Source of the DNA: Moritella sp. PE36
Lineage (GTDB): Bacteria > Pseudomonadota > Gammaproteobacteria > Enterobacterales > Moritellaceae
DNA length: 64,000 bases
NCBI RefSeq assembly: GCF_000170855.1
Contig: NZ_ABCQ01000005.1
Span: 1 to 64,000 of the forward strand
Reading direction: 5' to 3'
Shown here: positions 1 through 64,000 of the stretch, piece after piece
How positions within the stretch are numbered: position 1 is the stretch's first letter
Layout of the letters: each line of letters starts with the position of its first letter
Notes under the pieces: model-generated
What the model saw: the letters and a program-made list of their open reading frames with translations, nothing else
What the model was told of the DNA's origin: nothing
Databases searched by the model: none
Translations under genes and position numbers: made by a program

Positions 1-242
1 GAGAGACTATTTCCGGTGGTGTTGCTATCAATGATACAATTATGCATGTAGCAGCGGAAGATGCTCCATTTGGTGGTGTTGGACCTGCAGGTATGGGGCA
101 TTATCATGGTGTTGAAGGTTTCCGTACTTTTTCAAAATCAAAAACCATATTGAAACAAGGCAAATTCCATTCTACGCGCTTTGTTCACGCGCCTTATGGG
201 AGTTTGATACAAAAAATAATTTTGAAATTTTTCTTGAGATAA
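1..242 (+). CDS. Aldehyde dehydrogenase, C-terminal end (partial)
   Basis: Only the last 79 codons are inside the window; the reading frame is open from position 3. The peptide has the end of an aldehyde dehydrogenase fold: an N-D-T-I segment, then A-P-F-G-G-V-G-P-A-G-M-G with the H-G-V-E-G-F and F-S-K-S-K-T motifs typical of the C-terminus of this superfamily. The H-Y-H-G-V-E-G-F-R-T-F-S spacing resembles coniferyl-type aldehyde dehydrogenases, which oxidise aldehydes with NAD(P). The gene ends one base before the ATG of a TetR regulator, so the two are probably co-transcribed. Substrate cannot be told from this fragment. Confidence 0.8.
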   Translation, partial: ETISGGVAINDTIMHVAAEDAPFGGVGPAGMGHYHGVEGFRTFSKSKTILKQGKFHSTRFVHAPYGSLIQKIILKFFLR

Positions 243-243
243 T

Positions 244-834
244 ATGACTAAATCAAAAAGAACACTGATCTTGGATGCCGCATTAGCGTTATTCACGATC
301 AATGGTTTTCACGGCACCACGACAGCTGCGATTGCACGTGAAGCTAAAGTTGCCACGGGTACCTTGTTTCATCACTTTGCGACCAAAGAAGCGTTAATTG
401 AAGCCTTGTACCTTGAGGTGAAAAAAGAATTTGCGCAGGCGCTGTTACAGAAAAATGATCCAGATTCGGTGTTCCCATTAACCGATATTTGGGTTAACGG
501 GGTCACTTGGTTAGTCTGTCAGCCTCAAAAAATGGCGTTTATTCTACTATGTAGCCATTCACTTTATTTTGATAAAAAGATCCAACTGGCGATATGGCAA
601 GAGGTATTAGGCTTTTTTACCCAGTTGCTTAATGCCGGTATTAAAAATGGCACTATTAAGGACCTACCTATCCAGTACCTACTCACCACATGTGAGAGTA
701 TCTTATTATCCACTGCGAGTTATGTGTATGCATTACCTGCGGCAGATCAAAAGGCTGCGATTAATTCGTCAATTAGTGTAATTGTTGATGCTATTTCAGT
801 ACCAGGTGCTGATATTCACTTACTCTCGCGGTAA
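244..834 (+). CDS. TetR/AcrR family transcriptional regulator
   Basis: A 196-residue protein with a classic TetR N-terminal helix-turn-helix at about residues 6-50 (ILDAALALF, then G-F-H-G-T-T-T-A-A-I-A, then T-G-T-L-F-H-H-F-A-T-K-E-A-L). The rest is a helical ligand-binding and dimerisation domain that I cannot assign to a ligand. It follows the aldehyde dehydrogenase by one base, suggesting it controls that operon in response to a small molecule. Length is normal for the family (about 190-210). Confidence 0.88.
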   Translation: MTKSKRTLILDAALALFTINGFHGTTTAAIAREAKVATGTLFHHFATKEALIEALYLEVKKEFAQALLQKNDPDSVFPLTDIWVNGVTWLVCQPQKMAFILLCSHSLYFDKKIQLAIWQEVLGFFTQLLNAGIKNGTIKDLPIQYLLTTCESILLSTASYVYALPAADQKAAINSSISVIVDAISVPGADIHLLSR

Positions 835-1926
<1,092 letters not shown>

Positions 1927-1953
1927 TTGCATACATATAAATAGTTAAACGAG

Positions 1954-1979
1954 AACCGGGCAATTGCTCGGTTTTTTAT
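1954..1979 (+). terminator. Rho-independent terminator of hemB
   Basis: An 8-bp stem with one G-U pair (1954-1961 with 1966-1973), AATT loop, then a T-run. It abuts the 3' end of the opposing DUF2798 gene. Confidence 0.8.
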
Positions 1980-2215
1980 TATTTGGATTTAAAAATAAAG
2001 CGATCGAGAATTTTATTATAAAATGTTGAGAAAGCGAGGCCAATAATAAAAGAAAACGGCAGTGCTGTAATGGTGCTCTGTAACCAAAGTGCTAGAAACC
2101 CTTCTGTTAACCCTTGTTGTTGCAATATTATAACCGCAGACATAGACGTGCTCATGGTGATTGCCATGCATGATCCCATGACCAGTCCTTTAAGTTTTAA
2201 TGATAGTTGTGGCAT
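1979..2215 (-). CDS. DUF2798-type small inner-membrane protein
   Basis: A 78-residue protein with two hydrophobic helices. The pattern is that of DUF2798: K-L-K-G-L-V-M-G-S-C-M-A-I-T-M-S-T-S at the first helix, a Q-Q-G-L-T-E-G-F-L-A-L-W-L link, and a second helix with A-L-P-F-S-F. The ATG at 2215 is preferred over one at 2239 because AGGAAG sits at a proper distance upstream. It is divergent from the LysR gene, which may control it. Biochemical function of the family is unknown. Confidence 0.65.
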   Translation of the reverse strand: MPQLSLKLKGLVMGSCMAITMSTSMSAVIILQQQGLTEGFLALWLQSTITALPFSFIIGLAFSTFYNKILDRFIFKSK

Positions 2216-2320
2216 AAAAATAACTTCCTGAATTAACAAAACTGAGCGTTAGCATAAGGTTAATTATATTATTTCATTTATATTAGTAAACTGGCTTTTT
2301 TGAATTAGTAGCATTCATAA

Positions 2321-3226
2321 ATGAAATCAATAGATTTAAACTCTCTGGCTTGGTTTTGTAAGATTGTCGAGCAGGGCTCGATCCAAGCCGCAGCGCAATT
2401 ATTGTTGGTGCCAGCACCGACGTTGTCACGGCATTTGAAGCAGTTAGAGCAGCGTTTAGGGGTTAAGTTACTGAATCGTTCGGCTCATGTTATGGAGTTA
2501 ACACAAGAAGGTCAGCGTTATTATCAGGGCTTACATGCCAGTATCAATGCGATTGACGAAGCGTTATTACAACTTGAGAATGATAATGTTAGTTTGACTG
2601 GCATGATCCGTTTGTCAGCGCCAAATTCGGTAATTAATAGTTATTTAAATCTTTGGTTAATTGAATTTATGCAAACCTATCCCGGGGTTAAATGCGAGCT
2701 GAACACAGCCTTAGATGATAATCAGGCAATCTTGGAGGGCGTTGATTTAGCACTGACAGTATACCCTTCTAAACAAGCTGATTGGGTGCAAAAAAGGTTA
2801 TTTTCGCGCACCTTTTGTGTTGTGGCCAGTCCGGAATATTTAATCCTGGCTCGGGCGCTTGATAATCCGACCATGCTTAGCGAACATCATTTATTAGGCA
2901 GTAATTCTGACCATCAATGGGTCTTTATTAACGGCGACGATAGCACTGTGGTCAGTCCTAGTTTTCGTTATATTAATAATGATGTGCATAATATATTAGC
3001 AGCTTGTTTACAGGGGCTCGGGATCTGTTGTGTGCCGGAATTTTTTATTCGTCAGCATATTGGCAAAGGCAGGTTAGTTCAATTACTAACGGATTATCAA
3101 TTACCGGAAAGGGGCTTGTATATGACTTATCCGGATCGGGTGTTACTCCCTTTACGGGTGCGGCGCTTAATTGATTTTTTGACCGAGAAGTTTACTGTGA
3201 TGTTAGAAGATAAGCGCGTTGGTTAA
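2321..3226 (+). CDS. LysR family transcriptional regulator
   Basis: A 301-residue LysR protein. The winged helix-turn-helix occupies about residues 5-65 (N-S-L-A-W-F, then G-S-I-Q-A-A-A-Q-L-L, then A-P-T-L-S-R-H-L-K-Q-L-E-Q-R-L-G). A periplasmic-binding-like effector domain follows from about residue 90. It is transcribed away from the DUF2798 gene and converges on gppA 16 bp downstream. The target genes and effector are unknown; the divergent small membrane gene is the obvious candidate target. Confidence 0.88.
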   Translation: MKSIDLNSLAWFCKIVEQGSIQAAAQLLLVPAPTLSRHLKQLEQRLGVKLLNRSAHVMELTQEGQRYYQGLHASINAIDEALLQLENDNVSLTGMIRLSAPNSVINSYLNLWLIEFMQTYPGVKCELNTALDDNQAILEGVDLALTVYPSKQADWVQKRLFSRTFCVVASPEYLILARALDNPTMLSEHHLLGSNSDHQWVFINGDDSTVVSPSFRYINNDVHNILAACLQGLGICCVPEFFIRQHIGKGRLVQLLTDYQLPERGLYMTYPDRVLLPLRVRRLIDFLTEKFTVMLEDKRVG

Positions 3227-3233
3227 CGCGTTT
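3215..3233. terminator. Short hairpin between convergent lysR and gppA
   Basis: A 6-bp GC-rich inverted repeat with a GGTT loop overlaps the end of the LysR gene and is followed by TTT. It could act as a terminator for the LysR gene; the evidence is only the stem. Confidence 0.35.
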
Positions 3234-3242
3234 ATCAAAGCT

Positions 3243-4775
3243 TTACTTTGAGAGTTCAACAATCTGTAATGATAACTGATGTTGCGCTTGTAATTGCTGC
3301 TCAATTTTTAATGCCGCTGCACGTAATGGATGCTGGGCTAACCACTGTGCGGGTAAAGTGATGATTAAGGTATTTTCTTCTGCGAGAGTGAGTGAGAAAT
3401 TTGGGATCGTACCATCAGTGCGTCGCAAGGCTAATGTGCATGATACTCTTAAAATACGACAAAGCAGTAACGCACTTGCGTAGCTGATTGCTGATTGTTG
3501 CGCTAACAAAGATAAATTTAATTCATCACGCTGATTAATCAATAACGCCGACAGCAGTTGTTTCTGCGCTTTGGTAAAACCAAGCATCACAGTGTTATCG
3601 ATAATATAAGCGGCATGTTGTGGCGCTTTTTTATAATCAATTGATAAACCGATTTCGTGTAAGCCGCTGACGTAAGCCAGTAAAGGACCGGCTTGAGTAT
3701 CGTCTGCTGCAAGGGTAGATTTTAACTGATCGAAGGCTTTTAGCGCGGTGTGTTTAACACGCTCAGCTTGTTCTTGATCTAACTGATGTTTTACCATCAA
3801 TCCATAGACCGTTTGTTGGCGAACATTGTGACTGGCACGGAGTCCGGTCATTTCGTAAATCACGCCTTCTCTTAACGCGCCCCCGGCTAAAAACATATTG
3901 TTAATTTCGAGGCTTTCAAATAACGCGGTAAGAATAGCTAAACCACTGGTAAATACTGGCTTTCTATCGGTTGCTAAGCCTTTAATATTCAGGTTATCAA
4001 TATGAGCACAAGCAATAGCTTGCTGCTGAATACGGTGTAGTTTAGCCAGTGTTATGTGTTCGTTTTCACCTTGTGCAACCATAATTTCTTGCAGGGCTTG
4101 GATCGTACCGGAAGCGCCGATACAAGTATCCCAGCCCAAGGTTAAATACTTTTCTAGCAGAGGGTTCAACACCGCTTTTGCCGCATCAATAGCCAGCGTA
4201 AAGTTATGTTGATTGAGCTTACCATCTGTAAAATAGTGCTTTAACCAAGTGACACAACCCATTTTAAAGCTATAAAGTAATTTAGCTTGGGCTTGTTCAC
4301 CAATAATGAGTTCAGTGCTAGCGCCGCCAATATCCACAACTAAACGATTACCTTGACCACTGCTGGTATAGGCAACGCCTTTGTAGATAAGTGCAGCTTC
4401 TTGTTCCCCGGAAATAATATTTACCGGATGAGCCAATATTTGTTCTGCTGTTGTCAGAAACTCCGCTACGTTATTCGCTAAGCGTAATGTCGCCGTGCCA
4501 ACAATACGAATATTCGCAGTCGGAATATCCTGTAATTGTTCTGCAAACAAACTTAAGCAATCCCAACCACGTTGTAACGCGGCTTGGTCAAGATGATTGT
4601 TGGCATCAAGGCCGGCAGCAAGTCTCACTTTGCGTTTAACTTTAGCTACAGTTTGTAGACTATTGTTAATTTCACGAACAACCAGCATATGAAAGCTGTT
4701 TGAACCAAGGTCAATGACAGCATATAAATTTGACGAACGTTTTTTACTCACACTAATCACTTTATCTATAAACAA
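3243..4775 (-). CDS. gppA: Guanosine pentaphosphate phosphohydrolase / exopolyphosphatase
   Basis: A member of the Ppx/GppA family, which hydrolyses pppGpp to ppGpp and can trim polyphosphate. The ASKHA ATPase-fold signatures are clear: A-V-I-D-L-G-S-N-S-F-H-M-L-V-V-R-E near residue 20 and V-V-D-I-G-G-A-S-T-E-L near residue 145. The C-terminal half has the HD-like region (L-H-E-I-G-L-S-I-D, Q-H-A-A-Y-I-I). GppA rather than Ppx is favoured by close match to the E. coli GppA N-terminus and by the E. coli rhlB-gppA order. It starts 9 bp after rhlB, so the pair forms one operon. It is 510 residues, slightly longer than E. coli GppA because of an N-terminal extension of about 12 residues. Confidence 0.9.
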   Translation of the reverse strand: MFIDKVISVSKKRSSNLYAVIDLGSNSFHMLVVREINNSLQTVAKVKRKVRLAAGLDANNHLDQAALQRGWDCLSLFAEQLQDIPTANIRIVGTATLRLANNVAEFLTTAEQILAHPVNIISGEQEAALIYKGVAYTSSGQGNRLVVDIGGASTELIIGEQAQAKLLYSFKMGCVTWLKHYFTDGKLNQHNFTLAIDAAKAVLNPLLEKYLTLGWDTCIGASGTIQALQEIMVAQGENEHITLAKLHRIQQQAIACAHIDNLNIKGLATDRKPVFTSGLAILTALFESLEINNMFLAGGALREGVIYEMTGLRASHNVRQQTVYGLMVKHQLDQEQAERVKHTALKAFDQLKSTLAADDTQAGPLLAYVSGLHEIGLSIDYKKAPQHAAYIIDNTVMLGFTKAQKQLLSALLINQRDELNLSLLAQQSAISYASALLLCRILRVSCTLALRRTDGTIPNFSLTLAEENTLIITLPAQWLAQHPLRAAALKIEQQLQAQHQLSLQIVELSK

Positions 4776-4784
4776 ACTATTTAA

Positions 4785-6083
4785 TTAATGGGTTTTGTTA
4801 TGCGTATTATGCTGACGTTGGCCAGTACGACGCGTTCTGTTATTGCGATCACTCATTGATCTTGAATTACCTGGACGCGCACGTTTCGTGTGAATTGGTC
4901 GTGGTAAGTCAGTGAGCAATGCTGATTTATCGTAATGGCAAACCGGGATCGTACCTTCAATGAATTCTTCAATCGCGGGTAAATTATAAATGTATTTTTC
5001 ACAAGCGAAGCTAATTGAATGACCTTCTGCACCAGCACGACCGGTACGGCCAATACGGTGTACGTAATCACCACAATTATCTGGTAAATCATAGTTAAAT
5101 ACATGACTTACTGCAGGAATATGTAGACCACGTGCTGCCACATCTGTTGCGACTAAGATGTCTAATTTACCTTGGGTAAACTGCTCGAGAATGCTGTTAC
5201 GTTTCTTCTGCGGGATATCGCCAGTTAACAAGCCAACGCGATGTTTATCTGCCGCGAGGTGTCCCCAAATTTCTTCACATTTGTGTTTAGTGTTAGCGAA
5301 TACAATAGCGCGTTCTGGCCATTCTTCTTCGATTAACGTTTGTAACAGAGCCATTTTGTCATCATTTGACGGGTGGAATAGCTCTTGAGTAATGCTGCTG
5401 CCAGTCACTTTTTCTGCTGGAACCGTCACTTCTTCTGGTTCATTCATGTGCTGATAAGCCAGTTCGCGAATATCCCAAGTAAAGGTAGCTGAAAACAGTA
5501 AGTTTAGGCGCTGTTTTGGCTCCGGCATTTTACGCATTAAATAGCGTATATCTTTAATGAAACCTTGGTCTAACATGCGATCGGCTTCATCAAGTACTAA
5601 TGCTTCAACACCAGACAAATCCATTGCTTTTTGTTTTTCAAAATCAATAATTCGGCCAACGGTACCAATAATAATATCAACACCTTTTGCAAGGTTATCA
5701 CGTTGAATATCGTAGCTTTCACCACCATAAACCAGCCCCATTTTAAGGCCTGTCGCTTTGGCGATTGGTAATGCATCTTTATGAATTTGAATTGCAAGTT
5801 CGCGAGTTGGCGCTAAGATAATGGCGCGAGGCTTATTTTTTGGACGATCTTCAGCGACTGGTTTTTTCAATAAATGATGGAAAATAGCGGCTAAAAATGC
5901 AATCGTTTTGCCTGTCCCTGTCTGTGCTTGACCGGCGACATCTTTACCTTTGATGGCAAATGGCAAGCTAAGCGCTTGAATTGGTGTACAATATTCGAAG
6001 CCTGACGCTTCTAACCCAGACAGTACGTCGGCATTAAGGCCAAACTGGGAGAACTTATGTTCTGTAAGATGTTTTTTGCTCAT
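4785..6083 (-). CDS. rhlB: ATP-dependent DEAD-box RNA helicase RhlB
   Basis: All DEAD-box motifs are present: Q-motif region near residue 30, A-Q-T-G-T-G-K-T (Walker A), P-T-R-E-L-A, D-E-A-D, S-A-T, A-R-G-L-H-I and [10 protein letters not shown]. The C-terminal tail after about residue 395 is basic (many Arg/Asn/His), as in RhlB, where it helps bind RNA. In E. coli RhlB works in the RNase E degradosome. It is divergent from trxA, and gppA follows at 9 bp, exactly the E. coli arrangement. Length of 432 is near the 421 of E. coli. Confidence 0.95.
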
Positions 6084-6201
6084 TTAATTAGCATATCAGG
6101 TTAAGCTTGCATTAAGAACTTAAATCTATTGAAATAGGGCAATGAGTCCCACATATATATAGTAACTATATAGTAACGAAATTATTTTATTGGAGTAAAA
6201 A

Positions 6202-6528
6202 ATGAGCGACAAAATTATTCAGCTAACGGATGCTGCTTTTGATACGGATGTTATAAATTCAGAATTACCTGTACTAGTTGATTTCTGGGCTGAATGGTGT
6301 GGACCTTGCAAAATGATCGCACCAATCTTAAGTGAAGTTGCGGAAGAGTACGCAGGTAAAGTAATTATCGGTAAACTAAATATCGATCAAAATTCAGGTA
6401 CGCCACCTAAGTTTGGTATTCGCGGTATCCCGACTTTATTGTTATTTAAAAATGGTGCTGTAGCAGCAACTAAAGTTGGCGCATTATCAAAAGCGCAATT
6501 ACAAAGTTTTCTAGACGAAAACCTGTAA
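6202..6528 (+). CDS. trxA: Thioredoxin 1
   Basis: A 108-residue thioredoxin with the redox site W-C-G-P-C-K at residues 32-37 and the cis-proline loop R-G-I-P-T-L. It reduces protein disulfides in the cytoplasm using electrons from thioredoxin reductase. GGAG sits 8 bp before the ATG. It is divergent from rhlB and followed by its own terminator and rho. Confidence 0.97.
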
Positions 6529-6536
6529 CATGTAAA

Positions 6537-6573
6537 ATACTGACGAGATTTTGTTTTTTAATCTCGTCAGTAT
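6537..6573 (+). terminator. Strong hairpin after trxA
   Basis: A 14-bp perfect stem (6537-6550 with 6560-6573) has a T-rich loop. The stem is very stable although the 3' flank is not a clean T-run. It separates trxA from the rho leader. Confidence 0.7.
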
Positions 6574-6655
6574 GCTACTATTCAGTGGACGAATAAAATT
6601 ATTAATGCTAATTTCACTGTTCGTTTATTGTTCTATGTGTCGAATCAGACATCAT

Positions 6656-6743
6656 AATCAATGATCCAATCATTGATTCAATAACTCAAAAATATCGATT
6701 CATTACTTAGTTAATGTTTCACACACTCGATCATTGATTCAAT
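6656..6743 (+). promoter_or_regulatory. rho leader with repeated ATCATTGATTCAAT element and hairpin
   Basis: The 230-base leader of rho holds a 10-bp perfect hairpin (6656-6665 with 6669-6678). The 14-base unit at 6669-6682 recurs exactly at 6730-6743. In E. coli rho is autoregulated by premature termination in its leader. These repeats could be part of such control, but that role is inference. Confidence 0.4.
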
Positions 6744-6802
6744 TACTTTATCCTTGGTTGACTCCCGTTACGCAAAGGTTGCATAAGCTCGAACTCATCA
6801 TT

Positions 6803-8065
6803 ATGAATTTAACCGAATTAAAAAACACACCAGTTTCTGAACTTGTAAAACTGGGCGAATCTATGGGTCTAGAAAATCTGGCTCGCTTAAGAAAACAAGA
6901 TATCATCTTCTCGATCCTAAAAGCTCACGCGAAAAGCGGCGAGGACATTTTTGGTGATGGTGTTTTAGAGATCTTGCAGGATGGCTTTGGGTTCTTGCGT
7001 TCAGCAGACAGCTCATATCTCGCCGGACCTGATGATATTTATGTATCACCAAGTCAGATACGTCGCTTTAACTTGCGAACGGGTGATACCGTTGGCGGTA
7101 AAATTAGACCGCCAAAAGATGGCGAACGCTATTTTGCGCTGTTAAAGATTGACCAAGTTAACTATGACCGTCCAGAAAACTCTCGTAATAAAATCCTCTT
7201 TGAAAACCTAACGCCAATCCACCCGATTGAACGTCTTCGTTTAGAACGTGGTAATGGCAGTACCGAAGATATAACCGCACGTATTCTAGATTTAAGTGCG
7301 CCGATCGGTAAAGGTCAACGTGGTTTAATTGTGGCACCGCCGAAAGCCGGTAAAACCATGTTATTACAAAACATTGCCTCTTCAATTGCGTTAAATCACC
7401 CCGATGCGATATTGATGGTTCTACTTATCGATGAACGTCCGGAAGAAGTAACAGAGATGCGCCGTCTGGTGCGTGGTGAAGTTATTGCTTCTACTTTTGA
7501 TGAGCCCGCGAGCCGTCATGTACAAGTAGCAGAAATGATGATTGAAAAAGCCAAGCGTCTTGTAGAACACAAAAAAGACGTGATCATCTTACTGGATTCT
7601 ATCACCCGTCTGGCACGTGCTTACAATACGATAACGCCATCATCCGGTAAGATCTTATCTGGTGGTGTTGATGCCAATGCTTTACACCGTCCAAAACGTT
7701 TCTTTGGTGCTGCACGTAAAGTTGAAGAAGGTGGTTCTTTAACTATTATCGCAACAGCATTGATTGATACTGGTTCGAAAATGGACGAGGTCATTTACGA
7801 AGAATTTAAAGGTACAGGTAACCAAGAGTTACACCTTAATCGTAAAATTGCAGAACGTCGTATTTATCCTGCGATTGATTTCACGCGTTCAGGTACCCGT
7901 CGTGAAGAACTATTAGCAGATAAAAATGAGCTACAAAAAATGTGGATCCTACGTAAGATTATTCATCCAATGGGTGAGATCGATGCGATGGAATTCCTGA
8001 TTGATAAGCTGGCCATGACGAAAACGAATGATCAATTCTTCGAAGCAATGAAGAAGCAAAAATAA
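6803..8065 (+). CDS. rho: Transcription termination factor Rho
   Basis: An RNA-dependent hexameric ATPase that ends transcription. The protein is almost collinear with E. coli Rho: N-terminal M-N-L-T-E-L-K-N, primary RNA-binding domain with D-G-F-G-F-L-R, Walker A A-P-P-K-A-G-K-T, Walker B V-L-L-I-D-E-R-P, and Q- and R-loop region G-G-V-D-A-N-A-L. The start at 6803 gives 420 residues, matching the family; an in-frame start at 6734 would add 23 atypical residues. Confidence 0.97.
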
Positions 8066-8106
8066 TAATCGTTTAAGTTAACTGTCTGTGATTAATATTT
8101 AAAATA

Positions 8107-8153
8107 AACGCCATACATTTTGTTTTTATAACAAGTGTGTGGCGTTTTTTTTT
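8107..8153 (+). terminator. Rho-independent terminator after rho
   Basis: An 11-bp stem with one G-U pair (8107-8117 with 8136-8146) is followed by about nine T residues. It lies just before ubiD, which therefore needs its own promoter or readthrough. Confidence 0.85.
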
Positions 8154-8176
8154 CAAAAAATAGCGTGGAATTGTTT

Positions 8177-9643
8177 ATGAAATATAAAGATCTGAGAGAC
8201 TTTATTGCCTTACTTGAAAGCAAAGGCGAATTAAAACGTATTCATCAAGAAATTGACCCGTATTTAGAAATGACGGAAATTTGCGATCGCACATTAAAAG
8301 CAGGCGGTCCGGCATTATTATTTGAAAATCCGAAAGGTCATACTATGCCGGTATTGGGTAACCTGTTTGGTACACCCGATCGCGTGGCGATGGGTATGGG
8401 TCGTGAAAGCGTCAGTGAACTGCGTGAAGTGGGTGAGTGGTTAGCTTATTTAAAAGAACCTGAGCCACCGAAAGGTTTTAAAGAGTTAATGGAAAAAGTA
8501 CCGATATTTAAACAGGTACTGAATATGCCCACCAAAAGACTGCGTAAAGCACCTTGCCAGGAAATCGTGTTAACAGGCGATGACGTTGATTTAAGTCAGA
8601 TCCCTATTCAGCATTGCTGGCCAGGAGACGTGGCCCCATTAATTACCTGGGGTTTAACGATCACCCAAGGTCCTTATAAAAAACGTCAGAATTTAGGTAT
8701 TTATCGTCAGCAAGTGCTGAGTAAAAACAAATTAATTATGCGTTGGTTATCACATCGTGGTGGTGCGCTGGATTTTAAAGAATTCCAAGAACTAAACCCA
8801 GGTGAAAACTACCCTGTGTCTGTGGCGCTAGGTGCTGATCCCGCAACAATTTTAGGGGCGGTAACGCCGGTACCAGACTCGTTATCTGAATATGCTTTTG
8901 CAGGTTTATTACGGGGTAGTCGTACTGAAGTCGTTAAGTCTATTTCCAATGATTTAGACGTGCCAGCGGGTGCTGAAATTATTTTGGAAGGCTACATCGC
9001 GCCGGGCGAAATGGCAGAAGAGGGCCCTTATGGTGATCATACTGGTTATTATAACGAGACTGACTCTTTTCCTGTCTTTACGGTGACGCACATCACGATG
9101 CGTAAAGATGCCATTTATCATTCGACGTATACAGGCCGTCCTGCGGATGAACCTGCGGTACTGGGTGTGGCGTTAAACGAAGTCTTTGTGCCTATTTTAC
9201 AAAAGCAATATCCTGAAATTGTTGATTTTTATTTACCGCCAGAAGGTTGCTCTTATCGCATGGCGATAGTGACAATTAAGAAACAATATCCAGGCCATGC
9301 GAAACGCGTGATGCTGGGGGTATGGTCATTCTTACGTCAGTTCATGTATACCAAATTTGTGATCGTCTGTGATGATGATATTAATGCGCGCGATTGGAAG
9401 GATGTGATCTGGGCGATCACCACCCGCATGGATCCTGCGCGTGATACCACGCTGATTGAGAATACGCCAATTGATTACCTTGATTTTGCATCACCGGTAT
9501 CGGGTCTGGGCTCAAAAATGGGCATGGATGCAACCAATAAATGGCCGGGTGAGACAGATCGCGAATGGGGAACACCGATTGTGATGGATGAGAAGGTTAA
9601 GCAGCGCGTCGATGATTTATGGGACGAATTAGGGATTTTGTGA
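8177..9643 (+). CDS. ubiD: 4-hydroxy-3-polyprenylbenzoate decarboxylase
   Basis: UbiD decarboxylates the octaprenyl-hydroxybenzoate intermediate of ubiquinone synthesis using prenylated FMN. The protein matches E. coli UbiD from M-K-Y-K-D-L-R-D-F onward, with [12 protein letters not shown], the [10 protein letters not shown] region and the conserved C-terminal D-P-A-R-D-T segment. The ATG at 8177 fits the family N-terminus; an upstream in-frame ATG at 8135 falls inside the rho terminator. The product is 488 residues. fre follows, as in E. coli. Confidence 0.95.
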
Positions 9644-9704
9644 TATAAATGAGCTAGTTCATAAAAATTCGTGCTTGTCAGAGATTGAGATTGAAAGGGA
9701 ATGT

Positions 9705-10394
9705 ATGTTAAGAATTAAGTGTGAAGTGACATTATTAGAGTCGTATACAGAGACTGTATTTAACGTGAAGTTAAAGCCAGAACAAAAAGTTGAGTTCCAG
9801 GCTGGACAATATCTAATGGTGGTCATGGCCGAAGACGACAAGCGCCCATTTTCTATTGCGTCAAATCCAAGTAATAATGATATTTTAGAATTGCATATTG
9901 GTGCATCAGAACAAAATTCGTATGCAATGCAAGTCGTTGAAAGACTAAAATCAGGCACTATCGAAATTGAACTGCCAGGGGGTAATGCTGGCCTAAGAGA
10001 AGAGTCTGAGCGTCCTTTAGTATTAATTGCTGGCGGCACTGGTTTTTCTTACACAAAATCTATTTTAGAACGAGCTGTAGAAGTTAGCTCTCGTCCAATC
10101 TCATTATATTGGGGTGCACGTGAAGCATCGCATTTATATGCATTCTCGTTGGCACAAGAATTAGCTGCCGCGCACCCACAGGTGACGTTTATTCCTGTTG
10201 TCGAAACAGCGCCAGAACAATGGTCTGGTAAAGTTGGCCAAGTGCATAAAGTGGTGATGGATGATGTTGCAGATTTAGCTGCGTGTGATATCTATATCGC
10301 CGGTCGTTTTGAAATGGCGGGTGCAGCGCGTACTGACTTTGCGCCATTAGGTGTGAAAGACCATTTATATGGCGATGCATTTGAATTCATTTAA
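9705..10394 (+). CDS. fre: NAD(P)H-flavin reductase Fre
   Basis: A soluble flavin reductase of the ferredoxin-reductase superfamily that supplies reduced flavin. The flavin-binding signature R-P-F-S-I-A-S and the nucleotide-binding G-G-T-G-F-S-Y are present, as is the C-terminal Y-G-D-A-F-E-F-I like E. coli Fre. The start is set at ATG 9705 after AAGGGA; an in-frame start 30 bases upstream would extend beyond the family N-terminus. It is 229 residues. A bidirectional terminator separates it from convergent hemY. Confidence 0.93.
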   Translation: MLRIKCEVTLLESYTETVFNVKLKPEQKVEFQAGQYLMVVMAEDDKRPFSIASNPSNNDILELHIGASEQNSYAMQVVERLKSGTIEIELPGGNAGLREESERPLVLIAGGTGFSYTKSILERAVEVSSRPISLYWGAREASHLYAFSLAQELAAAHPQVTFIPVVETAPEQWSGKVGQVHKVVMDDVADLAACDIYIAGRFEMAGAARTDFAPLGVKDHLYGDAFEFI

Positions 10395-10416
10395 TCGATA
10401 GTTAATTTGCTCGTAT

Positions 10417-10450
10417 AAAAAAAGCCGTAACAAATGTTACGGCTTTTTTA
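10417..10450. terminator. Bidirectional terminator between fre and hemY
   Basis: A 14-bp stem (A-run plus GCCGTAAC paired with its complement plus T-run) around an AAAT loop. The A and T flanks serve both converging genes. Confidence 0.9.
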
Positions 10451-10475
10451 TTATCTGCAATTTAGTAATGGTTAA

Positions 10476-11648
10476 CTAAACGTGCTGATGATAGTTTAAA
10501 CTTTGCTTATATGTTGTGTTGGCATCATTAACTAGACCTAATTTCTCGTAGGCGTGTGCGAGCGCGCAATAAGCAGAGGTAGACGGTGATTGGCTTATGC
10601 CTTGGCTTAATTCGTCAACTGCTTCATTCCAGCGACCTTCTTTCACCATTAACTGACCAATACATACTGCTAATAGGCCAGAACCTTCACGTGTTTTTTG
10701 TAGGCGCTTAAGGCGTTCGATTAAGGCGTGGTAGTCAGTTAGGTTTAATTTTGGCGTTAAACGGATCAGCTCTGGGTATAACTCATTACTTAACGCATCC
10801 ATCATCAGCAGGTAAGCAGATTGGTGATCATTGCGACCCATCAATAGGCTTGCTGTTTCAGCTAAATAGCGGCCGTCATGTTTCAGTGTCTTAGGCAATG
10901 CGCTCCAAGTATCAAGCAAGCCTGTACTACCTTGCTGTTTAGCTACTTCACCTAAATGTTGGAAATGACTATGTTTACTTAGCTCATCTGCTTCATTTGA
11001 GGTTAATAATTTTTGTTTTTGCAAGGGTGGAATAAGCGCGAGTAATTGGCCCCATTCTTTTCTTTCAATACACACGTCTTTGAATAACGCGAGTACCACT
11101 TTATGCTTTGGATATTTGCCATGTAAAGTGGACAGAGATACAAATGCTTGTTCAAATTGTTGCTGCTGAATTTGCAACTTGGCTTGGGTGAGCTCGACTG
11201 CAAGGGTATTTTTATCGGCGTTCTCGAGCGCTAATAATAAATACTCATCACGTTTTCTTTCATTACCCAATTCTTGTGCTGATTGCGCCGCAGTAAGGTA
11301 GTTTAATACCGGTACTCGTGCTTTTTTGGCTGCTTTTAAAGTTAACGTTTCTGCTTTTTTAAAATCGCCACTGACTAATGCTAAGATGCCTTTTTCTGTT
11401 TGTATTTTAGCACGAGCTTGATGATAGCGATTAAACCAACCTAGACTGTGAGTCAGTTTATTGATTAATGCTTCGATTGCTAATAACGCAAAATAGAAGC
11501 CAACGACCATGATTACGGCACTGCTCACCGTTGCATCAATGATATAGTCTCCGGCCGCAATCATCACATAACCTTTGTTGCCGATTAAGTAAGGGGCAAC
11601 TATTGCACCTGCAAGCAGCAGCGCGATTAATACTATAAATCTAACCAT
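10476..11648 (-). CDS. hemY: HemY, TPR-containing inner-membrane protein
   Basis: A 390-residue protein with two N-terminal membrane helices (about residues 5-25 and 40-62), then an all-helical tail of TPR-like repeats. This is the architecture of the gammaproteobacterial HemY, which is not the protoporphyrinogen oxidase of the same name. It is the last gene of the hemC-hemD-hemX-hemY operon, 15 bp after hemX. Its molecular role is poorly known; it is thought to assist tetrapyrrole synthesis at the membrane. Confidence 0.88.
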   Translation of the reverse strand: MVRFIVLIALLLAGAIVAPYLIGNKGYVMIAAGDYIIDATVSSAVIMVVGFYFALLAIEALINKLTHSLGWFNRYHQARAKIQTEKGILALVSGDFKKAETLTLKAAKKARVPVLNYLTAAQSAQELGNERKRDEYLLLALENADKNTLAVELTQAKLQIQQQQFEQAFVSLSTLHGKYPKHKVVLALFKDVCIERKEWGQLLALIPPLQKQKLLTSNEADELSKHSHFQHLGEVAKQQGSTGLLDTWSALPKTLKHDGRYLAETASLLMGRNDHQSAYLLMMDALSNELYPELIRLTPKLNLTDYHALIERLKRLQKTREGSGLLAVCIGQLMVKEGRWNEAVDELSQGISQSPSTSAYCALAHAYEKLGLVNDANTTYKQSLNYHQHV

Positions 11649-11663
11649 GTTCTCTGCCTCCGC

Positions 11664-12794
11664 TTATTCTGCGCCAGTGTTATTTGTTAATGCGTTGATT
11701 TTACGATCTCTAATTGTCGTTTGAATCAATGCGGCACTGTTTAATTTAGTTGGGTATGTTGTCGTTATGATCTCGTTACTGAGACTATCCAAACTCGCTA
11801 ACATACTTGTTGTTGCTGGCTGGTTGACGTCGTAATAACGTTTGATCCAGGCTTTGGCTGTTTTTAGCGCCTGGTTAAATTTAGCTTGGTCTTGACGATG
11901 TACGGCTAACTCAGCTTGTAATAATTGGGTTTTTAAATTTTCAGTTAAATACCAAGCTGTTTGTGGTGATAGTAGCGCATCGACAGAGTTATCTTGACGG
12001 CGAATAGTAATAAAATTATCGCTGAACGATTTCCATGATTTAGTTAAGTTGGCTTTCCAATCAGCACTATCACTCGACAATTGCGTCTCAGACGCCACGA
12101 TTTCTGGACGGGTAAACCCGGCTAATGCCAAGTTATCAACTTCTTCTGCTTGGATCGCGAGTTTTAACGCTAAACCATCATGATCAATGTGGGGTAATTT
12201 ACTCAGGGTGGTAATGTCTTGCTCAATTACTTTACGCAGTGGTAATAGGCTCGGATCATTTAATTGCGTTAGACGACGACTTGCTGATGATAATAATGCG
12301 AGGCTGGTATCAATATCTTGCTCTAAGGCTATCTTACGGCCAGCGATTCGAATTAAATACTCGGCTTCTGCAAGCATCCATTCATTAGGGTTACGCATTT
12401 TCAGGTTAGCTATTGCAAGCTGTACGGTTTCCAATTGGGCAGCCGTTAATTTTTCGCTGCTTTGGATCTTAGTCAGTTGTTGCGTGGTTTTGGTTAATTG
12501 GTTAGCAACAATTTGTTTGTCTGCGCTTAGCTGTAGGCGTAACGATTGCTGGGTATCTTTTTGATCTTGTAGCTGCGCTTGTAGTTTTGCCAATACTTGT
12601 TGTTGCTGCAGGTTTTGTTGATGACTATGATAATAAAGACCAGCACCAAGCCCTAGCGTTAATAATATCGCGACGGCACCTGTGACTACACCGGCTTTAC
12701 TTGCTGGTTTACCTTCCGTTGCGGTCGTGTCAGTCGAGCCATTATTTGTTGTTTTAGTATTGGCACTTTGACTGCTATTCTTCTTGTCTGTCAT
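11664..12794 (-). CDS. hemX: HemX, membrane protein of the hem operon
   Basis: A 376-residue protein: hydrophilic Ser/Thr-rich cytoplasmic N-terminus, one membrane helix at about residues 35-57, then a long periplasmic region starting with a Gln-rich coiled coil (about 60-120). It contains the L-L-A-E-A-E-Y-L-I-R-I-A-like helix common to HemX. Often annotated as uroporphyrinogen-III C-methyltransferase, but no methyltransferase motif is visible. Its ATG abuts the hemD stop, so the genes are translationally linked. Confidence 0.87.
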   Translation of the reverse strand: MTDKKNSSQSANTKTTNNGSTDTTATEGKPASKAGVVTGAVAILLTLGLGAGLYYHSHQQNLQQQQVLAKLQAQLQDQKDTQQSLRLQLSADKQIVANQLTKTTQQLTKIQSSEKLTAAQLETVQLAIANLKMRNPNEWMLAEAEYLIRIAGRKIALEQDIDTSLALLSSASRRLTQLNDPSLLPLRKVIEQDITTLSKLPHIDHDGLALKLAIQAEEVDNLALAGFTRPEIVASETQLSSDSADWKANLTKSWKSFSDNFITIRRQDNSVDALLSPQTAWYLTENLKTQLLQAELAVHRQDQAKFNQALKTAKAWIKRYYDVNQPATTSMLASLDSLSNEIITTTYPTKLNSAALIQTTIRDRKINALTNNTGAE

Positions 12795-13562
12795 TTAGCT
12801 TATTCCTATCTGCATATCCAATTGCTTAATAGCATTAAATAATGAATTATTTGATGCACCAGTAGCAATGGTGACGTGTTCTATTCCTAACGTATGAGCA
12901 AGTGCTGCTATTCGTTGACTAGGAACAATAAAGTGTAAGTTCAGTATCCAAGGTAACGCTGTGTAGGGTATCGTTTTTATCAGATTACCTAGAATTTCAC
13001 CGCTAGTGATAATAACACTATTGATAGCGAATTGTTGCCACTTATTAATCAGCATATCTGGATCATAATCTGGAGCAGTTCGTTGATAAACTTCACAATA
13101 TGTCACGTTTGCGGTGCGTTTGGTAAGATCTTCGGCCAGCGTTTCTCGGCCACCATTACCGCGTAGAATGACAATTTTTTTGTGTTCTACTGATGCGTTG
13201 GCGAGTAGTTTTAGCACCCCTTCGCTATCATGTGTATCGGGTATTTGGGCGTGATTGATACCGTACTTCTGCCAGCTAAGTGCTGTCGTTGGGCCCACTG
13301 CAATATAGTTAATTTGCTGTGGCCAAGTTCTATTTGCGTTTATTAGACTGGTGTTAGCATAATTTACAGCATTATCGCTTATGGCAATAATATAGTCATC
13401 GGGCTGTAATTCTGCCAGTAATGAGCTGACTTTAGTAAACTGTTGTCCTGCAGAAATATCGATAAATGGACAGCATAAGGCTGCCCCATCGGCAGCCTCA
13501 ATTTGGCGAGCAAGTTGTTCGCCTTTAACACGTGGGCGAGTGATTAACGCCCTGATCTTCAT
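12795..13562 (-). CDS. hemD: Uroporphyrinogen-III synthase
   Basis: HemD closes the linear hydroxymethylbilane to uroporphyrinogen III with inversion of ring D. The protein is 255 residues and has the weakly conserved HemD features: N-terminal I-T-R-P-R, the A-V-G-P-T-T-A segment and [11 protein letters not shown]. Sequence conservation in this family is low, so the operon position between hemC and hemX is strong support. Its start overlaps the hemC stop (ATGA). Confidence 0.92.
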
Positions 13563-14497
13563 GTGTCAGATGAGTCGTAAACAGCGGCTAAAATTTCTTT
13601 TGCACCTTGTGCCAGTAATTTATCTGCAAGTTCTAAACCCAGTTGACGGGCATTTTTACGGTCACCACGGATCTCGGCGCGAATTACTTCAGTGCCATCT
13701 GGCTTGCCAACCAGTCCACGTAACCACAACTCATCACCGTCGATTATCGCGTAACTACCGATTGGTACCTGGCAACCACCTTCAAGCGCTAAGTTCATCG
13801 CCCGTTCTGCCAATACGCGATCACTGGTTAATGCGTGGTTTAATGGTGCAAGTAGTGCTTTTACACGTTCATCATCAATGCGACATTCAATGCCTACAGC
13901 ACCTTGGCCAACCGCTGGCAGACTTTGCTCTGGCTCAATATAGCTAGCAATACGGTATTCCATATCCAGACGTTTTAGACCCGCAGCCGCTAAAATGATG
14001 GCATCATAGTCTTTGTTATCAAGCTTATTCAAACGCGTATTCACGTTACCACGTAAGTCCATAATTTTTAGATCTGGACGGGCTTCGCTTAACTGGCATT
14101 GACGGCGTAAGCTACAAGTACCAACTATTGCACCCGGTGGTAGTTCTTCAATCTGACGATAGGTATTTGAAACAAATGCATCACGAGGGTCTTCACGTTC
14201 ACAAATGACTTCTAAGTCTAAACCTTCTGGAAATTCAACTGGCACATCTTTCATTGAATGCACGGCGATATCAGCACGGTTTTCAAGTATTGCCACTTCA
14301 AGCTCTTTCACAAAAAGACCTTTACCACCCACTTTTGCTAACGGCGTATCTAAAATGATGTCACCCTTAGTTACCATTGGAATTAATTCAACGGTAAGAT
14401 TTTGATGGATCGCTTCTAGACGTGCTTTTACATATTCAGCTTGCCACATTGCCAGTGGGCTCTTACGGGTTGCAATTCTTAGCGTTTCAGTTGCCAT
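13559..14497 (-). CDS. hemC: Hydroxymethylbilane synthase (porphobilinogen deaminase)
   Basis: HemC polymerises four porphobilinogens to hydroxymethylbilane. The N-terminal [12 protein letters not shown], the V-H-S-M-K-D-V-P segment and the cofactor-attachment cysteine in E-G-G-C-Q-V-P-I are visible. It is 312 residues, as expected. It heads the minus-strand hem operon. In E. coli hemC is divergent from cyaA; here an 8.7-kb segment with copper genes and tRNAs lies between them. Confidence 0.97.
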
Positions 14498-14529
14498 GTT
14501 ATTTCCAAATTTAACTAGATTGGCTAAAT

Positions 14530-14552
14530 ATTAACAGATTTAATCTGTTAAT
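14530..14552 (-). promoter_or_regulatory. Perfect palindrome upstream of hemC
   Basis: An 11-bp perfect inverted repeat with a single central base lies 32 bases upstream of the hemC ATG. It could be an operator or an mRNA hairpin that affects hemC expression. The binding factor is unknown. Confidence 0.45.
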
Positions 14553-14705
14553 GGTTGATCTAAGATGGGGTTATTTGTAAAAAATACCGCTTATTTAACG
14601 ACTCAATAACATACGTAATTGGGCCAAAAGTAGTAAATTATTTAGTGGGAAGTTGCGTGATAGATAAGTAATGGCGAGGTTGAGATCATGCTTATAGCGT
14701 GGGTT

Positions 14706-14738
14706 ATTAGGCTGCAGCGCGTTCTGCTGCAGCTTAAT
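14706..14738 (-). terminator. Probable terminator of the copper operon
   Basis: A 13-bp stem with one G-U pair and a seven-base loop sits 17 bases past the last gene of the copper operon. The downstream side on the minus strand is not T-rich, so efficiency is uncertain. Confidence 0.5.
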
Positions 14739-14755
14739 AAATTAATGACGATTAA

Positions 14756-15409
14756 TTAGTCGCAATTAAGGCGGAATGCTTTATGACTTTTCTTGATGTG
14801 CTGCTTAATGTTGCCAAGTGCCGTTTTAACTTCACCTTTTGTTGTTGCGTCTTGCAACTGGTTAAAAAGGTGCGTTAATTTGTCTATACCTTGCTGGTAA
14901 TCCATATGTTGCATATGGGTACTATGATCCATGCCTTCCATATTCGCCATATTGCTGTGGTCCATGTCTTTCATGTTTTGCATGTTCGCCATGTTGCTGT
15001 GGTCCATGCCTTTCATGTTTTGCATGTTCGCCATGTTGCTGTGATCCATGCCTTTCATGTTTTGCATGTTCGCCATGTTGCTGTGGTCCATGTCTTTCAT
15101 GTTTTGCATATTAGCCATATTGCTGTGATCCATGCCTTTCATGGTTGGCATGTCTTGCTGCAGTTTTAACGGTACTTCATCTTTCGCCTTCGTGCTGTTC
15201 GCCAATAATTTTGTCAGCTGAGTTTGCATTGCGGCTTGGTCTCCACGCTTAAATGCACCGACATAGGTTTTTAAATCATCACTCATCTCTTTCATGATAC
15301 TGCCGAGTTGGGTATCTTTACAGTGACCGTCACCATCGCTGTGGGCAAATGCCGCTGAGCTGATTGCGGCGCTAAGTGCGATTGCTATGGTTATCTGTTT
15401 AAATATCAT
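14756..15409 (-). CDS. Cytochrome b562-like periplasmic protein with Met/His metal-binding repeats
   Basis: A 217-residue protein with a signal peptide (cleavage likely after A-F-A, residue 22). Residues 31-88 and 168-215 resemble the two halves of cytochrome b562, a four-helix haem protein. The expected haem ligands align: Met39 in the first helix (I-M-K-E-M-S-D-D-L-K) and His209 in the last (K-K-S-H-K-A-F-R). The loop between helices 2 and 3 is replaced by five 14-residue repeats, M-K-(G/D)-M-D-H-S-N-M-A-N-M-Q-N, residues 90-159, plus a partial unit. M-D-H-S-x-M motifs are typical of periplasmic copper/silver binding. It is the last gene of the efflux operon. Haem binding is inferred; there is no C-x-x-C-H. 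Confidence 0.72.
   Translation of the reverse strand: MIFKQITIAIALSAAISSAAFAHSDGDGHCKDTQLGSIMKEMSDDLKTYVGAFKRGDQAAMQTQLTKLLANSTKAKDEVPLKLQQDMPTMKGMDHSNMANMQNMKDMDHSNMANMQNMKGMDHSNMANMQNMKGMDHSNMANMQNMKDMDHSNMANMEGMDHSTHMQHMDYQQGIDKLTHLFNQLQDATTKGEVKTALGNIKQHIKKSHKAFRLNCD
14933..15142 (-). repeat. Five tandem 42-bp repeats encoding Met/His units
   Basis: Five units of 42 bp encode the 14-residue repeats of the b562-like protein. The DNA units are nearly identical, with alternating Gly/Asp codons, so the array likely expands and contracts by slippage or recombination. Confidence 0.92.
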
Positions 15410-15460
15410 GTTGCTTCCTTTTATATAAAAACTTAATTTATTTATTGTTACTCGACTCTG

Positions 15461-18400
15461 TTAATCAATCATTTGAGATTTTAAACTGACTGATTTCCAC
15501 AAGTAGAATGACGCTGGTAATACTAATAGTGTCAGAATAACGGCTGAGCCCATGCCACCAATCATAGGTGCTGCAATACGTTGCATTACTTGTGAACCGG
15601 TACCGTCACCATACATAATGGGTATTAAACCTATGATCACCGTCGCGACAGTCATCATCACGGGACGCACCCGAAGTCCAGCTCCATCCATCACCGCTTG
15701 CTGTAATTTAGCTTTGGTTAACTGACCCGTTGCCAGCGTACTTTCTAATGATTGGTTTAAATAAACTAACATGATCACACCAATTTCTACCGCAACACCG
15801 GCTAAAGCGATAAAGCCAACCCCAACGGCAATGGAGAAATTATAGTTGAGTAAATATAACAACCAGATACCGCCAATCATAGCCAGGGGCAAGGTGGCTA
15901 AAATAAGTAACACTTCGCCAACGCGGCGGAAAGCTAAATACAGTAATAGTACAATAATCGCTAATGTGGCAGGGATCACTACCGATAGCGTGGCTTTAGC
16001 TCGTTGCATATATTCGTATTGCCCCGACCAGGTAATTGAATAACCCGCCGGTAAGACGAGCTGCTCGGCGACTGCTTGCTGAGCATCGATCACATAAGAG
16101 CCAAGGTCGCGGCCATCAATATCCACGTAAATCCAACCGTTCGGGCGGGCATTTTCGGTTTTGATCATCGGTGCGCCGTCTTCGATGTAGATATTCGCGA
16201 CATCACCTAAAGCGATCCGCGCGCCTTGCGGTGTGACCAGTGGTAATAACCTCATCTGTTCGATGCTGTCGCGATAAGCTTGCGGATAACGGATATTCAC
16301 TGGGTAACGCTCTAAACCTTCAATCGTTTGTGTCACGTTCATACCACCGACGGCGGTGGAGATCACCGCTTGAACATCGACAATGCTAAGGCCGTAACGC
16401 GCGGCTTTTTCACGTTGAATATCAACCTTAACATAACGACCACCGGCGACGCGTTCGGCATAAGCGGATGCGGTACCAGGTACGTTAAGCAAGATCTTCT
16501 CTATCTGTTTACCTATTTTTTCGATTTCAACTAACTTTTCACCGGCGATCTTGATGCCAATCGGGGTTTTAATACCTGTTGCGAGCATATCGGTACGGGT
16601 TTTGATTGGCATCACCCAGGCGTTGGTTACCCCTGGGAATTGCACTAATTGATCCAGTTCTTGACGTAAACCTTCAGAGGTCATGCCTTCTCGCCACTGG
16701 GCTTTGGGTTTTAGCGTAATAAAGGTTTCTATCATGGTTAATGGCGCTGCATCGGTGGCGGTTTCGGCTCGTCCTGCTTTACCCCAAACCCGTTCTACTT
16801 CTGGTACTGTTTTGATTAATTTGTTGGTTTGTTGTAATAATTCTCTGGCTTTACCTATGCTGATACCTGGGTAGGTAGTTGGCATATACATGAGATCGCC
16901 TTCATCCAATGGCGGGATAAATTCACTGCCGATTTTATTCACCGGGTAAAAGCCGACGACTAATAATCCGGCCACGAGGCAAAGTAACAATACCGGGGAT
17001 TTTAAGCTTAATGCCAGCACCGGACGGTATAGCGCAACTAATCCACGGTTAATCGGATTTTTATGCTCAGGTAATACTTTACCGCGGATGAAATAACCCA
17101 TTAAGACGGGTACTAAGGTGACAGCCAGTCCCGCCGCGGCGGCCATTGAATATGTTTTGGTGAAGGCCAAAGGCGCAAACATTTTGCCTTCTTGTCCTTC
17201 CAGTACGAATACGGGCACAAAACTGAAGGTAATGATCAGCAACGAGAAAAATAGTGCCGGACCCACTTCAGACGCCGCTTTCGCGATCACCTGCCAACGA
17301 TTGGTATTGGTTAGCGGGGTCTTTTCTATGTGTTTGTGGACATTTTCGACCATCACAATCGCGCCATCAACCATGGCGCCAATCGCGATCGCAATCCCCC
17401 CGAGTGACATGATATTGGCATTAATGCCTTGCCATGACATGATGATAAAGGCCACCATAATGCCAATGGGTAAGCTGACTAACACCACTAACGAACTACG
17501 AATATGGAATAAAAACAAGGCACAAACGACGATAACGACAAGAAATTCTTCCAGTAATTTCAGGTAGAGATTCTCGACTGCATTATCGATTAATGTCGAG
17601 CGATCATAGGTGGGAACAATCTCAACACCTTCCGGTAGCGAGGCTTGTAAGGTTTGCAGTTTGGCTTTTACTGCGGCGATCACTTCACGTGCATTCTCGT
17701 TATAGCGCATGACGATAATGCCACCCACCACTTCACCTTCACCGTTAAGTTCGGAAACGCCACGGCGCATTTGTGGACCAAGTACAATATCGGCGACATC
17801 ACCAAGCAGTAATGGCGTACCCGTGCTGCTGAGCTTTAAGGGGATGTTTTTCAAGTCATCAATTGAGCTAATGTAGCCATTGGCTCGTACCATGTACTCG
17901 GCTTCGCCCATTTCGATGACGCTGGCGCCTGCTTCCTGATTCCCATCTTTAATCGCTTTGGTGATCAATGATAATGGGAGCTGATAACTGCGCAGTTTAT
18001 CTGGGTCGACAATGATCTGGTATTGCTTAACCATACCACCAACCGTGGCGACTTCAGATACACCGGGCACTGTTTGCAGTTCATACTTTAAAAACCAATC
18101 TTGAATACTGCGCAGTTGGCTTAAATCGTGATTACCGCTGGTATCGGTCAGGGCATAAGAATATACCCAACCCACACCCGTCGCATCAGGGCCTAACGCC
18201 GGTTTGGCAGTGCTGGGTAAATTTGGTGTTACTTGCGATAAGTATTCTAACACCCGTGAACGCGCCCAGTACATGTCGGTGCCATCAGCAAAGATGACGT
18301 AAACATAGGAATCACCGAAGAACGAATAGCCACGTACCGTTTTGGCTCCGGGTACAGATAACATCGCCGTTGTCAGTGGATAGGTGACTTGGTCTTCGAC

Positions 18401-18580
18401 TACCTGAGGTGCTTGTCCGGGGTAACTGGTTTTAATAATAACCTGGACATCGGACAGATCGGGGATCGCATCAATCGGGGTATTTTTGATCACGTAACTG
18501 CCGTAGATCAGGATCACTAAAGTGGCGAGTAACACCATGATGCGATTGTTAATCGACCATTCAATTATTTTCTTGATCAT
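15461..18580 (-). CDS. cusA: CusA-like heavy-metal RND efflux pump
   Basis: A 1039-residue RND transporter of the heavy-metal class, the inner-membrane proton-driven pump of a tripartite Cu(I)/Ag(I) exporter. It matches CusA from the start (I-I-E-W-S-I-N-N-R), with A-I-P-D-L-S-D-V-Q-V, the central D-G-A-I-V-M-V-E-N-V-H-K-H motif of TM4 and a porter domain rich in methionines (M-P-T-T-Y-P-G-I, R-T-D-M-L-A-T-G-I-K). Twelve membrane segments are expected. Its ATG overlaps the cusB stop by one base (TAATG), implying coupled translation. Confidence 0.93.
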   Translation of the reverse strand: MIKKIIEWSINNRIMVLLATLVILIYGSYVIKNTPIDAIPDLSDVQVIIKTSYPGQAPQVVEDQVTYPLTTAMLSVPGAKTVRGYSFFGDSYVYVIFADGTDMYWARSRVLEYLSQVTPNLPSTAKPALGPDATGVGWVYSYALTDTSGNHDLSQLRSIQDWFLKYELQTVPGVSEVATVGGMVKQYQIIVDPDKLRSYQLPLSLITKAIKDGNQEAGASVIEMGEAEYMVRANGYISSIDDLKNIPLKLSSTGTPLLLGDVADIVLGPQMRRGVSELNGEGEVVGGIIVMRYNENAREVIAAVKAKLQTLQASLPEGVEIVPTYDRSTLIDNAVENLYLKLLEEFLVVIVVCALFLFHIRSSLVVLVSLPIGIMVAFIIMSWQGINANIMSLGGIAIAIGAMVDGAIVMVENVHKHIEKTPLTNTNRWQVIAKAASEVGPALFFSLLIITFSFVPVFVLEGQEGKMFAPLAFTKTYSMAAAAGLAVTLVPVLMGYFIRGKVLPEHKNPINRGLVALYRPVLALSLKSPVLLLCLVAGLLVVGFYPVNKIGSEFIPPLDEGDLMYMPTTYPGISIGKARELLQQTNKLIKTVPEVERVWGKAGRAETATDAAPLTMIETFITLKPKAQWREGMTSEGLRQELDQLVQFPGVTNAWVMPIKTRTDMLATGIKTPIGIKIAGEKLVEIEKIGKQIEKILLNVPGTASAYAERVAGGRYVKVDIQREKAARYGLSIVDVQAVISTAVGGMNVTQTIEGLERYPVNIRYPQAYRDSIEQMRLLPLVTPQGARIALGDVANIYIEDGAPMIKTENARPNGWIYVDIDGRDLGSYVIDAQQAVAEQLVLPAGYSITWSGQYEYMQRAKATLSVVIPATLAIIVLLLYLAFRRVGEVLLILATLPLAMIGGIWLLYLLNYNFSIAVGVGFIALAGVAVEIGVIMLVYLNQSLESTLATGQLTKAKLQQAVMDGAGLRVRPVMMTVATVIIGLIPIMYGDGTGSQVMQRIAAPMIGGMGSAVILTLLVLPASFYLWKSVSLKSQMID

Positions 18581-20034
18581 TACAGCTCTCCCTCATCATC
18601 AAAGTCTAACCAAGATAGGTCTTCATCTTCAGTGGTGGTCGCTGGTTTTTGGGTTTGCTGCATTTGGCTATGGTCCATTGGTTCAGTCATATCACTGTGG
18701 TCCATGCCTTCCATCATCCTATTATCTCTTGCCCCAATACGAGCAAAATCGGCGGTGAGACTCGATTCTGAGTCAATCAAAAATTGCGCGCTGGTGACAA
18801 CGTTATCGCCATCGTTTAAACCCGCTAATACTTCCACATAACCTGCGGACTCTCTGCCTAAGGTGATCTTGACTGACTGATATTGGCCATTGCCTTTGGC
18901 AAGTACGATACGATCAAAGTTACCGGCGCGAATAATCGCTTCACGTGGTACTTGTACTGAATCGGTTTGTATTTGGCTGATTAATTTTAATCGCGCGAAC
19001 ATATTCGGTTTTAATTGCTTATCAGTGTTCGTAATTTTCACCCGTACTTTTAAGGTTCGGGTCACCGCATTTAATACCGGATAGATATAATCGACTTCAC
19101 CAAGCCAAGTTTTACCTGGAAAACTGTCTAATTGCATTTCGGCTTTATCACCCATTTTCACTAATCCGGCCTGTGATTCAAATACCTCGGCTTGCAGCCA
19201 TATTTCGGTTAATTGACCGGCTTCGACGATTTGTGCTGACGGGGAAATATAGGCGCCTTCACGTATGCTTAATTTAGTGATGTAACCGGATTCTGGCGCA
19301 TAGATAGTGATGTTCTGCAGTACTTTTTTACTGCGGTTAACTTGGTTGATTTGGTTTTGGCTGATGCCCAATGCCGATAATCGATGTTTGGCTGACGCGA
19401 TCAGGGTTTTATTGCCGATGCGTAAGGTATTAAGCAGCTCTTCCTGTGCTTTGATGAGCTCGGGTGAATACAGAGAAAGTAGTTTTTGGCCTTTATTTAC
19501 ATATTCACCTTCGCTATTAATATAAAGCTTATCTACCCAGCCTGATACGCGGCTGTTAATTTGCCACAGGGTATCTTGATTAAACTCTAACATACCGACG
19601 GTATTGATCTCGGCAATGAAAGGGCGTAATACGGCTGTTTGAGTGCGTACCCCTAAGTTATTTTCTACTCGCGCTGAGATAGTGACTAAACCGGCATCGC
19701 TTGCGGTTGTCGCATCGGCATAAACCGGGATCAAGTCCATGCCCATTGGCGATTGACCCGGTTTATCGCGACGATAGTTAGCATCCATGGGCGCGACCCA
19801 ATAGAGTAACTCTGGTTCTGCTGCTTTGGTGTCGGCATAAACAGGGACGAGATCCATGCCCATCGGTGATTTACCGGGTTGATCACGACGGTAGTTGGCA
19901 TCCATTGGTGCGACCCAATAGAGGATACTTGGTGCAGCGGTAGTTTCGGTATTATTTGTTTGTGGATTGGTAAACCAGGCACCTACTGCAATACCGAGTG
20001 CCAATGTGATTGAACTGGCTAATAATGTTTTCAT
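18580..20034 (-). CDS. cusB: CusB-like periplasmic adaptor with duplicated heavy-metal-binding domain
   Basis: A 484-residue membrane-fusion protein bridging CusA and CusC. After a membrane anchor it carries two copies of the short heavy-metal-binding domain (Y-W-V-A-P-M-D-A-N-Y-R-R ... S-P-M-G-M-D-L), residues 37-68 and 76-107; I know of one copy as usual. Barrel-sandwich and helical hairpin regions follow (W-V-D-K-L-Y, L-Y-S-P-E-L). The C-terminus adds M-D-H-S-D-M and M-D-H-S-Q-M motifs near residues 446-458, then an acidic tail. These extra Met/His sites match those of the b562-like protein encoded two genes downstream. Confidence 0.92.
   Translation of the reverse strand: MKTLLASSITLALGIAVGAWFTNPQTNNTETTAAPSILYWVAPMDANYRRDQPGKSPMGMDLVPVYADTKAAEPELLYWVAPMDANYRRDKPGQSPMGMDLIPVYADATTASDAGLVTISARVENNLGVRTQTAVLRPFIAEINTVGMLEFNQDTLWQINSRVSGWVDKLYINSEGEYVNKGQKLLSLYSPELIKAQEELLNTLRIGNKTLIASAKHRLSALGISQNQINQVNRSKKVLQNITIYAPESGYITKLSIREGAYISPSAQIVEAGQLTEIWLQAEVFESQAGLVKMGDKAEMQLDSFPGKTWLGEVDYIYPVLNAVTRTLKVRVKITNTDKQLKPNMFARLKLISQIQTDSVQVPREAIIRAGNFDRIVLAKGNGQYQSVKITLGRESAGYVEVLAGLNDGDNVVTSAQFLIDSESSLTADFARIGARDNRMMEGMDHSDMTEPMDHSQMQQTQKPATTTEDEDLSWLDFDDEGEL
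19714..19926 (-). repeat. Internal duplication of the heavy-metal-binding domain in cusB
   Basis: Two copies of a 32-codon segment, 117 bp apart start to start, differ at only four residues. They show a recent in-frame tandem duplication. Confidence 0.88.
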
Positions 20035-20042
20035 GTCGACCT

Positions 20043-21299
20043 CTATAATGCTTGAAAGTAGCGAATGCGGGCTAAAGTTTTTAAACTTTGGAAATGCAGT
20101 TGATGGTATTCGAGCTCGAAAGCCTGTTCATCCATTAATGCTTTGATAACTTGTTCAAAATCATTGGTATTAGCTTGGTAGCCTTGCATTACTGCCGCAC
20201 TATTTAATTTGGCTTGTACCAGTAACGTGTCTTGATAACGTTGCATCCGGGCTTCGGTATTATTGAAATTAGCGATAGCACCATTTAATATGCCATTGAA
20301 TTTTATCAGTAATAAGTCTTTTTCAGCTTGCTTCATGCCTTTACCTTGGGTGGCTGCGATCACCACTTGATCCTGGCGGTTACTGGTAAAAAGCGGAACA
20401 TTCATCGTGACAAAACCACTGATTAAATCACTGCGACTAGAGCCGGTATTCATGTCCATGGTTTCGCGGTGACCATAGCCAATATCCACTTTGAATGCGG
20501 GTTTATACGATTCATTGGCGGAGGCAATGGTATTTTGAGCGACATCAATGGCTTGTTGCGCGGCTAATACTTGTGGGTGACTGGCGAGTAATGCGTAATG
20601 TCGCACCTGTGCTAGCTGCGCATACTCACGACTTTGTGACCATTGTGGTAATTGCGGATCTAAGTCGGTAAACGCTTGCGGGCCAACCCAAGAGACCAGT
20701 TGTCCGCGTAAGGCTTGCTCTTGCTGGGCAAAGGCGGAAATTTTGTCATCAAATTTCGCTAGTTCAAGTTCTGCCTTTATTAGATCTTGATTTTGTTTGT
20801 AACCAAGTTCGAATTGGCGATAGAGATTCGTTACGTTCTGACGGAACAGATCCTGATTTTTAACCAGTATCTGCTGTGCCATACGGGTAAAACGAATATC
20901 GAACCAAAGTTCTCTGATCTGCAGTTTTAATTCCAATTGACGATTTTCTGCTAAATGCATACTTTGTTGCGTTTGTAGGGTAAATCCTTTGGCATTGAGC
21001 TCGAGCGTATCACCCCGTGCGAACTGTTGTGATAGGCCAAGACTAAATTGAGTCATGGGATCGTCTGACAACGAAAAACTGTCGATCGGTACATTCGCTA
21101 AACCGAGTTTTATCATTGGATCGGCAAGTTGCGATTGGCTGATGGCTTGTGCTTTAAAGCTCGCTTGTTGAGCTCGATATAATGTTGCGGAGGGATCGCG
21201 TTGTAGCGCAATATTTTCTGCAACAGATAGCGTTAATTGTTGGGCATTAACATTTAATGTCAGTAATGCTAATAACCCCAAATAAAATTTGGATGGCAT
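20043..21299 (-). CDS. cusC: CusC/TolC-like outer-membrane efflux protein
   Basis: A 418-residue outer-membrane factor of the TolC family with a signal peptide ending near N-V-N-A (residue 19) and no lipobox. Long heptad-rich helices alternate with short strand segments, as in the alpha-barrel/beta-barrel fold. It lies 8 bp before cusB and would form the exit duct of the exporter. Confidence 0.85.
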   Translation of the reverse strand: MPSKFYLGLLALLTLNVNAQQLTLSVAENIALQRDPSATLYRAQQASFKAQAISQSQLADPMIKLGLANVPIDSFSLSDDPMTQFSLGLSQQFARGDTLELNAKGFTLQTQQSMHLAENRQLELKLQIRELWFDIRFTRMAQQILVKNQDLFRQNVTNLYRQFELGYKQNQDLIKAELELAKFDDKISAFAQQEQALRGQLVSWVGPQAFTDLDPQLPQWSQSREYAQLAQVRHYALLASHPQVLAAQQAIDVAQNTIASANESYKPAFKVDIGYGHRETMDMNTGSSRSDLISGFVTMNVPLFTSNRQDQVVIAATQGKGMKQAEKDLLLIKFNGILNGAIANFNNTEARMQRYQDTLLVQAKLNSAAVMQGYQANTNDFEQVIKALMDEQAFELEYHQLHFQSLKTLARIRYFQAL

Positions 21300-21340
21300 G
21301 GTATTCCCTTAATTAATTGGTGTTTAAAAACGATTAAAAA

Positions 21341-21718
21341 TCAATTAATGAGAGGAGGGCGATAGAGGCTATCTTGGTGTTGTTTTAGAGGCGGGGTTAA
21401 TTCGTAACGTAGCGAGTTACTTTGTTTATAGCTGTTTAAGAGCAGCTTATTATTGTAATTAATAAATGATGATACGCAGGTGGTATTACAGTCATTACAA
21501 TTATCCATATTGCTGCAATCTTCGTTATCATATTGGTTTGTGGCATGCTGAACTTGCGGATTATCATGCTGCATTTTACTCATACTATCTTGAGAGTCGC
21601 ATGGCATGTTTTGCATATCACAAGAAATAGTAGCGGACATAGTTCGCATGCTCATTGCCTGAAGCGGTAATGAGAATGTGTTTATTAATACTAATAAAAT
21701 TAATAGCACTATGCGCAT
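21341..21718 (-). CDS. Small secreted Cys/Met-rich protein, first gene of copper operon
   Basis: A 125-residue protein with a signal peptide (residues 1-21, ending L-Q-A). The mature part has many methionines and a cysteine cluster (C-S-N-M-D-N-C-N-D-C-N-T-T-C), consistent with metal binding. It is the promoter-proximal gene of the efflux operon. Small proteins of this kind sit at the head of copper operons in related bacteria, but I cannot name a family with certainty. A periplasmic copper-sensing or buffering role is inference. Confidence 0.6.
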   Translation of the reverse strand: MRIVLLILLVLINTFSLPLQAMSMRTMSATISCDMQNMPCDSQDSMSKMQHDNPQVQHATNQYDNEDCSNMDNCNDCNTTCVSSFINYNNKLLLNSYKQSNSLRYELTPPLKQHQDSLYRPPLIN

Positions 21719-21758
21719 AAAGTAAAATACATTAAAAGTGAATGATGAATATAACGGG

Positions 21759-21789
21759 ATGATAATCTTTACCTTAAGGGGAAGGTCAA
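21759..21789 (-). promoter_or_regulatory. MerR/CueR-type promoter of the copper operon
   Basis: On the minus strand TTGACC (21784-21789) and TATCAT (21759-21764) are separated by 19 bp, the over-long spacing typical of MerR-family promoters. The spacer starts TTCCCCTT as in the E. coli copA promoter bound by CueR. A dyad ACCTT-N6-AAGGT is present. The start codon lies about 40 bases downstream. No cueR gene is in the window. Confidence 0.65.
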
Positions 21790-21827
21790 GTGTTGAGGTG
21801 GGGATATTGGTGGTAAATTTTAGGTAT

Positions 21828-21852
21828 AAAAAAACCTCGATAAACGAGGTTT
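21828..21852 (-). terminator. Terminator of the tRNA operon
   Basis: An 8-bp stem (21832-21839 with 21845-21852) precedes a T-run on the minus strand, 24 bases after the last tRNA-Lys. Confidence 0.85.
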
Positions 21853-21875
21853 CTTTATTTATTCTGGTAAGAAAG

Positions 21876-21951
21876 TGGTGGGCTGTGAAGGATTTGAACC
21901 TTCGACCAATTGATTAAAAGTCAACTGCTCTACCAACTGAGCTAACAGCCC
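21876..21951 (-). tRNA. tRNA-Lys (UUU), copy 3 of the operon
   Basis: A 76-base cloverleaf with anticodon TTT, standard T-loop (GGTTCAAATCC) and encoded CCA. Last gene of the array in the direction of transcription. Confidence 0.97.
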
Positions 21952-22006
21952 CCGAATTCTTTCTTTTATAGCTTTATGTTTTATGACATAAACACCACAA
22001 TTTAAG

Positions 22007-22082
22007 TGGTGGGTCCTACTGGGCTTGAACCAGTGACCCTCGCCTTGTAAGGGCGATGCTCTCCCAACTGAGCTAAGGACCC
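22007..22082 (-). tRNA. tRNA-Val (UAC), copy 3
   Basis: A 76-base cloverleaf with anticodon TAC and encoded CCA. Confidence 0.97.
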
Positions 22083-22121
22083 ACAATATTTTTTAGCGAT
22101 AGTTGTGGCTATCGTTTAAAC

Positions 22122-22198
<77 letters not shown>

Positions 22199-22249
22199 AC
22201 AATTTTGTTTTCACTGCTTATCTAATAATAAGAAATAACAGTAAGAAAG

Positions 22250-22325
22250 TGGTGGGCTGTGAAGGATTTGAACCTTCGACCAATTGATTAAAAGTCAACT
22301 GCTCTACCAACTGAGCTAACAGCCC
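22250..22325 (-). tRNA. tRNA-Lys (UUU), copy 2
   Basis: Same sequence as the other tRNA-Lys copies; anticodon TTT, encoded CCA. Confidence 0.97.
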
Positions 22326-22381
22326 CCGTATTCTTTCTTTTTATAGCTTCATGTCTTATGACATAAACACCACAATTTAAG

Positions 22382-22457
22382 TGGTGGGTCCTACTGGGCT
22401 TGAACCAGTGACCCTCGCCTTGTAAGGGCGATGCTCTCCCAACTGAGCTAAGGACCC
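22382..22457 (-). tRNA. tRNA-Val (UAC), copy 2
   Basis: Same sequence as the other tRNA-Val copies; anticodon TAC, encoded CCA. Confidence 0.97.
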
Positions 22458-22496
22458 ACATTATTTTTTAGCGATAGTTGTGACTATCGTTTAAAC

Positions 22497-22573
<77 letters not shown>

Positions 22574-22611
22574 ACAATGCTGTGTCTTACTTACGTAAGT
22601 TATAAAGAAAG

Positions 22612-22687
22612 TGGTGGGCTGTGAAGGATTTGAACCTTCGACCAATTGATTAAAAGTCAACTGCTCTACCAACTGAGCTAACAGCCC
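22612..22687 (-). tRNA. tRNA-Lys (UUU), copy 1
   Basis: Anticodon TTT, encoded CCA; identical to the other copies. Confidence 0.97.
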
Positions 22688-22752
22688 CCGAATTCTTTCT
22701 TTATAGTAAATCCCGTTACTTATCTTATAAAGATATAACCAGACTTAATATA

Positions 22753-22828
22753 TGGTGGGTCCTACTGGGCTTGAACCAGTGACCCTCGCCTTGTAAGGGC
22801 GATGCTCTCCCAACTGAGCTAAGGACCC
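22753..22828 (-). tRNA. tRNA-Val (UAC), copy 1, first of the operon
   Basis: Anticodon TAC, encoded CCA. This is the promoter-proximal tRNA of the eight-gene array. Confidence 0.97.
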
Positions 22829-23235
22829 CATACTTTCGATTAATGTTGGAAACGTTGTTTTGAAGCAGCGCCCCTAATCGAGGAGGCAGATATTATCCAG
22901 ATCCAAATGTTTATGCAACCCCTAAATCAATTATTTTATTTAAATTGATTGCTTGCGATCTTTTTTACTGCTTTTTGCCTACAAAGTGCGCGTAATTGGT
23001 TTGTTTACAACAGAGTTTCTAATAGTAGGAAACAAATTAACGAACGGCCACAATAATATGAATACCAAGTTACCCTAATCCAACATTAATAATGTGACTA
23101 TTTTGGCGCTATAAGTTTACCATTATCTAGAAAACTGTTAGCATCATCACACTTCTATGCCTGCCTTATAGGCTAAATTTTATTGTAAAAAATCAACAGA
23201 ATTTAAGCATGGGTTCTCTCATTTAAGGTTTTATT
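22829..23235. other. Intergenic region between tRNA operon and cyaA
   Basis: About 400 bases. The left part holds the tRNA promoter on the minus strand; the right part must hold the cyaA promoter. I see no open reading frame worth calling and no convincing full CRP site. Confidence 0.6.
22890..22918 (-). promoter_or_regulatory. Stable-RNA promoter of the tRNA operon
   Basis: On the minus strand TTGCAT (22913-22918) and TAATAT (22890-22895) are 17 bp apart. The next bases, CTGCCTCC, are a C/G-rich discriminator as found at stringently controlled tRNA and rRNA promoters. Confidence 0.75.
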
Positions 23236-25740
23236 TTGCAGAATAAAATTGCTGAACTGAAACATAAAGCTAAGTTGTTCAATCAGCTTAGACTTGATCG
23301 CGCCTTATCCTTAATGGATGATAATGGGCGTAAAGTGACAGCTATTTTACCTCTTTTACTGCATTGTAATCACCCAAACTTACCTGTTTATCTTGATGGT
23401 GCAGTGCCAACTGGCATCTGTTTATTTACCCCAGATGAACAACAACAAGATTATTTAACCTCATTAAATGTAGCACTAGATGATGACAAATGTATCACGT
23501 GCTCACCAATATATAGCTTATATGCGATGGGGAGTACCGGTTCCATCGGTCAAAATTGGCGTAGTGATTTAGATATTTGGGTATGTCACGATCCTGCCAT
23601 GAGTGATGAGGATGCGCAGTTATTAGAGCAAAAATGCACATTGATAACCGCGTGGGCTGAGACCTTTAATGTTGAAGTTAACTTTTTCTTGATTGCTGAA
23701 GATAAATTTAGAAAAGTGAATAATGCAGTGATGACGAAGGAAAGTTGTGGCAGTGCTCAGCATTTCTTGTTACTCGACGAATTTTATCGTAGTGCACTGC
23801 GGATCGCAGGTAAACCAAGCCTTTGGCATATATTGCCGGTTGAATTTGATAATAATTATGATGATTATGTTGATCAATTGGTGGTAGATGGTGTCATTGA
23901 TCGCGAAGAGTGGGTCGATTTAGGTGGTTTCCCGTGTATCCCCGCTGAAGAATATTTTGGTTCAGCGTTGTGGCAGCTCTATAAAGGCATCGATTCTCCT
24001 TATAAGGCGGTATTGAAAACCTTATTAATGGAAGCTTACTCGGCGGAATACCCAAATAACCGCTTGTTATCGCAAATCATGAAAGAAAATTTTCAATTGG
24101 CGTCTTCACAACAATTAGCTTCTTCACCGCAATTGGCATTATCACACGATACCTATTACCAGATCTTAATCAAAGTAACGGCTTATCTCGAGAAAATCGG
24201 TGACAATGCCCGCGTTGATTTATTACGTCGCTGTTTTTACTTGAAAATGTTTAGCGGTAATTGCGCGGCAGAAAAGCTCGCGCGCCCAGAATGGCATCGA
24301 ACCTCTGTTGCTGAAGTCATTAGTGAATGGAATTGGCACCCTGATCGTATTGCCCATCTGGATAATCGTGACAATTGGAAGATCGAGCAAGTACAAGAAG
24401 CACATCCCGAATTACTTGATGCCATGATGAAGGGTTATCGTAATCTGATTGGTTTTGCCCGTCGTAATAATATTAGTGAATCGATTAATCCAGCCGATAT
24501 CGGCATCTTATCGCGTAAGTTATATGCCGCGTTTGAGTCTCTGCCGGGGAAAGTGACTTACATAAACCCCCAGATCTCGCCAGACTTATCCGAACAGCAA
24601 CTCAGTTTTGTGCAAGTACCCGATGGCCGTTTTAATAATTCCGGTTGGTACTTATATAATTCGTCGTTAGAGCCAATGCAGATTGTTGGTCGTAAACCTT
24701 TAGAGCATAACGGTTATCTGAGTAAGTTGGTGGCATGGAGTTACTTCAATGGCTTGATGGCGGATAAAACTCAAGTGGATATTTTCAACCAAGATTCAGA
24801 TATGAATAGCGATGTATTGAATTCATTCTGCAAAGATCTTAAAAGTAAATTTCCTATTCAAGCAAAACCTGCATCGAATCAAGCATTAAGCCGACCTTGT
24901 GAAATTCGCGACTTATCCATATTTTTGAATTTAGAATACGACCCGACCAACCATTGGGGCGGTCGTATTATTGAATTTGATACCAATACCAGTGATGTAT
25001 TTTCATTTGGTGATTGTAAAGCTTGCTTAGTCGGTAGTATCGACCTGATATATCGTAATTCTTGGAATGAAGTACGTACGCTGCATTTTTCTGGTGAAGA
25101 ACGTATTGTCGATGCATTAACCACGATCATGGGCAAGATGCATCAAGATGCAACGGAACCCGATTCAATTAAAGTCTTTTGCTATAGCTTACATTTCCGT
25201 GGTTTGATCCGGCATAGTTTCGAACGCTTGGTACGTGATTGTATTAGTACCCGATTACAGCGTGATAAAGATCAGATTGTGAAAATGATCACGATTAGTG
25301 ACGACCGCTTTGGTATTTATTTTGAACGCCGCGGTGTGTCTATTCGTAAACTAGAAACCTCTTTGGATCTGTATAACCATATTTCAGAGCGTAAATTACA
25401 GCAAATGCCGCTACGAATTGATAAAACCACCACGGCTGAAGGTACGCCATTAGCGGTGGAATCACATTCATCAGAAGGGTTAGTGCAGTTCTTCTTTGAG
25501 AATTATAAAAACGGCTTTAACGTTTATATTGTTGATGAGGCTAACCGCGTAGAAACTTACCAGCATTTAAGTGGCAATAAAGATGAGCTGATCAAAGGTG
25601 TGCACCGTTTTTATACCAACTCCCAAGAAGAATCTCGTAACGAAGGTGCCTTTGCTAATTTCAACTTACCGCAATTTTACGATATCGTTTATTCCGAAAA
25701 TAAAGAATTAGAAGTCATTCCTTACGTATCCACTAAATAA
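23236..25740 (+). CDS. cyaA: Class I adenylate cyclase
   Basis: CyaA makes cAMP, which works with CRP in catabolite control. The 834-residue protein follows E. coli CyaA closely: N-terminal L-R-L-D-R-A-L, the nucleotidyltransferase core M-G-S-T-G-S-I-G-Q with S-D-L-D-I-W-V-C-H near residue 110, and the regulatory C-terminal half ending N-L-P-Q-F-Y-D-I-V. It lacks the last residues of the E. coli C-terminal tail. The start is a TTG with AAGG upstream; E. coli cyaA also uses TTG, which keeps synthesis low. Downstream, the usual neighbour cyaY is displaced by two small RNAs and qnr. Confidence 0.96.
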   Translation: MQNKIAELKHKAKLFNQLRLDRALSLMDDNGRKVTAILPLLLHCNHPNLPVYLDGAVPTGICLFTPDEQQQDYLTSLNVALDDDKCITCSPIYSLYAMGSTGSIGQNWRSDLDIWVCHDPAMSDEDAQLLEQKCTLITAWAETFNVEVNFFLIAEDKFRKVNNAVMTKESCGSAQHFLLLDEFYRSALRIAGKPSLWHILPVEFDNNYDDYVDQLVVDGVIDREEWVDLGGFPCIPAEEYFGSALWQLYKGIDSPYKAVLKTLLMEAYSAEYPNNRLLSQIMKENFQLASSQQLASSPQLALSHDTYYQILIKVTAYLEKIGDNARVDLLRRCFYLKMFSGNCAAEKLARPEWHRTSVAEVISEWNWHPDRIAHLDNRDNWKIEQVQEAHPELLDAMMKGYRNLIGFARRNNISESINPADIGILSRKLYAAFESLPGKVTYINPQISPDLSEQQLSFVQVPDGRFNNSGWYLYNSSLEPMQIVGRKPLEHNGYLSKLVAWSYFNGLMADKTQVDIFNQDSDMNSDVLNSFCKDLKSKFPIQAKPASNQALSRPCEIRDLSIFLNLEYDPTNHWGGRIIEFDTNTSDVFSFGDCKACLVGSIDLIYRNSWNEVRTLHFSGEERIVDALTTIMGKMHQDATEPDSIKVFCYSLHFRGLIRHSFERLVRDCISTRLQRDKDQIVKMITISDDRFGIYFERRGVSIRKLETSLDLYNHISERKLQQMPLRIDKTTTAEGTPLAVESHSSEGLVQFFFENYKNGFNVYIVDEANRVETYQHLSGNKDELIKGVHRFYTNSQEESRNEGAFANFNLPQFYDIVYSENKELEVIPYVSTK

Positions 25741-25822
25741 CCCCCATTTTATATAAATAATTCTTATCGCTTAGTTGGTTTTATTGAAAACGGCTAACGT
25801 TATTTTATAGTTTGTTTTTGCA

Positions 25823-25853
25823 CTGTAAGACATCGTCCATTTAAGCTGTAAGA
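25823..25853 (+). promoter_or_regulatory. Candidate GacA/UvrY/VarA binding sites upstream of csrB copy 1
   Basis: CTGTAAGA occurs twice (25823-25830 and 25846-25853), about 190 bases before the RNA start. This matches the half-site (TGTAAG) and the usual distance of the GacA upstream activating element, though the inverted half is not present. Confidence 0.5.
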
Positions 25854-26032
25854 TTATGCCATTTATCTATTGTAGTCGTATTCGTTTTAGCACATGTGAT
25901 ACACTCTGTCCTGAAATTTAATGTGTTGATATAAAACAACTTAATTATTTATGTGACTTGGATCTTGTATTTATTTTGAAAAATAAGTAATTTCCGTGTT
26001 GCAGCAATATCGGATTTCTCTATAGTAGGTAC

Positions 26033-26362
26033 CCGTAAGGACGCACAACATAGTTGGTAAGGATTACTGACTAGATATGGATTATCGAATAGGATTTACC
26101 ACAGGATGTGGTCGCAAGGAAAAGTCTTCAGGATGAAGATGCGATGGACACTCAACGGATATGAGTATAAAGGACACCTCCAGGATGGAGATGAAATAAA
26201 TCGGCATGATTTATTGTACCAGGATGGTAATAACAAAAACCCGATGGATTGGGAGTTAAACCTAAAGGAAATTAGGTAAGTCAATTTGCAGGGAGCAAAA
26301 TAAGTTCAAGGATTGGGCTACATGACTACTTAAGGACGGCATTTATGCCGTCCTTTTCTTTT
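26033..26362 (+). ncRNA. csrB: CsrB-family small RNA, copy 1
   Basis: CsrB RNAs sequester the translation regulator CsrA through many GGA motifs in hairpin loops. About 18 GGA motifs are visible in 300 bases, several in perfect hairpins of the C-A-G-G-A-T-G type (for example 26099-26111, and within CTTCAGGATGAAG, CTCCAGGATGGAG, TACCAGGATGGTA). The segment AAAGGACACCTCCAGGATGG is shared with E. coli CsrB as I recall it. Promoter elements TTGCAG (25999-26004) and TATAGT (26021-26026) set the start near 26033. An 11-bp terminator stem (26332-26342 with 26345-26355) and T-rich tail end it. Confidence 0.92.
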
Positions 26363-26679
26363 ATCTGCGTTTTATTTCTACTGCTCTTTCAATGATAACC
26401 AAGCGCTTGATTTGCTGGTTTATCGTACGATCCCTTGCCGTTATCGCTCATTTATTACCATGCCTTTTGATAGCGTTTAACAACGCTTACATGAATAGTT
26501 GTTGAGCATTCGATTGCCATCCAGTTATATTCATTTTATCTTCTCTACAGCGTAATTACCCCGCTCAAAATGGCAGTTTTATTAACCTGCTTTTATTTAA
26601 AATAACGCATGTAATAGTGCTAGGTAAGATGCCTATGTTGATAGTAATCTGATGCTAATTCGAGCAAGAGAACAAGATT
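26363..26679 (+). other. Intergenic region between csrB copy 1 and qnr
   Basis: About 317 bases without a convincing gene. It must contain the qnr promoter; I see no LexA box of the kind reported for qnrB. Confidence 0.6.
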
Positions 26680-27336
26680 ATGAAGACGACTGATAACACC
26701 TTTATTGAAGCAGACTTTACCGATCAGGATTTAGAATCGATGATCTTTACTCGCTGTGCATTTCACCGTTGTAATTTTAATCATGCGCAGCTCAGTGATG
26801 CGCAGTTTATTGATTGCCAATTTTTTGAATCGGGTAACATCTCTGGCTGCCGATTCGATTATGCCGATTTAAAAGGCGCGAGTTTTAAAAACTGCGATTT
26901 AAATATGAGTCAGTTTGTTGGGGCTGAGTGTTTTGGCATTGAATTTCGTGGCTGCAATTTGAAAGGCGTAGACTTTAATCGCGCTAGTTTTGCTAATTAC
27001 ATTACGCAAAAGTCCTTCTTTTGTTCTGCGTACATTACCCAGTGTAATTTGAGTTATGCCAATTTGGCTGATCAGCTGCTCGAAAAATGTGAATTATATG
27101 AAAACCGTTGGACGGGCTGTAATTTAGTGGGGGCCTCATTACAGGGCTCGGATCTGAGCCGTGGTGAATTTTCGCAAGAGAGTTGGCAGCAGTTTAATCT
27201 TCAACATTGTAATTTAAGTCACGTGGATCTCACCGGTCTCGACCCAAGACGGGTTAATTTACAGGGTGTGACCATTTGCAGTTGGCAGCAGGAACAACTA
27301 TTAGCGCCTTTGGGATTAATTATTCATGGTGATTAA
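26680..27336 (+). CDS. qnr: Qnr-type pentapeptide repeat protein
   Basis: A 218-residue protein built of A(D/N)LXX-like pentapeptide repeats, forming a right-handed quadrilateral helix that mimics DNA and shields gyrase from quinolones. It aligns end to end with QnrA: N-terminal F-T-D-Q-D-L, C-F-G-I-E-F-R-G-C-N-L-K-G, F-C-S-A-Y-I, L-E-K-C-E-L, G-S-D-L-S-R-G, D-P-R-R-V-N-L, and C-terminal W-Q-Q-E-Q-L-L-A-P-L-G. The length is the same as the family. Marine Vibrionaceae and Shewanella carry such genes on the chromosome. Here it sits between two csrB genes. Whether it confers measurable resistance cannot be read from sequence. Confidence 0.9.
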   Translation: MKTTDNTFIEADFTDQDLESMIFTRCAFHRCNFNHAQLSDAQFIDCQFFESGNISGCRFDYADLKGASFKNCDLNMSQFVGAECFGIEFRGCNLKGVDFNRASFANYITQKSFFCSAYITQCNLSYANLADQLLEKCELYENRWTGCNLVGASLQGSDLSRGEFSQESWQQFNLQHCNLSHVDLTGLDPRRVNLQGVTICSWQQEQLLAPLGLIIHGD

Positions 27337-27418
27337 TAAGGTTGAGTGATCACGATCACAGATTAACTGCTGTTCATTCATACGATACCGGCGTTGAGAT
27401 TATTGGCTGTTACCGGCG

Positions 27419-27429
27419 TGTAAGAGATC
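27419..27429 (+). promoter_or_regulatory. Candidate GacA/UvrY half-site upstream of csrB copy 2
   Basis: TGTAAGAGATC lies about 205 bases before the inferred start of the second CsrB RNA. It matches the left half of the known TGTAAG-N6-CTTACA element. Confidence 0.45.
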
Positions 27430-27629
27430 GACTATTTATGTTGATAGACAAAGTCGCTATATTTAAGTGTGATCCTAGGCTGTGAATAGATTTATTGCTA
27501 TTACTGTAATGCTTAAAGCCTATTCTCGCGGTATTTGTAGCGATTCGCACTGAGGAATTAGTGTTCATGCACTAATGTAATTTGTTTTTTATCGCTATTT
27601 ATTGTTTTTAGGTTTGCTATATTTGTTTC

Positions 27630-27945
27630 CAGAGACGCAGGAAGCTCATCAGGATGATGACTTGGCACTCTATATGAAACCGCAAGGATGTGGTGGATTA
27701 CAAGGATAGCACTCACGGATTTAGAGTGAATAAAGGACACCTCCAGGATGGAGATGAGAAGCAGGTTAGGATGACTTGTTAGGCTAGGATTGCCAAAGGA
27801 ACAACTCAAAGGATTGGGGAAAAGTGAATCACCTAATGGATTAGGTAAATGTCTAAGTGCAGGGAGCACAATCAGTTCAAGGATATGAGCTATTACGACA
27901 ACGTAAAAGGGCTGCACTAGTTACTAGTGCAGCCCTTTTCTTTTG
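27630..27945 (+). ncRNA. csrB2: CsrB-family small RNA, copy 2
   Basis: About 17 GGA motifs in 280 bases. It shares with copy 1 the AAAGGACACCTCCAGGATGG block and the GCAGGGAGCA block near the 3' end. A CATCAGGATGATG hairpin lies near the 5' end. A very stable terminator (27905-27920 paired with 27923-27938) plus T-rich tail ends it. The start is inferred from TATATT at 27618-27623; the -35 element is weak, in keeping with activator dependence. No protein-coding gene is supported here. Confidence 0.9.
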
Positions 27946-28040
27946 CCTAAAATTTACTTTCACACAAGCAAGACCTATCACATAAACAATACCAGTCACG
28001 TAAATCCGGTATTATTTACGTCATAAGAATTCACTTCATA

Positions 28041-28352
28041 TTAGAAACTAACGTTTTCACCGCCTTGATTTTTAACGGCCTCAGTTAATACTGCTGACAA
28101 TACTTGTTGAGTGCGGTTATCAACCCATACATCATTGATTAATGCGAAATGGTGGCCATTGGCTTTTGTTGCTACCCATATCTGGTGTAATGGTGTTTGT
28201 TTGTTTAAGATAATTTGCGAACCATCACGACAGTATAAAGTCAAAATACTGTTGCTGTTTTCATAATCGAGTTCAACATCACTGTCATCAATGATCTCTT
28301 CAAAGCTTATTAATAGTTCGTCAACCTGTTGGTGGAATTCTGAATCAGTCAT
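28041..28352 (-). CDS. cyaY: Frataxin-like iron donor CyaY
   Basis: A 103-residue frataxin homologue that modulates iron-sulphur cluster assembly on IscS/IscU. The acidic first helix (E-F-H-Q-Q-V-D-E-L-L, E-E-I-I-D-D-S-D-V-E) and the strand Q-I-W-V-A-T-K-A-N-G-H-H-F are typical. It is divergent from lptM, as cyaY is from its neighbour in E. coli. Confidence 0.93.
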   Translation of the reverse strand: MTDSEFHQQVDELLISFEEIIDDSDVELDYENSNSILTLYCRDGSQIILNKQTPLHQIWVATKANGHHFALINDVWVDNRTQQVLSAVLTEAVKNQGGENVSF

Positions 28353-28428
28353 TTTTTATTAATCCTATTGCTTTTAATTTTGTCAGTGCGATTATAAGGG
28401 ATAGAATTAATTTATCATTGAGTCGGTT

Positions 28429-28641
28429 ATGAGCCAAGCAAGAAAAACAATATTTATTACATTAGCCTTTATGTTTAGCGCTGGTTTACTCAGTGGTTGT
28501 GGTATTTCAGGTCCTTTATATGCACCAGGCACGGGACCCGATGCCAACAAAACCAAACAAATCCAGGTAGCAACACCGGCTACCGAAAGTGTAGAGCGTG
28601 ATGACGCAGCTGGCAAGACGCTAAGTAGCGACGCAGAATAA
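28429..28641 (+). CDS. lptM: LPS-assembly lipoprotein LptM (YifL)
   Basis: A 70-residue lipoprotein with lipobox L-S-G-C (Cys at residue 24) followed by G-I-S-G-P-L-Y, the conserved start of mature LptM. LptM associates with the LptD/LptE translocon in the outer membrane. It precedes lysA and dapF as in many gammaproteobacteria. Confidence 0.88.
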   Translation: MSQARKTIFITLAFMFSAGLLSGCGISGPLYAPGTGPDANKTKQIQVATPATESVERDDAAGKTLSSDAE

Positions 28642-28709
28642 ACATAATATTGGCACATGATGTGCTGTGAATGAGTTAGTTTACGAATTAAAAGACAAGG
28701 AATAGAGCA

Positions 28710-29966
28710 TTGGATTACTTTAATTATCAGGATGATGGCCAGTTATTTGCGGAACAATGTGCAGTTGCAGACGTAGCAGACAAATTTGGTACGCCAACGT
28801 ATGTATACAGCAGAGCGACAATTGAACGTCATTGGCATGCATTTAATGATGCCGCTGGTGCGCATCCGCATTTGGTTTGTTATGCCGTAAAAGCTAATTC
28901 AAATATTGCCGTGTTAAATGTGCTGGCACGTTTGGGCTCGGGTTTTGATATTGTCTCTGGCGGTGAGCTATTACGGGTGATTGCGGCCGGTGGTGATCCA
29001 AGTAAAATTGTATTTTCTGGTGTTGGTAAAACCGTCGCAGAAATTAATTTAGCGCTCGATCATAATATTCATTGTTTTAATGTTGAATCGACGCCGGAAC
29101 TGGAACGTATTAATGACATTGCGCTGAGTCGCGGTGTCCAGGCGCCGATATCGATTCGCGTGAACCCTAATATTGATGCTGGCACTCATCCTTATATTTC
29201 GACCGGTCTGAAAGAAAATAAATTTGGTATCGATATTGATTTAGCCGAAGGCGTGTATCAAGTTGCAAGTAAAATGCCGGGGATTAAATTAAAAGGCGTT
29301 GATTGCCATATCGGTTCACAATTAACCGAGTTATCACCCTTCTTAGACGCTGTAGATAAGCTTTTGCTATTAATTGATAAATTATCAGCGCAGGGTATTG
29401 TACTTGAACATCTCGATGTTGGTGGTGGCTTGGGCGTACCTTATAACGGTGAAACACCCCCACAACCCGCTGAATATGCGCAGGCATTAAAAGCTAAATT
29501 AGCGGGACGTAAACTGGCGCTTATTTTTGAACCAGGTCGGGCGATCATGGCCAATGCCGGTATTTTGGTCAGTAAAGTTGAGTATATTAAACTTACGGAA
29601 CATAAAAACTTTGCTATCGTTGATGCTGCCATGAACGATCTTATTCGTCCTGCGTTGTACAGTGCGTGGCAAGCGATTGCACCAGTGAACAAATCATTAG
29701 AGCGTGAGTGTTTAAACTATGATGTGGTTGGTCCTATTTGTGAGACCGGCGATTTTTTAGGTAAGAACCGTGATTTAACGATCGCGATGGATGATTATAT
29801 TGTCGTCCGTTCTGCCGGTGCTTATGGTTCAACCATGAGTTCAAATTATAATTCTCGTAGTCGCCCTGCCGAAGTGATGGTGGATGGTGATGTTGCCCAT
29901 TTGGTCCGTCGTCGAGAAGGACTGGCAGAGATCTGGAAAGACGAAGCGATTTTACCTGCGGAATAA
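28710..29966 (+). CDS. lysA: Diaminopimelate decarboxylase
   Basis: LysA converts meso-diaminopimelate to lysine. The PLP lysine lies in C-Y-A-V-K-A-N-S-N, with H-I-G-S-Q, G-G-G-L-G-V-P-Y and E-P-G-R-A-I motifs further on and the C-E-T-G-D segment near the C-terminus. It starts with TTG at 28710 after AAGGAA. It is 418 residues, normal. It is co-directional with dapF, the preceding step of the pathway. Confidence 0.95.
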   Translation: MDYFNYQDDGQLFAEQCAVADVADKFGTPTYVYSRATIERHWHAFNDAAGAHPHLVCYAVKANSNIAVLNVLARLGSGFDIVSGGELLRVIAAGGDPSKIVFSGVGKTVAEINLALDHNIHCFNVESTPELERINDIALSRGVQAPISIRVNPNIDAGTHPYISTGLKENKFGIDIDLAEGVYQVASKMPGIKLKGVDCHIGSQLTELSPFLDAVDKLLLLIDKLSAQGIVLEHLDVGGGLGVPYNGETPPQPAEYAQALKAKLAGRKLALIFEPGRAIMANAGILVSKVEYIKLTEHKNFAIVDAAMNDLIRPALYSAWQAIAPVNKSLERECLNYDVVGPICETGDFLGKNRDLTIAMDDYIVVRSAGAYGSTMSSNYNSRSRPAEVMVDGDVAHLVRRREGLAEIWKDEAILPAE

Positions 29967-30000
29967 TAGTTTACCTGCGTAATAATAGTTTACCTACTGA
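29951..30000 (+). repeat. Tandem 19-bp repeat between lysA and dapF
   Basis: TTTACCTGCGGAATAATAG is followed by a second copy with one change and a partial third copy. The first copy includes the lysA stop codon, so the duplication repeats the gene end. Confidence 0.8.
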
Positions 30001-30023
30001 ATGATATAAGGGTACAGGGTCAT

Positions 30024-30854
30024 ATGTTTATACAGTTTTCAAAGATGCACGGTCTGGGTAATGATTTCATGGTCGTAGACTGTGTTACTCAAAATGTATT
30101 TTTTAATAATGATAATATCCGTCGTTTGGCAGATAGAAATACCGGTATTGGCTTTGATCAACTACTTGTGGTTGAAGCGCCTTATGATCCTGATCTTGAT
30201 TTTCATTATCGTATCTATAATGCTGACGGTAGCGAAGTCGAGCAGTGTGGTAATGGTGCACGCTGTTTCGCTAGTTTTGTTCGTCATAAAGGCTTAACCA
30301 ATAAGACCAAGATTGCGGTAAGTACCAGTGGCGGTAAGATCTCCTTGCAGGTTGAATACGATGGTCAGGTTACGGTGAACATGGGGGTGCCAGAATTAGC
30401 CCCGGATAAAATTCCGTTCCGTGCCACCAAGCAGGAAAAAACCTATATTTTACGTGCGTTAGACAGCACGGTATTTTGTGGTGCGGTGGCGATAGGTAAT
30501 CCGCATTGTGTGACAATCGTCGATGATATTGAAACTGCACCATTGGCCGATCTTGGTCATGCGATCGCCCATCATGAGCGTTTTCCTAACCGTGTTAATG
30601 CTGGCTTCATGCAAGTATTATCGCCGGACCATGCCAAATTACGGGTATATGAACGTGGTGTTGGTGAAACCCAAGCTTGTGGCACTGGTGCATGTGCCGC
30701 GGCGGTGGTGGGTCAATTACAAGGGAAGCTCGGCCAAGATGTGTGTATTGAGCTGCCTGGTGGTAAATTGCAAATCTCATGGCGAGGTCCAGGTACACCG
30801 GTATTTATGACCGGTCCGGCAACACATGTATACGATGGACAAATTAATATATGA
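30024..30854 (+). CDS. dapF: Diaminopimelate epimerase
   Basis: DapF interconverts LL- and meso-diaminopimelate for lysine and peptidoglycan. The two catalytic cysteines are in E-Q-C-G-N-G-A-R-C and [10 protein letters not shown]-terminal [11 protein letters not shown] is standard. It is 276 residues. Its stop overlaps the start of the DUF484 gene (ATGA). Confidence 0.97.
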
Positions 30855-31576
30855 TCGACGTTGAAGCTTCGATGTTGATCGCGGAAAAGCCTGCTATTTC
30901 AGAGCAAAATGTGATTGCTTTTTTGCAGGCTGACCCTGATTTTTTTGTGCGTAATAATGACTTAGTCGATACGCTAGCTATATCTCATGGTGCGCAAGGC
31001 TGTGTGTCTTTAGTGACATTGCGGTTAGAAAGACAACGCCAACGCATTGCAGATTTAGAGCTGCAGTTACAGCAGTTAGTGGCGATTGCTGCAGACAACG
31101 ATAAATTATTCCGTATCTATGCAGATATTTATACGGCGCTATTTAATTGCACTTCTGTGATGCAAATGCAGCGCATTCTGGTGACGCAGATCCAATCTCA
31201 ATTGCCGTTAGCGGCCGTCAATTTACATCTGAATGAAGCTTATTTTCACCTTAAATCGCAATATCTGCCGCTCGCTATTTCAGCTGGGCAGTTGGTGCGT
31301 ATTCGTCAAAAACAGTTTGCCGGTGGTGATCATTACTTTGGCCCTGTTACAAGCGCTGATAAAGCATTACTGTTTGGTCAAGATGCCTTGGTTAACTCGA
31401 TGGCATTAATGGCATTGGGCGAGCGTGGAGAGTATGGTTTACTCGCTATCGGTAGTGCTAACGCCGATCATTATCAAGCGGGCATGGATAACTTGCTGTT
31501 AGGTCAGCTTTGCCGCATTATCTCTACCCTGTTACCGCAACTGATGCCTTCACGTGACAACGCCATTAAAAAATAA
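30851..31576 (+). CDS. DUF484 family protein (YigA-like)
   Basis: A 241-residue protein with the DUF484 pattern: [12 protein letters not shown] near residue 22, a coiled coil ([12 protein letters not shown]) and a GAF-like domain. It is always found between dapF and xerC; function is unknown. It overlaps both neighbours, indicating an operon. Confidence 0.9.
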
Positions 31577-32555
31577 TACTACTGCAGGTAGTGAACTACC
31601 TGCACGATCTGATCTACCGACACAGTGCGATTTACCTGTGCAACTGCTGAAACCTATCGAACGATTTTTACGTTATATCACCAGTGAACGACAACTGAGT
31701 CTACATACTGTGCGTAATTATCGCCGCCACCTGATCTTATTCGCCGAGCAAATGCTGACGTTACCGATCACGGAATGGCGTGCGCTTGATGCATCTCAGG
31801 TTCGCAAGTTAGCGACCTTAAATCATAAACTGGGTCTATCACCTCGCAGTCTAGCAACCAAATTATCAGCCCTGCGCAGTTTCTGTGATTACTTGGTATT
31901 ACAAGGTGATCTCACCGCCAACCCTGCGAAAGGTGTATCGGCACCACGCCAACATAAACCGTTACCGAAGAACCTCGATGTTGATGAAATTAATCAATTA
32001 TTATCCGTGTCTAATGCGGTAGAGTCTGACGACCCGTTTTTAGTGTTACGTGATAAAGCCATGATGGAGTTAATGTACTCGGCGGGTTTGCGGTTAGACG
32101 AACTGGTTAATTTGGATTTAACAGACGTTAAGTTGCGTGAAAAAACCATGCGGGTAATTGGTAAAGGTAATAAACAGCGCCAGTTACCGATTGGTAGTAT
32201 CGCGATCACGGCATTACAAGCCTGGTTAGCAGTACGTGGTGAATATGCTGACAACGCGCAACCGGCATTATTTGTCAGTCAGTTACGACGCCGTATCTCT
32301 CATCGTAGTGTACAAAGCCGGATGGCGAAGTGGGGCCAACAACAAACGCTGACTAGCCATGTTAATCCCCATAAGTTACGTCATTCATTTGCGACTCACA
32401 TGCTCGAGTCGAGTGGTGATTTGCGTGCGGTACAGGAATTATTAGGGCATGCCAATATTAGCACCACCCAGATCTACACCAGTTTGGATTTTCAACATCT
32501 AGCCAAAGTGTATGATGCCGCTCATCCTCGTGCGAAAAAGAAAAGAGAAGACTGA
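31554..32555 (+). CDS. xerC: Tyrosine recombinase XerC
   Basis: XerC with XerD resolves chromosome dimers at dif. Catalytic residues are present: Arg in G-L-R-L-D-E-L, Lys in G-K-G-N-K-Q, H-K-L-R-H-S-F, G-H-A-N-I and the nucleophile Tyr in T-Q-I-Y-T-S. The GTG start at 31554 overlaps DUF484 by 23 bp and gives 333 residues, about 35 longer than E. coli XerC; the extra N-terminus is polar and may not all be translated. Its stop overlaps the yigB start. Confidence 0.94.
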
Positions 32556-33271
32556 TGAAATTCTATCGACGATTACACCAGATCAAAGCCATGAGCTTCG
32601 ATCTTGACGATACCTTATATGATAACTATCCGATCGTGCGCCGTGCCGAGGCTTGGATGCACATGCATTTACGCAGTCAATATCCGCACATTACCCATTT
32701 AGATAATAATGCTTGGTTACAATTAAAGCGCCATGTTCTGCATCAACAACCGCACTTGATACATGATGTCAGTGGCATCCGTATTGCTTGTTTAACCGCG
32801 TTATTTTTACGCCACGGTTATAGCGAACAAGACGCTGAGTCTGTCGCTAATACTATTTTCACCCAAGTGCTGGCAGTGCGCAGTGACTTTGTCGTGCCGG
32901 AAGATACCTTTGCCGTATTAGCTGAATTAGCGAGTAAGATCCCGTTAATTGCGGTGACTAATGGCAATGTCGATACCGATAAAATTGGTTTAACGCCATT
33001 TTTTACCGCGGTGATAAAACCCGGTAATGGCTTGAGAATGAAACCGTACCCTGATTTATTTTCATTAGCAGCAGAAACATTAGCGTTACCGCCACAACAT
33101 ATCTTACATGTCGGCGATCATCTTAAGTCCGATGTGGCTGGGGCGATCACCAATGGTTTTATGTCAGCGTGGTTTAATGACCAGCAACAATCGCTAATGA
33201 CGAGTCCTAGAGCCAGTCATTTACCAGATATTGAAATAACGCACTTGGATGAATTAACAAGCCTGTTATAA
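32555..33271 (+). CDS. yigB: HAD-family phosphatase YigB
   Basis: A 238-residue haloacid-dehalogenase hydrolase. Motif I is F-D-L-D-D-T-L-Y, motif II T-N-G-N, and motif III/IV K-P-Y-P-D and H-V-G-D-H-L-K-S-D-V. In E. coli YigB dephosphorylates a riboflavin-pathway intermediate and FMN. It is translationally coupled to xerC (TGATG), as in E. coli. Confidence 0.92.
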   Translation: MKFYRRLHQIKAMSFDLDDTLYDNYPIVRRAEAWMHMHLRSQYPHITHLDNNAWLQLKRHVLHQQPHLIHDVSGIRIACLTALFLRHGYSEQDAESVANTIFTQVLAVRSDFVVPEDTFAVLAELASKIPLIAVTNGNVDTDKIGLTPFFTAVIKPGNGLRMKPYPDLFSLAAETLALPPQHILHVGDHLKSDVAGAITNGFMSAWFNDQQQSLMTSPRASHLPDIEITHLDELTSLL

Positions 33272-33317
33272 TCCCCCCATTCTACTGATTAAATATACAG
33301 TCTAAGGTGACTAAATT

Positions 33318-35486
33318 ATGGATGTATCTCTCTTACTGGACGGCCTCAACGACAAACAGCGTGATGCTGTTGCGGCACCACAATCGAGTATGCTGATTTT
33401 AGCGGGTGCTGGTAGTGGTAAAACCAGAGTATTGGTACATCGCTTAGCTTGGTTAATGCAGGTGGAGCAGTGCTCACCTTATTCTTTATTAGCGGTGACC
33501 TTTACTAATAAAGCCGCCGCAGAAATGCGTGGCCGTGTTGATAAGTTATTAGAAGGCCGTCAGCAAGGCATGTGGATTGGCACTTTCCATGGTATCGCCC
33601 ATCGGCTATTACGCGCCCACCATTTAGATGCAGGTTTACCGGCTGAATTCCAGATCATTGACAGTGATGATCAACTGCGATTATTAAAACGTTTGATCAA
33701 AGCCATGAACCTTGATGAGAAGCAGTGGCCGGCTAAACAAGCGATGTGGTATATCGGCGGTAAAAAAGACGAAGGTCTGCGCCCTGAACATTTACAAGCC
33801 TATGATCCGATTGAACGTAACTGGATCAAGATTTATCAAGCCTATCAAGAATCTTGTGATCGTGCCGGTTTAGTCGATTTCGGTGAGTTGTTATTACGAT
33901 CGCACGAACTTTGGTTGCATAAACCCCACATTTTAGCCCATTACCAAGATCGGTTTTCTAACATTTTAGTGGACGAATTCCAAGATACCAATAACATTCA
34001 ATATGCGTGGTTACGTATGTTGACCGGTGATCGCGGTAACTTGATGATCGTCGGTGATGATGATCAGTCTATTTACGGCTGGCGTGGCGCACAAGTGGCT
34101 AACATCCAACGTTTCCTCACTGATTTTGAAGGTTCAAAAACCATTAAGCTGGAACAGAATTACCGTTCGAGCAGTAATATTCTCAATGCTGCCAATGCAC
34201 TTATTGTTAATAACAGTGAGCGTATGGGCAAAGAATTATGGACCGAAGATAAAGAAGGTGACCCGATCTCTTTGTATGCGGCATTCAATGAAGTCGATGA
34301 AGCACGTTTTGTTATTGGCCGCATTAAAGAGTGGCAAGATCAAGGTGGTTCACTCAGTGACTGTGCGATCTTATACCGCAGCAATGCCCAGTCTCGCGTA
34401 CTCGAAGATGCGTTATTACAAGAACAACTTGCTTACCGTATCTATGGTGGTCATCGCTTCTTTGATCGTTTGGAAGTAAAAGACGCAATGGCGTACATGC
34501 GCCTGAAGAATAATCGCGATGATGATGCGGCATTTGAACGTATTGTCAATAAACCGACCCGTGGTATTGGTGAACGGGCCTTATCATTATTACGTGATGC
34601 TAGCCGTGAGCAAGGTTCAACCTTGTGGCAAGCGGCGATCTATCTACTCGATAACAATTTGATCGCAGGCCGGGCGGCGAGTTCGATCCGTAAGTTTGTC
34701 GAACTGATCACCGAGCTGGATAACGATGTTGCTGACTTAGCCTTGCATGAACAAATCGATCATGTGGTTTTATACTCAGGCCTAAAATCTATGTATCAGC
34801 TGGAAAAAGGCGAGAAAGCCCAATCACGTATCGATAACTTAGAGGAACTGGTTTCTGCTGCCCGCAGTTTTCAGATCCCCGATGACAGCGAAGAAATGAC
34901 CGAGTTATCTGCATTCTTGGCCTTTGCGGTCTTAGAATCTGCTGAAGGACAAGCCGATGAGTTTGAAGATGCAGTGCAATTAATGACATTGCATTCGGCA
35001 AAAGGTCTAGAATTCCCCGTGGTATTCATGGTTGGTGTTGAAGAAGGCATGTTCCCAAGTCAGCAATCGACGGAAGAAGCGGGACGTATGGAAGAAGAGC
35101 GCCGTCTTTGTTATGTCGGTATTACCCGTGCCATGAAGAAACTCTATATTAGTTATGCAGAGTCGCGTCGTTTATACGGTAAAGAGATGAATCATCGACC
35201 ATCACGCTTTATTCGTGAAATACCAGAACAGTACATTGAAGAGATCCGGTTAAAAACCCAAATTCGCCAACCAACCCAGTTTGGGCGTTTTAGTGCGGGT
35301 GCAGAAAAAATGTCATTTGAGTCGACTGGTTATCAATTAGGTCAGCGTGTACTGCATGCTAAATTTGGTGAAGGTATTGTGATGAACTATGAAGGCAGTG
35401 GTCCGCAATGTCGTATTCAAATTGAGTTTGATCAACTGGGCAGCAAATGGTTGGTAGTATCTTACGCTAGATTGCAGGCGCTATAG
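33318..35486 (+). CDS. uvrD: DNA helicase II
   Basis: A 722-residue SF1A 3'-5' helicase for mismatch and nucleotide-excision repair. Motifs: A-G-A-G-S-G-K-T (I), V-D-E-F-Q-D-T-N (II), G-D-D-D-Q-S-I-Y-G-W-R-G-A (III), Q-N-Y-R-S (IV), T-L-H-S-A-K-G-L-E-F (V), V-G-I-T-R-A (VI). The C-terminus has the Tudor-like V-L-H-A-K-F-G-E-G segment typical of UvrD. Confidence 0.97.
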   Translation: MDVSLLLDGLNDKQRDAVAAPQSSMLILAGAGSGKTRVLVHRLAWLMQVEQCSPYSLLAVTFTNKAAAEMRGRVDKLLEGRQQGMWIGTFHGIAHRLLRAHHLDAGLPAEFQIIDSDDQLRLLKRLIKAMNLDEKQWPAKQAMWYIGGKKDEGLRPEHLQAYDPIERNWIKIYQAYQESCDRAGLVDFGELLLRSHELWLHKPHILAHYQDRFSNILVDEFQDTNNIQYAWLRMLTGDRGNLMIVGDDDQSIYGWRGAQVANIQRFLTDFEGSKTIKLEQNYRSSSNILNAANALIVNNSERMGKELWTEDKEGDPISLYAAFNEVDEARFVIGRIKEWQDQGGSLSDCAILYRSNAQSRVLEDALLQEQLAYRIYGGHRFFDRLEVKDAMAYMRLKNNRDDDAAFERIVNKPTRGIGERALSLLRDASREQGSTLWQAAIYLLDNNLIAGRAASSIRKFVELITELDNDVADLALHEQIDHVVLYSGLKSMYQLEKGEKAQSRIDNLEELVSAARSFQIPDDSEEMTELSAFLAFAVLESAEGQADEFEDAVQLMTLHSAKGLEFPVVFMVGVEEGMFPSQQSTEEAGRMEEERRLCYVGITRAMKKLYISYAESRRLYGKEMNHRPSRFIREIPEQYIEEIRLKTQIRQPTQFGRFSAGAEKMSFESTGYQLGQRVLHAKFGEGIVMNYEGSGPQCRIQIEFDQLGSKWLVVSYARLQAL

Positions 35487-35596
35487 TCAGCTTCAACTTT
35501 TTATAGTATAGTTGCGCGATTTTTTAGGATAGTATCACCGCATATTGAACGCTAACTTGGATGTTAGCGCTGCCCATGCGGCTACAGGGAGTTATT

Positions 35597-36238
35597 TTGA
35601 TATTACGATTTATCGTCGCGCTAATGTGCTTATTCAGTTCATTTGCTTATGCTGCTGTATTTAAATCAGAAAATACGGCGTTATTAAAGCAATGGTTAGT
35701 TGGCGTACATAGGTCGACTAATGATGTGATTCAAGGACGCGAAGTTAACATCGGCCTCCAAGTGCTGCCTATTTGGCAAGATCGTCTTGATGGTGAATGG
35801 TTATATGTTGAAGGTCGTATTATAGGCTCATCAAGAAAACCATTTCGTCAGCGTATTCTACAATTAGTCGCTACGCCGAATGGTTTAATTCGCTTATACA
35901 GTTATTCTATTCCGCGCGCATCTGATTTTTCTGGTGCTTATTATGCTCCGCAAGTATTGGCGAGTTTAACTCAATCTCAGTTAAGTATTAGTAATAACTG
36001 TGAATTACTCATTGAGCTAAAAGTGACGAATACATTTGTCGGTGAAACCGATACTGATTCTTGTATGATGAAGACTGGCATCCCATTTATGACGAGCTTT
36101 TTTGCGGTATCGGCAGTGAATATTTCATTCTTAGATGGTGGTTATGATCAGTTTGGTCAATTAGTATCGGGTCGATTTGATGTTCCCGTTACTTTTTTGA
36201 AAATTGAAAATTATGATTTGCATGCTAATAGCGAATAA
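35597..36238 (+). CDS. CpcT/CpeT-like secreted protein
   Basis: About 213 residues. I choose the TTG at 35597 because GGGAG lies five bases upstream and it gives a clean signal peptide ending F-A-Y-A; an ATG at 35561 would add 12 residues. The mature part resembles the CpcT/CpeT (DUF1001) fold: L-L-K-Q-W-L-V-G, I-G-L-Q-V-L-P-I-W, G-E-W-L-Y-V-E-G, R-Q-R-I-L-Q-L, and C-E-L near the middle. In cyanobacteria such proteins attach bilins; in marine heterotrophs they are exported proteins of unknown function. Confidence 0.7.
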   Translation: MILRFIVALMCLFSSFAYAAVFKSENTALLKQWLVGVHRSTNDVIQGREVNIGLQVLPIWQDRLDGEWLYVEGRIIGSSRKPFRQRILQLVATPNGLIRLYSYSIPRASDFSGAYYAPQVLASLTQSQLSISNNCELLIELKVTNTFVGETDTDSCMMKTGIPFMTSFFAVSAVNISFLDGGYDQFGQLVSGRFDVPVTFLKIENYDLHANSE

Positions 36239-36242
36239 CATA

Positions 36243-36272
36243 AGCACCCGGTTGCAATTGCCCTCGGGTGCT
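36243..36272. terminator. Hairpin between convergent CpcT-like gene and rarD
   Basis: An 8-bp GC-rich stem (36243-36250 with 36265-36272) lies between converging genes. There is no strong T-run. Confidence 0.5.
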
Positions 36273-36310
36273 ATGATTAAACCTCTACTTGTCTACTGAC
36301 GCGAGCGTCA

Positions 36311-37219
36311 CTATGAAGATTTTAATTTTGCTCGTTGGTGACGATTGTTTTTAAAACCATCGATGCTAAACACCACTAATCCAGCCCAAATAAACCCAAA
36401 CGTCAGCAGTGTTTCGGTATTGACGACTTCATCATAAAGCGTCACACCAAGAATAAAGATCAGTGTTGGACCTATGTATTGGAAGAAACCTAACGTGGAT
36501 AAAGGTAAGCGTATAGCGGCATGATTAAAGCACAGTAGCGGTATGGTCGTGACAAAGGCGGCACTGAGTAACAGTAAATTTAGGTGCATACTGTTGGCAC
36601 TCAGATCCGATGTCGCTGAGTCCGCGAAGATAAATAAATAAGTCGCGGCAACGGGCAACATGATAATCGTTTCAATCAACAAACCAACCAGCGCATTAAG
36701 ATGTAACTTCTTGCGTAATAACCCATAGAAACCAAAAGTACAACTTAATACCAAGGCCACCCATGGCAGATACCCTAAGGTAATAACTTGAATTAAGATC
36801 CCGATCACCGCAAGTAAAATAGCGGCCCACTGTAACTTGCGCAGCCTTTCAGATAAAAATACCATGCCAAGTAACACGTTAATAATCGGGTTAATAAAAT
36901 AACCTAAGCTGGCATCGAGTAAATGATCGTTATTTACCGCCCAAATGTAGGTTAACCAGTTAACACTGATTAGTAATGAGGTGCAGATTAGTAATAACAC
37001 ATTCTTCGGCACGGATAATACCGACTTTACCATCGGCCATAATCTAAATAGGCTCAGCAATACCGCAATTAAGATACAAGACCAGAGCGCGCGGTGGGCT
37101 AAGATTTCATAAGCTGGTACTTGGTGTAATTGTTTAAAGTAAAGCGGAGCCATGCCCCACATTACATAAGCAAGAATGGCGAATATCACCCCTTGCTTGG
37201 TATCATTGTTGGTTGTCAT
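36311..37219 (-). CDS. rarD: EamA-family transporter RarD
   Basis: A 302-residue protein of ten membrane helices in the drug/metabolite transporter superfamily. The N-terminal G-V-I-F-A-I-L-A-Y-V-M-W-G-M-A-P-L-Y-F and the L-A-H-R-A-L-W-S motif mark the RarD subfamily. Substrate is not established. It lies near uvrD, as in related marine genera. Confidence 0.88.
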   Translation of the reverse strand: MTTNNDTKQGVIFAILAYVMWGMAPLYFKQLHQVPAYEILAHRALWSCILIAVLLSLFRLWPMVKSVLSVPKNVLLLICTSLLISVNWLTYIWAVNNDHLLDASLGYFINPIINVLLGMVFLSERLRKLQWAAILLAVIGILIQVITLGYLPWVALVLSCTFGFYGLLRKKLHLNALVGLLIETIIMLPVAATYLFIFADSATSDLSANSMHLNLLLLSAAFVTTIPLLCFNHAAIRLPLSTLGFFQYIGPTLIFILGVTLYDEVVNTETLLTFGFIWAGLVVFSIDGFKNNRHQRAKLKSS

Positions 37220-37315
37220 TGATTATGCCAGCGGTTTTTGTAGGAATAAATAGATCAGCTAGCATAACAATGATGGATAATCAGCGATAGTGATATTAAT
37301 AATCTTTATTATTAC

Positions 37316-37810
37316 TTAACCGACTAAATAAGTGCCGGTACCAAAAGCAATATGAACCCCTTCTTGATTGTGCAGTTCCATACGTGTTACTGCCACTTTA
37401 TTACCGGAACGAATAATCTGTGCTGTGGCGGTAAATTCATCACCCCAACCTGGGCGTAAATAATCGACTCGTAAGTCTATCGTACCAAGCGATCTTAGGT
37501 TTTTATGGAAGTTAGCGGCAGTTTTTATTGTCATCTGTGGGATGGCAGCCGCGGCGACTAACATGCCGCCTGCAACATCAAGCAGGCTTGCGGTCACGCC
37601 ACCATGCAGTATTTTTCGGATCGGATTACCAATCAATTTATCATCCATGTTGATACGTAATTCAATACTGTCTGTGGTGTAGCGGGTGATCCGCATGCCG
37701 AGCAGATCGTTAAATGGCATTTGGTTCATAAACATATCACTGATGAAATCTAACATTTGCTGTTCAGTGAGTTCTTGGTCAATTACATCTTGCTCGGTCA
37801 TTGTTTGCAT
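37316..37810 (-). CDS. yigI: Hotdog-fold thioesterase (YigI-like)
   Basis: A 164-residue single hotdog domain of the PaaI/YigI type with the catalytic-helix region I-L-H-G-G-V-T-A-S-L-L-D-V-A-G-G, followed by V-D-Y-L-R-P-G. YigI of E. coli hydrolyses medium- and long-chain acyl-CoAs. AGGA is close to the ATG at 37810; an ATG nine bases downstream is an alternative start. Confidence 0.82.
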   Translation of the reverse strand: MQTMTEQDVIDQELTEQQMLDFISDMFMNQMPFNDLLGMRITRYTTDSIELRINMDDKLIGNPIRKILHGGVTASLLDVAGGMLVAAAAIPQMTIKTAANFHKNLRSLGTIDLRVDYLRPGWGDEFTATAQIIRSGNKVAVTRMELHNQEGVHIAFGTGTYLVG

Positions 37811-37927
37811 GCGTCCTGCCTAGGCTATCTGTGTTATCGAAAATCAATGTTCACACACTGTGAGTTACGTTAAGGTAGCTCACTTTCATTGAAAAAACAC
37901 CTGAAATATTGCTTAGCTTGCATTTAT

Positions 37928-40105
37928 TTATAGTGATTGCGGTGCTGGCACGAGAATTATCCCTTGATAACCGGTTAACGTGATTGTGCTGATCACGTCA
38001 CTTAAGCTGCCATTGGCATTGAGTCGACGATAGCGTCCGGGCAGTTCGAGGGTGATGCTAGCTAGTTCACTGAATTGTTTGTTTTTACCCTTTAGGTCGG
38101 TGTAATAGAGTATTAAGCCCTGTTGATACTGTCGTGCAATCACGGCTTCTTGCGGTGCTGTGGTTTGCCATGGCAGCGTCAGGGCGGATTTACGGTACAG
38201 GTAAAACCAATGGCTTGGGGTGATGGGCAAGGTCTGCTTATTCAGCGTTATTTGGGTATCGGTACTTGATGCGATGGTGTTATTAGCGCTATCAACATAT
38301 TCGATTGCCGGGTAATTTGCCGGGGCTGGAATCGGGTTACCTATATCCTGTTGCAACATGGCAGTGGGCTGATACGCGACGTTATTGGGAATGCCGGGTT
38401 GGAAGTAATTATCTACTCGGGTATTTTTACTGGAATAATAAAAACTCTGATTCCATTGCTGATAGAAATCTAACGGCGGATTATTCAATAGGTAGAAGAT
38501 CGCGAGGTTAGTGGTTTGATCGTGCTGCCAGTTTGTCTGGCTATGACCTTGCCAGCGTACTTTCCCGCCTTTGCGCATATGTGCCATTAGTACGCTACGT
38601 TTACCCTGTGCGCTTAATAAGAAGTGCTCCCAACGCTGCAATAATCCGCGTTGTTGGGATAGACCGAGACTGGGGTGAATATAATCTTCTCGTACAAAAA
38701 AATTAAACCCAGCGACCAGCGGTTGTAAGTCGGGTTGGCTAAATAGGTTTAAATCCGAGATATTAGCGCCAATCCAAGCTTGTGAGTTGATGTGTTGTAA
38801 ATGTTGATTAAAGGCACTCAGGCTCTGCCAATAGAAGCTGCCAGCTTGCCGGACGGGCAGTTGTAATTCGAGGATCTTGCCGCCTTGGGTGGTTGGAAAT
38901 TGGGTGCGATTGGGGACGCGATACAGGGAGTCATTATAAGCCCCTTGATAGCCCCGTTGATGCCAATGCTGCTGGAGGTAATTACTTAACAAAGTGCGGT
39001 TATCAGCGGAGAATAAGTTGACATAACACAGCGCTGACATTTCATTCCACATCCGACCTAATGGGATCAAGCGTGCTTGATAAGGTAAGCGCGCACTCGC
39101 ATGGCGGTTTAAGCGTTGTTGGTATTCACGATCATCAATATAGCCATCGTTATTGTTATCGTTAATGGGATCCCAGCCAGGGATCGTGACAAAGTGCTTA
39201 TTTGATTTTTCACTCCATTGATACCAGCTTGGTAACCGTATTTTGGTCAGTGTTGCATCGGTGGCTAGATTATTAAATGTGATCTTCAAGACAAAAAAAC
39301 GGGCATGTTTAATGTTGAGGTGGCCACCTAACTGCGCGCTGAGTGGCGCTGCAATAGCCACGCGAGGCCAGCTTGTTGGCAGTGACCAGCGGCTGGTTAG
39401 TATTGTTGATAACGGCTGTTTTAATAGTGGTTTCCAGCCATATTCAAGCGTGTTGGTGCTGATATCTTGTGTTGCATGCGTGATGATCATGTTGGCATGT
39501 TCTAATTGCTCACCACTCAATTCAATATCCAGCCCGGTTAATTTTTCGGATGAGAATAGATATAAGCTTTGATTGTTTTTTAACGCTAATCCTTGCTGCA
39601 TCGGCATGCGAATGCGTGTTATCTGACCTTGCTGAGAGAGTGTTGAAGCTTGCTGGACCGCAACAAATTCGGGCATGCCGTAGAGTGGGGTATGCGCGCC
39701 GTGCTGGTTATTGGGTATTTCAAATTGGGTGTCATCCTGAAAGTGGAGAAACAATGATTCATAGTCTTGCTGTTTTTCTGTCATCCAGTGCCGTAACTGT
39801 TGTTCTTTCTTGCCCATCTGCCAATCGAGTTTTTGACTATACATATAACCTAACTGGATGATTTTGTTTGCTTTATATTGACGATAATGTCCGCCGATAC
39901 TGATATCGGCATGGCTGTCTTCCCATTGTGATACGGCAGTGGCAGAATTAAATTGTTGTTGTAAATGAGGTGCCGTCGCGGCTTGCTGGTTACCGGTGAG
40001 CACCCACGCCGTACCCGCGGAAGGGTATATCTGGCTGACAGCGTTGGATGTTGATACGAGCACCATCATTAGGACTGCACAGCTGCCGAAAATAGCGCTA
40101 TACAT
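37928..40105 (-). CDS. Secreted protein with an EF-hand loop, possible glycoside hydrolase-like
   Basis: A 725-residue protein with a signal peptide (residues 1-22). Residues 316-327 form a canonical 12-residue EF-hand/dockerin calcium loop (D316, N318, D320, G321, I323, E327). The rest is rich in Trp, Tyr and Gln. The segment G-A-Y-N-D-S-L near residue 390 and the overall aromatic content recall TIM-barrel glycosidases, but I cannot assign a family. It is the last gene of an operon with DUF4956, CotH-like and VTC-domain genes, overlapping the VTC gene by 8 bp. Confidence 0.55.
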   Translation of the reverse strand: MYSAIFGSCAVLMMVLVSTSNAVSQIYPSAGTAWVLTGNQQAATAPHLQQQFNSATAVSQWEDSHADISIGGHYRQYKANKIIQLGYMYSQKLDWQMGKKEQQLRHWMTEKQQDYESLFLHFQDDTQFEIPNNQHGAHTPLYGMPEFVAVQQASTLSQQGQITRIRMPMQQGLALKNNQSLYLFSSEKLTGLDIELSGEQLEHANMIITHATQDISTNTLEYGWKPLLKQPLSTILTSRWSLPTSWPRVAIAAPLSAQLGGHLNIKHARFFVLKITFNNLATDATLTKIRLPSWYQWSEKSNKHFVTIPGWDPINDNNNDGYIDDREYQQRLNRHASARLPYQARLIPLGRMWNEMSALCYVNLFSADNRTLLSNYLQQHWHQRGYQGAYNDSLYRVPNRTQFPTTQGGKILELQLPVRQAGSFYWQSLSAFNQHLQHINSQAWIGANISDLNLFSQPDLQPLVAGFNFFVREDYIHPSLGLSQQRGLLQRWEHFLLSAQGKRSVLMAHMRKGGKVRWQGHSQTNWQHDQTTNLAIFYLLNNPPLDFYQQWNQSFYYSSKNTRVDNYFQPGIPNNVAYQPTAMLQQDIGNPIPAPANYPAIEYVDSANNTIASSTDTQITLNKQTLPITPSHWFYLYRKSALTLPWQTTAPQEAVIARQYQQGLILYYTDLKGKNKQFSELASITLELPGRYRRLNANGSLSDVISTITLTGYQGIILVPAPQSL

Positions 40106-40778
40106 AGATTAGATGTCTTACACCGTTGACGTACTTTGAGTGTCGTGATGGATTGAGTGGGCAGCGGCTAACTAACTCACTGAGCAGGCGTTCGTATTGA
40201 TCTTGGCATTTTAATTCCAGTAACACATAATCGCCCATTCTTCGTGAGCGAGTGGTATTCGGCTTACTCCAATAACGTTGATCGTATACTTCCATATTAC
40301 TGTCCAGTGTGGCGCGTATTCGGCCACAAAAACTGATCAAGTACTGACGCTTATAGCGACCGAGTAAGATTGGATAAGTTTGGCTGTCCCATTCTGACAG
40401 TGCTTGCAGTGATAATTGTGATTGGCAGTGCTTGATATGCTCTGACCAGGTGATATTGGGATCATCAAAATTGAGCTGTAAAGGATAAATAACCTTATAA
40501 CCTTTACCGCTTCGACGTTGTTTAAATTCAAGCTGTGCTTTACCGGCGTTAGTAATGCCGTGATACCAACGAATACGCATCTTGTTACGGTTGCTGATAC
40601 CAGTGAGGTTTTCGGCAAAGCAAGCCATTTGGTAACTATCAAAATACACGCTATTCACATATTGGTCTGGGTGATGCTGGCGAAATCCCATTGATGATAA
40701 TCTTAACCAGGACAGCATGTGTTCTAGACGATTAAGCGGGATCGGTATTTTAACTTCAAAGCGATAGTCTTGGGTCAT
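40098..40778 (-). CDS. VTC-domain polyphosphate polymerase-like protein
   Basis: A 226-residue protein made of one VTC domain, a tunnel-fold (TTM) catalytic domain known from yeast Vtc4, which makes polyphosphate from ATP. Visible features: R-F-E-V-K-I-P near the N-terminus, V-N-S-V-Y-F-D, R-N-K-M-R-I-R-W-Y, L-E-F-K-Q-R and V-L-L-E-L-K near the C-terminus. These Arg, Lys and Glu residues fit the basic tunnel and metal site. No SPX domain is present. It overlaps both neighbours. Activity as polymerase is inferred from the family. Confidence 0.82.
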   Translation of the reverse strand: MTQDYRFEVKIPIPLNRLEHMLSWLRLSSMGFRQHHPDQYVNSVYFDSYQMACFAENLTGISNRNKMRIRWYHGITNAGKAQLEFKQRRSGKGYKVIYPLQLNFDDPNITWSEHIKHCQSQLSLQALSEWDSQTYPILLGRYKRQYLISFCGRIRATLDSNMEVYDQRYWSKPNTTRSRRMGDYVLLELKCQDQYERLLSELVSRCPLNPSRHSKYVNGVRHLIYV

Positions 40779-43387
40779 TTTGGTTTGTCCGAGCGCATGG
40801 AGCTAGTATAAAGTTTCTTCACGTTTAACTTTTTAGCTATTTGTGGTTGGCCATCTAAAGACAGCGCATTATTTTTCTGGAGCATGCTAATGTCACTGCA
40901 GTTAGTACAGCTAAAATTAGATGCTTGTAGGCTAGCACCGCCAAAGAAGGGTTTTTTCATATAAGCCATAAACAAGTAATGTTTAATATCGACAGCGGTG
41001 ATATCGTCGACGATAACCTGTGAGCCATCCTTGGCGACAATGCCAAATGCCGCGCTATTGACTTGGATGTTCGCGGCATCGACATAACTGTGTTCACCTG
41101 CTGAAATGGCTTTATCACGGATCTGACTAAACTGGCTATTACGTACTGTGATGTGAGAACCACTGATATCGATTGCATCACCACCGGATCTTACGCCGAC
41201 CGTATTGAATTGACTGTCAGTGATCTTACCCTTACAAAAGTCACAATCAAAACCATCAGAATAAGCATTTTCGATGATTAATTTAGTCAAATTAAATCGA
41301 CTATTAATCATGTTCAAGGCATCTTCAGAGCGATTATCACGTAGCGTTATATCACTGCCATTAAGGTCGACATCGTACATGTACAGCGCCCCTCTTGGTT
41401 GCCAGTTACCTTGTTTGGGGCTGGCACTGGCGGCCATCTCTAAATGTTGGATGGTGGATTTACTGCCCGAGCCGAATACCGCAATACCTTGCCAGTTTTT
41501 TTTACTACTTGCGGTGAGTGTGACTGGATATTGAGTACCGCCTTCAATATCCAGCTGGCCAAAAATAAGCATTCCGGCGGACTTGCTAAAACGTAAATGG
41601 GTATTTTCCGGCAGGTAGACACGGGTATCGGCAGGGGTGATCAGATAATCATTTATTTGCCAATGACCGGGTTTAAAATACCAACCATCTTGTTGCACTT
41701 CAATAAAGTGGTATTTAGCCAGTACGTCTGACTCCTGGTGCATCGGCAGTGGCCGTGGCAAGAAACTGGTGGCGGACTCGCCTAACTGAAAGCGAAAGGT
41801 TTGGAGCTTGCCATTACCCTGACGGCTGAGTAACTTAATGGTGTAAGCATCACGATGAGCAATAATCAAACTGTCGTCGGTTTGGTTACTCGGTAGGGTA
41901 AAGGGTAACTCAGGGGCATCAGTTAAACTAATTTCACTGCCCCATTTGTCACTGACAATCAAATCGATGATAGATATAGGTGCTTGATTGTTATTGCGCA
42001 GTTGCAGCTGTTTTTGGTTGTTGTGATAGCGGAATTGGCTCGCGATATCCCAGGGTAATTCAGCACTAAAGGTATCAACATGGCGGTGCCACTCTGCTGG
42101 CATGGTTGGCAGTGTACGACAGCCTTCAGCTAAACATTGGGCATGAGTAATTAAACTATCAAAATTATAACCTTGCAGTAATGGTGAACCATGCTGCATT
42201 TTTTTGATTACTTGCTGCTGTAAAATGTCTAATTGTTCAGGTAATTTGTTGTTAACAAGGGTAATAAGGTGATTGAGCGCTTTATCGTATTGGTCTTTTA
42301 CTTTGTCATCGTCAAGCATGGCTTGGATCAACGGGAATTGGGCACTGACGGGTTGCAGTAAAATTTTATCTGGTACCGGCGATAATGCTTCATCACTTTG
42401 GATCGGTTCAAGTTTGGCGGTATGTGGGTTGTAATAAAAACGTAAGTTGTTCCAACTAAACGCATGCCAGGCAGACCAGAGATCAACGGTCGCTAGATAT
42501 TGGCCTAGTTTACGACTGTCAAACACATCGGATGCCTTGCGGCGTTGATTGAGAAAATCACTGAGTAAGGTTAACGCGATCTTACGCTGCTGATTTAAGC
42601 TCGGATCACTGATAGCCGCATTTTGTTGGAATACTTTGGGACGAAATACTTTGTGTAATTGACCATTATCCTCATTCAGTGTGGCTTGCTCTAATTTTAG
42701 GATGAGTCCCTCGGTACGGTTATTATTGGCCAGCAACTCTTTGGCAAATACTTCTTCTAATAACATTAACCCCCAAGGCGTGCCATTAACGGTCAAGTTC
42801 ACCGGAATGTGTAACGGAGAGATAATATCAAACCCGGCGATGTCTAAGGTGTTACTAAACAATAATGGCGCGTGATTACCCCGCACATTGGGGCTAAGCA
42901 GGGCAAATCGTTTTACTTTTAATATGCTGTTTTTACCTTTTAACTCGACCCGTAATGACCAACGCTGTGGTCCCGCGACATGGTCTAATAAATCGCCTTG
43001 TAGACGTACCTTGGCGCTATATTTGTTTTTTAAGTAACTGACACTGGCTTTGACCTCAGCGCGTTGGTCGGGGATCTGACCTTCTTGTAATGCTTGTTTT
43101 CGATCGGCAACCAAGCGCATCCAATCTTGATATTTAATATCTAACTGTAAGTTAGGGATATTATTATCGGCATTGAGGTATTTTAGTGGCGCATCAAGCA
43201 GGGCGTTTAATAGTTGTTTATTCTTGGTGTTGCTATCGGTACTGTGTGCAACAAAACCATGTTGGATTAAGGCGTTTTTGACGGTTTGTGGTGCTGGGAT
43301 GATAAAGAGTAGTATTAATAATATCCCGCCAATCGTATACCAGCGCTCGCGCTTAGCAAACCGCGACCGGTTTTCGGATAGGATCAT
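40775..43387 (-). CDS. CotH-like kinase-fold protein with C-terminal beta-helix
   Basis: An 870-residue protein. One N-terminal membrane segment (about 17-36) anchors it with a large exported part. Residues about 105-400 fit the CotH atypical kinase fold: K-V-R-L-Q-G-D, R-W-S-L-R-V-E-L-K-G, G-T-P-W-G-L-M-L-L-E-E, W-N-N-L-R-F-Y-Y and P-I-Q-S-D-E-A. Residues about 590-830 look like a right-handed parallel beta-helix (repeated N-S-x-F, I-x-G-S motifs). CotH of Bacillus phosphorylates spore-coat proteins. A surface kinase or scaffold role is inference. Confidence 0.78.
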   Translation of the reverse strand: MILSENRSRFAKRERWYTIGGILLILLFIIPAPQTVKNALIQHGFVAHSTDSNTKNKQLLNALLDAPLKYLNADNNIPNLQLDIKYQDWMRLVADRKQALQEGQIPDQRAEVKASVSYLKNKYSAKVRLQGDLLDHVAGPQRWSLRVELKGKNSILKVKRFALLSPNVRGNHAPLLFSNTLDIAGFDIISPLHIPVNLTVNGTPWGLMLLEEVFAKELLANNNRTEGLILKLEQATLNEDNGQLHKVFRPKVFQQNAAISDPSLNQQRKIALTLLSDFLNQRRKASDVFDSRKLGQYLATVDLWSAWHAFSWNNLRFYYNPHTAKLEPIQSDEALSPVPDKILLQPVSAQFPLIQAMLDDDKVKDQYDKALNHLITLVNNKLPEQLDILQQQVIKKMQHGSPLLQGYNFDSLITHAQCLAEGCRTLPTMPAEWHRHVDTFSAELPWDIASQFRYHNNQKQLQLRNNNQAPISIIDLIVSDKWGSEISLTDAPELPFTLPSNQTDDSLIIAHRDAYTIKLLSRQGNGKLQTFRFQLGESATSFLPRPLPMHQESDVLAKYHFIEVQQDGWYFKPGHWQINDYLITPADTRVYLPENTHLRFSKSAGMLIFGQLDIEGGTQYPVTLTASSKKNWQGIAVFGSGSKSTIQHLEMAASASPKQGNWQPRGALYMYDVDLNGSDITLRDNRSEDALNMINSRFNLTKLIIENAYSDGFDCDFCKGKITDSQFNTVGVRSGGDAIDISGSHITVRNSQFSQIRDKAISAGEHSYVDAANIQVNSAAFGIVAKDGSQVIVDDITAVDIKHYLFMAYMKKPFFGGASLQASNFSCTNCSDISMLQKNNALSLDGQPQIAKKLNVKKLYTSSMRSDKPK

Positions 43388-43389
43388 TG

Positions 43390-44112
43390 TTACACCCCAG
43401 CAATGTTATGTTGCTCGAGTAATGATAACGATACGCCTGGATAGCGTAGCTTTAACGCTTCAAATAAGTTATCTAAATGCTCACTGTTGGCAAACGAAAT
43501 AAAGAAGGTGGCTTCCACCAGTTGTTGCTCATGATCGTAGCGCCGCAGATCACTGCGGGTGGTATGCTGGGTAAATATCCGTTGCAGTTCACTGATACTG
43601 ACTTCATTCTCACCGTCATGCTGGTGGCGCAGTGATAAGAAAATACCTTTTTCACCATGATGCTCTGTTTTCGAGTGTTTGATAAAACTCACTAATATTA
43701 GGGTGGTAATACAAGCTGAGATGGCCGCCATGGTTTGTCCTGCGCCAAGGGCAACCGCGATACCAATATTTAGAAATAAATACAGCAGCTCTTCCGGCTC
43801 TTTAATTGGCGTACGAAAACGCACGATTGATAACGCCCCGACTAGCCCGAGTGCGAGTGCCAGTGACGCTTTTACAATGGAGATAATCAGAATAACGGTC
43901 AGCATCAGCAGCGGAAACAGGCGGGAGAAATCCTGGCGGTTACAAAACGAAGATGCAAAATAGCGGAAGTGCGCGCCAATTACGCAAGACAGCATGAAAC
44001 CTATGACTAAGTTAAGTAATAATGGGGCGAGCATGACACTAGCAAAAGGGAAGAACATGTCCTGAACTTCATTCGGTAAAAATGCCGCTATAGCTGGATT
44101 AATTGGCTCCAC
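43390..44112 (-). CDS. DUF4956 membrane protein
   Basis: A 240-residue protein with about four membrane helices in the first 150 residues and a soluble C-terminal domain. G-L-V-G-A-L-S-I-V-R-F-R-T-P-I-K-E-P-E-E-L is the DUF4956 signature. The family often travels with VTC-domain and CotH genes; its function is unknown. It is the first gene of the four-gene operon, 2 bp before the CotH-like gene. Confidence 0.85.
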   Translation of the reverse strand: MEPINPAIAAFLPNEVQDMFFPFASVMLAPLLLNLVIGFMLSCVIGAHFRYFASSFCNRQDFSRLFPLLMLTVILIISIVKASLALALGLVGALSIVRFRTPIKEPEELLYLFLNIGIAVALGAGQTMAAISACITTLILVSFIKHSKTEHHGEKGIFLSLRHQHDGENEVSISELQRIFTQHTTRSDLRRYDHEQQLVEATFFISFANSEHLDNLFEALKLRYPGVSLSLLEQHNIAGV

Positions 44113-44355
44113 AATCGACTCTCCTTGTATGTGGGGGACGTATAAATGTAATTAATTTTTATACTGTTACGATCCAGTGTAGGCAATATTTACTAGATTG
44201 ATGGCAGGGCGAATATTATTTGCGTAAATTTTGTTGCGGTTAGAGTTTGTTTACTGCCTCGATATTCTGTTAAAATTGCCGATTGCGTTATATACAGCAT
44301 TACCGCTATTTAGAGCATAGTCTTAAACGACTACTCAAACTGAGATCGAATCATC

Positions 44356-46176
44356 ATGACTGCATCCGTTTCTACCCTACCATCTGCTCAAGAAGTGCTT
44401 GAGAGTGTCTTTGGTTATCAACAATTCCGCATGGGTCAGGAAGACGTGATCGCGCATGCAGTTGCTGGTCTCGATAGTCTCGTTATCATGCCGACTGGTG
44501 GTGGTAAATCATTATGTTATCAAGTACCCGCCTTGGTACTCGGTGGCTTGACGATAGTGCTAAGCCCGTTAATTTCGTTAATGAAAGATCAGGTTGATGC
44601 CTTACGTGCAAGTGGTGTTGCTGCCGCGTATATGAATTCCAGTTTGGCGCGCCAAGAGTCAGCGCAAATTTATACTGATTTACAGAATAATCGCTTACAA
44701 GTTTTATATTTGTCGCCTGAACGTTTGATGGTAGGCGATTTTTTACAATATCTGCAGCAGTTTCCGATCAGTTTATTTGCCATTGATGAAGCCCACTGTA
44801 TTTCTTCTTGGGGTCATGATTTTAGACCCGAATACAATGAGCTTGGTAAGTTAAAACAGCTATTTCCGCATGTGCCGATGATGGCTCTGACGGCGACAGC
44901 AGATGATGCCACCCGAGCTGATATTCTTAATCAATTACAAATGCATGAGCCGAAAGTGAGTATGTCGAGTTTCGATAGACCGAATATTCGTTATTCACTG
45001 GTGGAAAAATTTAAAGCGTTAGATCAGCTAAAACGTTACGTGAAACAGCAAGATGGTGTCAGCGGTATCGTTTACTGCACCAGCCGTAAACGGGTTGAAG
45101 AAGTCGCTGAAGGCTTAGCTCGCGCTGGTTTTGATGCCAAACCTTATCATGCCGGTTTATCACAACAAGAACGCCAAGATACTCAAGAAACCTTTATCCG
45201 TGATGAACTCGATATCGTGGTGGCAACCGTCGCCTTTGGTATGGGCATTAATAAACCCAATGTGCGTTTTGTGGTGCACTATGATCTGCCGAAAAACATT
45301 GAATCCTACTATCAAGAAACCGGTCGCGCTGGGCGTGATGGTTTGCCTGCGGAAGCGTTATTGATGTTTGATCCGGCCGATATTATGCGCGTGCGTTATA
45401 TGGTCGAGCAAACTGAAAACGAACAGCAACAGCGTGTGGAAATGCATAAGCTCAATACCATGGTGGCATTTGCTGAAGCACAAACGTGTCGCCGTCAGGT
45501 ATTACTCAACTATTTCGGTGAGTTTAATGATCGGTCTTGTGGTAACTGTGATATTTGTTTAGATCCGCCGAAGCGTTATGACGGTGCGAAAGATGCACAA
45601 ATGGCATTGTCGTGCGTTTATCGTGTTGGTCAGGCATTTGGTATGGCGTATGTTGTTGATGTATTAAGAGGTTCGCAAAATCAACGGGTGAAAGAGCGTG
45701 GGCACGACAAGTTATCGACGTTTGGTATTGGTAAACATAAATCGCAAGAGCATTGGCTAAGTGTGTTACGCCAACTCGTGCATAGTGGGTTATTGTTACA
45801 AAATATTACCCGTAGTTCGGTATTACAATTAACAGAAGCTGCACGTCCGGTATTACGTGGTGAGCAAGCGCTAGAATTAGCTGAACCGCGATTACAGCCG
45901 ATCACCAATGTCGATAAAGCGCCAAAACGCAGTAGTCGAATTGCTAACTTTAATTATGATCGCAAACTCTTTGCTGCGCTGCGTAAGTTACGTAAAGACA
46001 TTGCTGACAGTGAAAATATTCCGCCGTATGTGGTGTTTAATGACGCGTCATTAGCGGAAATGGCGGAGATAAAACCGCAAAATGATGCGGAAATGTTGGA
46101 TATAAACGGTGTCGGTCATGTGAAGTTAGAACGCTTCGGCCGTCAATTTCTGACTAAAATAGCCGCTTACGATTAG
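44356..46176 (+). CDS. recQ: ATP-dependent DNA helicase RecQ
   Basis: A 606-residue RecQ helicase for recombination and fork repair. Motifs: [10 protein letters not shown] (I), [13 protein letters not shown] (II and aromatic loop), A-L-T-A-T-A-D (III), E-T-G-R-A-G-R-D-G (VI). The zinc cysteines are C-R-R ... C-G-N-C-D-I-C, and an HRDC domain ends the protein. Length matches E. coli RecQ (609). Confidence 0.97.
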
Positions 46177-46243
46177 TCGTATTTTATGATTAACCGTACT
46201 TTACGATTAATCGCATAGATGAATAATAGCGAAGGATAACAAC

Positions 46244-46537
46244 ATGAACTGGACACTGGCAACGCAGCAAGCGACTGACAATATTTTGATGTTAGAACAT
46301 GACGCATTGAATTTTGAGAATTTTACCACGCTGGCACCGACATTGGTTGCCCTATTAGCAGCGCGTGTGTGTGAAAAAAATTGGGGTGCTGATCGTCACG
46401 CTTGGGTATTAGAATACCAAGATATTAATTTATTATTTGAATTTGAAGACTACACCTGCAGTGCATGGTTGGCGGTTGCCCGTGAAGAAGATCAGGGCAT
46501 TCTCGTGGAAATAGCAGAAAAACTGGCACGCAGTTAG
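46244..46537 (+). CDS. Small acidic protein, DUF3630-like
   Basis: A 97-residue acidic soluble protein downstream of recQ and preceded by AAGGA. The W-V-L-E-Y-Q-D-I-N-L-L-F-E-F-E-D-Y core resembles DUF3630, which sits next to recQ in related marine bacteria. Function unknown. Confidence 0.6.
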   Translation: MNWTLATQQATDNILMLEHDALNFENFTTLAPTLVALLAARVCEKNWGADRHAWVLEYQDINLLFEFEDYTCSAWLAVAREEDQGILVEIAEKLARS

Positions 46538-46551
46538 TTTTTCCTCTGCCA

Positions 46552-46917
46552 TTAAAAATATTCTTCTTCGTTAAACCATAATTCCGCTTTTAACAGTGTC
46601 GAGAAACTCTCGATGGTGATCGGGTTGATTGCGGCAATGCCTGCCGTAATGGCATGTAACCATTTAGGTTCTGCAATTAACGCTATTTTATGCCAGTATT
46701 GCCAATACTTTATCCCTATTATCGCATCATCGACCAAAGCATGCAGTTCGAATCCGGCAAAGTCATCGGCGAATATCACGCAAACATTCACTTGGGGATG
46801 CTGTTTTCGTATATCGCTAAGCACGGGTTCTAATACAGTTTCATAATCACTGTGGGTAATGGTCTGTGATAGGTTAATAAACAGGTTGGCTTCAGATAGA
46901 TTGACGATAGTGATCAT
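46552..46917 (-). CDS. SpoIIAA/STAS-like protein
   Basis: A 121-residue protein with alternating strands and helices and the pattern of the SpoIIAA-like family: T-H-S-D-Y-E-T-V-L-E-P, V-C-V-I-F-A-D-D-F-A-G-F-E, K-I-A-L-I-A-E-P-K-W. The ATG at 46917 has GGAG six bases upstream; an ATG six bases earlier abuts GGAG and is unlikely, and a start at 46956 would add a poor N-terminus. Family members may bind lipids; role unknown. Confidence 0.62.
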   Translation of the reverse strand: MITIVNLSEANLFINLSQTITHSDYETVLEPVLSDIRKQHPQVNVCVIFADDFAGFELHALVDDAIIGIKYWQYWHKIALIAEPKWLHAITAGIAAINPITIESFSTLLKAELWFNEEEYF

Positions 46918-47071
46918 GGACATCTCCGGGTGGCTGAATGTCCTTAATTTTTGCACTCATATTCATTAAGGCATTGATTAGGGGGTGCAAGCGGCTAACA
47001 TTCATGACTATGCACTAATTATAGTCGCTTTTGCTGATAATTATTAATGTGTAGCGATTAGCCCAAGGTCG

Positions 47072-47203
47072 TTATCGGCTTTTCACAATAAACATTCTGA
47101 TGATCACAGTTGCAATAACACAGGTGAGGGCAATGACACTGATTGAGGCTATGCCGACAGTATCAGAAAAAAGATCGCTTAAAAGTTTAGTCCAAATTTC
47201 CAT
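47072..47203 (-). CDS. DUF3149-like 43-residue membrane peptide
   Basis: A short gene with a good ribosome site (AGAGGAT seven bases before ATG). The product is M-E-I-W-T-K-L-L, then a single hydrophobic helix (about residues 16-38), then a basic end (V-K-S-R). This fits the short DUF3149 proteins of gammaproteobacteria. Function unknown. Confidence 0.6.
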   Translation of the reverse strand: MEIWTKLLSDLFSDTVGIASISVIALTCVIATVIIRMFIVKSR

Positions 47204-47296
47204 CGTGTTAATCCTCTATCAGTCATTAATCAGTATTATGTGAGTAAGTATATTAGTTACTTATTTATGGGTAATGATAGCAAGTTAAAAAACCAA

Positions 47297-47312
47297 TAAA
47301 CTGATCCAGATC
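47297..47312 (-). promoter_or_regulatory. FNR-like palindrome upstream of the DUF3149 gene
   Basis: CTGATCCAGATCAG is a perfect dyad close to the FNR consensus TTGAT-N4-ATCAA, about 95 bp upstream of the small membrane gene. Binding is inferred only. Confidence 0.35.
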
Positions 47313-47367
47313 AGTGAATGGTTTTGTTACGGTTATGTTATTTTTAAACTGTGATAGCGATGAGTTT

Positions 47368-47455
47368 TTGCATTCTTATCTGGCTTGGGTATAATGCCCG
47401 TCCGCCACTTTCACTTGAAAAAAGGCGGATACAATTTAGATGGGTTCCCTCAAGC
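47368..47455 (+). repeat. Left, degenerate copy of the yhhQ promoter-leader
   Basis: TTGCAT (47368-47373) and TATAAT (47390-47395) precede a leader that is about 90% identical, over 63 bases (47390-47452), to the yhhQ leader at 53708-53770. Similarity stops at GGTTCCCTCA, inside the riboswitch hairpin. The 3' pairing strand and A-rich tail are missing, so the copy is not expected to work as a riboswitch. It marks the left edge of the accessory island. Confidence 0.75.
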
Positions 47456-47885
47456 CAGTGTAAAGCCTTATAGGTCAAGGCTTGTTAATTCTTATTACTG
47501 TCTTTCTTCTCTATTCACATACGTGTCAATCCTGATTACCGCCGCCAATCTGCCGCCAATACTCTGTAAAAGTAACGCCAAAAATACCACACAACTAAAT
47601 GACTTTTAGACTGATTGTTATGACTAGTTTGATGGGGTAATAGAACCTGATTATCTGGCGTTAGAAGTCACAACTGCATCGCTTGGTCTGTCGCATTTTT
47701 ATCCATATAAATAATTTATCGAGTTCACGGTTTTAGGTCTAAACCACCTAATCCTATCCAAACGACACCGTAATAGGTGCTATATGACACTGTATGATGT
47801 AATATAATGTCTATAATAAAGATGAAAGAATTTAATTAATCGATTAAAAGCACCGCTATTTAATCGATTTGAGTAAGGGTATTAA
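47456..47885 (+). other. Island left end without a clear gene
   Basis: About 430 AT-rich bases between the left leader copy and the Panacea gene. A pair of TAATCGATT elements (near 47836 and 47860) lies just before the Panacea start and could be its operator. I see no supported open reading frame. Confidence 0.5.
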
Positions 47886-48323
47886 ATGGCTAACGTAACA
47901 GATGTTGCAGAGTTTATAATTGGGTTGGCTAATCGTGATGACGATGACATTATAACCAATTTAAAGCTGCAAAAAATAACATATTACGCACAAGGTTTTT
48001 ATTTGGCTTTGTTTGATAAACCTTTGTTTGATGATGAAATTCAAGCTTGGGCACATGGTCCTGTTATTCCTGATTTGTATCATAAGTACAAAATCAATGG
48101 GAAAAATCATATCGTGTCTGACGCCATGTTTGATGCTGAAAAGTGTTTAGCGGAGCAAGAGCGCGAGCACTTAAATGATGTATATGATATTTTCGGCCAA
48201 TTCAGTGCTTGGAAATTAAGAAATATGACACATGAAGAAGCGCCATGGATTGACAATGAAAAGTCGGCAAATATTATTACTAAGACTGAGTTAAAGCGTT
48301 ATTTTGACACTCGAGTTGATTAG
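47886..48323 (+). CDS. Panacea (SocA/DUF4065) domain protein, probable antitoxin
   Basis: A 145-residue protein consisting of one Panacea domain. The signature is K-L-Q-K-I-T-Y-Y-A-Q-G-F-Y-L-A, P-L-F-D-D-E-I-Q-A-W-A-H-G-P-V-I-P-D-L-Y. This domain acts as a versatile antitoxin in many type II-like toxin-antitoxin pairs and as a protease adaptor in SocA. The next gene begins two bases after its stop, as expected for such a pair. Located in an island with phage remnants. Confidence 0.85.
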   Translation: MANVTDVAEFIIGLANRDDDDIITNLKLQKITYYAQGFYLALFDKPLFDDEIQAWAHGPVIPDLYHKYKINGKNHIVSDAMFDAEKCLAEQEREHLNDVYDIFGQFSAWKLRNMTHEEAPWIDNEKSANIITKTELKRYFDTRVD

Positions 48324-48325
48324 CG

Positions 48326-48742
48326 ATGTCAAGGATAAAACCGCCTAAGGTTAATCGTAAAAATAAGGGCATTACAGCCCGAATCGAAACAGTAAATTAC
48401 GATGAAAAGCCTCCTGTTTTCTCCTTGGAAAGATTACAAAATAGTAAATATTGCCTACAAAAATTAGACCAGGAGGGGAAAAGTGCATTTGCTGATGCTA
48501 TTTTTCGCCGTAAAGATATAACGTGGCGTGAAATAAACAGAAGTGGTCGCCATAAATTGGGCTCTGAGAAAATGCCCATTGCATCAATCAAGGCAGCAAA
48601 GCCAAGTTTCATCACGCCTGATATGAGCGATTATTTAGTATTTAGATATCATGGCAAGAGACCTATGGTTGGGTATCGTAAAAATGACGTATTTTATGTT
48701 TTATGGTTTGACCATGATTTTACGTTATACGACCACAGTTAA
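48326..48742 (+). CDS. Putative toxin partner of the Panacea antitoxin
   Basis: A 138-residue protein of no family I can name. The N-terminus is basic (residues 1-20), and the C-terminal part (R-P-M-V-G-Y-R-K-N-D-V-F-Y-V-L-W-F-D-H-D-F-T-L-Y) is a compact strand-rich segment. The tight coupling to the Panacea gene makes it the toxin by position. Target and mechanism are unknown. Its 3' end overlaps the convergent integrase gene by four bases. Confidence 0.6.
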   Translation: MSRIKPPKVNRKNKGITARIETVNYDEKPPVFSLERLQNSKYCLQKLDQEGKSAFADAIFRRKDITWREINRSGRHKLGSEKMPIASIKAAKPSFITPDMSDYLVFRYHGKRPMVGYRKNDVFYVLWFDHDFTLYDHS

Positions 48743-49449
48743 TTTATTCCTGCCAACGGATTTAACCTAACCGCATCCTCTAAATGGTCAGGTGCAAAAT
48801 GTGAATACTTCATGGTATCCACAATTGAAGCGTGGCCTAAAATACGTTGCAGTACCAAAAAAATGCCCCCGTTTATCATAACGTGACTCGCAAACGTATG
48901 GCGTAAAACATGTGTCATTTGACCTGCGGGTAATTTTATCTTGGCGTTCTTAATGGCAGTTCTAAAAGTCGAATCGTTACAGCTTTTCGGGAATAACTTC
49001 CCCGTTCGCTTGGGCATTGTATTTGATAGTGCTGGTGATATTGGTACCGAGCGAGGCTTGTTACCTTTGGTACTAACGAACGTAACAATATTTTTTACCA
49101 CATGTTCACTGCGAAGATTGGCTGCTTCACCCCAACGACAACCCGTGCTTAAGCATATCTTTGTAATAATTAGCGCATCTTTGTTATGCGAATTTTCTAA
49201 CGTTTCGAGTAGACTAGTCATTTGCTCAGGCTGCAAAAATCCCATTTCAGACTGCTTATGTTTTAGCATTCTGACTCCTTCAATTGGATTACCTTTTGTC
49301 CACTCGCCTAATCTAGTTAACTCATTAAATAATGCTCTAACATAAGTCTGCTCATTGTTAACGGTTTTAGGGCTCACCTTTTCAAGGCGTAATTTTCGGT
49401 AAGCAGCAAACATGGTCTTATCAAATTTATTAGCAAGTGGGTTACCCAT
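48739..49449 (-). pseudogene. P2/HP1-type phage integrase, N-terminally truncated
   Basis: A 236-residue tyrosine recombinase with the full catalytic set: Arg in T-G-C-R-W-G-E-A-A, Lys in S-T-K-G-N-K, H-V-L-R-H-T-F, G-H-A-S-I and Tyr in M-K-Y-S-H-F-A-P-D-H-L. P2/HP1-like integrases are about 330-340 residues; this one begins at the point equal to about residue 95, so the arm-binding domain is missing. The open frame does not continue upstream. It may still cut core sites but is probably a relic. Confidence 0.78.
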
Positions 49450-50186
49450 GACCTTTGATAACTATTGCCGTGTTGTTTGGGCTGCTGGTGACGGCAGGCA
49501 TAAAAAAGCATTAAAAACGATTAACGAAGAAGTGGCGGAATATGGCAGTACGGGGCGGGTAAAACAACGGGTTATTTTGGTAAATTACTGCGGCTCTCGC
49601 GCGCTTACGGTATCCACACAATAAACGTATTTCAACGAGGTCAGGAAGTCAGTAAGACCATTATAGATAACTGCGAATTCGCTTGTATCATGATGCAAAA
49701 AATGCCCAAACCAGCCAAATACCTTGATGAACTTACAGGTATTCCCGTTAAAGGAATAATCGAGTTACGAAAGTTTGATTACATTCTGCAACAAGGCCGA
49801 GATTATACGAAAGGTAAAATCAGATGGTAAAAAGTCCCGCTGCAATGCGGGATTTTTCATCTTGAAAAGTAAAAACACATACCCATCAATACTTTCCATC
49901 ACTCAGCCATTAACTCAACAAGTATTTAAACTGCATTATTCCATTTTAATGAGATCCGTCCCGCGTTGTTGAACTACTAAGTACACCAGCCCCTTGTGTA
50001 TGATAAAAATATATTTAAAATTAGGTAGATACAATATCTGTAAAACCATGGAATAGAGATTAAAATAATAGGTGCAATTGCATTCTCAGAGATGACGTAT
50101 TTTCAATCTAGATAAACTTATTTGGTTGATGAGGTACATGAATACGCCCTTTAATAAGGTGTTAAGCATTGAAACAAGGAATATTG
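49450..50186 (+). other. Phage-remnant region without an intact gene
   Basis: From 49450 a short frame (M-T-F-D-N-Y-C-R-V-V-W, ending near 49624) and then, in another frame, a stretch from about 49590 to 49830 (R-A-Y-G-I-H-T-I-N-V-F ... K-G-K-I-R-W) look like pieces of small phage genes joined by frameshift. Neither has a good start. From 49860 to 50186 I see nothing. Confidence 0.4.
49831..49857 (+). terminator. Terminator after phage-remnant frames
   Basis: A 6-bp GC stem (49835-49840 with 49847-49852) followed by TTTTT, just after a stop codon. Confidence 0.75.
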
Positions 50187-50468
50187 ATGGTTTTAAGAAA
50201 AAATAAAATCCACAGTCATATTGATTCAATGGCTGATGAAATTCTGGGATACATCAAAGAAAAAGAGCAATTCTTTGATGATCGTTGGGTTCCTGCAAAA
50301 GACATTCGGAATGATCTGGAGTTGAATTTTGTTTCTGTTCCCAAGAACAATATTCAATATGGTAAAAAGGGTTGGCTGTTTGCAATATTGGCTAGGATGC
50401 TTGAAGACAATAGTCTTGTTGAGTTTAATAAAGTAAACGGTAGCTCATTTTATCGGAGTGTTAGTTAA
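50187..50468 (+). CDS. Small hypothetical protein, possibly winged-helix
   Basis: About 93 residues from ATG 50187, chosen because AAGGA lies just upstream; a TTG at 50169 is in frame but less likely. The C-terminal half (W-L-F-A-I-L-A-R-M-L-E-D-N-S-L-V-E-F) looks like a small winged helix. I do not recognise the family. It is the first of several orphan genes in the island. Confidence 0.5.
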   Translation: MVLRKNKIHSHIDSMADEILGYIKEKEQFFDDRWVPAKDIRNDLELNFVSVPKNNIQYGKKGWLFAILARMLEDNSLVEFNKVNGSSFYRSVS

Positions 50469-50559
50469 TGCCTAATAAGGCAATAAATAAGGCAAAGTAC
50501 TGTTTAGCTTTTGTTACTACGCTCGAAAATTATAGCCAATTACCATAATAGGAGTATTA

Positions 50560-51189
50560 ATGAGCAATAAAGTCGAAATATTTAATCGCTATACGGATGT
50601 AACAGCGTTAATAGACATCCTTTCGAAAAAGCGCATGGTTTTGTTAAACCCCAATAGTTGGGATGATAATAATGATGTTTATTTTATGGCATCATATAAA
50701 GAAAAAAAGAAGTTAAATACTTTGTTGGCTCTTTGTTTCACGACTAAGTATGAAACATATCATCATTGGAGTGTATTCGCTCCCAGCAGTTCAGGCGTTT
50801 GTATTAGATACAAAAAGAGTGAACTGAAGCAGTGTTTAAATGCCGTAGACGGTGTTAAGTTCAAACCTGTAATCTACAAGGAAATTAAGGCGCTACAGGA
50901 TAGTAAACTGGCTCTGTCGGATGTTCCTTTTCTTAAGCGCTACCCTTATAAAGACGAAGAAGAATATAGGGCAATTTATGAATCCGATAGCACTCACGTT
51001 ATAAAGGAAATTCCTTTTGATATATCGATTATTGACCGCATAGTTTTGAGTCCTTGGTTGCCTGACCCTCTTGTCGAAACCGTCAAAAAAATAATTAAAG
51101 ATATTGATGGTTGCGAAAACCTCCAAGTCTTCAAGACAACCTTATTATCAAATACCGTTTGGAAAAATACGTTAGAAAAATTGATATAA
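50560..51189 (+). CDS. DUF2971-like protein
   Basis: A 209-residue soluble protein with the DUF2971 pattern: an early L-N-P-N-S-W-D-D-N-N-D, then L-C-F-T-T-K, H-H-W-S-V-F-A and G-V-C-I-R-Y. AGGAG lies before the ATG. The family is common in mobile and defence islands; function unproven. Confidence 0.65.
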   Translation: MSNKVEIFNRYTDVTALIDILSKKRMVLLNPNSWDDNNDVYFMASYKEKKKLNTLLALCFTTKYETYHHWSVFAPSSSGVCIRYKKSELKQCLNAVDGVKFKPVIYKEIKALQDSKLALSDVPFLKRYPYKDEEEYRAIYESDSTHVIKEIPFDISIIDRIVLSPWLPDPLVETVKKIIKDIDGCENLQVFKTTLLSNTVWKNTLEKLI

Positions 51190-51190
51190 C

Positions 51191-51245
51191 AAAAGCCTCA
51201 AGGTGTAGTGGTTCATTGACATTGGTCTCCAACTAGGAGGCTTTT
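51191..51245 (+). terminator. Long-loop hairpin after the DUF2971 gene
   Basis: A 9-bp perfect stem (AAAAGCCTC with its complement) encloses 37 bases and ends in TTTT. Probably a terminator for the upstream gene. Confidence 0.5.
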
Positions 51246-51323
51246 CAGAGCTTCAATATGTGACCTCTTAGCATGTACCAAATTAGCTATACCACGTCAC
51301 TAAGTTACTTAAGGAGTCTTGGC

Positions 51324-51719
51324 ATGGATCTCAAAGAGTTTATCTCTGAAACATTAGTATCGATTGTTGAAGGTGTAAAAGACGCTCAAGATAGAACACA
51401 AGAATTAGACTGTTTCGTAAACCCTGGTGGTTTGATGAGAAACGTTCAAAATGTGGCTGATAATCAGGTTTGGGATAATAGAACCAATAACTTTGCTCAG
51501 CAAGTGACATTTGATATTGCCGTTACAGCTGAGGATTCATCTAAGGGCGGAGCGAAGGTAAAAGTTTTATCTGGTATTTTGGGTGGTGATATCGGAGGGG
51601 AAAAAGGTAATAAAAACTCCGTTGCAAGTCGAGTACAGTTCACAGTCCCTGTTCTGTTACCTTCCCACGATGTTGATGATCCTAATGCTAGATCTAAACC
51701 CCAACGCAAACATAGATAA
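51324..51719 (+). CDS. Conserved hypothetical protein of mobile islands
   Basis: A 131-residue protein starting M-D-L-K-E-F-I-S-E-T-L-V; AAGGAG precedes the ATG at 51324 by seven bases, so a start at 51273 is not needed. The N-terminal helix and a C-terminal strand-rich half (V-T-F-D-I-A-V-T-A, S-R-V-Q-F-T-V-P-V-L-L-P) form a pattern I have seen in uncharacterised proteins of accessory regions. No function can be given. Confidence 0.6.
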   Translation: MDLKEFISETLVSIVEGVKDAQDRTQELDCFVNPGGLMRNVQNVADNQVWDNRTNNFAQQVTFDIAVTAEDSSKGGAKVKVLSGILGGDIGGEKGNKNSVASRVQFTVPVLLPSHDVDDPNARSKPQRKHR

Positions 51720-51837
51720 AGATCATAACTTAACAAGGCCTTAAAGTCAGATTCGTAACAGTGGGCTTGGTTTTCTTCACATTTTAGCCAACTATTACTT
51801 ATCGCTTTAGGCTGCGTTAAATATTCGGGGGAGTTTG

Positions 51838-52461
51838 ATGGTCAATAATAGATTAAGTAAAAATCAAATTATAGAAATTCAGGGCATTTTGGATTTAGCC
51901 AAAGATGACTTAGATTTCTTGATTAAAAATATAGAGTATCAACTAAATGAATTTGGTGTTTTGCCTATTGATGAAGATAGCTCTATTAACCTAAACTTAG
52001 ATTTCTCAACTAATTCCAAAGAGTTGAGAGACCTTCTCAAAGAAATATCTGAGATTTCAAATAAACTAACTAAATTGATTAAAAGACACGATAGTAAAGT
52101 TGATATCAATATTGAATTAGGAACTGATAATTTCGATTTAGAACCGATAAAAGTTGAAAGTAACGGCATTAAGTATTATCAGTCAATTAGTGTTAGTGAA
52201 TTTTTAGCTGAATTAGACCTTAAAGCAATATCAAAATCTGAATATCACAGTACTTTTGTTAAAGCTAAGTCACAAAGTATTGTAAAAAAAATTCACCATG
52301 CATGGTCTTTTTCATGTCCAGAGAGAGCTAAACAACCAATTAAAAAATCCACTAATGACGATTTTATTAATTTAGTGAGTGTAGTTACTGGCTGGGATAT
52401 TGAATTAGCCAGAAAGAATGTTTCAAATGCATTTAAACATAATAAGGAAAGTTGTAACTAA
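51838..52461 (+). CDS. Hypothetical protein
   Basis: A 207-residue protein after a strong ribosome site (GGGGGAG). The first 100 residues are predicted mostly helical; the end contains a basic helix pair. AT-rich codon use differs from the core genes. No family recognised. Confidence 0.5.
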   Translation: MVNNRLSKNQIIEIQGILDLAKDDLDFLIKNIEYQLNEFGVLPIDEDSSINLNLDFSTNSKELRDLLKEISEISNKLTKLIKRHDSKVDINIELGTDNFDLEPIKVESNGIKYYQSISVSEFLAELDLKAISKSEYHSTFVKAKSQSIVKKIHHAWSFSCPERAKQPIKKSTNDDFINLVSVVTGWDIELARKNVSNAFKHNKESCN

Positions 52462-52908
52462 ATTAGTTACGTTTCCTTCCTTATAATATTAAAAACAAAA
52501 GTTTAATATTTCACTGTCAACTAAGTGAGGTGTTAAATGTTAATCCAATTAATTCAGAATTTATCTAAAGTATCTACTATAAGATTACTGCTGATTTTCC
52601 TAATATTAGTACTTCTAACAGTAAATAGACTAATGTGATAACATTTAAAAAAACGTTAAATGGTCTGGCGAAAAGTGCGAATATTTCATGATATCGACAA
52701 TTGATGCATGAGGACTGTTCGACCGTATGATAAATTTTTGATGTAGTTACAAAAAAGTATCTGAGAAAGTTGTCGATGGTTTTTCTGATGGATATCGTGC
52801 AGAGTTCGGCTACCAAAAAACAGTGTTTTTCCTAGATTTCTTGTTATTCATTTTTCAACACAGCTAAATGATGACAAAGCTTAGCAGATAAAGTAACGGA
52901 GAGTTTAA
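52462..52908. other. Intergenic stretch with integrase fossil
   Basis: About 450 AT-rich bases. Apart from the integrase fragment at 52657-52712 I see no gene; the ribosome site for the next gene (GGAG) is at its right end. Confidence 0.55.
52657..52712 (-). pseudogene. Fossil fragment of a second phage integrase C-terminus
   Basis: Read on the minus strand this stretch encodes H-A-S-I-V-D-I-M-K-Y-S-H-F-S-P-D-H-L, nearly the same as the catalytic-tyrosine end of the integrase at 48739-49449. The DNA is also similar but not identical, and no frame continues on either side. It is the remnant of a separate, related element. Confidence 0.8.
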
Positions 52909-53577
52909 GTGGTAGATTTCTTTGGAAATGGATTATGTGTACATTGCCACTTGGCAAGAAATGAGCTTATGAGCTTTGCCTTATTTAATAAGCAGACGGA
53001 AGGAATTTGGAAGTCGAAAGATGATAACCTGCAAGATGAATTAAATGAAATATTAGAAAAATATCCGGAAAAAAGTCATGAAGATATTACGGACAGTTAC
53101 TCTTGGGATCTTCATCTTAATCAATATAAATATCCAAGCCTTCATAGGGAATCTTTGATAATTACCATATTCAATTTTTTTGAACATCAATTAAATTCAC
53201 TATGTAAAATATTGTATGAAAGCATTGGTAGTAGCTTGAAAATTAAAGATATTAATGGTCAAGGTGTTGAGAGGGCATTGTTGTTTCTAACTAAGGTTGC
53301 TAAGATTGATTTTTCGGCTTTTGGTTCTGAGATGCCAGTTATTAAAGGCGTGAACTTAGTTCGAAACGTTATTGTCCATAACGGGGGACAACTCCCTGAT
53401 GATTCTAATTCAAAAGTAAATAAGTTTGTAACGAACTCCGAATACTTGTTTGGAATTGAAGGGCGTTATATCAACATAGGTTCGGATTTCATTGAGTTCT
53501 TCATTGATGTGTTACTTGGTTTTTTTGAGAGACTAGGTCATGAAGTGGAGAAACACATACAAATACATGACACCTAA
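52909..53577 (+). CDS. HEPN-like protein
   Basis: A 222-residue, mostly helical protein with a GTG start and GGAG upstream. The pattern F-N-F-F-E-H-Q-L-N-S-L-C, then G-V-E-R-A-L-L-F-L, then V-R-N-V-I-V-H-N-G-G recalls HEPN domains, where R-x4-6-H is the ribonuclease active site (here R-N-V-I-V-H). Such proteins often act in abortive infection or toxin-antitoxin systems. The assignment rests on the motif only. It ends the island, before a terminator. Confidence 0.6.
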   Translation: MVDFFGNGLCVHCHLARNELMSFALFNKQTEGIWKSKDDNLQDELNEILEKYPEKSHEDITDSYSWDLHLNQYKYPSLHRESLIITIFNFFEHQLNSLCKILYESIGSSLKIKDINGQGVERALLFLTKVAKIDFSAFGSEMPVIKGVNLVRNVIVHNGGQLPDDSNSKVNKFVTNSEYLFGIEGRYINIGSDFIEFFIDVLLGFFERLGHEVEKHIQIHDT

Positions 53578-53641
53578 CAAAGTGGTTACCTTGTTTTCGT
53601 CGTCTTTATTATTACAATTGTTATTCTAGTTAGTAACACCA

Positions 53642-53665
53642 AGCACTCAGTTTGAGTGCTTTTTT
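53642..53665 (+). terminator. Terminator after the HEPN-like gene
   Basis: An 8-bp stem (53642-53649 with 53653-53660), three-base loop and T-run. It insulates the island from the yhhQ promoter. Confidence 0.88.
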
Positions 53666-53685
53666 ATGTCTGAAATATAATTACA

Positions 53686-53713
53686 TTGAATTCAAGGTCA
53701 GCTTTTGTATAAT
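53686..53713 (+). promoter_or_regulatory. yhhQ promoter
   Basis: TTGAAT (53686-53691) and TATAAT (53708-53713) with 16-bp spacing give an expected start near 53720 and an 80-base leader. Confidence 0.65.
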
Positions 53714-53770
53714 GCCCGTCCGCCTCCTTTCACTTGAAAAGGGCGGATACAATTTGCATGGGTTCCCTCA
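53708..53770 (+). repeat. Right copy of the duplicated yhhQ leader
   Basis: Partner of the repeat at 47390-47452; the two bracket the 6.3-kb island. This copy keeps an intact riboswitch hairpin. Confidence 0.75.
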
Positions 53771-53793
53771 CCCCATGAATTTAACTAAAAAGG
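53757..53793 (+). promoter_or_regulatory. preQ1-I type riboswitch of yhhQ
   Basis: A hairpin CATGGG (53757-53762) / CCCATG (53772-53777) encloses TTCCCTCAC, followed by an A-rich tail with AACTAAAAAGG that includes the ribosome site. This is the layout of class preQ1-I aptamers (GGGU-loop-CCC stem, A-rich strand folding back). The gene it controls imports queuosine precursors, which fits well. Ligand binding would hide the AAGG site, so control is likely at translation. Confidence 0.75.
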
Positions 53794-53799
53794 TTTATT

Positions 53800-54471
53800 A
53801 TGCGTGAATTAACTGCAATGCAGACGCGTCAAGCGTTGATCTGTCTCTCTTGTTTTCATATTTTAGTGATCACAGCGAGCAACTATCTAGTCCAACTGCC
53901 AATTAATATATTTGGTTTCCACACCACGTGGGGAGCATTTACTTTTCCGTTTATCTTTTTAGCGACCGATCTTACTATTCGTGTATTTGGTGCTGGCATG
54001 GCGAAACGCATTATTGCGCAAGTGATGTTACCGGCCTTGCTGATCTCGTATGCGTTATCTGTGGTGTTCTTTGAAGGTAGTTATCAGGGATTCGCTGGTT
54101 TAAGCGAGTTTAATAGTTTTGTTGGCCGCATCGCGCTGGCAAGCTTTTTGGCTTATTTATTCGGGCAGGCGCTTGATATTGTTGTTTTTAATCGTTTAAG
54201 ACAATTAAAAACATGGTGGCTTGCACCAGTATCATCAACGGTATTTGGTAATCTAATCGATACTATTATTTTCTTCGCTGTGGCATTTTATCAAAGTACC
54301 GATCCGTTTATGGCGGCTAACTGGGTTGAAATTGCGACGGTTGATTATGGCTTTAAACTGCTGATTAGTTTGATAATATTCTTACCTCTTTATGGTGTGT
54401 TATTAACCAAACTGGCACGTGTTATTACATTCGAAGCGAATATAACAGCAAACTCTCCGCTGCAAAATTGA
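53800..54471 (+). CDS. yhhQ: Queuosine precursor transporter YhhQ
   Basis: A 223-residue protein with six hydrophobic segments of the vitamin-uptake/QueT-like family (COG1738). Typical motifs are A-S-N-Y-L-V-Q, T-F-P-F-I-F-L-A-T-D-L-T-I-R-V-F-G and N-L-I-D-T-I-I-F-F. YhhQ takes up preQ0/preQ1 for tRNA queuosine. Preceded by a preQ1-type leader and ribosome site AAAAAGG. Confidence 0.92.
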   Translation: MRELTAMQTRQALICLSCFHILVITASNYLVQLPINIFGFHTTWGAFTFPFIFLATDLTIRVFGAGMAKRIIAQVMLPALLISYALSVVFFEGSYQGFAGLSEFNSFVGRIALASFLAYLFGQALDIVVFNRLRQLKTWWLAPVSSTVFGNLIDTIIFFAVAFYQSTDPFMAANWVEIATVDYGFKLLISLIIFLPLYGVLLTKLARVITFEANITANSPLQN

Positions 54472-54501
54472 GTTAATACAACTTAGTTTTTCTCGAAGGC
54501 G

Positions 54502-54550
54502 AAAGGCGCTAAACTAATTCACCGACAAGTGAAAAGTTTAGCGCCTTTTT
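54502..54550 (+). terminator. Terminator after yhhQ
   Basis: A 14-bp stem (AAAGGCGCTAAACT with its complement) followed by TTTTT. Confidence 0.88.
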
Positions 54551-54640
54551 GTTTTATTACAGTAATGTATTAGTAGTTTAAGGTATAATCGCCAGGTTTG
54601 AAGTTTTACGCTTTTATTTTACACGCAATTGAGGTGCCGA

Positions 54641-55783
54641 ATGGCAACAGCCGTGGGTTTATATGATGATATTCGTCCTTTTAATGATGACGAGATAGCA
54701 AGTGTTGTTGAACGCTTAGTTAACGATAACGAATTTATTACTGCGATCGCGCATTTCCAGTTTCCGCGTTTGATCAAGCATTTTAGCTGGGTAATATTCC
54801 CAATGATCCGCATGCTTCTGCGCGGTAAATGTCGCAACATCACCAGCGTGAGTGAAATTCAGCACGAAGTGATCGCTTATATGGAAAAAATGATTGCGAA
54901 CACCACCACTCAGGTTACCTTTAATGGTACCGAGAAGTTGGATAAAGATAAGAATTATTTATTCATTTCCAATCACCGTGATATTGCCATGGATCCGGCA
55001 TTTTTAAACTGGGCATTGCATCACCATGGTTTTGATACCGTACGTATTGCGATTGGTGATAATTTATTGAAAAAGCAATTTGTATCAGACTTGATGCGCT
55101 TAAATAAAAGTTTCATCGTCAAACGTTCCGCCAAGGGTGTACGTGAAATGATGGCCGCATTTAAGTCATTATCTGGTTATATTGCGCATTCAATACAAAC
55201 GGAGCAACAGTCGATTTGGATTGCCCAAAAAGAAGGCCGTGCTAAAGATGGCAATGACCAAACTGATCCCGCGATTTTAAAAATGATGTATATGAATGGT
55301 AAGGGCCAGAAAATTAGCTTTCCAGAATATATGAAATCATTAAACATTGTGCCAGTGACTATCTCTTATGAATACGATCCAAACGATGTGGCGAAAGCCA
55401 ATGAACTTTGTCAATTAGCAACAACTGGTGAGTATAATAAAGCTGAATTTGAAGACATAGATAGTATTGTGCAAGGTATTAATGGTTTTAAAGGTCACGT
55501 AAATATTACTTTTGGTGACGTCATTGCCGATGATATTGCTGATGCGAATGAATTAGCTGAACGTATCGATAAAACGATAGATAAGAATTATTACCTGCAT
55601 GCGACTAATTTATTAGCCGCCGAGCAATTACATGCAACTGCGGCATATAAACAAGCGGCAAGTAGCGTGTCTGCAGAGCAACGGGCTAAATTTGCAGCAC
55701 ACTTGCAAGCTATACCGGCCACGTTACATGCCACTGTACTCGCTGGTTACGCTAAGTCAGTCGAAAAACAGTTAGGCAAATAA
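54641..55783 (+). CDS. Glycerol-3-phosphate/lysophosphatidate acyltransferase-like protein
   Basis: A 380-residue protein with a PlsC-type acyltransferase domain. The catalytic motif is S-N-H-R-D-I-A-M-D-P near residue 118 (H-x4-D), and I-W-I-A-Q-K-E-G-R-A is the third block. It is predicted to transfer acyl chains to a glycerolipid at the inner membrane. I start it at ATG 54641, six bases after GAGG; a TTG at 54629 is in frame. Exact substrate unknown. Confidence 0.8.
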   Translation: MATAVGLYDDIRPFNDDEIASVVERLVNDNEFITAIAHFQFPRLIKHFSWVIFPMIRMLLRGKCRNITSVSEIQHEVIAYMEKMIANTTTQVTFNGTEKLDKDKNYLFISNHRDIAMDPAFLNWALHHHGFDTVRIAIGDNLLKKQFVSDLMRLNKSFIVKRSAKGVREMMAAFKSLSGYIAHSIQTEQQSIWIAQKEGRAKDGNDQTDPAILKMMYMNGKGQKISFPEYMKSLNIVPVTISYEYDPNDVAKANELCQLATTGEYNKAEFEDIDSIVQGINGFKGHVNITFGDVIADDIADANELAERIDKTIDKNYYLHATNLLAAEQLHATAAYKQAASSVSAEQRAKFAAHLQAIPATLHATVLAGYAKSVEKQLGK

Positions 55784-55787
55784 TCAT

Positions 55788-55818
55788 AATCAGAGATAGC
55801 CTCAGGTTATCTCTGATT
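55788..55818. terminator. Hairpin between acyltransferase gene and porin fragment
   Basis: An 11-bp perfect stem (55788-55798 with 55808-55818) followed by AAAATGTTTT; it serves converging ends. Confidence 0.75.
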
Positions 55819-55975
55819 AAAATGTTTTTCGTATCCCCAAATTAAATCCTAATGCATTAACTTCAGTGGTGATAGCAATATCGGTAAACTGATAGTCTAA
55901 GCCAAATCCCCAGGCCACCGCAGTATTACTATCTTCAAATGTTATATTTTTATTATCCGCAAAAAATTTACCCAT
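55817..55975 (-). pseudogene. C-terminal fragment of an outer-membrane beta-barrel protein
   Basis: A 52-residue frame reads like the last strands of a small barrel: A-V-A-W-G-F-G-L-D-Y-Q-F-T-D, then V-N-A-L-G-F-N-L-G-I-R-K-T-F. Alternating residues and a terminal Phe are the outer-membrane insertion signature. No upstream coding region or signal peptide exists, so the gene has lost its 5' part, perhaps when the adjacent RyhB copies were inserted or rearranged. Confidence 0.62.
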
Positions 55976-56001
55976 AAAAACAATTCTTTTGCTAATAACG
56001 C

Positions 56002-56030
56002 TTGCAAACGTTAATGAGAATGATTACTAT
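56002..56030 (+). promoter_or_regulatory. Fur-regulated promoter of ryhB copy 1
   Basis: TTGCAA (56002-56007) and TACTAT (56025-56030) are 17 bp apart. The stretch 56010-56028 matches 14 of 19 positions of the Fur box and covers the spacer and -10 element. Confidence 0.75.
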
Positions 56031-56036
56031 TAACTT

Positions 56037-56208
56037 GTTCTTCAGGAAGTCAGTATTTATTTCGGTAGGACAAGACATTGCTCACATTGCTTCCGGGTTA
56101 ATTTTAATCCATTACTCCTTGCAGGGTAAACCGAATTTTTTCGGGCCGGTAGATCAAACTTCTTATCCCTCGATAAAAGTGAAGTTTGATTGATACCGGC
56201 TTTTTATT
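56037..56208 (+). ncRNA. ryhB1: RyhB-family small RNA, copy 1
   Basis: The core GACATTGCTCACATTGCTTCC region (56074-56094) is the same as the conserved heart of E. coli RyhB, which silences mRNAs of iron-using proteins when iron is scarce. A Fur-box promoter lies just upstream, and a long stem (GCCGGT ... ACCGGC, 56145-56200) with TTTTTATTTT ends the RNA. At about 170 nt it is longer than the 90-nt E. coli RNA, as in Vibrio. No protein frame here is convincing. Confidence 0.9.
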
Positions 56209-56379
56209 TTCTGCTGCTTTATAATTCCAACGCTTCTGTATTAACGCGCTATTCTCGATTATCCGCATCGCTTTACGCCGTCAGGTATTCTGTGTTTCAG
56301 TCATTGAACATGATATTTAATGAGGCTTTTTTATTTTTGTGATTAACTGCAATTATTTTAGCTTTATATAAATAAACAC

Positions 56380-56408
56380 TTGCAAACGCAAATGAGAATC
56401 GTTATTGT
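56380..56408 (+). promoter_or_regulatory. Fur-regulated promoter of ryhB copy 2
   Basis: TTGCAA (56380-56385), 17-bp spacer and TATTGT (56403-56408), with a Fur box at 56388-56406 (14 of 19 positions). Confidence 0.75.
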
Positions 56409-56414
56409 TAACTT

Positions 56415-56587
56415 GTTCTTCAGGAAGTTAGTATTTATTTCGGTAGGACAAGACATTGCTCACATTGCTTCCGGGTTAATTTTAATCCATTACTCCTTGC
56501 AGGGTAAACCGAATTTTTTCGGGCCGGTAGATCAAACTTCTTATCCCTCGATAACAGAGAAGTTTGATCAATACCGGCTTTTTATTT
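56415..56587 (+). ncRNA. ryhB2: RyhB-family small RNA, copy 2
   Basis: A second RyhB, about 95% like copy 1 across the transcribed part, with the identical core at 56452-56472 and a terminator with GCCGGT ... ACCGGC and T-rich tail. Differences cluster at the promoter and at the terminator loop, with covarying changes in the stem. Confidence 0.9.
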
Positions 56588-56984
56588 TCTGCAACAAATC
56601 ATTCTTTATTAACTCAAATCAAACATTTCGATACTTACCTAGTGTATTATTTTTAATCATCATGGCTTCTTTTTACACATAAATACCGTGGTGTAAGATT
56701 CTTTTCCACATATTATAAAATCGTTAGATAACTTTGGATCTTACTTATTACTATCGTAAGCAACTGTTAACTAATGTATTTTTGTCATTGCCTTCAAGAT
56801 CTTTACAGCGTGTCTATTTTTTTGATCGTCATTGTTAACAGAGTTATCCACAGTTAGATCAAGATCTATGATCGAGTGGTTAAGATCTGATCTCAAGATA
56901 TATTTTTATCATCAACATAGCGTGAATTCGCGGCTTGTGGCATGCTTAGTCTATTCATCATTTATTTCATTGAGTTTAATTTTT
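56588..56984 (+). other. polA upstream region
   Basis: About 400 bases without a gene. It holds the DnaA box and GATC cluster described separately and must hold the polA promoter. Confidence 0.6.
56702..56892 (+). promoter_or_regulatory. DnaA box and GATC cluster upstream of polA
   Basis: A perfect DnaA box TTATCCACA lies at 56844-56852, with a one-mismatch box TTTTCCACA at 56702-56710. Eight GATC sites fall within 56737-56892, five of them in 36 bases. The string ACAGAGTTATCCACAG plus the following GATC resembles the R4 end of E. coli oriC. It may bind DnaA and SeqA and tie polA expression to replication; this is inference. Confidence 0.55.
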
Positions 56985-59780
56985 ATGTCTACGATCCCTA
57001 GCAATCCCCTTGTGCTTGTCGATGGCTCTTCGTATCTGTTTCGTGCTTATCATTCACCGCCGCATTTAACCAATGCTGAAGGTATGGCTACGGGCGCTGT
57101 GTATGGTGTCGTTAACATGTTAAAGAGCTTATTAACCCAGTTTGACCCTAGCCATATTGCGGTTATCTTTGATGCCAAAGGTCCTACATTCCGAAATGAA
57201 ATGTACCCAGAATATAAAGCTAATCGTCCACCGATGCCAGATGATCTCCGTTGTCAGATCGAACCTGTGCATAAAGCTGTTAAAGCGCTGGGTTTACCGT
57301 TGATCTGTATTTCGGGTGTTGAAGCCGATGACGTGATCGGTACGATCGCGAAACAAGCAAGCGCAGAAGGTCGTGCTGTATTGATCAGTACTGGCGATAA
57401 AGATATGGCGCAGTTGGTTGATGAGAATGTCACGCTGATCAACACCATGACGGATACGGTATTGGATCCACAGGGTGTTAAAGACAAATTTGGTGTACCA
57501 CCTGAGTTGATCATTGATCTGCTCGGGCTCATGGGTGATGCGTCGGATAATATTCCTGGCGTACCTGGTGTAGGGGCGAAGACGGCGTTAGGCCTATTAC
57601 AGGGGTTAGGTAGTATTAAAGATATCTACAATAACTTAGACGCGATTGCCCCTTTAGGTTTCCGTGGCTCGAAAACCCTGGCTAAAAAGATGATCGAACA
57701 TAAAGACAGTGCAGAAATTTCTTATGCATTAGCGACGATCAAACTCGATGTTGAAACCGGTGTAACTCTTGATGATCTGGCAATTTCAGAAACAGATACC
57801 GATGCATTGGCTGAGTTATACCAGCAGATGGGCTTTAAACGTTGGTTAGCGGCGTTATTAGGTGGTGCTGATGCAACTAAACATGTGTATGCGGGTAAAG
57901 CAGCAAAATCGAATTCAGCGGCAAGTGAGTCTGACAGTAATGACGTTGTAGCCCCTTGTACAATTGATCGCAGTAATTATGAAACGATTTTAACCCAAGC
58001 AGATTTTGATCGCTGGTTAGAGAAGTTACAAAAAGCCGAGCTGTTTGCGTTCGATACTGAAACCACGAGTCTTAATTATATACAAGCTGAGTTAGTGGGT
58101 CTGTCATTTGCCGTTGCAGAAGGCGAAGCCGCTTATTTACCGGTTGCCCATGACTACATTGACGCACCTGAACAATTAGATCGAGACCATGTATTAGCGT
58201 CATTAAAAACATTGCTTGAAGACAGTAATGCTAAAAAAGTTGGCCAAAATTTAAAATACGACAAATCAGTGTTAGCAAACTACGGCATTAACTTAGCGGG
58301 TATTGCGTATGACACCATGATTGAATCGTACGTTTATAACAGTATTGCCACGCGCCATGATATGGACAGCTTAGCGGATAAATACTTAGGTCATAAAACC
58401 ATTAGTTTTGAAGAGATCGCCGGTAAAGGTAAAAAACAATTAACCTTTAACCAGATTGAATTAGAGCAAGCGTCGGCGTATGCAGCAGAAGATGCCGATG
58501 TTACCTTGCGATTACACAATGTGCTGTGGCCAAAGATTGAAGCTGAACCCTCACTGGTGGCGTTATTTAACGAGGTTGAATTACCGTTAGTGAGTATTTT
58601 ATCGTCGGTTGAACGCCAAGGTGTATTGATTGATAAATCAAAACTTGATGCGCAAAGTGTTGAACTCGGAGCGCGTATGTTGGAGCTGGAAGCTAAAGCA
58701 CACGAAATTGCCGAGCAACCATTTAACCTGAGTTCGCCAAAACAACTGCAAGAAATTCTATTTGTGAAAATGGAATTGCCGGTGATTAAGAAAACGCCAA
58801 AAGGTGCAGCGTCGACAGCAGAAGACGTATTACAAGAACTGGCACTAAATTATCCATTACCAAAAATAATTTTAGAGTACCGCAGTTTAAGTAAACTAAA
58901 ATCAACCTATACCGATAAACTACCAACCTTGATTGAAGAAAAAACCGGGCGGGTACATACCTCTTATCATCAAGCGGTTACTGCGACAGGTCGTTTATCA
59001 TCAAGCGATCCAAATCTACAGAACATTCCTGTTCGTGCGGGTGAAGGTCGACGTATTCGTCAGGCATTTATTCCTGAAACAGGTTATAAATATGTCGCTG
59101 TGGATTACAGCCAAATTGAATTACGTATTATGGCGCATTTATCACAAGATAAAGGGCTGCTAACGGCGTTCTCGGAAGGTAAAGATATTCACCGCGCAAC
59201 AGCAGCGGAAGTATTCTCTGTTGAGCTTGATGACGTCACCAGTGATCAACGTCGTAGTGCCAAAGCGATTAACTTCGGGCTTATTTATGGTATGAGTGCA
59301 TTCGGCTTAGGTCGTCAGTTAAACATCCCACAGAAAGAAGCCAAGAAATACATGACACGCTATTTTGAACGTTACCCAGGTGTATTAACTTACATGGACG
59401 AAACGCGTAAAGTAGCTAAAGATAAGGGTTATGTTGAAACGTTATCGGGTCGTCGTTTATATCTACCAGAAATTAATGCCCGTAATAAAATGAGTCAAAT
59501 GGCGGCAGAGCGCGCTGCGATCAACGCACCAATGCAAGGTACAGCCTCTGATATTATCAAAAAAGCGATGATTAATGTTGCCGGTTGGATGGAGACTGTA
59601 GAAACAAATTCTATTCGTATGCTTATGCAGGTGCACGATGAATTAGTCTTCGAAATTAAAGAAGAACATGTTGAAGCTTATGTTGTGAAGATCAAAGAAC
59701 TGATGGCGGCGGCAATGTCGTTAGATGTACCACTGCTTGCTGAAGCGGGTGTGGGTGATAACTGGGATGAAGCGCATTAA
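56985..59780 (+). CDS. polA: DNA polymerase I
   Basis: A 931-residue family A polymerase. Residues 1-290 are the 5'-3' nuclease ([22 protein letters not shown]). About 340-530 is the 3'-5' exonuclease with intact acidic residues (F-D-T-E-T-T-S, Y-A-A-E-D-A-D). The polymerase part has [21 protein letters not shown] and V-H-D-E-L-V-F-E. The ATG at 56985 ([11 protein letters not shown]) aligns with E. coli; an in-frame start at 56832 would translate through the DnaA box. Confidence 0.97.
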
Positions 59781-59841
59781 TGTCTAATGAAGCGCTAAAG
59801 CAGCGCTAATCGACTTCAATGATTATCTTAAGCATGAAACT

Positions 59842-59874
59842 AAAACCAGTCTTAGGGCTGGTTTTGTTGTTTTT
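59842..59874 (+). terminator. Terminator of polA
   Basis: An 8-bp stem (59842-59849 with 59858-59865) followed by a T-rich tail. Confidence 0.85.
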
Positions 59875-59973
59875 ATACATAAAATAACGCTCCAAGTGCG
59901 CCCTGTCACAAAAAATGTAACTAAATAACGTATTTTACTTTCGGTGGAAATAAGTTTGCCGTATATTAGCGGG

Positions 59974-60070
59974 GTAGGGTATGGAGGTTCGAAATTATAT
60001 TTCAAACCTTTTGTTTCAAATTGAATTTATTATTCATCGCCACGTCACTTTTTGACGAGGCGTTTTTTTT
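59974..60070 (+). ncRNA. spf: Spot 42 small RNA
   Basis: Begins GTAGGGTATGGAGGT, closely matching the 5' end of E. coli Spot 42, followed by the T-rich single-stranded middle and a GC terminator hairpin with a T8 tail. It lies between polA and engB, exactly as in E. coli. TATATT at 59962-59967 is the -10 element. Spot 42 base-pairs with mRNAs of carbon metabolism with Hfq; CRP-cAMP represses it in E. coli. Confidence 0.92.
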
Positions 60071-60091
60071 GCCTAAAATTCAGTGTTAGAA

Positions 60092-60772
60092 TTAGTCTTC
60101 GTCAACGACGTCAAACGCTTCATCGTCGTCACTGGCAATATTAATTGCAGGTTCTAAAGCATACCATTCGCATAGTTTGTTTTTCAGTACATCGATGCCG
60201 GTATTTTTCAATGATGAGAAGGGTGCTACTGTTACATCGCCACCAAATTCTTTTACCGCTTCTTTTACTTCTCTAACGGTTTTACTGCGCACGCCTTGTT
60301 TTAACTTATCTGCTTTGGTTAATAGCGCCATCACCGGGATATCAGAGTCGACCGCCCACAAAATTAATTGTTTATCTAAATCTTTTAATGGGTGACGAAT
60401 ATCCATTAATACCACGATGCCTTTTAATGACTGGCGTTTTTGTAGGTATTCACCTAAGGCTTTCTGCCATTTTTTCTTTACTTCAAAAGGTACTTTAGCA
60501 AAACCGTAACCCGGTAAATCGATGAGGCGTTTACCCTCTTCGATTTCAAATACGTTGATAAGTTGCGTACGGCCAGGCGTTTTACTGGTTCTCGCTAAGC
60601 TTTTTTGGCGTGTCAGCGTGTTCAATGCACTTGATTTGCCTGCATTAGATCGCCCTGCGAAAGCAATTTCAATGCCCGAATCATCTGTTAGGTGACTAAT
60701 GTCTGGCGCACTAATCCTAAATGCAGCGTTTTCGAAGTGTATCTTTTTGTTATCCAATCTAATATCTCTCAT
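60092..60772 (-). CDS. engB: Ribosome-assembly GTPase EngB (YihA/YsxC)
   Basis: A 226-residue essential GTPase needed for 50S assembly. G1 is [10 protein letters not shown]3 D-L-P-G-Y-G, G4 T-K-A-D-K, with the switch T-P-G-R-T-Q. The acidic C-terminal tail (D-D-D-E-A-F-D) is an extension. It converges on Spot 42 as in E. coli and is divergent from the cytochrome c4 gene. Confidence 0.95.
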
Positions 60773-60896
60773 TGAAATTGTGTTAAATGATTACTTTTTT
60801 TTGAAAATGTGTAAAATAGTCAAATAGAATAATAATAAGTGTAACATGTCACGCCGTGACATGGGATCGGAAGCTGAAAATAACAAGTGGAATGCT

Positions 60897-61520
60897 ATGA
60901 AAAGTCTTGTCTTATCTTTTGCAATGTTAATCGGATTAATGGGTACCGCTCAAGCTGCAGGGGATGTAGCTGCGGGTGAAGCCATTTCCGCTACATGTGC
61001 TGCGTGTCATGGTGCTGATGGTAATAGTCCAGCCAGTATCTATCCTAAGTTAGCGGGGCAAAATGCGTCGTACCTTGTTAAGCAGTTGAAAGATTTTCAA
61101 CTGGCGATGCAAACTGGTGGAGAAAAGGGTCGTAATGATCCAACCATGATGGGTATGTCGGCAATGTTAACTGAACAAAACATCCAGGATCTTGCGGCGT
61201 TTTACGCGTCTAAAACCATGAAACCTGAAGAAACACCTGAAGATGTGGTTGCTGCTGGTGAACTATTATACCGTGGTGGCGATATCGAACGTGGCATTAC
61301 GGCTTGTGCCGCATGTCATGGCCCTCGTGGTAATGGTAGTGAAACGGCTAAGTTCCCGAAAATCTCTAGCCAACATGCCGATTATATTAAAGCGCAACTA
61401 GAAAAGTTTAGTAGCCAAGAACGTGCAAATGACCTAAACGGCATGATGCATGATATCGCATATAAAATGAAACCAGCAGATATGGAAATTATTTCTAAAT
61501 ATCTAGGTGGTCTTCACTAA
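60897..61520 (+). CDS. Dihaem cytochrome c4
   Basis: A 207-residue periplasmic electron carrier. Signal peptide ends at A-Q-A (residue 20). Two C-A-A-C-H haem sites, one per half, and methionine ligands downstream (M-M-G-M-S-A-M; M-M-H-D) show the two-domain c4 layout. The ATG at 60897 gives a proper signal peptide; a start at 60846 would put 17 polar residues in front. It donates electrons to terminal oxidases. Confidence 0.93.
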   Translation: MKSLVLSFAMLIGLMGTAQAAGDVAAGEAISATCAACHGADGNSPASIYPKLAGQNASYLVKQLKDFQLAMQTGGEKGRNDPTMMGMSAMLTEQNIQDLAAFYASKTMKPEETPEDVVAAGELLYRGGDIERGITACAACHGPRGNGSETAKFPKISSQHADYIKAQLEKFSSQERANDLNGMMHDIAYKMKPADMEIISKYLGGLH

Positions 61521-61555
61521 TCATTTTTGTTTAGTGAATTCATTTTAATATCGTC

Positions 61556-61583
61556 AAAAACTCAGCTTCGGCTGAGTTTTTTA
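61556..61583 (+). terminator. Terminator with TTCG tetraloop after cytochrome c4
   Basis: An 11-bp stem (AAAAACTCAGC with its complement) around a TTCG tetraloop, then a T-run. Confidence 0.93.
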
Positions 61584-61789
61584 TTTTCATCTTATCTAAA
61601 TTATCTTTTTTCTTCCTTGCTTTTTTGGTAGTCTGCGCTCACTTAAAGAATTGCCTACTTATGTCCTTAATAAAGATCGGTAAATTGACTATCTTTAAAT
61701 AAGGCGAAATACGATACCCGCTAATCAACAAAATTGTAAACAAGCTATTGTTAACCTTGTTGTTAGACAGATTTAAAACAGAGAATACT

Positions 61790-62446
61790 ATGACTCGTAA
61801 AAGAAAAGAACGTTCAGGCGGCCCGTTGGCTATTGCTAAATCAGATCGCAAAAAGCGTGAAACGAATACCCAAGCGTTAGATGCGCGTAAGCACAAACGT
61901 TTAAAAAAGCGTAAAGGTTTAGCGGCAGGTAATAAAATCGCTGAAGCTGAAAAAGGCAAAAAAAGCACAGGTGGCCAACGTAAATCAGGTGATCCACGTA
62001 TCGGCAGTAAAGCACCGATTCAATTGCTAACGACACCGACACAAGTTGCACAACCTGCGATGATTAAAGTGAAACAGCCGAAAGCTGACATTAAGCCTGT
62101 TGTACCAGTATTAACGTTTGAGCAAGAGCTAGACAAACTAGAAAATGATGCACGCTTAAGTGGTCTATTACTACGTTTAGATAACAATGAAGTGTTAAAC
62201 AGTGATGACCAAGATTATGTCGATCAAGGTGTGGAACGTCATGAATTCTTACTTGAAGAACTTGGCTATGCTGATGACGAAGAGTTTGAAGAAGATTACG
62301 ACGAAGATGAGTGGGATGAAGCGATGATGGCTGAACTTGATGCTAAATCACTGCAAACTAATCATGAAAAATTATCGGAAGATGAGTTGTATGAACGTTT
62401 CTTAGCAACAGAAAAAAAGTTGAAAAATAACGACAACGAGGGCTAA
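61790..62446 (+). CDS. yihI: Der GTPase-activating protein YihI
   Basis: A 218-residue protein: very basic N-terminal half (R-K-R-K-E-R-S-G-G-P, K-H-K-R-L-K-K-R-K-G-L-A-A-G) and an acidic C-terminal half (E-E-F-E-E-D-Y-D-E-D-E). YihI stimulates the GTPase Der in ribosome assembly. The ATG at 61790 fits the family start. The next gene starts three bases after its stop. Confidence 0.92.
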   Translation: MTRKRKERSGGPLAIAKSDRKKRETNTQALDARKHKRLKKRKGLAAGNKIAEAEKGKKSTGGQRKSGDPRIGSKAPIQLLTTPTQVAQPAMIKVKQPKADIKPVVPVLTFEQELDKLENDARLSGLLLRLDNNEVLNSDDQDYVDQGVERHEFLLEELGYADDEEFEEDYDEDEWDEAMMAELDAKSLQTNHEKLSEDELYERFLATEKKLKNNDNEG

Positions 62447-62448
62447 TA

Positions 62449-62910
62449 ATGCAAGTAAGTTGGATGATTTTAATCGGCATTGGATGCCTGATCATTCTGG
62501 CATTATCAATGTATGCAGGACGTTTATTGTATCGTGTAAAAGCGAAACAAGTGCAGCAGCTTAATCAACAAAACGAAGCCATTGCTGCACGTAAAGTCCG
62601 TATCACTGAAAGTGTACAGATCATTGCCAAAGCAATGGGACGTGAAGAATGTGACCTATCTGAAGGCGCGATTCGTATTAGTAAGTTACTAGCGGCTATT
62701 CCTGCGGCAGAACCGGTGGACTGGGCTCTGCAATATCCTGACTTACATGCGTTTTATGACAAAATAAAACACATGCCGATCATGGATGCTCGCAGTGAAC
62801 TGTCAAAAAAAGCGCGTATGCAATTTGATTTAGATCGTTTTCGTTTCGAAGGTGAATATGCAGAGCGTGTGCAACAAGACGTAGCCCGCTTAACTACGTT
62901 TGAATGTTAA
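62449..62910 (+). CDS. DUF2489 membrane-anchored protein
   Basis: A 153-residue protein with one N-terminal membrane helix (residues 5-25), a Gln-rich coiled coil and a soluble helical domain. It matches DUF2489, found between yihI and hemN in related bacteria. Function unknown. Confidence 0.85.
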   Translation: MQVSWMILIGIGCLIILALSMYAGRLLYRVKAKQVQQLNQQNEAIAARKVRITESVQIIAKAMGREECDLSEGAIRISKLLAAIPAAEPVDWALQYPDLHAFYDKIKHMPIMDARSELSKKARMQFDLDRFRFEGEYAERVQQDVARLTTFEC

Positions 62911-63004
62911 TTAATACTGATTTAATCGTTAGTATTATGATGTAAGACAAGCGGCATGATGTTTATTTTCGGCATACTGTCGTGAGTTGTCTTAGGGGAT
63001 GAAT

Positions 63005-64000
63005 ATGCTAAATCAAAAATTAGTCTGGGATCAGGCTATGATCGAAAAATATAATTACAGTGGTCCAAGATATACATCTTATCCAACCGCGTTGGAGTTT
63101 GATGAAACTTTTGGTTATCAAGACTTTCGCTTTGCTTGCGACGAGACGCCAGATAAGCCGTTGTCATTGTATGTGCATATTCCTTTCTGCCATAAGCTTT
63201 GTTATTACTGTGGTTGTAACAAGGTTATTACTCGCCATCGACATAAAGCCGATCAGTACCTTGATGTACTCGAGGCCGAGATCAAGCAACAAGCACCATT
63301 CTTCAAAAACCGTAATGTATCGCAATTACATTGGGGTGGTGGTACGCCAACATTTTTAACGCAGCCACAAATTCAACGTTTGATTGATGTGTTACGTGAC
63401 AGTTTTAATTTTGATGATGATGCTGAAATTTCGATTGAAGTTGACCCGCGTGAAATTGAACTGAGTACTATCGATTTATTAGCCGAAGTTGGCTTTAATC
63501 GTTTGAGTCTTGGTGTGCAAGATTTTGATAAAAAAGTGCAAATTGCAGTAAACCGTGAGCAGGATGAAGAATTTATCTTTGCGATCATCAAACGTGCACA
63601 CGAACTCGGCTTTAAATCGACCAATATTGATTTAATTTATGGCTTGCCACATCAAACCAAAGCAACCTTTCATAAAACCTTAGAACGTGTGCTTGATTTA
63701 GATCCGGCCCGTTTAACTGTGTTTAATTATGCGCATTTACCAAGCTTGTTTGCTGGTCAGCGTAAAATGAAAGAAGAAGATATGCCATCAGCTTCTGATC
63801 GCTTAGCAATTTTAGAAGATTCGATTGCATTTTTAACTGACAACGGTTATCAATTTATCGGTATGGATCATTTTGCAAAACCAGATGATGAGTTAGCGGT
63901 TGCACAGCGCAACGGCATATTACACCGTAATTTCCAAGGTTATACCACCCAAGGTGAAAGTGACTTATTGGGTTTAGGTGTATCATCAATTAGCCAAATT
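63005..64000 (+). CDS. hemN: Oxygen-independent coproporphyrinogen III oxidase (partial)
   Basis: The first 332 residues of HemN are inside the window; the gene runs off the right edge. This radical-SAM enzyme makes protoporphyrinogen IX without oxygen. The iron-sulphur motif is P-F-C-H-K-L-C-Y-Y-C-G-C-N, then W-G-G-G-T-P-T, E-V-D-P-R-E and Y-G-L-P. N-terminal K-Y-N-Y-S-G-P-R-Y-T-S-Y-P-T matches E. coli HemN. I choose ATG 63005, six bases after AGGGGAT; ATG 62999 is in frame. Confidence 0.96.
   Translation, partial: MLNQKLVWDQAMIEKYNYSGPRYTSYPTALEFDETFGYQDFRFACDETPDKPLSLYVHIPFCHKLCYYCGCNKVITRHRHKADQYLDVLEAEIKQQAPFFKNRNVSQLHWGGGTPTFLTQPQIQRLIDVLRDSFNFDDDAEISIEVDPREIELSTIDLLAEVGFNRLSLGVQDFDKKVQIAVNREQDEEFIFAIIKRAHELGFKSTNIDLIYGLPHQTKATFHKTLERVLDLDPARLTVFNYAHLPSLFAGQRKMKEEDMPSASDRLAILEDSIAFLTDNGYQFIGMDHFAKPDDELAVAQRNGILHRNFQGYTTQGESDLLGLGVSSISQI

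Follow-up and report, generated by a model that had tools for sequence, protein, structure and literature searches.

The last gene of a copper/silver efflux operon in the marine bacterium Moritella sp. PE36 encodes a protein in which an array rich in methionine and histidine takes the place of a loop in a cytochrome b562-type core. The window analysed here is the whole stretch of 64,000 nucleotides that holds this operon, and architecture, ligand conservation, operon, promoter, and distribution were all computed. The explanation that fits best, and that we hold with moderate confidence, is that a haem b562 bundle here buffers Cu(I)/Ag(I) for CusCBA in the manner of SilE or CusF, and possibly also reduces Cu(II). 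Judging by the sequence, binding of copper or silver by this protein is very likely and binding of haem is likely, while a redox link of haem to copper is a tentative proposal. The gene and its parts are as follows:

14756..15409, minus strand: b562-like protein with a Met/His array, 217 aa, an open reading frame.
15344..15409, minus strand: signal-peptide-like N terminus, residues 1-22 (AFA/H), read from the sequence.
15161..15313, minus strand: helices 1 and 2 of the b562 bundle, residues 33-83, with the Met39 codon at 15293-15295.
14900..15157, minus strand: Met/His-rich insert, residues 85-170, with 24 Met and 8 His and low pLDDT.
14939..15153, minus strand: 42-bp tandem array of 5.1 copies (Tandem Repeats Finder).
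14762..14899, minus strand: helices 3 and 4, residues 171-216, with the His209 codon at 14783-14785.

What kind of protein carries this array? An earlier note on this DNA held that both ends align with cytochrome b562, and the parts that match are residues 33-83 and 171-213. Tested on the profile of that family, PF07361, the claim holds for the core and not for the protein as a whole: once the insert is taken out, the core reaches 38.9 bits (E 1.4e-9; positions 2-102 of the 102 in the profile), over the cut-off of 30, while the intact protein, whose domain the insert splits, falls under it at 19.3 bits. LRR-type Pfam matches of the intact protein were set aside as low-complexity matches in the Met-rich stretch. 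When a profile of core sequences is compared with canonical b562 (hhalign), the probability is 97% and E is 9.4e-11. A profile search of the PDB finds b562 chains at E 0.001-0.1; phmmer against the same database finds no natural b562 at E 1, with designed chlorophyll proteins placed first. A plain b562-family gene is also present in the same genome.

The predicted structures agree with this assignment, since the models contain a four-helix bundle. An AlphaFold2 model built without an alignment places helices at residues 34-55, 58-78, 162-187, and 191-216; its mean pLDDT is 60.5, and the helical core reaches 70-87 on both sides of the low-confidence insert. Residues 33-213 superpose on residues 1-106 of E. 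coli b562 (256b) with Z 11.1, an rmsd of 3.5, 101 aligned residues, and 23% identity, and the model of a second homologue gives the same match (Z 10.1, rmsd 3.7); a Z of about 11 is not decisive by itself for helical bundles, and these models combine the lack of an alignment with a mean pLDDT of about 60. Most natural proteins in the structure-match list are b562, as chains or in fusions, or cytochrome c'. Designed ABLE bundles top the VIA-align list, a placing taken to reflect ideal-bundle geometry and not kinship. Foldseek gives no match at E < 0.001; its upper ranks nevertheless contain many b562 chains and BRIL fusions.

Both haem ligands were also said to be in place, and sequence and structure alignments bear this out. 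In three MAFFT modes, Met39 falls opposite Met7 of E. coli b562 and His209 opposite His102, and the end points of the structural match to 256b form the same two pairs. The hhalign alignment offers an alternative in which Met42 lies on Met7. Met39 is preferred because it is invariant among the homologues and the position of Met42 varies (Met, Leu, or Ile); the helix-1 register score is 18 for Met39 versus -10 for Met42. Among the homologues of the tree set, an equivalent of Met39 is found in 38 of 38 and one of His209 in 34 of 38. Two cysteines absent from E. coli b562, Cys30 (codon 15320-15322) and Cys216, pair by position and are kept together with the haem ligands in homologues. As the two ends of the b562 bundle lie close together, a Cys30-Cys216 disulphide near the haem site is plausible.

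The protein would be exported to the periplasm, given that its start, MIFKQITIAIALSAAISSAAFA-H, looks by eye like a signal peptide; A22 and H23 are invariant in the alignment of homologues (A1). The putative mature N terminus is His23, with His29-Cys30 close by (window 15320-15343), all invariant in that alignment, and these residues are a possible second copper site.

The insert occupies 86 residues between helices 2 and 3 of the b562-type core, just where the earlier reading had put an array in place of a loop, and contains no Cys. Its five 14-residue units are likewise as described: MDHSNM starts at residues 93, 107, 121, 135, and 149, followed by a sixth MDHS at residue 160, and Tandem Repeats Finder gives 91% matching between the 42-bp units. 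Two kinds of Met/His motif are more frequent than shuffling would lead one to expect, HxxM (5 observed versus 2.2; the HxxM type is defined as in PMC5008109) and MxH (7 versus 2.2). MDHSxM repeats also occur in copper oxidase and CopB proteins, and the best plasmid matches of the protein are to the Met-rich regions of these two. One such gene lies in the same genome (L023, 343-2235 of G000:C110): it encodes a multicopper-oxidase-like protein with the Met-rich stretch MDHSSMPGM and is followed by a CopB-like gene.

The genes upstream, on the same strand, are those of a Cu/Ag efflux system, so that the b562-like gene does close such an operon:

15461..18580, minus strand: cusA, Cu/Ag RND pump (TIGR00914, 1265.9 bits).
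18580..20034, minus strand: cusB, a periplasmic adaptor that carries two HMBD domains and ends in a Met/His tail, MMEGMDHSDMTEPMDHSQM.
20043..21299, minus strand: cusC-like outer-membrane factor (PF02321, OEP).
21341..21718, minus strand: small CopL-like protein, encoded by the gene that opens the operon (NF033807, E 3e-7, a weak match under its cut-off).
21769..21790, minus strand: CueR-type promoter element, CTTGACCTTCCCCTTAAGGTAA.

The b562-like gene is thus the last of the series copL-like, cusC, cusB, cusA; cusA lies 51 bp upstream of it, and no terminator-like site was found on the minus strand between the two. The C-terminal tail of CusB is a shorter version of the motif in the insert. 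Before the first gene stands CTTGACCTTCCCCTTAAGGTAAAGATTATC, conserved in sister Moritella loci. With 19 bp separating its TTGACC from its TATCAT, it resembles the E. coli copA promoter recognized by CueR. Genome-wide, the CueR-type core pattern with at most one mismatch has two sites, one at the cus operon and one, with 1 mismatch, some 45 bp ahead of the gene for a CopA-type Cu-ATPase; a CueR gene, over its curated cut-off, lies just beyond this ATPase gene. A Pfam search for CusF (PF11604) found none in the genome and no CusF domain in the b562-like protein. Directly upstream of the operon are eight tRNA genes (21876-22828, minus strand) in the order Lys, Val, Met, Lys, Val, Met, Lys, Val, a repeated Lys-Val-Met with a 375-bp tandem unit.

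The design is not a one-off. A search of other genomes for the same insertion gave 29 array-bearing homologues, which belong to three families of one order: within Moritella, homologues are found in 10 of 11 genomes (that of the window included), and two further families, coded f9 and f11, have them as well. The protein-query search of genome contigs gave one locus. In class and phylum samples (one genome per species, a few hundred species), no array protein was found outside the order of the window, a negative that sampling on this scale does not make conclusive, and a plasmid search gave no array-less homologue. Each of the 29 array-bearing genes immediately follows cusA, in the same orientation, compared with 3 of 9 array-less relatives (p = 3e-5, a rough guide only, as the sequences are related). 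Given the same design in relatives, the probable role of the protein is to capture copper or silver for the pump.

Could the repeat be an unstable, functionless low-complexity expansion in an ordinary b562? Its copies are 91% alike and their number differs between close relatives, as such an expansion would have it. Against this, all 29 arrays are Met/His-rich, none has a Cys, and every one stands behind cusA. The insert ranges from 38 to 126 residues among homologues, with up to 47 Met plus His, and its unit changes with the lineage, from MDHSNMANMQNMKG to MNHDMPA, MDHSAMGHDMSD, and MDHSKMDMKEMAG. These unlike units share the same Met/His chemistry, and chemistry that is kept while the repeat sequence turns over argues for selection on metal-ligand content. 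A functionless array is therefore very improbable.

Are the array and the haem site bound to each other? In the tree of the core (38 homologues), presence of the array changes at least three times and His209 is lost once. The loss marks a clade of four f11 proteins from one genus (support 87/83) that keep the array and the cus context. Two of them, L090 and L096, end in ...LKKNQ, followed by a stop and then by the in-frame remnant LFA*DCN, so the end that bears the haem His is gone and the array is retained. Array-less relatives, in turn, retain Met39, His209, and both Cys. The two parts can be separated, and their combination is the commoner form. Nature has in this way built in its own controls: haem ligands without an array, and an array without the haem His.

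As the four-member clade has an array but no haem His, haem is dispensable for the array there, and one might suppose that the bundle is everywhere a mere scaffold: a b562 fold that has outlived its need for haem and whose helices hold a Cu(I)/Ag(I) sponge like SilE. We consider this unlikely. Both ligands and the Cys pair are kept in 25 of the 29 array-bearing homologues, and the His-less proteins sit on long branches (0.59 for L068, 0.40 for L067, and 0.30 for the stem of L090 and L096, against a median end branch of 0.095), as if the core were less constrained once the His was lost.

How does the protein compare with known systems? It shares with cytochrome b562 (CybC, PF07361; 256b) the four-helix bundle, the Met near the start of helix 1, the His near the end of helix 4, and a signal-peptide-like start, and differs in its 86-residue insert, the conserved Cys30 and Cys216, and its place in a cus operon. 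SilE is a stand-alone disordered protein whose motifs take up 6-8 Ag ions in the manner of a sponge (PMC5008109). The array resembles SilE/PcoE in its repeated HxxM-type Met/His motifs, its Cu/Ag efflux setting, and its probable disorder without metal; unlike them, it interrupts a folded domain that has a predicted helical core and probably binds haem. Like the CusF/SilF chaperones, the protein would be a small periplasmic partner encoded with CusCBA, but it has no CusF domain. The Met-rich regions of the CopA/PcoA oxidases and CopB/PcoB have the same MDHSxM repeats, but their carriers are a copper oxidase or an outer-membrane protein and not a haem bundle. Cytochrome c' likewise holds haem in a four-helix bundle, and its genes occur near those of cytochrome b561, but the Moritella protein has no CXXCH haem-attachment motif. 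The b562 scaffold and the Met/His sponge motifs are thus each known. A search of open-licence papers for b562 together with copper resistance, Cus, or a Met-rich design found no published description of their combination in a Cus operon, in line with the earlier note, which knew of no protein so built.

What, then, might the protein do? From the evidence above we infer that the protein binds metal and haem and supplies the pump and, most loosely of all, that it carries out the redox step. A periplasmic, b562-type four-helix haem protein, its loop between helices 2 and 3 turned into a Met/His sponge, would be made together with CusCBA from a CueR-type promoter for Cu(I)/Ag(I). Several Cu(I) or Ag(I) ions would bind to the HxxM and MxH sites of the sponge, much as in SilE, and would be buffered there for CusCBA, in a genome where the Pfam search gave no CusF. 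The haem has probably kept a part in electron transfer, inherited from an ancestor that worked with a membrane cytochrome b561, and its most likely use would be to turn captured Cu(II) into Cu(I), the form exported by CusCBA. Ferrous b562 has a midpoint potential near +0.17 V and could donate an electron to Cu(II) in a Met-rich site. How does periplasmic Cu(II) become Cu(I) for Cus, and what feeds Cus pumps where the bacterium has no CusF, a protein present in 26% of the genomes surveyed (PMC3548706)? A haem protein that brings along a copper/silver sponge, ending cusCBA operons in three families, is a candidate for both Cu(II) reduction and supply of the pump. If haem carrier and copper sponge do work as one, a cupric reductase and a chaperone would be built into the Cus pump system, a combination that we rate as doubtful.

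In that reading, b561 or a similar donor would draw electrons from the quinone pool and hand them, by way of the haem, to Cu(II) in the array. The Moritella cus operon contains no b561 gene; b561 genes, about 40% identical, lie elsewhere in the genome. In the array-bearing f9 loci, a cytochrome b561 gene (PF01292) is directly downstream, as it is in the array-less L091 and L092. In L162, from another family, a canonical b562 gene is directly followed by a b561-like gene. With haem and copper sites together in a periplasmic protein, transfer could run in either direction, and the protein might instead oxidize Cu(I) to Cu(II), serve as a haem-linked copper sensor, or scavenge reactive oxygen; CopG/DUF411 and cytochrome c in some of the operons would suit such roles. 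Met-rich sites, however, favour Cu(I) and Ag(I), the pump of this operon is of the CusCBA type that exports Cu(I)/Ag(I), and a multicopper oxidase with a Met-rich region is already present in the genome, which makes these roles improbable. Locus L088 has its b561 gene three genes on, with a cytochrome c-like gene and CopG/DUF411 between, and CopG, CopC, and CopD genes follow some of the f11 copies.

Follow-up and report, generated by a model that had tools for sequence, protein, structure and literature searches.

Tandem RyhB-type small RNA genes, each with its own promoter, Fur-like box and terminator, upstream of polA in Moritella

Results

Two near-identical RyhB-type genes in tandem

Analysis of a 64,000-nucleotide stretch of DNA from the marine bacterium Moritella sp. 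PE36 (contig NZ_ABCQ01000005.1, positions 1 to 64,000; hereafter the window) revealed two near-identical RyhB-type small RNA (sRNA) genes in tandem on the plus strand, between an acyltransferase gene and polA (Table 1). The host genome, G000, is a 5.2-Mb draft in 131 contigs. Two tandem RyhB genes about 380 bp apart had been proposed from inspection of the letters; exact cores, polA synteny, conservation in 11 Moritella species and RNA structure bear this out, and the measured offset is 378 bp. Alignment of the two copies delimited a duplicated block of about 209 bp (about 56004-56212 versus 56382-56590) with 95% identity, and the homology has sharp edges at the −35 box and just beyond the T-run of the terminator; thus the unit that is alike corresponds exactly to promoter, RNA and terminator.

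Both copies contain the exact 21-nt RyhB core. The two cores were the sole sites in the window at three or fewer mismatches (shuffle mean 0.01), and in the whole genome at two or fewer mismatches the core was found only at the two ryhB copies. The invariant GTTCTTCAGGAA, located about 7 nt past the −10 box in both copies, was taken as the putative 5' end of the transcripts. A long stretch of the RNA is common to records of Moritella sp. DT_65 and M. dasanensis. A comparison with phage records yielded no match.

Table 1 Features of the tandem ryhB locus and its neighbours (window coordinates)
Feature	Position	Strand	Basis or note
Acyltransferase gene (PF01553), upstream neighbour	54629..55783	+	5' of ryhB in 10/11 Moritella genomes
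Promoter, copy 1	56002..56030	+	Sequence; −35 TTGCAA 56002-56007, 17-bp spacer, −10 TACTAT 56025-56030
Fur-like box, copy 1	56010..56034	+	Consensus match; overlapping 19-mers 56010-56028 and 56016-56034, best 15/19
RyhB copy 1, predicted transcript of ~169 nt	56037..56205	+	Ends predicted by promoter spacing, sequence conservation and the terminator
RyhB pairing core GACATTGCTCACATTGCTTCC, copy 1	56074..56094	+	Core search
Intrinsic terminator, copy 1	56145..56205	+	Folding; hairpin 56145-56200 plus T-run
Spacer between copies	56206..56379	+	Homologous in every 2- or 3-copy array
Promoter, copy 2	56380..56408	+	Sequence; −35 TTGCAA 56380-56385, 17-bp spacer, −10 TATTGT 56403-56408
Fur-like box, copy 2, GCAAATGAGAATCGTTATT	56388..56406	+	Consensus match; 14/19
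RyhB copy 2, predicted transcript of ~169 nt	56415..56583	+	Ends as for copy 1
RyhB pairing core, copy 2	56452..56472	+	Core search
Intrinsic terminator, copy 2	56523..56583	+	Folding; hairpin 56523-56578 plus T-run
polA (DNA polymerase I), downstream neighbour	56985..59780	+	3' of ryhB in 11/11 Moritella genomes

Promoters, Fur-like boxes and terminators

As originally predicted, each copy has a separate promoter with a 17-bp spacer, an overlapping Fur-like box and a terminator of its own. Both promoters are weak, matching the consensus at 8 of 12 positions each, and the Fur-like box covers the spacer and the −10 in both copies. All 19 Moritella ryhB copies share a −35 TTGC and, at an identical distance, a −10 of the form TAnnnT; the position of the Fur-like box was likewise kept in all 19, with matches of 13-16/19. 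Matches to the Fur consensus of at least 14/19 numbered 13 on the plus strand of the window, including the ryhB boxes, and 10 on the minus strand; in DNA this rich in A and T, chance alone often gives scores of 14-15/19. Since 14/19 matches recur across the window, the ryhB boxes persuade by their place and conservation and not by their score, and on these grounds Fur-like boxes over the ryhB promoters appear credible.

TTTTT follows directly after each terminator hairpin. Both RNAs folded better than 200/200 shuffles (z −4.6 for copy 1 and −5.0 for copy 2), and a pair in the terminator stem changes from A-U to G-C in 3/17 copies. A simple promoter and terminator scan proved unsuitable as a guide, as it missed both long hairpins and also both promoters, which at 8/12 each fall under the scan threshold of 9; inspection and folding were needed instead.

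Membership in the RyhB family

Each copy scored 32.6 bits against the Rfam family RF00057 (E 7e-4 in a 1.2-kb search), aligned at the core, and both fall below the curated gathering score of 55 bits. The original prediction had named a low covariance score as evidence against it; the score is formally low, yet not decisive, because the experimentally demonstrated RyhB of Shewanella oneidensis (RACE, 168 nt) is also missed by Rfam (PMC2964681). A RyhB locus in G218 is likewise under the gathering score, at 49.8 bits. Searches with R1, a covariance model built from the Moritella ryhB copies, detected RyhB genes in several other families, and most of the loci tested pass RF00057 gathering; therefore the relation to RyhB is real. 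By core, synteny and promoter, the Moritella genes are RyhB-type genes that lack a formal RF00057 match. The arrangement of ryhB 5' of polA on one strand was also found outside Moritellaceae, in G286 and g25 genomes (family f25).

Conserved RNA bodies and divergent promoter segments

Comparison of the two window copies revealed 108/109 identical positions in the RNA body versus 29/35 (83%) in the promoter/Fur segment. The single body difference (56051/56429) lies outside the core, and the terminators also differ. Between sister species, the body of each copy was 99–100% identical versus 93–96% for the spacer and 85% for the downstream flank; the greater conservation of the body than of its flanks points to constraint on both copies, and gene conversion possibly assists the identity of the bodies. 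Between the two subclades the spacer is about 76% identical and gapped. The first copy departs from the last at 6–9 of the 109 positions of the body in G008 and G009, with most of the changes in the 5' arm.

Tandem genes had been expected to increase or diversify the iron-sparing response. An increase is plausible, whereas diversification is disfavoured here by the single body difference, the shared core and the concentration of changes in the promoter/Fur segment. The same RNA under a different promoter/Fur switch makes extra dose or a shifted iron threshold likelier than new targets.

Copy number and history in Moritella

ryhB was found at the polA locus in 11/11 Moritella genomes, as one copy in G001, G002, G004, G006 and G007, two in G000, G009 and G010, and three in G005 and G008; G003 holds at least two, a number left uncertain by Ns inside its ryhB array (L061 about 3578-4074, minus strand). 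A midpoint-rooted polA tree with full support grouped the six species carrying at least two copies in one clade, which excluded the five single-copy species. This pattern is most simply explained by a single duplication in the ancestor of the six-species clade, followed by two separate gains of a third copy, so that the comparison with relatives proposed for dating the duplication would place it once, in that ancestor. The spacers between copies are homologous across the whole six-species clade, and a search of both array flanks for the origin of the spacer found none. The middle copy of each three-copy array is chimeric, its 5' side matching the last copy and its 3' side the first, with the switch point inside or adjoining the RNA; this suggests unequal crossing-over between misaligned copies, and growth of the array by such recombination would account for the one to three copies among relatives. 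Among the 383 genomes of the order that lie outside Moritella (394 in total; core and R1 searches), none showed two adjacent genes with this core, a result that applies to genes with this core or an R1 match because RyhB of the Shewanella type may be missed.

Several variants were observed at these and related loci. G007 carries a second, distant RyhB-like gene (L070 4289-4415, minus strand; G007:C1:794288-794414), 73% identical. Its core is GACATTGCTCACATGGCTTCA, its −35 box is the same, its Fur box (AATGATATTCATTATCATT) is nearly palindromic, and an aminopeptidase-like gene lies close by. The ryhB core of G004 holds an extra 9-nt repeat, GACATTGCTCACATTGCTCACATTGCTTCC, giving a longer pairing stretch (L062 about 3918-3948, minus strand; G004:C27:130919-130948). 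In G005, a 942-aa ORF (L063 4512-7340, minus strand), whose product is probably a secreted repeat protein, lies directly 5' of ryhB and replaces the acyltransferase gene. On the minus strand of the window, a 52-aa ORF at 55817-55975, partly common to G010, has an end resembling the C-terminus of an outer-membrane beta-barrel; it had no Pfam or NCBIfam match and is perhaps a gene remnant.

Predicted targets

Pairing energies were calculated with a 30-nt core segment against background starts; folding of full-length RyhB–sodB duplexes had given long gapped duplexes of little meaning and was replaced by this segment. In 11/11 species the core is predicted to pair with the start region of sdhC, at −22.9 to −25.4 kcal/mol; 0/51 background starts and 12/2000 shuffled cores were as strong. 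Repression of sdhCDAB by RyhB is thus the best and most likely target prediction. In the sodB leader, TGAGCAATG offers a match of 9 bp some 45 nt 5' of the ATG, kept in 10/11 species; its pairing energy is unremarkable, with 18/51 background starts equally good, and sodB is possibly controlled through this leader. Examination of ferritin starts for core pairing revealed no convincing site. Genome-wide, near-complements of the core numbered 21 (non-self) versus 10 for the reversed pattern.

Proposed mechanism and alternatives

We consider it highly probable that the locus comprises tandem, functionally equivalent long-form RyhB genes, switched by Fur and repressing through the core, with an effect of the second copy on dose or threshold. 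When iron is plentiful, Fe-Fur would sit on the boxes over both promoters and both copies would be silent; as iron falls, both would be transcribed, each to its own terminator. The RNAs of ~170 nt, presumably Hfq-dependent, would act through their common core on mRNAs for iron-using proteins, blocking and destabilising them; the most likely target is sdhCDAB, at its start codon, and sodB is a possible one, through its leader. The second copy would mainly add dose or, given its different Fur box and −10, alter how far iron must fall before RyhB is made; the target set would be unchanged.

It is unlikely that only one copy matters, with its twin reduced to a duplication remnant, silent or in decay, whose sequence gene conversion keeps alike. 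The promoters do differ, conversion could explain the near-identical bodies, and sister species show clear signs of unequal exchange; however, the TTGC-17-TAnnnT pattern and a Fur-like box are kept at both promoters in every species, at least two copies are retained in 6/6 species of the clade, and conservation is higher in each body than in the flanking sequence. Transcription past the first terminator, producing a longer two-copy RNA like the PrrH of Pseudomonas aeruginosa with a function derived from the spacer, would suit the tandem layout common to that organism and the homology of the spacer in all multi-copy species, but the first terminator is very strong, conservation of the spacer is clearly below that of the RNA, and copy 2 has its own promoter, so we regard this as quite unlikely. 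Divergence of the copies towards different targets is very doubtful: although first and last copies have moved apart in G008 and G009 and differences in activity between sibling RyhBs have been described elsewhere (PMC4211561), the window bodies differ at only one site, outside the core.

An assembly artefact or a collapsed larger array might be suspected from the draft state of the window genome and the Ns in the G003 array. The copies differ by about 5%, though, the spacer is unique, and the same layout is seen in the single-contig G008 (three copies) and G010 (two copies). Near-complete chromosomes contain one (G002, G007), two (G009, G010) and three copies (G008), so the tandem layout is not an assembly artefact; as an explanation of the window locus, an artefact or collapse is extremely improbable, and a collapsed extra copy is possible in draft G000 or in the draft single-copy genomes. 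Returning to equivalent, Fur-switched genes, we tentatively suggest that a recombining array of one to three copies, in which the Fur box and promoter drift from copy to copy around an unchanged RNA, may allow the genus to tune dose and threshold through unequal crossing-over, a possibility that we rate at somewhat short of even.

Relation to known systems

Tandem RyhB-type genes are already known, and the RNA itself is of a known kind; among the papers searched, none described RyhB in Moritella. RyhB of Vibrio/Aliivibrio and enterobacteria (RF00057) has the identical pairing core and its own terminator, as in Moritella, and a Fur-type promoter, which the Fur-like boxes would give Moritella too, but the Moritella RNA is about 169 nt, has a long conserved 3' part and falls below RF00057 gathering, and its copies are in tandem whereas theirs are single or distant. 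Shewanella RyhB is similarly long (168 nt in S. oneidensis), with a Fur box, and is missed by Rfam (PMC2964681); two tandem ryhB copies have been reported in S. amazonensis (PMC2964681). The S. oneidensis gene lies downstream of SO4716, in contrast to the position upstream of polA in Moritella, and S. oneidensis RyhB leaves sdhA and acnA unaffected (PMC2964681), whereas Moritella sdhC has a conserved predicted pairing site.

The PrrF1/PrrF2 pair of P. aeruginosa is likewise a tandem of near-identical RNAs that spare iron, each equipped with a promoter and a terminator, and is Fur-controlled, as we infer for Moritella; these RNAs have been described as analogues of RyhB in function that lack significant homology to it in sequence, and the pair has a 95-nt intergenic region and a read-through product, PrrH (PMC4211561, PMC2851614). 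A dated, repeatedly expanding tandem RyhB array joins these few cases. With one, two or three copies beside the same neighbour gene, the related species form a natural series that could test whether sRNA copy number sets the strength or the iron threshold of iron sparing, and the predicted RyhB control of sdh in Moritella would be unlike the situation in S. oneidensis.

Other repeated RNA genes in the window

Two CsrB-family RNAs, both above the Rfam gathering score, were found 1.6 kb apart on the plus strand (26054-26365 and 27632-27944), forming a second tandem pair of sibling sRNAs within the window. On the minus strand, eight tRNA genes at 21879-22828 are arranged in a repeated order with scores of 78.8 (three genes), 69.8 (three) and 64.1 bits (two), which suggests tandem duplication of a tRNA unit.
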